Positions 1 to 20,163 of a stretch of 20,163 nt of DNA are shown here, piece by piece. The notes under the pieces are model-generated. The model searched no databases and was not told the origin of the DNA. It saw only the letters and a program-made list of their open reading frames with translations. The DNA comes from a virus. Position numbers and translations under genes: made by a program. The stretch lies in the IMG/VR virus record IMGVR_UViG_3300001683_000073, positions 1,349 through 21,511 of that record; one strand, 5' to 3'. Position 1 is the stretch's first letter. Each line of letters begins with the position of its first letter.

Positions 1-629
1 CCCCACATGATTTCTATTAGTGGTGCAGTTGTACGATTCCCTACTGTTCTTGGTATGGCTAATGAATAGAATAATGACTTACCCCAGGGTTGCCTGGAAT
101 AATTGGTTAAGTTGAATTCAATAAATTTACCTAGTTTGCCTTCACCTAGTTTATCTGTCTGACCGTTCTGGGTCCTATGTTCATAATATTCTAATGCTCC
201 TGCTGTATCTCTTTTCTTAGCTATGATGGTTGCCATGTCTACCTCTAACACATCTTGAGTATCATTCTCATCTAATTTCTCTAATATACCATTCCCTGTG
301 ATTAGTACGGTTGTAACGAGTGATTCAAATTTATCATAAAAGTTTGTGCTTCTAATCCATTCTTCAATTAGTTTCTTGGCTGATTCATTCTCTGAGTTTA
401 CTGTCATCTCTGTGCCAGTAATTAATTCTGAATAAGATGATACTGCTATTTGAATCTGTGGTGTTCTGTCGTGATATTTTAGTAACCTCTCAAATGTTAC
501 CTGTACTGGCTGTTCCCTAGAGAAATCACTTCGTACAATCTTGGCTAGTGGAACCTTATTAGCTTCTGATAGTATAGGTATAGCCTCATGAACTGGACCA
601 CCTATTGCATTTGTTTTAGGTATTATCAA
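1..629 (-). CDS. Portal protein, N-terminal part (cut by window edge)
   Basis: The reading frame is open from the left edge to position 629 and gives 209 residues. The portal forms the dodecameric ring at the capsid vertex through which DNA enters and leaves and which docks the terminase. The visible part has the look of phage portals: an early region IAVSSYSELITGTEMTV, helices with SAKKLIEEWI, then VTTVLITGNGILEKL followed by an acidic stretch and a region ending NYSRQPWGKSLFYSLA, which is typical of the portal wing/stem entry. An in-frame TGA lies just upstream, so the only reasonable start is TTG at 627-629, which overlaps the previous stop as TTGA and has GAAGG about 9 nt upstream. It follows the Ig-fold protein gene, with the terminase upstream, the usual head-module neighbourhood. 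No homology search was run. Confidence 0.72.
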   Translation of the reverse strand, partial: MIIPKTNAIGGPVHEAIPILSEANKVPLAKIVRSDFSREQPVQVTFERLLKYHDRTPQIQIAVSSYSELITGTEMTVNSENESAKKLIEEWIRSTNFYDKFESLVTTVLITGNGILEKLDENDTQDVLEVDMATIIAKKRDTAGALEYYEHRTQNGQTDKLGEGKLGKFIEFNLTNYSRQPWGKSLFYSLAIPRTVGNRTTAPLIEIMW

Positions 630-982
630 GATGATGGTCCTTCAAGGATAAGTAACTCTTGTCTGTTAAGTGTCGATTCCTGGACACCTGTCTTTGACAA
701 TTCTAGTTTAATATTGTAGATATTTGGTGGTGGCATTTCATTCTCATTAACTGCATACTCGAATGTTCCACCTGTAGCAGAACTAATTGTTGCTGTCTTA
801 CCGAAATAGTCACCCCATCTATAATTTTTATATAATCTTATTTTGAGTGTATATCCTGTTAGGTTTTTCTTTTTAGTGTATTGTTGGTTAGTGTATATTG
901 TGCCTGTTAGTTTGTTTTCAGAACTAAAATCGTCACGATACCATTTGGGTTGGTCCATAACTAAGTACAATCCATAAGCCAA
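626..982 (-). CDS. Ig-like (BppU N-terminal-like) baseplate/neck structural protein
   Basis: The protein has 118 residues from TTG at 982, or 110 from ATG at 958, which directly precedes DQPKWYRDD. The pattern matches small phage beta-sandwich proteins of the BppU N-terminal/Ig-like type: a strand with LTGYTLKIRLYKN, then GKTATISSATGGTFEYAV, an ExxMPPPNIYNIKLEL strand, and a final LLILEG strand. Such domains occur on baseplates, necks or capsid surfaces. The stop overlaps the portal start (TTGA at 626-629), which suggests translational coupling and a head/neck role. The choice between TTG and ATG is uncertain, as neither has a strong ribosome-binding site. The family call rests on pattern only. 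Confidence 0.55.
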   Translation of the reverse strand: MAYGLYLVMDQPKWYRDDFSSENKLTGTIYTNQQYTKKKNLTGYTLKIRLYKNYRWGDYFGKTATISSATGGTFEYAVNENEMPPPNIYNIKLELSKTGVQESTLNRQELLILEGPSS

Positions 983-1003
983 TTTACACTTTTTTCTCTC
1001 TCA

Positions 1004-1102
1004 TTAATAAAGAGAAATAATAGATGAATAATTTGCCTTACTTAGTCGTCTGGCTAATACTCTATCTTTGTATCTGTGGCAAGGAAGGATTTTAGGAGTC
1101 AT
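1004..1102 (-). CDS. Small basic protein, 32 aa, unknown
   Basis: A short frame begins at ATG (1100-1102) with MTPKILPCHRYKDRVLARRL and stops at TAA (1004-1006). It is rich in Arg and Lys with a single Cys-x-His. Its start lies inside the end of the 104-residue gene (11-nt overlap), the spacing seen between many genes here, which argues that it is translated. Its first four residues (MTPK) repeat those of the zinc protein at 1369-1482. No function can be assigned. Confidence 0.4.
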   Translation of the reverse strand: MTPKILPCHRYKDRVLARRLSKANYSSIISLY

Positions 1103-1406
1103 TTAAACAATCCTCCATTTTACCATTTAACCAATCTTTAGTTACTAATGCTTTTGCTAGTTTAGTTTTCATTAGTTTAGCATTTACTCTTAATGTTGGG
1201 TGTGTGATTGATTGTTTAATTCTCATCTCATAATAAAAGATTTTGTCCTCAACTTTTAATGCCTCTGTTAAGTAAGCGTTATAGTTTGATTGTTGTGCTG
1301 TATTCATATCTAATCTAGGAAGAAATGATAATATAAACCCATAAGATTGAATAAAGTTGACTAAATGGTCAGGTTTCTGGATAGAATTTTGCAATACATT
1401 CATCAC
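1092..1406 (-). CDS. Hypothetical protein, 104 aa
   Basis: The start is GTG at 1404-1406, or ATG three bases later, and it overlaps the end of the 37-residue zinc protein in another frame. The protein looks mostly helical, with an N-terminal half containing FIQSYGFILSFLPRL and a Lys-rich C-terminal half (LMKTKLAKALVTKDWLNGKM). No catalytic motif, signal peptide or clear membrane segment is seen. It sits in the short operon 107 aa - zinc 37 aa - 104 aa - 32 aa that leads into the Ig-fold and portal genes, so it may be a minor virion or head-assembly protein. That role is inferred from position only. Confidence 0.6.
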   Translation of the reverse strand: MMNVLQNSIQKPDHLVNFIQSYGFILSFLPRLDMNTAQQSNYNAYLTEALKVEDKIFYYEMRIKQSITHPTLRVNAKLMKTKLAKALVTKDWLNGKMEDCLNDS

Positions 1407-1482
1407 ATTCTTGCCAGGGATTTAGGAATGACTTGTTACATCTAGGACACATAGTATGGTATTTACTGATTTTAGGTGTCAT
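1369..1482 (-). CDS. 37-aa zinc-ribbon microprotein
   Basis: The protein has two CxxC knuckles: MCPRC at residues 11-15 and ECDEC at 25-29, spaced by 10 residues, which is the classic metal-binding arrangement of a zinc ribbon. The start ATG (1480-1482) overlaps the stop of the 107-residue gene as ATGA, and its 3' end overlaps the next gene, so it is very likely translated by coupling. Apart from the ribbon there is only a short tail (IAKFYPET). A nucleic-acid or protein-binding adaptor role is an inference from the fold. Confidence 0.65.
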   Translation of the reverse strand: MTPKISKYHTMCPRCNKSFLNPWQECDECIAKFYPET

Positions 1483-1802
1483 TTTCTAGTCTCTCTAATA
1501 GATTCAAATATTTTGAATATTCTTTTCTGTTCTGTCTCATTTGTTTGGATTGCTATACATGTACAGTTAATATTATTACCCCCACTCATATTAGGAACAT
1601 TTACTTCATTCATAATAATAAATCCGTCTTGTCTTTGTTCAATAATCATTTTTTGTGCCCATTGTTTTGCTTCAAAGGAATTAAAATTAATTGGTGATGA
1701 TTTCATTATTTCATTACGTGTTTTTGTTATTGTTGAATGTCCATTTTTGGCTGTAATTTTCTCTACTGCTGATTTCATTATTGGATTAATTGTTGTACTC
1801 AT
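1479..1802 (-). CDS. Hypothetical protein, 107 aa, first gene of a promoter-led operon
   Basis: The ATG at 1800-1802 lies 24 nt from a TATA box (1826-1833), the same arrangement as other leaderless-style starts in the window. The sequence has a helical N-terminal part with many Lys/Thr and a region FIIMNEVNVPN followed by GGNNINCTC, ending in a charged helix. It may be a small virion or DNA-binding protein, but no family is recognised. It heads the operon leading to the portal. Confidence 0.6.
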   Translation of the reverse strand: MSTTINPIMKSAVEKITAKNGHSTITKTRNEIMKSSPINFNSFEAKQWAQKMIIEQRQDGFIIMNEVNVPNMSGGNNINCTCIAIQTNETEQKRIFKIFESIRETRK

Positions 1803-1822
1803 ACCTTTATTACCAAAGGAAG

Positions 1823-1839
1823 TTCAATATAAACCAATA
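1823..1839 (-). promoter_or_regulatory. Archaeal-type promoter, shared 17-mer motif
   Basis: On the minus strand this reads TATTGGTTTATATTGAA, with the TATA core TTTATATT at 1826-1833. The core ends 24 nt from the ATG at 1802, which fits a leaderless transcript of the 107-residue gene. The identical 17-mer occurs at 10888-10904 in the same position before another gene. A chance match of this length at equivalent positions is unlikely. Confidence 0.65.
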
Positions 1840-1872
1840 AGGTTAACAATAATAGACTAAATAATAATTAAA

Positions 1873-1913
1873 TTAGACGTAAGATTGTAATTCTATCAGG
1901 CATTTTAGACGTA
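1873..1913. repeat. Direct repeat TTAGACGTA x2
   Basis: TTAGACGTA occurs at 1873-1881 and again at 1905-1913, a spacing of 32 bp or about three helical turns, upstream of the promoter at 1823-1839. The stretch 1803-1982 otherwise holds no convincing gene. The pair could be an operator or activator site. A related TTACGTCT occurs at 8350-8357 in the divergent promoter region. Confidence 0.3.
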
Positions 1914-1982
1914 CTAGTCACAAAAAGTTAGTATAACTTAATCTTTGTATGAATCTGAGTTAATTTACCTAGTATTCAGAAC

Positions 1983-2078
1983 TTATTTTTCAAAGTCACT
2001 AAACTTGTAATGACAAAAGTGACCAACCAATGCAGAATAGTTTTCAAATTTTCTTTCACAGTTCTTGCACTTGTTCAT
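1983..2078 (-). CDS. 31-aa single C2H2 zinc finger
   Basis: The protein is almost only a finger: C4-x2-C7-x12-H20-x2-H23, with Phe four residues after the second Cys (F11) and Leu three before the first His (L17), the hydrophobic core pattern of classical C2H2 fingers. The His spacing is shorter than the usual 3-5, and C22 lies between the two His residues. The start is ATG at 2076-2078, 22 nt downstream of the previous gene. Single fingers of this size in archaeal viruses are often DNA-binding regulators, which is an inference here. Confidence 0.6.
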   Translation of the reverse strand: MNKCKNCERKFENYSALVGHFCHYKFSDFEK

Positions 2079-2100
2079 TTCTTATAAGCTTGTCAACTGT

Positions 2101-2301
2101 CTATTCAGGTATAGGTAAGCCACCTGTTCTTCTAAACCACGATTGTATCTGGCGTGTGGTGTAGTGTAGTTTGGTTACATCTGAGAAATCTTTAGCCTTT
2201 TTTAATTCCTTTTGCTTAATCTTAATATCCTTGAGTATTCCCTCTATTGACTCTACAAATAATCCCATTAACTCCTCATGGGTTTGTGGTCTCTTACTCA
2301 T
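2101..2301 (-). CDS. Hypothetical helical protein, 66 aa
   Basis: The sequence is a long charged helix (roughly residues 8-40, Glu/Lys-rich, coiled-coil-like) followed by TTRQIQSWFRRTGGLPIPE, which could be a short DNA- or protein-binding segment. The ATG at 2299-2301 overlaps the stop region of the upstream 29-residue gene. No family is recognised. Confidence 0.6.
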   Translation of the reverse strand: MSKRPQTHEELMGLFVESIEGILKDIKIKQKELKKAKDFSDVTKLHYTTRQIQSWFRRTGGLPIPE

Positions 2302-2383
2302 GTGTTACTATCCAACCTTCTCTTTTAAAAATCTTACCTCTAAACTCAAAGCATTGTGAACAGATGTGAAATGATTTGGTCAT
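2294..2383 (-). CDS. 29-aa CxxC microprotein
   Basis: A 29-residue frame with a single knuckle ICSQC at residues 7-11. Its start ATG overlaps the stop of the 39-residue gene as ATGA (2380-2383), and its stop lies within the next gene's first codons. With only two Cys plus His6 and His28, metal binding could need dimerisation or these His residues. The coupling on both sides is the main support for its reality. Confidence 0.5.
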   Translation of the reverse strand: MTKSFHICSQCFEFRGKIFKREGWIVTHE

Positions 2384-2499
2384 GTAACATCATTCATTTT
2401 CTTACTTGCATAAGTAGTAAGTACATCAGGGAACCAGGCATGAATGAATAGTGCCACACTCATACTCATGGCTCTCCACCAATGAGTCTTATATCCCAT
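2380..2499 (-). CDS. 39-aa small hydrophobic/amphipathic protein
   Basis: The protein begins MGYKTHWWRAMSMSVALFIH and has a short hydrophobic stretch that may be a membrane-associated helix. The stop overlaps the next start (ATGA). The start lies 19 nt after the preceding gene's stop. No family is recognised. Confidence 0.42.
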   Translation of the reverse strand: MGYKTHWWRAMSMSVALFIHAWFPDVLTTYASKKMNDVT

Positions 2500-2518
2500 G
2501 CAGTTATACTTTAGATGT

Positions 2519-2617
2519 TTAAACACAGTCCTCACACTTTTCATCTATACATACAGGGTTATGTTTGCCATCTCTTGTTGGGTGTTTCGAGTGCCTTCTT
2601 CGTATGGTTCTGGTCAT
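2519..2617 (-). CDS. 32-aa basic Cys/His microprotein
   Basis: An Arg/His/Lys-rich N-terminal half (MTRTIRRRHSKHPTR) is followed by VCIDEKCEDCV, so three Cys lie near the C-terminus. The start is joined to the previous stop as TAATG. It could be a nucleic-acid-binding knuckle. The support is operon structure and cysteine content. Confidence 0.5.
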   Translation of the reverse strand: MTRTIRRRHSKHPTRDGKHNPVCIDEKCEDCV

Positions 2618-2727
2618 TATCTTTTGATTAACTTCCAGGAATTAATGATATAATAGTGCATAAAACAACAGTAGACATATTCTTTCTCACATATCTTACA
2701 AAATATTAATGGTCCCTTATCCATCAT
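2617..2727 (-). CDS. 36-aa Cys/His zinc microprotein
   Basis: The protein contains FCKICEKEYVYCCFMHYY (about residues 9-26), a C-x2-C knuckle followed by CC and His, similar to a compact treble-clef or C2H2 variant. Two tandem ATG codons are available (2725-2727 and 2722-2724); the first makes an ATGA overlap with the membrane-protein gene upstream and is preferred. The C-terminal part is a basic helix (SWKLIKR). Confidence 0.55.
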   Translation of the reverse strand: MMDKGPLIFCKICEKEYVYCCFMHYYIINSWKLIKR

Positions 2728-2936
2728 ACCAACACCACAATACCCATAGCTATCACAGCACCTATTAGAGTCGCTATCACATCATCAACCTCTGGTGTTC
2801 CTCTACCTGACAAGTCATAAAACTCTTTACCAAATCCAAATATAAATCCCAACAATACAAGTGGTAGCCAAAAGACACCAAGCATTGATAGAGAGAATCC
2901 TGCTATAAAATGGAGTATCTTATCATTCTGAATCAT
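2724..2936 (-). CDS. Small membrane protein, 70 aa, YfiM/VanZ-like signature
   Basis: The N-terminal NDKILHFIAGFSLS runs into two hydrophobic segments (about residues 8-36), then a loop GKEFYDLSGRGTPEVDD and a final hydrophobic helix (about 53-70). The combination DK..HF.AG, KE..D and D..A...G resembles the small DUF2279/YfiM and VanZ-like membrane families. It lies directly after the terminase-associated gene in a virus genome, where holins or membrane-active proteins also occur. The gene overlaps its upstream neighbour by 14 nt. The family likeness is by eye only. Confidence 0.6.
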   Translation of the reverse strand: MIQNDKILHFIAGFSLSMLGVFWLPLVLLGFIFGFGKEFYDLSGRGTPEVDDVIATLIGAVIAMGIVVLV

Positions 2937-3180
2937 CTAGTATCTCATTGATTACAGAAGTTGGTATGTTGTCTAGGTCCTTAATCACTATCTTAATCTT
3001 ATCTATTTTACCCTCTAGTTCCTTGTATAAAGTGTAACCATTGTTAATATCATTGACACTCTTAACATACTCTGAATAAGTATTGGCAAATAATATGGAT
3101 AATGACATCTTACTGTTTCTTCCTATTGTCTTACCTGTTGCTTTAATGATAAACTGTTGCACTCTATCTTCATCATTCAT
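2923..3180 (-). CDS. Hypothetical protein, 85 aa, downstream of terL
   Basis: A mostly helical protein with an N-terminal VQQFIIKATGKTIGR segment and a long charged C-terminal helix ending LDDSE. Its start overlaps the end of terL by 8 nt and its end overlaps the membrane-protein gene by 14 nt, so it belongs to the packaging operon. No motif points to a function. Confidence 0.6.
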   Translation of the reverse strand: MNDEDRVQQFIIKATGKTIGRNSKMSLSILFANTYSEYVKSVNDINNGYTLYKELEGKIDKIKIVIKDLDNIPTSVINEILDDSE

Positions 3181-4606
3181 AGGATTCAGTATTCATTATT
3201 ACACTCTTTGATTTATGTGTATCTTCATCATCTCCATATACCAATTTGTTATTCATCACATCATAATGTCCATAGTCAAACTCCTTTAGGTCCCAACAAC
3301 ACATGATGAAACAATCTCCAATATCAAAGTTTAGTTCTGATTTATCTATGCCACCTTTGATGTCAAATTGTGCGGCTCTTAACTGTGAGATTAGTTTTGT
3401 ATGTGATGGGTGAATCCTTACCTTGCCATTCTTTACCATCTGGGCGGCATTGATAGCCATCTTACTTCTTAGGCTTTGAATGTTTGCAGATTCATGGTCC
3501 CTGATTTGTAAGCCAAAGTTGATTGGTAGAGCTGGTATTCCTCTCGTTTCAAGGTCTCTAATAAATCCTGGGTGAGCCGAGTCGATTTTGCAGTTATCGT
3601 TGTATCTGTGTGCCATATCTTCCATAACATCAAGCATAGCAGATGGACTTGGTCTTGGGAATTCATTGGCTTCGGTGATATAGAGGAGTCCATCTCTTAT
3701 CTCTCCACCTAGTACACCAAAGTTTGATGAGCCAAATGCTGGGTCGCCATAACAGCCACCTCTCCCACCAATAACTTGTAGGTCGTATTCTGTGATGATA
3801 TTTTCAAGGTTCTCAAACACATCTCCTGTGCCAAAACCATACTTTAAGTTGTATTCTCTTTCAAATGATGGTGATTTCTTAGCTGTCTCTATATCCTCTG
3901 GTCTGAATACTTTGTTTACTCCTATGGTATAATCCATCTGCTTCATTACATAGCCATTATCTGTCTCACTTTCCATTCTCTCAAATAGTCCACCAGGAAG
4001 ATTAGGTGTACTGATTAACAATATGTGTGGGTTAGTCTTTGGAATGTATCTTTCTGCTACGGTCCTAGCTTCATCTTGATACCTGTTTGGGAAGAAATCG
4101 GCTTCATCTAACATGACTACCTTTGGATTCAACCCTCTTGCAGGGGATAAGTGGTTAGTAGGAAATGCCTCTATTCTACAACCGTTTAATATCACTACTG
4201 ATTCTTTGGTCTTAAACTCTGAATTAAACAATGATTTCATTCTACCTACCACCTTATTCGTTAGGTCTTGGTTGGCACCTGTGATTATTACTGCTGATAC
4301 ATCTACCTGTGTATCTCTCCACTTATCATCTTTGAGACAGTTCCAGGCTATCCATCTAATGGTCCATTCTGTAATGCCTAAGCCTGTTGCCTTCTTAATC
4401 CATAGTTTTTTATTATTCTCTAGGATAGATGTTAATTCCTCCTCATAGTCAAAGTATTCTAATTTGTTTGGTAGTGCTTCCCAAAACTCCTTAAATGATA
4501 ACCCTCTATACTGTGGGAAATTAATAGATATATCATCTTCTTCTGCTGGTAATAATTGTCTTAATTTTATTACATTGTCGTGAAATGCTATCTCCTCAGT
4601 TGCCAA
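3173..4606 (-). CDS. terL: Terminase large subunit (DNA-packaging ATPase/nuclease)
   Basis: This is the motor that pumps viral DNA through the portal and cuts it to length. The N-terminal ATPase has a Walker A-like loop KKATGLGITEW (residues 71-81), a strong Walker B VVMLDEAD (163-170) and a coupling motif LLISTPN (196-202). The C-terminal RNase H-like nuclease shows CYGDPAFGSSN (285-295, acid D288) and KIDSAHPG (340-347, D342), with further acids near DIGDCF. At 477 residues it has the usual length. The canonical GKT/S of Walker A is replaced by G-L-G-I-T, with Lys only upstream. Such deviant P-loops are known in terminases. A likely small subunit lies immediately upstream, overlapping by a few bases. 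Confidence 0.93.
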   Translation of the reverse strand: MATEEIAFHDNVIKLRQLLPAEEDDISINFPQYRGLSFKEFWEALPNKLEYFDYEEELTSILENNKKLWIKKATGLGITEWTIRWIAWNCLKDDKWRDTQVDVSAVIITGANQDLTNKVVGRMKSLFNSEFKTKESVVILNGCRIEAFPTNHLSPARGLNPKVVMLDEADFFPNRYQDEARTVAERYIPKTNPHILLISTPNLPGGLFERMESETDNGYVMKQMDYTIGVNKVFRPEDIETAKKSPSFEREYNLKYGFGTGDVFENLENIITEYDLQVIGGRGGCYGDPAFGSSNFGVLGGEIRDGLLYITEANEFPRPSPSAMLDVMEDMAHRYNDNCKIDSAHPGFIRDLETRGIPALPINFGLQIRDHESANIQSLRSKMAINAAQMVKNGKVRIHPSHTKLISQLRAAQFDIKGGIDKSELNFDIGDCFIMCCWDLKEFDYGHYDVMNNKLVYGDDEDTHKSKSVIMNTESYE

Positions 4607-4847
4607 GATACACCTTTGGCTGTTCGAGTTTTCTCTCTGCTACTTTTCTTAAATGAGATATTCCCAATACCAAATCGACTACATTAGACTTTTGATGAGT
4701 TGCCTTAATCAATCTGTCTATATATGATAATACCATAACATGATTATTATCGTTCATTTCTTTAATTATATTAGTCTCACATAGTTTAATGATTCTCTCT
4801 AATCTTCTTCCATCATTATTCAAGTTAGTCCAATGATTCTTTACCAT
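4596..4847 (-). CDS. Small all-helical protein, candidate terminase small subunit
   Basis: From ATG 4847 the protein has 83 residues; a TTG at 4854-4856 would add MRN. It appears entirely helical, with an N-terminal WTNLNNDGRRLERIIKLCE and a long C-terminal charged helix (SHLRKVAERKLEQ). Its 3' end overlaps the terL start by 11 nt. Small, helical DNA-recognition subunits (TerS) usually sit in exactly this place. No helix-turn-helix can be defined with confidence, so the role rests mainly on context. A weak TATA-like TACTTATT lies at 4878-4885. Confidence 0.5.
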   Translation of the reverse strand: MVKNHWTNLNNDGRRLERIIKLCETNIIKEMNDNNHVMVLSYIDRLIKATHQKSNVVDLVLGISHLRKVAERKLEQPKVYLGN

Positions 4848-4886
4848 ATTTCTCAATTTTCATTCGTAATCATGAGTAATAAGTAA

Positions 4887-4900
4887 TTAATAAAAAAATC
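4887..4900 (-). terminator. Poly-T terminator after the 39-aa gene
   Basis: Seven consecutive T on the minus strand (4892-4898) follow directly after the TAG stop of the 39-residue gene, and are followed by TATTAATTA. Archaeal termination needs only such U-runs. It may separate the 50/39-residue transcript from the terminase operon. Confidence 0.4.
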
Positions 4901-5020
4901 CTACTTGTGTAGGGATTCCCAATAGGGTCTAACTGTTTCAAAGTATGCCTGTGCTGATAGTTTCCATGTATTATAGACACCATCACATAATTCAAAGTAT
5001 GCTTTATCTGTTGTAACCAT
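4901..5020 (-). CDS. 39-aa aromatic-rich hypothetical protein
   Basis: The frame begins MVTTDKAYFELCDGVYNTWK and continues with repeated aromatic/acidic residues (AYFETVRPYWESLHK). It could form one long amphipathic helix. The start ATG (5018-5020) lies 24 nt after the zinc protein's stop. The T-run after its stop supports it as the end of a short transcript. Function is unknown. Confidence 0.5.
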   Translation of the reverse strand: MVTTDKAYFELCDGVYNTWKLSAQAYFETVRPYWESLHK

Positions 5021-5044
5021 ACATTACCACTCAGAACCAACTAT

Positions 5045-5197
5045 TTATGTTTTTACCCACTCTACTACCCCTTCTACTTTATGTCTACTCTGAAATGCAC
5101 ATCTGATATGAAATCTTTCATGTGTTCTTTTTACTACACCTAATAGTGTATTATACTTCTCATTAAACTGCATACCACATAAACTACACTCTATCAT
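5045..5197 (-). CDS. 50-aa C2H2-like zinc-finger protein
   Basis: ECSLC (residues 3-7) supplies a C-x2-C pair and THERFH (25-30) an H-x4-H pair, 17 residues after the second Cys. This resembles an enlarged C2H2 finger with F11 as core residue. A basic tail with Cys33 and His39 follows (IRCAFQSRHK). The ATG at 5195-5197 follows an AT-rich stretch (TATTATTATAATAA) that may hold its promoter, downstream of the poly-T terminator of the secreted-protein gene. Confidence 0.55.
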   Translation of the reverse strand: MIECSLCGMQFNEKYNTLLGVVKRTHERFHIRCAFQSRHKVEGVVEWVKT

Positions 5198-5234
5198 GAC
5201 TCTTTTATTATAATAATATTGATAAGTGTTACTA

Positions 5235-5253
5235 GAAAAAAGAAAAAAAGGGA
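5235..5253 (-). terminator. Poly-T terminator after the secreted-protein gene
   Basis: On the minus strand the DNA after the 316-residue gene's stop reads CCCTTTTTTTCTTTTTTCTAG, two T-runs of 7 and 6. There is no hairpin, as expected for an intrinsic archaeal terminator. Confidence 0.55.
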
Positions 5254-6204
5254 TTAATCCCTGTGGTTTTGATAGAAATTATTACTCTCTATCAGTTCTC
5301 TTGCTATTGGTTCTGCAATATTAGCCTGTACTTGTTTGTCATGTAGTGTAGCTATTTTGTTGCCATAGTCTTGCATGAAGAATGTGTACTCCTCTAGTAT
5401 TGGTGAGTAGTGACTTATGAAGCCATTATTTTTTTCTAAATAATACCCATCATACTCTATTGGTTCACAACCCATGAGTGTTTTGTATTGTTGTGGGTAT
5501 GCGTGACTATTACATATTACACTAATGTCTACTGTTCTGTCAGACTTTGTGTATTGTGCGAATGGTATGGCACTTACACCTTCCAATGACTCCAAGTGTT
5601 GAAAGTTACCTGCTCTGTTTGCATCTTCAAAGTGTTTGTACATAACAGTTAAGGTTTGGTTTTCAAGTGTATGCTGTGCTTTACACTCCTCTATTGCCAT
5701 TACAAGTTCACCTAACTGTCCTACTACCTGAACATTTGTGACTTCCCAATGATTCCATTCAGATATTACAAAGGTTCTCTCCTCTTGTATTGCTGAGGAA
5801 TTACCTAATCCCTGTTGGCACTCGTCAAGAGTTCTTAACATCTGTAATAATACTGCGTCTTGTGTTATCATTGTTCCCTTTACTAACTTTGATTCAAGTT
5901 TTAGTATTGTCTTTTCATCTTTAGTTAGTTCTGGAGTAACTTCTACTACTATTGGAGCAGTTAGCCTGGCTAATTCTTCTTCATAGGCTTCTGAGCTAAT
6001 AGAATCTTTGAATGATTCCAATTCTTCAATGGTCATTGGCTCGATTTCTCCTTGCCATGTACATTGATAGGTGGTTTCAGATTCTAACCAGCATGACATT
6101 CCATGATAATCAAATGGAACCTGTACTATTGCAGTTTCACCGTATGCAATTCCAGCACCTGTTATAAATAAGGCAGCTAAAACTGCTATGATTGTTTTCG
6201 TCAT
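5254..6204 (-). CDS. Secreted or virion-surface protein with signal peptide, 316 aa
   Basis: The N-terminus MTKTIIAVLAALFITGAGIA is a clear Sec-type signal peptide (Lys, hydrophobic core, likely cleavage near AYG-ET around residues 22-24). The rest is soluble, Glu/Thr-rich, with a helical middle containing several Cys (ECQQGL, ECKAQH) and a C-terminal part with CNSHAYPQQYKTLMGCEP that could carry disulfides. The pattern resembles predicted secreted proteins of marine thaumarchaea and could be host-derived. It is led by its own TATA box (6227-6234, 23 nt before the ATG) and closed by a T-run, so it is a monocistronic unit next to the metalloprotease. It could act at the host envelope or on the virion. 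The function is unknown. Confidence 0.65.
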   Translation of the reverse strand: MTKTIIAVLAALFITGAGIAYGETAIVQVPFDYHGMSCWLESETTYQCTWQGEIEPMTIEELESFKDSISSEAYEEELARLTAPIVVEVTPELTKDEKTILKLESKLVKGTMITQDAVLLQMLRTLDECQQGLGNSSAIQEERTFVISEWNHWEVTNVQVVGQLGELVMAIEECKAQHTLENQTLTVMYKHFEDANRAGNFQHLESLEGVSAIPFAQYTKSDRTVDISVICNSHAYPQQYKTLMGCEPIEYDGYYLEKNNGFISHYSPILEEYTFFMQDYGNKIATLHDKQVQANIAEPIARELIESNNFYQNHRD

Positions 6205-6223
6205 TAAATGAGTGAATTCTAAC

Positions 6224-6234
6224 TATAATATAAA
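6224..6234 (-). promoter_or_regulatory. TATA-box promoter of the secreted-protein gene
   Basis: The minus strand reads TTTATATT at 6227-6234 in the context AATTTATATTATAG. It ends 23 nt from the ATG at 6204, matching the spacing at 1826 and 10891. A leaderless transcript is likely. Confidence 0.6.
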
Positions 6235-6459
6235 TTAATCTTGTATTCGTGGGAATGATACTGCTATCATGTCAGCATAATCTCTCAACCAACCCACCTC
6301 TATTACCTGTTCACCATGACTTTCATGACTTGCTATAGCGTCATATAATGTTCTAGTGATAGCTTTGGTTACTATATCCCACACCTCATCTTCTGTGAAT
6401 GTTCTTATCGTCTTATCCTGCGTTTTAGCCACCTCTTTAGTATAATATAATGATTCCAA
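6235..6459 (-). CDS. Hypothetical protein, up to 74 aa
   Basis: The frame is open from TTG at 6457-6459; GTG at 6432 or 6384 are alternative starts, the last avoiding most overlap with the protease gene. The C-terminal part FTEDEVWDIVTKAITRTLYD is helical and acidic, and no motif is recognised. It ends just before the promoter of the secreted-protein gene and is probably translated from the protease transcript. The start is unsure. Confidence 0.5.
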   Translation of the reverse strand: MESLYYTKEVAKTQDKTIRTFTEDEVWDIVTKAITRTLYDAIASHESHGEQVIEVGWLRDYADMIAVSFPRIQD

Positions 6460-7100
6460 TGTTTGAATACTCTTACTCCATATTTCAATCTGATTCTGTA
6501 TATGTCCCTCTCTGATAGGTCTAAGGTTGTTCCCTTGTAATACGGGTCCATCACATCTACACTATTTCCATCTGTGTCATGTCTGAGTCCTAACGTATGA
6601 CCTAACTCATGGATAAGTACATGGTGAATGTTGTAAGTTTTCAATATATTATCTGGATTAGCGTTCTCAACTAGACCTTTTTCTATTGCTTTATCTCCTC
6701 TTATACCCTTACCTTTTAGGTCCCAGATGTAATCTGCACAGAATACTACCTTGCCTGAATAACTTCCTTGTCCAGGTAGATATGCGTATGCTAGTACACT
6801 TGGTCTCTCCTTTAGATACTCATCATTCTTTCTTCTGGCAAAATGAATTATAATATCTGGTTGATGATACTCTTTAGCCATCCATACAGGTCTATACTTT
6901 ACTGGCACTTCTAAATCCCATGTTGTCATTGATAGATTTACAGCTCGTCTTAACTCCTTCTCTGTGATTAGTTTTAATGTATCATGCCATATTACATCAT
7001 ACCATAGTGTGTCTTTATTCCATTTATGTTGCCATTCTTCTTGCTCAATAAACTCTACTTGTTTCAATATACTAGAGTATGCGATACAGATAGGCTTCAT
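6405..7100 (-). CDS. Matrixin-type zinc metalloprotease (M10-like), 231 aa
   Basis: The zinc signature HELGHTLGLRH (residues 164-174) matches HExxHxxGxxH, and the Met-turn DVMDP follows at 182-186, so this is a metzincin, closest to matrixins. An upstream part with LRRAVNLSMTTWD and DIIIHFARR (about 50-90) matches the matrixin catalytic fold. No signal peptide is seen, so it would be released by lysis, carried in the virion or exported another way. A very basic tail (ILKRWLKRRIRR) ends the protein. The gene follows a holin-like membrane protein and precedes a secreted protein. An envelope- or S-layer-degrading role in exit or entry is inferred. Confidence 0.85.
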   Translation of the reverse strand: MKPICIAYSSILKQVEFIEQEEWQHKWNKDTLWYDVIWHDTLKLITEKELRRAVNLSMTTWDLEVPVKYRPVWMAKEYHQPDIIIHFARRKNDEYLKERPSVLAYAYLPGQGSYSGKVVFCADYIWDLKGKGIRGDKAIEKGLVENANPDNILKTYNIHHVLIHELGHTLGLRHDTDGNSVDVMDPYYKGTTLDLSERDIYRIRLKYGVRVFKHWNHYIILKRWLKRRIRR

Positions 7101-7134
7101 AATAAAAATAAAAAATTAGCACTAAAGAGAAAGT
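7101..7134 (-). other. T-rich spacer between the holin-like gene and the protease gene
   Basis: On the minus strand the spacer reads TTTCTCTTTAGTGCTAATTTTTTATTTTTATT directly before the protease ATG (7098-7100). The T-runs could give partial termination after the 56-residue gene. No TATA box sits at the usual distance, so the protease probably depends on read-through from 7326. Confidence 0.3.
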
Positions 7135-7305
7135 TTAGGCTTTGTTGTCGTTTTTGTGTTTAGCATAATCTGCTGTGATTATTGCACCGAGTGCGACAAA
7201 AACTGCTGTGGTGACTTCTGGAGATACTTTATCAAGAATCCAACCGAGTGCGGTCAATCCTGTCAAAGCTCCTAAGCCATAGTATCTGAGATTTCCGTTA
7301 GACAT
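7135..7305 (-). CDS. Holin-like small membrane protein, 56 aa
   Basis: The protein has two hydrophobic segments: about residues 8-24 (YYGLGALTGLTALGWIL) and 31-46 (VTTAVFVALGAIITAD), joined by a short turn DKVSPE, and a charged C-terminal tail (YAKHKNDNKA). This two-helix, short-loop, charged-tail plan is that of phage holins. It has its own TATA box (7326-7333) and lies directly before the metalloprotease, which resembles a holin-lysin pair. Codons such as CTC and GTC are used more here than in its neighbours. The holin role is inferred from topology and context. Confidence 0.6.
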   Translation of the reverse strand: MSNGNLRYYGLGALTGLTALGWILDKVSPEVTTAVFVALGAIITADYAKHKNDNKA

Positions 7306-7325
7306 AATTCAAAATTAATTGATGA

Positions 7326-7333
7326 GTATAAAA
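7326..7333 (-). promoter_or_regulatory. TATA-box promoter of the holin-like gene
   Basis: TTTTATAC on the minus strand lies 21 nt before the ATG at 7305, in the short gap after the 319-residue gene. It would drive the holin-like and protease genes together. Confidence 0.5.
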
Positions 7334-7335
7334 CA

Positions 7336-8295
7336 CTATTGATTGTATTTGATTCTTGGAATGTTTATTGATAGGTCCTTACATTCCCTGTATAAATTGA
7401 TATTATGGTTCATTAATTGAGCTATATCTGTGAGACATTTTGGACAGCTTCTTAGGTATAGTGGATATGTACTCTCTTTTTCAAAAAATGCCCTAATTTT
7501 TGGCTCTCTGAGGATGCCTATGCTGCCATATTTCTCTGAATAGTCCATGAGTTGTGCCACTCTGGCAATAGTTTCACCTACTTCAATATTGAAACAGGCT
7601 ACAATTTTTTCATATTCACCGAAATCTCTCCTTAAATCTATCATACCCTTACTGTTCTCTATACTTGCCCAGTCCTTAGCGTATTGTTCTAGCTTACCTT
7701 CAACATCTCCTAACTCTTTATCTATTATACCTTGAATTTCATCTGATTCATTGTATCTATTCTTGAGTGTCTCTAGTGTTAGGTGAAATTTGTTTGCTAA
7801 TTTACTCATGGCTGTTAAATATGTGAATTGCCTGGTGTCCTTTGGTTCTAATCTGAATGTTTCTTCTGCCTGGGTTTCCTGTTTCTTCTTTACTTCTTTG
7901 GCTCTCTGTTCTACACCATTAATTTTAATGTCATTGTATTGATTCTTTTCAATGGTTAAAGATGGGTCATTAGTCTCAATAGGTTGCCAATCATCTTCTT
8001 CTAATTGCGACAAGGTGTCGTTTTTTAAATAGTTCTGTTTGTAAATGTCTGGAAGATTTCTTTGTATAGTTCTGGCACTAATTACTATACCTTCTTTGTC
8101 GAGTTGGCTATATAAGTATGATGAAATTCCTGACACTTTCATATCAAGCATATTACTCTCAATTTGATTTCTAATTATCTCACCACATTTTGCAACATAA
8201 TCTCCAAGTGTATATTTTTCCCACTTGTCATAATCATTTTTAAATTCTGTTAATGTTTTTCTCCATTGTTTAAATAGAAAATCAACATCTGACAC
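7336..8295 (-). CDS. Helix-turn-helix/coiled-coil protein, 319 aa, candidate regulator
   Basis: An in-frame TAA nine bases upstream leaves GTG at 8293-8295 as the start. Residues 30-90 contain ISSYLYSQLDKEGIVISART followed by IQRNLPDIYK, which reads like a helix-turn-helix with a recognition helix near SARTIQRNLP. A low-complexity Glu/Lys/Gln linker follows (about 100-150), then long helices (about 155-270) and a C-terminal CPKC pair (287-290) with a further Cys near residue 306. It is divergent from the only plus-strand gene across an 80-bp region, the arrangement of a regulator pair. Its own TATA-like CTTTATTAG lies 24 nt upstream. A replication or packaging role cannot be excluded. Confidence 0.6.
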   Translation of the reverse strand: MSDVDFLFKQWRKTLTEFKNDYDKWEKYTLGDYVAKCGEIIRNQIESNMLDMKVSGISSYLYSQLDKEGIVISARTIQRNLPDIYKQNYLKNDTLSQLEEDDWQPIETNDPSLTIEKNQYNDIKINGVEQRAKEVKKKQETQAEETFRLEPKDTRQFTYLTAMSKLANKFHLTLETLKNRYNESDEIQGIIDKELGDVEGKLEQYAKDWASIENSKGMIDLRRDFGEYEKIVACFNIEVGETIARVAQLMDYSEKYGSIGILREPKIRAFFEKESTYPLYLRSCPKCLTDIAQLMNHNINLYRECKDLSINIPRIKYNQ

Positions 8296-8374
8296 AACAA
8301 TTTAACAAAATAGTAACTAATAAAGTTTATTCGTAAATGTTAAATACGATTACGTCTTATAAATAAAGTGAATA
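8296..8374. promoter_or_regulatory. Divergent promoter region
   Basis: This is the only place where transcription diverges. Toward the left, TTTATTAG (8318-8325, minus strand) sits about 24 nt before the GTG at 8295. Toward the right, TTAAATAC (8340-8347) lies 28 nt before the ATG at 8375. A second, stronger TATA-like TTATAAAT (8357-8364) is only 11 nt before that ATG, too close for a normal leaderless start. TTACGTCT at 8350-8357 resembles the repeated element at 1873-1913. Confidence 0.5.
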
Positions 8375-8491
8375 ATGTCTCAAATATTCACAGTACACGA
8401 TGAGGAAAAGTGTATAAATTGCAAAGAACCACTTGTTGAAATGCAAGTTGGTAGATTCACTTGTTCTAGTTGTGGTGCCAATGAAGATTAA
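8375..8491 (+). CDS. 38-aa zinc ribbon, the only plus-strand gene
   Basis: The protein carries KCINCKEPL (residues 12-20) and FTCSSCGANED (28-38): two CxxC knuckles 13 residues apart, the geometry of TFB/TFIIB- and RpoM-type zinc ribbons. It is transcribed away from the helix-turn-helix gene and ends tail-to-tail with the 45-residue minus-strand gene (4-bp overlap at 8488-8491). The opposite orientation and the divergent promoter suggest a separately timed, perhaps early, regulator. It could bind the host transcription machinery, but that is only an inference from fold and position. Confidence 0.65.
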   Translation: MSQIFTVHDEEKCINCKEPLVEMQVGRFTCSSCGANED

Positions 8492-8625
8492 TTATTAATT
8501 ATCCATTCTAATAATTCAATCTTTGATTTTAATTCTAAATATTGGCCATAATCTTTATGTTTATAGAAAAAATGAGCTGTCTTAAAATCATGTAATAAAA
8601 TTTTTAAATCTTTTTCAGATAACAT
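8488..8625 (-). CDS. 45-aa helical protein
   Basis: The frame starts at ATG 8623-8625 with MLSEKDLKILLHDFKTAHFF and ends in IELLEWIINN; it could form two helices. It is the last gene of the modification operon. Its start codon abuts the right-hand side of a 12-bp inverted repeat in the transcript, so its translation may be controlled by that structure. No family is recognised. Confidence 0.5.
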   Translation of the reverse strand: MLSEKDLKILLHDFKTAHFFYKHKDYGQYLELKSKIELLEWIINN

Positions 8626-8693
8626 AATCAGGGTACATAGTTCGGAACATGACTAATCATGATTGCTCTCCGTTTTACCTATACCCTGATTAT
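8624..8693. repeat. 12-bp perfect inverted repeat flanking a 46-nt loop
   Basis: ATAATCAGGGTA (8624-8635) and TACCCTGATTAT (8682-8693) are exact reverse complements. The loop holds the stop of the 34-residue gene and a 10-bp palindrome AATCATGATT (8655-8664). In the minus-strand transcript the second arm ends inside the ATG of the 45-residue gene, so pairing would bury that start. It might instead be a protein-binding site or RNA-processing signal. Confidence 0.55.
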
Positions 8694-8757
8694 CATGACA
8701 TTTACAACCACAGTTATCCTCATCATAGTGAGTTATTCGACATTTACTACAATTCAT
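8653..8757 (-). CDS. 34-aa Cys-rich microprotein
   Basis: The protein has NCSKC (residues 2-6) and NCGCKCHD (15-22), so five Cys and His21 are packed into 20 residues, which could bind one or two metal ions. The tail is polar. Its ATG overlaps the glycosyltransferase stop (ATGA, 8754-8757), which supports translation by coupling. Its function is unknown. It may assist or regulate the glycosyltransferase. Confidence 0.55.
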   Translation of the reverse strand: MNCSKCRITHYDEDNCGCKCHDNQGIGKTESNHD

Positions 8758-9632
8758 TTTTCTATAGTCACCAATTTCATGTTATAATCATTTATACCTC
8801 TCTCTATAATAATATTGTCTTTAAGTTTTAATTTTTGTCTATAACCATTATAGTTTACATGATGATGAGGTCTTCCAAACTTATATACTAATTTGGTTAC
8901 GTCTGGGTGCATATCTAATAACATCTTACTCTTTAGATAGGTACCTTCTTTACTGTAAAATTGTTCTGTATTACCACCTTTGATTTGTTGGGTCCCAACT
9001 TTATTCTGTAGGAAGGCATAGAATTGCACAGTACACCAATTATCTTTTAACATTCTTAATGACAAATCAGTATCTTCATTATATCTACCTCTCCATCTAT
9101 AAGGCATATTATTTCTAATTAGGTTGCATGAGTAGATTCTAGTATTCATACTGTACGGTGGTAGTTTAGTATTCTGACTAGCAAAAAATCTATAGTTTGG
9201 TCCTGCCATAGCAATATTACTATGTCTATCACAGAAATCTTCCATGGCTTTGAATATACTGGCACTCTTTATCATTAGTTTTTCATTTCTATTAAGTCTA
9301 GCAAAACCACCAATATTATCGTCCATTACCCAATGAGATTCATGACCATTTTCTATTGAATGGTCCCAAGCGAAATTTCTGGCTGCACCGGGACCTGTAA
9401 TTTTATTATCATCTTCCCAAAACATATCATAATCATCAAAATATTTCTGTGGCTGTACTAGAACAGTTCCATATCTCTTATCAGTTGCATTTTGATATTG
9501 TTTTAATTCATTTTCATTAACTATAATATAATAAGGACATTTCATTTCCTCTAATGACCTAGCTGTTAATCTAGTTGTTGGTTCATATCTGCCTTTAGAC
9601 ACTATATAAATTGGATATTTAGGTATCATCAT
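8754..9632 (-). CDS. TET-associated/GREB1-like DNA glycosyltransferase (TAGT family)
   Basis: The 292-residue protein follows the TAGT pattern throughout: N-terminal YPIYIVSKGRYEPTTRL, PGAARNFAWDHS (81-92), the DxD-like HWVMDDNIGGFAR (100-111), PYRWRGRYNEDTDLSLRMLK (177-196), KGGNTEQFY (218-226) and MHPDVTKLVYKFGRPHHHV (241-259). In phages these enzymes are proposed to transfer a sugar to hydroxymethylated DNA bases, together with TET/JBP or related oxygenases, to protect DNA from restriction. Neither a TET-like enzyme nor a hydroxymethylase is visible in the window, so the acceptor is open. It lies in an operon with the TSKTKSIWYP-motif protein, overlapping it by 14 nt. The family is recognised from memory of its motifs. 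Confidence 0.82.
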   Translation of the reverse strand: MMIPKYPIYIVSKGRYEPTTRLTARSLEEMKCPYYIIVNENELKQYQNATDKRYGTVLVQPQKYFDDYDMFWEDDNKITGPGAARNFAWDHSIENGHESHWVMDDNIGGFARLNRNEKLMIKSASIFKAMEDFCDRHSNIAMAGPNYRFFASQNTKLPPYSMNTRIYSCNLIRNNMPYRWRGRYNEDTDLSLRMLKDNWCTVQFYAFLQNKVGTQQIKGGNTEQFYSKEGTYLKSKMLLDMHPDVTKLVYKFGRPHHHVNYNGYRQKLKLKDNIIIERGINDYNMKLVTIEK

Positions 9633-9888
9633 CTAGCCATAGACTTAATGTATTATCTTTTCGTTTAGGTGGGTACCAAATTGATTTTGTCTTACTTGTT
9701 ATTCCTTGTTGAATTTTTAATTTGAATAAATCTACGGCTTCTTGAGATTCAAAAGATATTATAATTTTTCTAAATGCGTCATTCTTTTCATTGACAAATT
9801 CTGGCATATCTTCCCAATCACCAGCTTCTGGGTCTTTCTCTACTTCATCAAAAAGTTTATCCTGTGACGTTAAATTATATTCACTCAT
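9619..9888 (-). CDS. Phage-type small protein with C-terminal TSKTKSIWYP motif, 89 aa
   Basis: The protein has an acidic N-terminus, WEDMPEF at residues 25-31, a predicted beta-alpha unit IIISFESQEAVDLFKLKI (42-59) and the distinctive end GITSKTKSIWYPPKR (62-76). Small proteins with this WxDMPEF/TxKTxSxWYP layout occur in many phages and are often found near TAGT glycosyltransferases or ParB-like proteins. Their biochemical role is not established to my knowledge. It overlaps the glycosyltransferase gene by 14 nt, so the two are probably made together and may act together. Confidence 0.7.
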   Translation of the reverse strand: MSEYNLTSQDKLFDEVEKDPEAGDWEDMPEFVNEKNDAFRKIIISFESQEAVDLFKLKIQQGITSKTKSIWYPPKRKDNTLSLWLDDDT

Positions 9889-10138
9889 CTTTAATCAATC
9901 CTAGATATTTTGATTCCATAGGTCCTTCGATTAATTCTTTCATATTCAATATCATATCTATGATAACTGAATCCTTACCTGTCATTTGGTCTATCTGGTC
10001 CCAGGATATATTCATCTCTAATTGTATTTGGTGTCCTCTTACTTTGGTTGTGGCATAGGGAACAGCTTTAATCTTTAATGGTTCTCGGAGTCTTGATACA
10101 ATCTCTTTTGTCTCATGGAATGTGGTTTTTTCACTCAT
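9881..10138 (-). CDS. Hypothetical protein, 85 aa
   Basis: It begins MSEKTTFHETKEIVSRLREP and has a beta-rich middle (KVRGHQIQLEMNISWDQ) and a helical end (IIDMILNMKELIEGPM). The ATG overlaps the upstream stop (ATGA at 10135-10138) and its end overlaps the 89-residue gene by 8 nt. No family is recognised. Membership in the modification operon is the only functional hint. Confidence 0.6.
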   Translation of the reverse strand: MSEKTTFHETKEIVSRLREPLKIKAVPYATTKVRGHQIQLEMNISWDQIDQMTGKDSVIIDMILNMKELIEGPMESKYLGLIKDE

Positions 10139-10332
10139 AGTCCAACCTCTTTTAATTTTTTACTTATTGTCATTTGTTCTTCCTCAGGAATGAGAATAAA
10201 ATAAGGAATAAGTATATCATAACCTTTCTTGTAATCTGGTGTAATTGTTGGATTTTCTCTCCACTTCTTTTCCATTTCCTCTTTTTCTTTCATCTCTCTA
10301 ATGGCTCTATATTTCCAAGCGTCTCCTCTCAT
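10135..10332 (-). CDS. Hypothetical protein, 65 aa
   Basis: It has a strongly charged N-terminal helix (AIREMKEKEEMEKKWRENP) followed by PDYKKGYDILIPYFILIPEE and a C-terminal basic helix. It is coupled at both ends by ATGA overlaps. No family is recognised. It is probably a small cytoplasmic accessory protein. Confidence 0.58.
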   Translation of the reverse strand: MRGDAWKYRAIREMKEKEEMEKKWRENPTITPDYKKGYDILIPYFILIPEEEQMTISKKLKEVGL

Positions 10333-10550
10333 TCTAATAACAACTCCTTTCCAACTGATTTATTTGTTTCTGAAATCATTTTATCTATTTCACTTTTCAC
10401 ATAAGCTTCTCTATCACATCTGCTACAGCACTCTACACAGTAATCTATAGATTGTAAATCTTTTCCCATGCCATATTCATGGTCGCATATTTCCTCGCTC
10501 CCACAATTATCACAAAAAATATCATAATCATTCTCTCTTGGATTGTTCAT
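10329..10550 (-). CDS. 73-aa Cys-rich zinc protein
   Basis: The knuckle FCDNCGSEEICDHE (residues 12-25) and the cluster YCVECCSRC (37-45) give eight Cys plus His in the first 50 residues, enough for two zinc sites. The second half is a charged helix (VKSEIDKMISETNKSVGK). ATG at 10550 is chosen because it follows the previous stop by one base; a TTG at 10562 would add four residues and overlap. The stop overlaps the next start (ATGA). Confidence 0.68.
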   Translation of the reverse strand: MNNPRENDYDIFCDNCGSEEICDHEYGMGKDLQSIDYCVECCSRCDREAYVKSEIDKMISETNKSVGKELLLE

Positions 10551-10551
10551 T

Positions 10552-10707
10552 CTAACTACCAATAGTAATCAATCCCTTTATAATTTTATGACCGTTCTTA
10601 TTGACTTTGTTAGTATATGTCCAATTCTTTTTGAAGTGTCTTTCCATTGTAAAAACGCTGTTACAGGAGTAACCACATTCACAGTTTAGGAGTTTTATTG
10701 TAGTCAT
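10552..10707 (-). CDS. 51-aa C2H2-like zinc-finger protein
   Basis: The segment CECGYSCNSVFTMERHFKKN (residues 9-28) has Cys at 9, 11 and 15, Phe at 19 and His at 24, close to the core spacing of a C2H2 finger but with the last ligand uncertain (His40 or a Cys). A basic tail follows. The ATG at 10705-10707 overlaps the preceding stop (ATGA). Confidence 0.58.
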   Translation of the reverse strand: MTTIKLLNCECGYSCNSVFTMERHFKKNWTYTNKVNKNGHKIIKGLITIGS

Positions 10708-10868
10708 AATTGTTTACCTGTTGCTCTGCCATAGTAGAAAGATACCTCTTCAAAAGTTCTTACTTTCAATAAAGATTTTATTGCAAAATCAAATATCTCC
10801 TGACTTGCTTTTTCTTTCTTCAATTCTGTGAAGATATATTCAATGGTATGTAGTTGTGTTTTACTCAT
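10704..10868 (-). CDS. 54-aa helical protein, first gene of the modification operon
   Basis: It starts MSKTQLHTIEYIFTELKKEK and continues as amphipathic helices; no Cys is present. The ATG is 23 nt from the TATA box at 10891-10898, so it heads the operon that runs to the glycosyltransferase. The stop overlaps the zinc-finger gene (ATGA). Its function is unknown. Confidence 0.58.
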   Translation of the reverse strand: MSKTQLHTIEYIFTELKKEKASQEIFDFAIKSLLKVRTFEEVSFYYGRATGKQL

Positions 10869-10887
10869 ATCTAACTAGATTTTAATC

Positions 10888-10904
10888 TTCAATATAAACC
10901 AATA
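10888..10904 (-). promoter_or_regulatory. Archaeal-type promoter, same 17-mer as at 1823
   Basis: The minus strand reads TATTGGTTTATATTGAA, identical to 1823-1839. The TATA core (10891-10898) ends 23 nt before the ATG at 10868. It lies just after the preceding gene's stop and would start the modification operon. Confidence 0.68.
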
Positions 10905-10907
10905 CGG

Positions 10908-11036
10908 TCAATCTTCTTCGTCTATTTGGTCAGAATTATCCCACCACTCTGGTGGCTCTACCTTTGGTTTAGGGTCAATTATCGGGTCCAACCATGAACA
11001 GGACCCCATGCAAAGCTTGTTCTTTATTGACTTCAT
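10908..11036 (-). CDS. 42-aa acidic-tailed small protein
   Basis: The protein has LCMGSCSWLDP near the start (two Cys) and a Pro/Trp/acidic end (PPEWWDNSDQIDEED). The acidic aromatic tail looks selected rather than random. It overlaps the 32-residue frame in another phase by 62 nt, so one of the two may not be real. The start ATG has no clear ribosome-binding site. Confidence 0.42.
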   Translation of the reverse strand: MKSIKNKLCMGSCSWLDPIIDPKPKVEPPEWWDNSDQIDEED

Positions 11037-11073
11037 CAAGTAGTAATAAGGCAATAGTCTCTAATGTGAACAT
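10975..11073 (-). CDS. 32-aa small protein (overlapping frame)
   Basis: The frame runs from ATG 11071-11073, 13 nt after the preceding stop, and encodes a hydrophobic/acidic sequence beginning MFTLETIALLLLDEVNKEQA. Its position directly after the 63-residue gene fits the tight packing here, but the large overlap with the 42-residue frame lowers confidence. It may act as a coupling leader for that gene. Confidence 0.35.
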   Translation of the reverse strand: MFTLETIALLLLDEVNKEQALHGVLFMVGPDN

Positions 11074-11086
11074 TTTAACATAATGA

Positions 11087-11278
11087 TTATTCTCTTTCAT
11101 TTTCTTCATACTCCTCTTTATTCTCTCTAACTATATCGTCATAAATTACTCTAAAAAGATTGAATGTTCTTTCATCTTCATTACTTGGGTGTCTGTCCTT
11201 GAAGGCTAGATTATACCACTTTAAGATTCTTGCATAATGTTCCTCATAGATTCCTACGTCATGGTCAATTCTAACCAT
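11087..11278 (-). CDS. Hypothetical acidic protein, 63 aa
   Basis: It begins MVRIDHDVGIYEEHYARILK, is rich in Asp, Glu, Arg and Tyr, and ends in a highly acidic helix (VRENKEEYEENERE). It overlaps the metallophosphoesterase gene by 8 nt and is thus cotranscribed. No motif is recognised. Confidence 0.58.
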   Translation of the reverse strand: MVRIDHDVGIYEEHYARILKWYNLAFKDRHPSNEDERTFNLFRVIYDDIVRENKEEYEENERE

Positions 11279-12083
11279 GTTCGTTCACTTTACTATTATA
11301 AGCGTCAAATGATATGGTCATAGTTCCTGGCTTACTTGTCATGAGTTTATTCCCTTTTTGTTCCATCCATTGGTCCGTATTATTTTTGATAGCTGATGTG
11401 AAACAACCTGAATTAACCATGATTTGTTCCTTAGTGTCCCATGAACCTTTCTTATCGTTATAGAAGAATGTGTCACGTTTAACTGCCATTGGGTCGTGTA
11501 GGTGTCCCATCTGGTATATGTCTGCCTCACAGTTAATGGTGAGATTCTCTAACGCCTTTAGTGTGCCACCACCACCTGCTCCATGATTAACAAATAAGGT
11601 TTTCTTCATCATACTTTTATCTTTATACCTTATATCTAATCTAAGAAATGCTTTACTGCCTAAGAATGTCATGTTGTTATACTTGCAATATCTTTTCATA
11701 TCTCCTTCTGTGACTACTCTGGATTTGTACTCATGATTACCCCATTGACAATACCATATCTTTTCCATACCATAATTCTCTGTATAGTAATCCTGTTCCT
11801 CATATAATTCGGCACATCTTTCATCTAACTCGTCTTGCTGTTCTGCTAGTGTTCTTAATCCAACTGCCTCGTCTTTGAATCGTGGGTCTCCAGGGAGTAT
11901 CAAATCAAGCTGGTCTCCACCAAATGAAGTGAATCTGTATGGGTCGTTTAGAATATCTTTGAGTCTGCGTGTAAATAATTCCTCATGAAAATTTGTATTG
12001 CCAATGTGAATATCTGACAGGTTTTCCCAATGTACTATAGTGTCTTTTTTGTCCAGCTCTATGATGATTTTTTTGGAATACAA
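11271..12083 (-). CDS. Calcineurin-like metallophosphoesterase, 270 aa
   Basis: All metal-binding motifs are present in order: SDIHIG (23-28, DxH), GGDQLD (55-60, GDxxD), GNHE (115-118), VNHG (165-168) and GHLHD (193-197). This makes it a binuclear metal hydrolase of the Mre11/SbcD-like phosphoesterase superfamily. The substrate could be DNA, RNA ends or nucleotides. An in-frame TGA lies immediately upstream of TTG 12081-12083, the only start that keeps the full domain; it overlaps the preceding zinc gene by 25 nt. Lying downstream of mcm and a nuclease gene, it probably serves viral DNA replication or repair. No Rad50-like partner is seen. Confidence 0.85.
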   Translation of the reverse strand: MYSKKIIIELDKKDTIVHWENLSDIHIGNTNFHEELFTRRLKDILNDPYRFTSFGGDQLDLILPGDPRFKDEAVGLRTLAEQQDELDERCAELYEEQDYYTENYGMEKIWYCQWGNHEYKSRVVTEGDMKRYCKYNNMTFLGSKAFLRLDIRYKDKSMMKKTLFVNHGAGGGGTLKALENLTINCEADIYQMGHLHDPMAVKRDTFFYNDKKGSWDTKEQIMVNSGCFTSAIKNNTDQWMEQKGNKLMTSKPGTMTISFDAYNSKVNEHG

Positions 12084-12160
12084 TCATTACAAGTTGGTAA
12101 ACCTTCAACTAAAGATACTATTCTATTTGACGAAAAACAGACATGACATAATCCCTTCAT
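12059..12160 (-). CDS. 33-aa zinc-ribbon microprotein
   Basis: LCHVC (residues 4-8) and TCNDC (23-27) form two CxxC pairs separated by 15 residues, a minimal zinc ribbon with almost nothing else. The ATG overlaps the nuclease stop (ATGA at 12157-12160), and the 3' end overlaps the phosphoesterase start. It sits exactly between a nuclease and a phosphoesterase gene, so an adaptor role is possible but inferred. Confidence 0.65.
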   Translation of the reverse strand: MKGLCHVCFSSNRIVSLVEGLPTCNDCIPKKSS

Positions 12161-12594
12161 ACGAAGAATTCACCTGATTCTAACTTGGCTAAGTGTTTGC
12201 TGTATTCTTCCCAGGCTCTATATGTTACTAGAAATTCTGTCAGTTCATCTACTGTTATATTCTTTAACTCCATTATCTTTCTTAGGTCCTTAATTGATTC
12301 ATGATTGATTAGTATGTAATTTAATTTAAGTCTCTCAAAGTCTGCATTTCTTTTTATCGTCTTTTCTGTTGGCATTTCAAGTGAGCCATGAACTTTACCA
12401 TCTGACTCTAGGTATCTCTCCATCTTACCGTACTCAAATTTAACATCTATATTTCTCTCACCATATTTCTGATGAAATAATCCACTCTTAACGTTGACCT
12501 CTCTATGTACTCTGAATCCTGATTTTCTTAGAGTGTTGTGTATTAGGTCCTCTTTGTTCTTACCTGAAATAGAATGGTCTATTTTCTTATTCAT
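12157..12594 (-). CDS. PD-(D/E)XK nuclease-like protein (DUF559/VSR type), 145 aa
   Basis: Numbering from ATG 12594, the core contains ERNIDVKF (46-53), then RYLESDGKVHG (60-70), then KRNADFERLKLNYILIN (81-97). This is the acid - ExDGxxH - R..D..R...L...Y order of DUF559/VSR-like endonucleases, with D50, E63 and D65 as candidate metal ligands. An N-terminal helix GKNKEDLIHNTLRKSGF fits the fold. Such proteins can be nicking or homing-type enzymes, or repair or resolvase-like nucleases. A GTG at 12631-12633 would add 13 residues overlapping the previous zinc gene; the ATG, which follows a GAGG, is preferred. It lies between mcm and the phosphoesterase. Confidence 0.62.
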   Translation of the reverse strand: MNKKIDHSISGKNKEDLIHNTLRKSGFRVHREVNVKSGLFHQKYGERNIDVKFEYGKMERYLESDGKVHGSLEMPTEKTIKRNADFERLKLNYILINHESIKDLRKIMELKNITVDELTEFLVTYRAWEEYSKHLAKLESGEFFV

Positions 12595-12610
12595 TATTGA
12601 TTTGTTTCCT

Positions 12611-12706
12611 CTAGTCAAGTTCGTGGTCCTCACATAATTTTATACTTCTACTGTGTCTGGTTTCTAATTCTACCTTACATACTTTACATATAACTCTGTT
12701 TCTCAT
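12611..12706 (-). CDS. 31-aa zinc microprotein (CxxC ... CxxH)
   Basis: ICKVC (residues 6-10) is followed 14 residues later by LCEDH (24-28), giving a C-x2-C ... C-x2-H set of ligands. The ATG overlaps the preceding 28-residue gene's stop (ATGA at 12703-12706). It is basic (MRNRVICK, TRHSRSIK), consistent with nucleic-acid contact. Confidence 0.62.
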   Translation of the reverse strand: MRNRVICKVCKVELETRHSRSIKLCEDHELD

Positions 12707-12789
12707 AATCCAATCTCACATTCTTTACATTTCATATTACCAAAATGATTATCGAATCCACACTTTGGACAGATTAATCGTTTAGTCAT
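12703..12789 (-). CDS. 28-aa zinc-ribbon microprotein coupled to mcm
   Basis: The smallest gene in the window: ICPKCGFDN (residues 6-14) and KCKECEIGL (20-28) form a complete four-Cys ribbon with a 10-residue spacer. The start ATG overlaps the mcm stop (ATGA at 12786-12789), so it should be made with the helicase. It might replace the zinc-binding function missing from this MCM's N-terminal domain, which is speculative. Confidence 0.65.
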   Translation of the reverse strand: MTKRLICPKCGFDNHFGNMKCKECEIGL

Positions 12790-14903
12790 TGTTTCTTTAA
12801 GACTCCCACTTTTGGCTCATACAACCAGCCTTTAGTCTTTCTTGCCTCAACGTATCTTAAGATGGTATCATCACTATAAAATAGTTTATGATTTTTTGAT
12901 AACTCACTTGCTAGGTCATGGATATATACAAAGCCATCATCATTGTCTTTTGCCAGTTCCCTGAAACAATCTTCAAAATATACTTCTTTATTTGTACTGT
13001 GTCCTCTTAGGTCCATCTGGCTTATACCCTTATCAACCTTCATTCCAATGGTGGCTAGACACTCCTGATAGAATGTAATTACATCTTCAACTATATCTGT
13101 TGTTATTCTCGTCTTGAAGAATAGTTTAGCCCAGGCTTCACAGAGTCTTTGTATTCCTTCCATCTGTCTGGTCTGTATAGGTAGTGAACCATCTTCCTGT
13201 TCTATCATGGTGAATTCCACATATTTGTTAATTAGTAACTCCTCTGCCTCTGGTGTGAATATTGGCTTTAATAATCTTAGATAGTTTAACAATCCTTTAA
13301 TCCATTCTGGTTTGGCAGCTTGTTCCATCTCACCTCTTTTACTTTTGGTTATGTGTAACATCTTGGCTCTGATTTGATTCTCTAGTGTTTCATGTTTTAA
13401 TCTGATTAGTAGGTCAAATCTGGATATTGTACTGGCGTCAAAGGGTAGGTTATCTATGATTGTTTTTCCCTCATTCCATCTTTCATTCTCTGGGTTGCAG
13501 CTTGCTATAATTGCTGTCTTACATACAGCATTACCCATGTGTCCACCCTTGTTGTATGTTGCTCTCTGTTGTTCCATAGCTTGATTGAGTTTCTTCTGTT
13601 CTTGTTTAGGCATTTTATCATACTCGTCTACTATCATGTGTCCACCTGAATTTAATATCATGGCACCTTGTCTGAGTATCTTCATGCCATCATAATCATC
13701 TAGTGCAAACATCAAGCCAACTCCTGTGGCATTACTTCCATCTACAATACTACTCTTTTGAGTTACAGTATTGGCAAACTTTACCAGCTCTGACTTGCCT
13801 GTATCAGCTTCACCCACTAGCATTAAATGAGATTCTTTCCTATACCCTTCAAAGTCTGAGCCACCAAGAAGTGATAGGTATAGTGCCTTTTTCTCTAACT
13901 CTCTACCGTATATCTTTGGACAGAATGAAGCAATTAATTTAGTGATATAATTCTCTGTGTCTATATCTGCCATCTCTTTTACTATGGTGAGTTCGTGTGG
14001 TGTTAGTGTTACCTCTGCTTTTTCTTCTAGGTCTTGGATAAACATTGTATCAATGATTAACATTTTTTCTGATTCTACCTTTGCACCATTCTTTGGTTCT
14101 TGTACTGTGTACACGCCGATAAATCGTTTGGTCATACCACTTGCAATATTGTTAGTATCATCTCCATGAAGAATAGATTTAATCATAATTGGATTATTGT
14201 TTCTTGCTTGTGATTCTATCTCCTGGATTAAAACGTGTTGAATATATTTACCTGTTTCTATATCTAACTTCTTTGGTGTAGGTCCTATTATGATACAATC
14301 GAATTGAATTACCTTACCTAAATCTTTCTCTCTTAGGTCTGATAGAGTTATTATTGGAATGTTACAGGTGAATGTAACCTTAACCCTATCAACTGCTTTA
14401 TAGAAAGTCTCTAATTTTTCAGGGACTAGATTGATTTTTGTTATCTCTTGTTTAATTATTGTATGTTTAGATTCCTCTGCTCCATGTGCTATGTTATCTA
14501 TTCTATCTTGTAACATACCCTCTGACATATTATTCACTTTTACGGTTGCCCACCTTTTAATCCAATAACTAGCGATAGCTGTGTGTACTGCACCTGATAC
14601 CCTTCTGTCTAGGTCATGTGAGGCAGCCTGAATAAAGTCAATACTATCTATATCAACATGATATGAGCCTTGCATTATCACTTTGGATAGGTCGGTATTC
14701 ATTAGACTTTCTTTTAATTCATCTTCATGTCTTGAGGCTGTCTTATTATTATCAGCTTCATTATGATTGATAAATAGTAATTCTTGGTCAATAAAACTGC
14801 TAAAGGTTTCTTCCATTGTTTTACCTTCTGATATTTTACTAGATTTGAACTTGTTATATTGGTCCATATTGCCACTATATCTAAATGAAATTGTATCACT
14901 CAT
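12786..14903 (-). CDS. mcm: MCM replicative helicase, 705 aa
   Basis: This is the hexameric 3'-5' DNA helicase of archaeal replication, here virus-encoded. The AAA+ core has Walker A GEADTGKS (364-371), Walker B MIVDEYDK (423-430; DEFDK in most MCMs), sensor-1 ASCNPE (467-472) and the arginine-finger motif SRFDL (494-498). An OB-like domain is suggested by GKVIQFDCIIIGPTPKK (196-212) and a C-terminal winged helix by residues 640-705. Unlike typical archaeal MCMs, no four-Cys zinc motif is seen in the N-terminal domain, and about 150 extra N-terminal residues have no clear match. A palindrome precedes the start, and a run of zinc proteins and nucleases follows. It probably recruits or replaces the host replisome. 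Confidence 0.95.
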   Translation of the reverse strand: MSDTISFRYSGNMDQYNKFKSSKISEGKTMEETFSSFIDQELLFINHNEADNNKTASRHEDELKESLMNTDLSKVIMQGSYHVDIDSIDFIQAASHDLDRRVSGAVHTAIASYWIKRWATVKVNNMSEGMLQDRIDNIAHGAEESKHTIIKQEITKINLVPEKLETFYKAVDRVKVTFTCNIPIITLSDLREKDLGKVIQFDCIIIGPTPKKLDIETGKYIQHVLIQEIESQARNNNPIMIKSILHGDDTNNIASGMTKRFIGVYTVQEPKNGAKVESEKMLIIDTMFIQDLEEKAEVTLTPHELTIVKEMADIDTENYITKLIASFCPKIYGRELEKKALYLSLLGGSDFEGYRKESHLMLVGEADTGKSELVKFANTVTQKSSIVDGSNATGVGLMFALDDYDGMKILRQGAMILNSGGHMIVDEYDKMPKQEQKKLNQAMEQQRATYNKGGHMGNAVCKTAIIASCNPENERWNEGKTIIDNLPFDASTISRFDLLIRLKHETLENQIRAKMLHITKSKRGEMEQAAKPEWIKGLLNYLRLLKPIFTPEAEELLINKYVEFTMIEQEDGSLPIQTRQMEGIQRLCEAWAKLFFKTRITTDIVEDVITFYQECLATIGMKVDKGISQMDLRGHSTNKEVYFEDCFRELAKDNDDGFVYIHDLASELSKNHKLFYSDDTILRYVEARKTKGWLYEPKVGVLKKQ

Positions 14904-14910
14904 ACCTGTA

Positions 14911-14930
14911 AGTAAGCTTATAAGCTTACT
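14911..14930. repeat. 20-bp perfect palindrome upstream of mcm
   Basis: AGTAAGCTTATAAGCTTACT is its own reverse complement. It lies 7 bp before the mcm start codon and covers the stop of the coiled-coil gene. It has a central TATA and two HindIII-type AAGCTT sites. In RNA it can fold into an 8-bp hairpin with a 4-nt loop. It could be an operator for a dimeric regulator, a translational control hairpin or part of an origin. Confidence 0.65.
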
Positions 14931-15067
14931 GCCTCTCTCCTTTTTTCTTCAAAGTATTCTAATTCTTTATACATATTCATTAATTCCTCATCTAGAGATA
15001 CAATCTGTTTCTGTATATTAATAATCTTCTCCTCTCTTTCTTTGATAATGTTGTCAATTATTGTCAA
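14918..15067 (-). CDS. 49-aa coiled-coil protein
   Basis: The sequence starts MTIIDNIIKEREEKIINIQK and continues with a clear heptad pattern of Ile/Leu among Glu/Lys (QIVSLDEELMNMYKELEYFE), predicting one long coiled-coil helix. The start is TTG at 15065-15067, overlapping the preceding stop as TTGA, with no ATG available to give the helix. The stop TAA lies inside the palindrome before mcm. It may serve as an oligomerising partner of the helicase or of the zinc proteins. Confidence 0.6.
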   Translation of the reverse strand: MTIIDNIIKEREEKIINIQKQIVSLDEELMNMYKELEYFEEKRREAVSL

Positions 15068-15294
15068 TATCTAACTACTCCTGCTTTTAATATTCTCTTG
15101 GACTTTGCATTTCTAGGTCCTATGGCTAATCTTGCTCCACAACATGGACAGTAATTAATATCTTTAATGTAATACTCACATAATCTACACCTTTTAAATC
15201 CATTTTTAAAGGCATTTCTATTTACCCTTGTCATTATATGTTCTGCTTTAAACTCTGATAATATACAACTACCTTTACAACAATAGCCACCCAT
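15064..15294 (-). CDS. 76-aa zinc-ribbon protein (CxxC ... CPCCGAR)
   Basis: The core RCRLCEYYIKDINYCPCC (residues 35-52) is a rubredoxin/zinc-ribbon-like pair C-x2-C-x8-C-x2-C, followed by GARL and a basic tail (GPRNAKSKRILK). An N-terminal YCCKGSC adds three Cys. The start ATG joins the previous stop as TAATG (15292-15296); an internal ATG at MTRVN is an alternative. Basic residues around the ribbon suggest nucleic-acid binding. Confidence 0.72.
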   Translation of the reverse strand: MGGYCCKGSCILSEFKAEHIMTRVNRNAFKNGFKRCRLCEYYIKDINYCPCCGARLAIGPRNAKSKRILKAGVVRY

Positions 15295-15479
15295 TAGTAT
15301 CTGCCACCTTCATATACTTTATTAAATCTTGCTTTGGTTCTAATTTTTCTGGAGCAATATGGACAGTATGTTCCAGGACATTTTTCCTTTAATATCCACC
15401 CTGACTTGTGACCATCATCACAATTACTACAGTAGTTATGTGTCTTATATGATGTGTAAAATCCCTCTCTTATTTTCAT
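15294..15479 (-). CDS. 61-aa zinc-ribbon protein
   Basis: It carries NYCSNC (residues 15-20), then KCPGTYCPYCSRK (33-45), so five Cys form two pairs plus one, and a basic tail (KIRTKARFNK). The start overlaps the preceding stop (ATGA). It is next to a second ribbon protein of similar plan, perhaps an old duplication. A nucleic-acid-binding role is inferred. Confidence 0.68.
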   Translation of the reverse strand: MKIREGFYTSYKTHNYCSNCDDGHKSGWILKEKCPGTYCPYCSRKIRTKARFNKVYEGGRY

Positions 15480-15862
15480 GTTTTCTTTCTCTTTTTCTTC
15501 GTTTTATTAATCTTTCTTTTGGTTTTTATAGTCATTCTAACTGCCAAAACTAGACGTTCAAAATTTTCTCTTTTCATTCTAGTGAGTCCTGTTCTGATAT
15601 GGTCCAACCTGGTATGGATACCATTCTTAATTAATATGAATCTCTCTGGATTCTTCACTACCATAGGCTTTAATGCCTTTAGATATAGTTGTCTGCCTTT
15701 ATCACCCTTTGGATAATCACCTCTTATTACATCATTATCAATATACCATAGGTGATGAATGACAAATCCTCTACGCTTAAATTTTTCATGAGTTACAAAA
15801 CATCTGTTATCAAAGAATCTGATGGCAAGTTCTTGCATGATGTTTGTTGCCTCATCATTCAT
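15476..15862 (-). CDS. HNH-like endonuclease, 128 aa
   Basis: The segment CFVTHEKFKRRGFVIHHLWY (residues 21-40) followed by NPERFILI (71-78) and GIHTRLDHI (81-89) resembles a beta-beta-alpha HNH site: H36/H37 at the first position, N71, and H83 with D87 at the end. The typical zinc-binding CxxC knuckles are absent, and the C-terminus is a strongly basic tail (KTKRKINKTKKKRKK). Phage HNH nucleases may act in packaging, recombination or homing. Being in the replication block suggests processing of DNA. The call is by motif only. Confidence 0.55.
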   Translation of the reverse strand: MNDEATNIMQELAIRFFDNRCFVTHEKFKRRGFVIHHLWYIDNDVIRGDYPKGDKGRQLYLKALKPMVVKNPERFILIKNGIHTRLDHIRTGLTRMKRENFERLVLAVRMTIKTKRKINKTKKKRKKT

Positions 15863-16172
15863 GTTTACAGGTGCCAGTACATTTGCCAGTATTTACACAA
15901 TGACAAATAGGAACATCAATACATATTTTTTTACAATCACTACACTCGTTAAACTGAGATTCATAGTAGTCGTTATACCTCATTGAATACTCTACTGATA
16001 GTGATTCGTCATTAGTGTAAGCCATACAAAATGATACAATATCTTCCTGGTCTAATATTCTATCAGGGTATGTCTCTTTATATTCCTCTACCCAGAAATC
16101 TATTCTTATCATCATTATCTGTTCGTTGAGTTCTTTTGATGGGTGTACTATATCTAGGAGACTATTACTCAC
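15855..16172 (-). CDS. 105-aa protein with C-terminal Cys cluster
   Basis: The first 75 residues are acidic and helical (WVEEYKETYPDRILDQED). The last 30 hold FNECSDCKKICID and a dense cluster CHCVNTGKCTGTCKHE with eight Cys and two His in total, enough for two metal ions. The start is ATG at 16170-16172, and both ends overlap neighbours by 8 nt. It looks like an adaptor with a metal-binding tail. Confidence 0.65.
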   Translation of the reverse strand: MSNSLLDIVHPSKELNEQIMMIRIDFWVEEYKETYPDRILDQEDIVSFCMAYTNDESLSVEYSMRYNDYYESQFNECSDCKKICIDVPICHCVNTGKCTGTCKHE

Positions 16173-16401
16173 AGCCTAATCTCCAGGCACTTGATTCATA
16201 GTTTGGTATTGCAGTATCATCAACTGAGAATAGCCACTCCTTAGCTGCCACTCTAAAGTCTTTCATAATTATTTCTTCCCACTCTGCTAGTATGTCCTCG
16301 TCTTTTTCATCTGATTGTATGTATCTATTCCAGTTCCTCATTAGATTAATAAAATGTTCATTCTTGTAATAGTCGGCATTAGAAAAAATTTGTGTGGTCA
16401 A
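16165..16401 (-). CDS. Hypothetical protein, 78 aa
   Basis: The start is TTG at 16399-16401, overlapping the preceding stop as TTGA. The protein is acidic and rich in Trp and Asn (LMRNWNRYIQSDEKDED, EWEEIIMKDF, EWLFSVDD), probably helical. It overlaps the next gene by 8 nt. No family is recognised. Confidence 0.58.
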   Translation of the reverse strand: MTTQIFSNADYYKNEHFINLMRNWNRYIQSDEKDEDILAEWEEIIMKDFRVAAKEWLFSVDDTAIPNYESSAWRLGCE

Positions 16402-16838
16402 TTTGATTCCTTTGTAGCCTTGACCAAAGCTAAATTTACTAAATGCGTAATACCTGCATTGACAATTTGACCAAAGGTATTAGAATTTTCATCTAAGTCT
16501 GGGTGAACTTCTTTAGCGTCTTTGTAAGAAAGGATTCTCATTCTTTTCAAGCCACCTAATAGAACTTGTTCATCTTCTGTTAGTTCCTCTGGCACTTCTT
16601 CCCAATTAACTTTCTGTGTTGTAACTTGCTGAGCTACTGATGGCATATTGTTAATCGTTGGAGAGAAGTCTTTTGCTCCAGCACAGTTACCATCTCTGGT
16701 GTAGTGTGCCTTCCCATTATTGTCTTGCCATTGTAATGATACTAAGCCTTGATACTCTTTCTCATTACAGTACATTGTATTTCCACATTTAAAACAAGGT
16801 CCCGAAGCACCTTTTGCTTTTGTTGGATTTCTAGGCAT
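16398..16838 (-). CDS. 146-aa protein with N-terminal zinc-binding domain
   Basis: The N-terminal part has GPCFKCGNTMYC (residues 13-24) and a later DGNCAGAKDF, giving a possible four-Cys site; an aromatic segment LVSLQWQDNNGKAHYTRD lies between. A linker (about 60-85) leads to a helical C-terminal domain (EELTEDEQVLLGGLKRMRIL ... HLVNLALV). The plan is ssDNA- or nucleic-acid-binding-like: a ribbon plus helices. It joins the 124-residue zinc gene by TAATG. Confidence 0.62.
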   Translation of the reverse strand: MPRNPTKAKGASGPCFKCGNTMYCNEKEYQGLVSLQWQDNNGKAHYTRDGNCAGAKDFSPTINNMPSVAQQVTTQKVNWEEVPEELTEDEQVLLGGLKRMRILSYKDAKEVHPDLDENSNTFGQIVNAGITHLVNLALVKATKESN

Positions 16839-17212
16839 TATGTTGTTAATTTATTTCTCTTATTTAATCGTTTGTTAATTTCATCTAATCTTTTATTTAA
16901 TTTAACTATCTGAGCTTGGGTGGTTCTTTTGGTCCATGATAGATTCCAGAATTTCTGTCTGCAAGTATTAGAACAATATTTTTTATGTGGAGTAATTGCT
17001 CTGAATTCACTCTCACAATAAAGACAGATATTGATATTTGTTTCTCGTTGAGTTAATCCTGTTCTTCTTTTCTTATCTCTCTTTACATTATATTTTGCTC
17101 TGGATTCACTATAAAATTTCATTACACAGTCATCACACTTTCTTCTCTGTGAATCACCCTGGTTAAATTTCACCTTACACCCTATACATTTTATGATAAA
17201 TATACTACTCAA
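16838..17212 (-). CDS. 124-aa protein with two zinc knuckle pairs and a coiled-coil tail
   Basis: The N-terminal ribbon has KCIGC (8-12) and KCDDC (25-29). The second has CLYCESEF (63-70) and KKYCSNTCRQKFW (77-89), the pattern of a treble-clef seen in HNH- and MYND-like domains. The Lys/Arg-rich middle (NVKRDKKRRTGLTQRE) and C-terminal coiled coil (KLNKRLDEINKRLNKRN) suggest a DNA-binding oligomer. An in-frame TAA upstream leaves TTG at 17210-17212 as the start. Confidence 0.68.
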   Translation of the reverse strand: MSSIFIIKCIGCKVKFNQGDSQRRKCDDCVMKFYSESRAKYNVKRDKKRRTGLTQRETNINICLYCESEFRAITPHKKYCSNTCRQKFWNLSWTKRTTQAQIVKLNKRLDEINKRLNKRNKLTT

Positions 17213-17220
17213 TAGTGAGT

Positions 17221-17322
17221 CTATTTTTTAGCCTTATTTAATTGTTCTATTATTTGGTCCTTCTTCTGTATCTCTTGTTTTAATGCTATGATATAATCTA
17301 CTAAATCAACTATGGTTGGCAT
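17221..17322 (-). CDS. 33-aa coiled-coil microprotein
   Basis: The frame begins MPTIVDLVDYIIALKQEIQK and continues with KDQIIEQLNKAKK, a short leucine-zipper-like helix. It is led by a TATA box (TTTAAATA, 17343-17350) 21 nt upstream and is the first gene of the long replication operon. A small dimerising helix at this position recalls the coiled-coil protein before mcm. Its function is unknown. Confidence 0.58.
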   Translation of the reverse strand: MPTIVDLVDYIIALKQEIQKKDQIIEQLNKAKK

Positions 17323-17342
17323 GATTTTATTTATTGTGTAAT

Positions 17343-17350
17343 TATTTAAA
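17343..17350 (-). promoter_or_regulatory. TATA-box promoter of the replication operon
   Basis: CTTTAAATAATT on the minus strand lies between the tail-fibre gene's stop and the 33-residue gene, 21 nt from its ATG at 17322. The position matches the other leaderless-style promoters. Confidence 0.5.
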
Positions 17351-17353
17351 GAT

Positions 17354-18439
17354 TTATGGTTCTGTTGCTATTACTTGTTCTACTCCACTTCCAAATATAA
17401 CTACAAGTTGAGTTTTACCACTACCGTTATCTTTAGCGTATAGTCTAGTATGATTTGATAATCCTGTTGGTGCAGTTCTTTCTTCTAACTCTAACCAACC
17501 ATTTCTAATATCTAATCCATCTTCATCTATTTCTACTTGTGTAGTGCCATTAATTCTAAAATAAAAACTATCATTACTAAGTGCCTCAAAATACATATCG
17601 CCTGTTATTGCACCAATAGCGACTTCTCCTGCTGATGGTATTCCTGAATTACTAAAAACTGCTTTCTCTATTGCTGTTATATTTTTACTACTCATATCTA
17701 TTGAATGAGTGAAAGAGAAATTATCTAAATTATTTAATCTGAATATACCCTCACCTGTCCCTGCTGTATCTTTCCATCTTATTGACGAATTATTTACTAG
17801 ATTGATAGCTCCTGTTGTGTTTGCGTTTTGTTGGTCTAATCCATTAAAGTCAATTATTGTATTGTTACTCATATCTAAATCTTGTGTTGCTGTATGATTA
17901 CCTAAGTTGTCTGCTCCACTTGTTGCTTCACTACCTGTTACAATCCAAATTGTGTTTACTGCGTCATAAATTAATACAACTGCTTCATGTGGTGCTAAAG
18001 CGTAACTTGTATCACCTGGACAATAAATATTTTTTCGTGTTCCTGACGCAGAAGCATTATGAGCAATAGTTATGGTGTTGCCTGTTGAGGACATTAATAT
18101 CAATTCTTGATTTGGTAATTCTAATCCATTTAATTCAATAGAATCTAATGTGTCAGTTGTACTAGATTCAGGTTGAACATATACAGTCCTTCTTACTACT
18201 ACTACACCTGTTGAATTTTTTGTTAAATTTAACACACCACTTGCAATTACTAATATTTGAGCAACTGATCCAAACGCACCATTAAATATTCCGTTCTTTG
18301 TTTTCACATATTGTTTTATAGAATCTTTTGATGTTGTGATATTTGTAGTATTTCCACCTGTGGAATTACTATTCATGTATGATAGAAAATGTGAATCAAT
18401 AGGTGTATCTGTATTAACTGATTTTGGTAGTCCTGCCAT
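17354..18439 (-). CDS. Tail-fibre-like/receptor-binding structural protein, 361 aa
   Basis: The sequence is low in charge, rich in Ser, Thr, Asn and Gly, with short beta repeats (TTGAINLVNNSSIRWKD, MSSKNITAIEKAVFSNSG). It ends in a typical phage tail-fibre C-terminus: ERTAPTGLSNHTRLYAKDNG, then SGKTQLVVIFGSGVEQVIAT. Such proteins form trimeric fibres or capsid decorations that contact the host. Tail-fibre genes often exchange between viruses, in line with the change in short-motif content in this region. The start joins the preceding stop as TAATG. Confidence 0.72.
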   Translation of the reverse strand: MAGLPKSVNTDTPIDSHFLSYMNSNSTGGNTTNITTSKDSIKQYVKTKNGIFNGAFGSVAQILVIASGVLNLTKNSTGVVVVRRTVYVQPESSTTDTLDSIELNGLELPNQELILMSSTGNTITIAHNASASGTRKNIYCPGDTSYALAPHEAVVLIYDAVNTIWIVTGSEATSGADNLGNHTATQDLDMSNNTIIDFNGLDQQNANTTGAINLVNNSSIRWKDTAGTGEGIFRLNNLDNFSFTHSIDMSSKNITAIEKAVFSNSGIPSAGEVAIGAITGDMYFEALSNDSFYFRINGTTQVEIDEDGLDIRNGWLELEERTAPTGLSNHTRLYAKDNGSGKTQLVVIFGSGVEQVIATEP

Positions 18440-20163
18440 TATGCTGTAAACCTCTTAATACCTTTAATTGATCTAGTAATACCACCTGCACCTGCTGATG
18501 GCTTGGTTAAATGATATTCAATTCTTTTGGCTACTAACCTTACTGTTCCTGCTGTTCCGTCACCTGCACCTAATGATGTTTCATCATAATCAGCGTCACT
18601 TACTAACTCTGCATTTTTTAAGAATAACGTGTCACCAAATCTAATATCAAATATACTGTTACCTGATGTTTTAAAATTATATTCCTTATGTCTAAACTGC
18701 TCTATTTCTAATTGGGAATTGACCTCATTTTGAAGTTGTGTGTATGACATTATCATAGGTCTTTGTAAGAATTGTGGCTCAATATTTTGAACACTTTGGG
18801 TATCAGAAATTACCAATAATGGTTTCTTAAAATGAAATGCGTCAATAGCCATTCTAAGTGTTCCTCCCAATGTCAGCATAGCACCTGTGTTTGTCACATC
18901 TTGTAGGTTTCTTTGTGGATCATACCTACCTTCATCATCATAATAATCATTAATTTGAAATCCAATATACTTGATACTATGCTCATTGAATACATCTTGT
19001 ACATCTAATTCTTGAATTGGTAGTTTAATTCCTAGTATTGTATCAGCCCATCTCAAAAACCAATTTTTAGGTTGCCTACCTCTGAAAGTAGAAAATCCTG
19101 ACAATGGTAAATTGACAGTTTGAAATCCTTTACCAACACCTAAATCATCTGTGAATCTCATCTCGAAATCTTGTACTTGAATATTATCTTTAATATCAAT
19201 CATAAAACATCTTACTTGTGCTGTGCCACCTTGTTTATTTCCGTCAGCAGAATTAATCAAAACTCTCATGTTAAATGATAATGATGATAATTGTCCTAAT
19301 TCTTCTGATGTTGAATGGTTAAATCCTAAGTTACCATCTGATGTATAACTCATATTCTGTGTATCTAATGTAGCAGGATATGTGACACCACCACCACCAT
19401 TTTCTTGATTATCACTACCACCATAAAGTTCACCAACTTTTTCAGTAATTCCATTATAAGTTGATAGTGGAAATGGAAAACCAAAGTTGAGCCATGCTCC
19501 TTTTTTAGTATCACCTGTTGATGAAATAAAATCATTTCCTGCATTTGGAAATTCATAGCACACCTCTACTGCACTTTTATAATTTTTAGCAAATCTAACT
19601 CCATCTTCATTAAATGGTGTTTCGTTTAATGTTGTAGGTCTTGGATCAGATCCATCTATATTATAGATTGATTTGTATTGATGAACACAATCATCATTAC
19701 GGTAAATAATATTTGTATCACCTGATGGATCATCTGTGGTGGTTGTCTTATCCTGCCACTTACTTGTTGTATTATCCCATTCCCATATCTTCCTGTCTTT
19801 AATATCAACTACCTGCATTTTGTTTAATGTTACTGTTGGCTGTTCATACACTACCTCCCATTGTCCTGCTTGACCTCCACCTTTTGGCTCATTATATGAA
19901 ACAACAGCATTAGTAAATGATCTTCCTCTTGCGTCATTACCTGACAACATTGTTGCACCAACATTCAAAAATCTGTGATGTGGTGGTGCAAAGGCATAAG
20001 AAAATCCGTCATGTCTATATTCATTATTGAAAGTTTGATCACTTAATCCATTATATGTTGTATCACCTACAACTTCATTTACCCATGTTCTAAACATTTC
20101 ACCATCATCTCTTACTACAATATTTTGATCAAAGAATCCTGCTCCATTCCCTTTTAACTGACT
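18267..20163. other. Compositional block: GATC present, GGWCC absent
   Basis: GATC occurs at 18267, 18470, 18918, 19644, 19649, 19728, 20037 and 20127, yet by eye nowhere to the left of 18267. GGTCC/GGACC occurs about 32 times to the left of 17340 and not to the right. The segment covers the tail genes and probably marks a separately acquired module. Confidence 0.65.
18439..20163 (-). CDS. Large tail/baseplate structural protein (5' end beyond window)
   Basis: The frame is open to the right edge (575 codons), so the true start lies outside; an ATG at 20095-20097 is internal, and the preceding residues (GNGAGFFDQNIVVRDDGEMF) continue the same style. The protein is Asn/Asp/Gly-rich and beta-rich, with a glycine patch (ENGGGGVTYP), aromatic segments such as PPHHRFLNVG and a C-terminal region IFDIRFGDTLFLKNAELV ending HLTKPSAGAGGITRSIKGIK. 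The C-terminal part resembles phage tail/baseplate proteins carrying carbohydrate-binding-like jelly-roll domains, as judged by eye. It is coupled to the fibre gene. No enzyme motif is seen. Confidence 0.62.
   Translation of the reverse strand, partial: SQLKGNGAGFFDQNIVVRDDGEMFRTWVNEVVGDTTYNGLSDQTFNNEYRHDGFSYAFAPPHHRFLNVGATMLSGNDARGRSFTNAVVSYNEPKGGGQAGQWEVVYEQPTVTLNKMQVVDIKDRKIWEWDNTTSKWQDKTTTTDDPSGDTNIIYRNDDCVHQYKSIYNIDGSDPRPTTLNETPFNEDGVRFAKNYKSAVEVCYEFPNAGNDFISSTGDTKKGAWLNFGFPFPLSTYNGITEKVGELYGGSDNQENGGGGVTYPATLDTQNMSYTSDGNLGFNHSTSEELGQLSSLSFNMRVLINSADGNKQGGTAQVRCFMIDIKDNIQVQDFEMRFTDDLGVGKGFQTVNLPLSGFSTFRGRQPKNWFLRWADTILGIKLPIQELDVQDVFNEHSIKYIGFQINDYYDDEGRYDPQRNLQDVTNTGAMLTLGGTLRMAIDAFHFKKPLLVISDTQSVQNIEPQFLQRPMIMSYTQLQNEVNSQLEIEQFRHKEYNFKTSGNSIFDIRFGDTLFLKNAELVSDADYDETSLGAGDGTAGTVRLVAKRIEYHLTKPSAGAGGITRSIKGIKRFTA

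Follow-up and report, generated by a model that had tools for sequence, protein, structure and literature searches.

The locus at 8482-9889 of the window probably constitutes an accessory, TET-independent DNA-glycosylation cassette of a thaumarchaeal tailed virus, in which a TAGT-family glycosyltransferase would act with an MPEF-domain protein as its partner to counter restriction. The window is the whole stretch of DNA that was analyzed (20,163 nucleotides), and sits within a 21.5-kb virus record (IMGVR_UViG_3300001683_000073). Well-understood DNA glycosylation requires a base that was hydroxylated beforehand; the pair described here is a widespread combination of glycosyltransferase and partner (at least 599 viral stretches and named bacterial genomes) in genomes without a known acceptor-making enzyme. 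If its substrate is DNA, then either an as yet unknown modified base is provided by the hosts or the reaction itself is a new one.

A complete TAGT-family glycosyltransferase

The open reading frame at 8754-9632 (minus strand) encodes a 292-residue protein, which the first-pass annotation of the sequence had credited with the full TAGT motif series. A profile search against the family bears this out: the protein matches Pfam TAGT (PF20691) with E=3.7e-43 and 148.3 bits (cut-off 27.5) across model positions 1-204 of 205, and phrog_842 among the PHROG profiles with E=1.9e-48. An alignment of 40 TAGT sequences that includes the window protein has 65 invariant columns, and the protein carries all of them. 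A DxD-like motif, HWVMDDN, lies at residue 100, with DDN as its invariant part, and RWRGRYNEDTD lies at residue 179, where RGRYNEDT is invariant. Relatives are encoded on the at least 599 IMG/VR stretches mentioned above, in 22 phage records (43-55% identity to the window protein) and at 20 loci in bacterial genomes and metagenome-assembled genomes, including Pantoea, Erwinia, Bartonella and Chryseobacterium. The scan of genome contigs returned bacteria and no archaea, and was made with exact peptide patterns that may miss archaeal copies.

A structure was modeled for a natural MPEF-TAGT fusion from the viral contig L049, a homologue of the window proteins. Mean pLDDT was 80, with values of at least 90 in 210 of 382 residues; the TAGT part was mostly above 90 and the MPEF part poorly predicted. 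The best matches in the PDB were the GT-A glycosyltransferases ColGalT1 and LARGE1 (E=8e-5 to 5e-4), followed by weaker matches to GalNAc-transferases and hyaluronan synthase (E >1e-3). The predicted fold of this homologue is that of a sugar transferase and is silent on which acceptor it uses, and in the model the resemblance to protein glycosyltransferases mirrors the GT-A fold in general. Together with the profile matches and the invariant columns, it identifies the window protein as a TAGT-family glycosyltransferase with a predicted GT-A fold.

MPEF, a near-obligate partner of TAGT

Directly upstream of TAGT, and overlapping its start by 14 bp, the reading frame at 9619-9888 (minus strand) encodes a stand-alone MPEF-domain protein of 89 residues. 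Taken alone, this protein matches no Pfam or PHROG family, and no relatives were found with it as the lone query; the domain was recognized through alignments of proteins neighboring TAGT. These give the pattern W..MPEF...(I/V)..F...(D/E)..F..L..Q.(I/L)T.KTKSIWFP, which in the window protein ends in TSKTKSIWYP, and W25, M28, P29, E30, F46, F55, W71 and P73 of the 89-residue protein are invariant or nearly so among 40 sequences. A model of MPEF (pLDDT 78, pTM 0.48) had no match in the PDB.

MPEF occurs in three architectures: as a stand-alone protein before TAGT, which is the arrangement in the window and is common elsewhere, at the C-terminus of ParB-like proteins, and N-terminal to a fused TAGT. 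The ParB-like assignment draws on PF02195, matched in 12 of 42 scanned proteins, on PHROG ParB-like families, matched in 24, and on an alignment profile that matches ParB/Spo0J in the PDB with E=4e-12. Fusions to the N-terminus of TAGT are found in phages Aeh1 and PTm1, in Vibrio phages 1.076.O and 1.124.O, and in several contigs.

The two proteins are seldom apart. Among the 77 TAGT loci that could be assessed, being those with an upstream gene, 76 carry MPEF, placed in the preceding gene at 68, in an overlapping frame at 1 and in a fusion at 7, and missing at 1. In the reverse direction, all 109 assessable loci found through MPEF carry a downstream TAGT, at a distance of no more than 35 bp in 89 cases, a count made with TAGT-only queries over loci that are not independent and with an MPEF query itself derived from TAGT neighbors. 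Loci L279 and L280 were rejected, as their matches to MPEF were false. Because the domains are both fused and co-occurring, it is very likely, as judged from sequence, that MPEF and TAGT are physical partners, and the partner that had been claimed upstream of TAGT is upheld by the reading frame itself, by the fusions elsewhere and by this near-obligate co-occurrence. The partnership offers a handle for biochemistry.

Several features of other loci deserve mention. At 17 of the 109 MPEF-TAGT loci (for example L174, L185, L194, L206, L210, L213, L223 and L227) an extra gene lies between the pair, and these genes match, for example, remote TAGT, group-1 or DXD glycosyltransferases, and FkbM or other methyltransferases, which suggests longer, methylated sugar chains. 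In many phages (for example L007, L012, L028 and L061) terminase genes directly follow the pair, and the genes downstream of TAGT loci match terminase models more often than any other Pfam family. In L034, the gene just upstream of a fused MPEF-TAGT (9638-10882) shows an apparent HxD...H pattern of 2OG-dioxygenases and is a candidate for such an enzyme; the 130-residue tail of its product has no Pfam match.

The virus and its host

Among 50,697 phage records, the sole relative of the window terminase is that of the Nitrososphaera provirus Nvie-Pro1 (45% identity over 82%, E=6e-107), which is without TAGT. The MCM helicase matches PF00493 with E=2.2e-41, and all 16 of its matches in the phage collection are archaeal viruses. 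The earlier assignment to an archaeal virus is thereby borne out, and these genes support a tailed virus that would infect marine Nitrososphaerota (Thaumarchaeota), the ammonia-oxidizing archaea. Close terminase relatives were present at 34 IMG/VR loci. Three relatives are taken as complete genomes from their end repeats: G001 (34,857 bp, identical ends of 127 bp), G051 (127 bp) and G079 (123 bp). Since G001 alone passed the cut-off in an MCM search of 50 TAGT contigs, the TAGT-bearing archaeal viruses recognized here are the window record, G001 and G053.

An accessory cassette that turns over rapidly

Comparison with G051 delimits the cassette. By blastn, window positions 9890-10108 and 2565-8481 align to this complete genome, with flanks at 87-92% DNA identity, and the intervening 8482-9889 is absent as a clean gap. 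The two viruses are otherwise close, with TerL 98% and MCM 96% identical, and the terminase, MCM and a 319-residue protein together spanning 96-98%. That last protein, encoded at 7336-8295 (minus strand) on the border of the TAGT cassette, is conserved in most near relatives and has no assigned function. Missing from G051 are MPEF, TAGT and a reading frame of 45 codons at 8488-8625 (minus strand). In the presence/absence matrix of the clade this last frame is confined to TAGT-bearing members (43% identity in G001, 74% in G053); its product is without a PHROG match and its function is unassigned. A candidate cysteine-rich frame of 34 codons at 8653-8757 (minus strand), beginning MNCSKCRITHYDEDNCGCKC, was read by eye, and its ATG overlaps the TAGT stop codon. 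Promoter-like sites were as numerous as in shuffled sequence and were given no weight.

The content of the site varies among relatives. G053 carries the cassette at the same position, with TAGT only 55% and MPEF only 45% identical to the window proteins, though most shared core genes are 92-100% identical. In G079, beside the same gene for the 319-residue protein, a D12 adenine DNA methyltransferase (PF02086, E=2e-6) occupies the TAGT site. The TAGT allele of G053 falls in a different group of the tree from the window/G001 pair; independent acquisition of the two alleles was considered and set aside, since grouping them in one clade is compatible with the AU test (p=0.41). The clean gap in G051 and the divergence of the G053 allele argue for quick gain, loss or swapping of the locus, and such rapid turnover is expected of an anti-restriction trait.

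It is very improbable that the cassette is passive, phage-derived cargo without function in the archaeal virus. Such a history would fit its patchy distribution in the clade, where just G001 and G053 share it with the window record, and the missing ParB part. Yet the invariant residues are intact, the reading frames of MPEF and TAGT overlap, and TAGT, MPEF and the 45-codon frame have been kept together in three divergent members. TAGT moreover appears to be under purifying selection, with pN 0.12 against pS 0.71 between the window and G001, a ratio that is rough as dS is saturated.

DNA-modification cassettes in sister viruses

Sister viruses carry other modification genes, and ParB_N is found beside them. 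In G052, near the terminase, an N6/N4 DNA methyltransferase begins with ParB_N. G058 combines a ParB_N-like protein with a SAM methyltransferase, a PP-loop enzyme and a C5 DNA methylase, again near the terminase. In the sister virus IMGVR_UViG_3300022933_000013 (L127, 9563-12555), ParB_N, a SAM methyltransferase, an asparagine-synthase/QueC-like PP-loop enzyme and a C5 cytosine DNA methylase make up a cluster that may represent a new cytosine modification pathway. Both G060 and G061 hold, near the terminase, a ParB_N-like protein with a TET/JBP dioxygenase (PF12851, 55 bits, cut-off 34.9), to which the cluster adds a protein that by eye resembles GT-B glycosyltransferases and a PIG-L de-N-acetylase. 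At 852-3820 of L128 (IMGVR_UViG_3300031688_000052), and in the same way in G061 (IMGVR_UViG_3300031689_000057), genes for a ParB_N-like protein, the TET/JBP dioxygenase (PF12851, E=6.1e-15), the GT-B-like protein and a PIG-L GlcNAc de-N-acetylase follow one another, an order that suggests a DNA base being hydroxylated, given an amino sugar and then deacetylated. G082 has a ParB-like protein, a frameshifted TET/JBP frame and a remote TAGT-like protein; the related thaumarchaeal contig IMGVR_UViG_3300002231_000664 (L120, 4181-6331) has a ParB-like protein, a TET/JBP gene split by a frameshift and a remote TAGT-like glycosyltransferase of 238 residues.

Because sister viruses hold ParB_N with methyltransferase or TET/JBP cassettes, DNA modification is a recurrent trait of this clade, with ParB_N as its recurrent companion. 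Viruses of ammonia-oxidizing archaea exchange DNA-modification cassettes, among them a glycosyltransferase, adenine, cytosine and ParB-fused methyltransferases, and TET/JBP, and this exchange points to strong restriction pressure in their hosts. The TET/JBP clusters with glycosyltransferases share a family name (TET-associated) with the window TAGT, but they lie at a different genomic site from the TAGT locus, and both the window and G001 are without TET/JBP.

The substrate of the pair

DNA as the substrate is suggested by the TAGT family, by the fusion of MPEF to ParB-like proteins, by the DNA adenine methyltransferase that takes the place of the cassette in G079, and by the DNA-methyltransferase and TET cassettes of the sister viruses. 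Of the base hypermodification first proposed for this virus, the TAGT family, the archaeal virus and the partner protein stood, while DNA as the substrate became a likelihood drawn from context.

The pair could instead glycosylate a protein of the capsid or tail, or else a glycan or S-layer protein on the host surface, for receptor masking or superinfection exclusion, which we consider unlikely while giving it real weight. It would agree with the nearest solved folds, which are protein O-glycosyltransferases, with the group-1 and DXD glycosyltransferases and FkbM methyltransferases of glycan-pathway type that some phage cassettes insert between MPEF and TAGT, and with the lack of any encoded enzyme known to make an acceptor base. 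Against it stand the one characterized member of PF20691, which works on DNA (PMC13216743), and the DNA adenine methyltransferase that alternates at the site in this clade. In addition, MPEF occurs joined to ParB_N, a domain that sister viruses otherwise pair with DNA methyltransferases, and in phages the cassette adjoins replication, recombination and terminase genes. Also counted against DNA glycosylation are the distance of that sole characterized enzyme, which acts on a base-borne sugar, and the lack of a ParB-like protein to supply DNA binding in the window virus: no ParB_N match was shown in the window or G001, and 89 residues are too short to include this domain.

The acceptor base

No member of the TET/JBP, thymidylate-synthase-type or DNA-methyltransferase families was present in G001 or the window among the 25 of 29 matching Pfam families listed, in a scan that took nearly all open reading frames of at least 60 residues. 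Nor did a reading by eye of the list of frames of the complete G001 reveal an acceptor-making enzyme. The statement that the window contains no oxidizing enzyme is therefore correct and extends to G001, on which the wider search proposed for TET/JBP and thymidylate-synthase-like genes was run with no such gene found. TET/JBP was found in none of 50 TAGT contigs by a search that does detect it in G060 and G061. A thymidylate-synthase-type match was present in 1 of 20 longer viral contigs searched, G001 being among the 20 and having no match to PF00303. Vibrio phages 1.076.O and 1.124.O had no match to a thymidylate-synthase-type enzyme, and the large phages Aeh1 and PTm1 carry genes of the thymidylate-synthase family. 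With TET at 0 of 50 and thymidylate-synthase-type enzymes nearly absent from the longer contigs, these viruses appear to make no known acceptor. The acceptor must then, as far as gene content tells, come from something other than a recognizable viral TET or hydroxymethylase, and would be host-made, the product of an unrecognized viral enzyme, or an unmodified base.

The closest biochemical precedent is the beta-glucosyl-HMC-alpha-glucosyltransferase of phage T6, a characterized PF20691 member with a reported GT-A fold that adds glucose to already glucosylated hydroxymethylcytosine (PMC13216743). It belongs to the same Pfam family as the window protein and shares its fold, which in the window is predicted, but it scores only 38 bits against PF20691, shows no similarity to the window enzyme by BLAST and lacks MPEF. 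The T6 gene adjoins a thymidylate-synthase-like gene, presumably the dCMP hydroxymethylase, and the phage makes its own hydroxymethylcytosine. When G001 and the window were tested for a T-even glucosyl-hydroxymethylcytosine system, no thymidylate-synthase-type hydroxymethylase was present among the families listed. Since the T6 enzyme is very distant, adds sugar onto sugar and belongs to a phage that supplies its own modified base, glycosylation of an oxidized base is only one of several options for the window virus.

One of these options is that TAGT elongates, as in T6, a sugar or other group placed on a base by the host or by an unrecognized viral enzyme, so that the cassette would upgrade an existing modification. 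We regard this as improbable: no first glycosyltransferase was found in G001 or the window, and at its distance the T6 enzyme gives no basis for assigning its substrate to the window protein. No sugar-bearing bases are known in thaumarchaeal hosts. In favor of elongation, the T6 activity is established (PMC13216743), and remote TAGT-like and other glycosyltransferases accompany TAGT in some cassettes. DNA phosphorothioation and multiple restriction systems are reported in marine Thaumarchaeota (by the title of a work cited in PMC6563490), so host-modified DNA exists. A second option, somewhat more plausible and still doubtful, is that MPEF and TAGT form, in this archaeal virus as well as across many phages, a self-sufficient system that glycosylates DNA without a viral oxidase or hydroxymethylase, onto an unmodified base or a host-made modification. 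If true, glycosylated DNA would be reached here by a new route.

Proposed function and comparison with known systems

For DNA glycosylation by the cassette, which we favor, the following sequence of events is proposed. TAGT would act as a nucleotide-sugar-dependent GT-A glycosyltransferase, and MPEF as its dedicated subunit. As phage MPEF is fused to TAGT or forms the tail of a ParB-like protein, its most likely role would be to place TAGT on viral DNA, directly or via a ParB-like protein. After replication, the pair would add a sugar to a base or base adduct of the viral DNA, and this bulky group would block host restriction nucleases. The use of DNA as substrate, the transfer of a sugar to it, DNA targeting by MPEF and protection as the purpose are all inferred.

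The phage proteins nearest to the window TAGT, which belong to the main PF20691 group, are those of Aeh1 (an Aeromonas phage; NP_943971), Vibrio phages 1.076.O and 1.124.O, and PTm1 (a Tenacibaculum phage). They are 50-55% identical to it over 97-99% and have the same motifs, but they are borne by bacteriophages and fused to MPEF, whereas the archaeal virus encodes MPEF separately. These cultured phages make the question of the acceptor testable. A survey of 753 phage genomes found 288 with TAGT and without alpha- or beta-glucosyltransferase, and suggested novel transferases (PMC13216743, NAR 2026). TAGT is a known family, and hypermodification of DNA has a precedent among archaeal viruses: halovirus HVTV-1 carries dPreQ1 in its DNA, with about 30% of G replaced (PMC6884629), through 7-deazaguanine chemistry rather than glycosylation. 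Literature searches, whose reach did not include the foundational 2013 TAGT paper, returned no paper that describes either TAGT or TET/JBP from viruses of Thaumarchaeota, and none that describes MPEF.

Two other genes of the window may be noted. The frame at 12157-12633 (minus strand) encodes a protein of 158 residues with no assigned function, and that at 6405-7100 (minus strand) encodes a matrixin-like metallopeptidase (Peptidase_M10, best E=4e-24 among the window and G001 frames) that is conserved across the thaumarchaeal virus clade.
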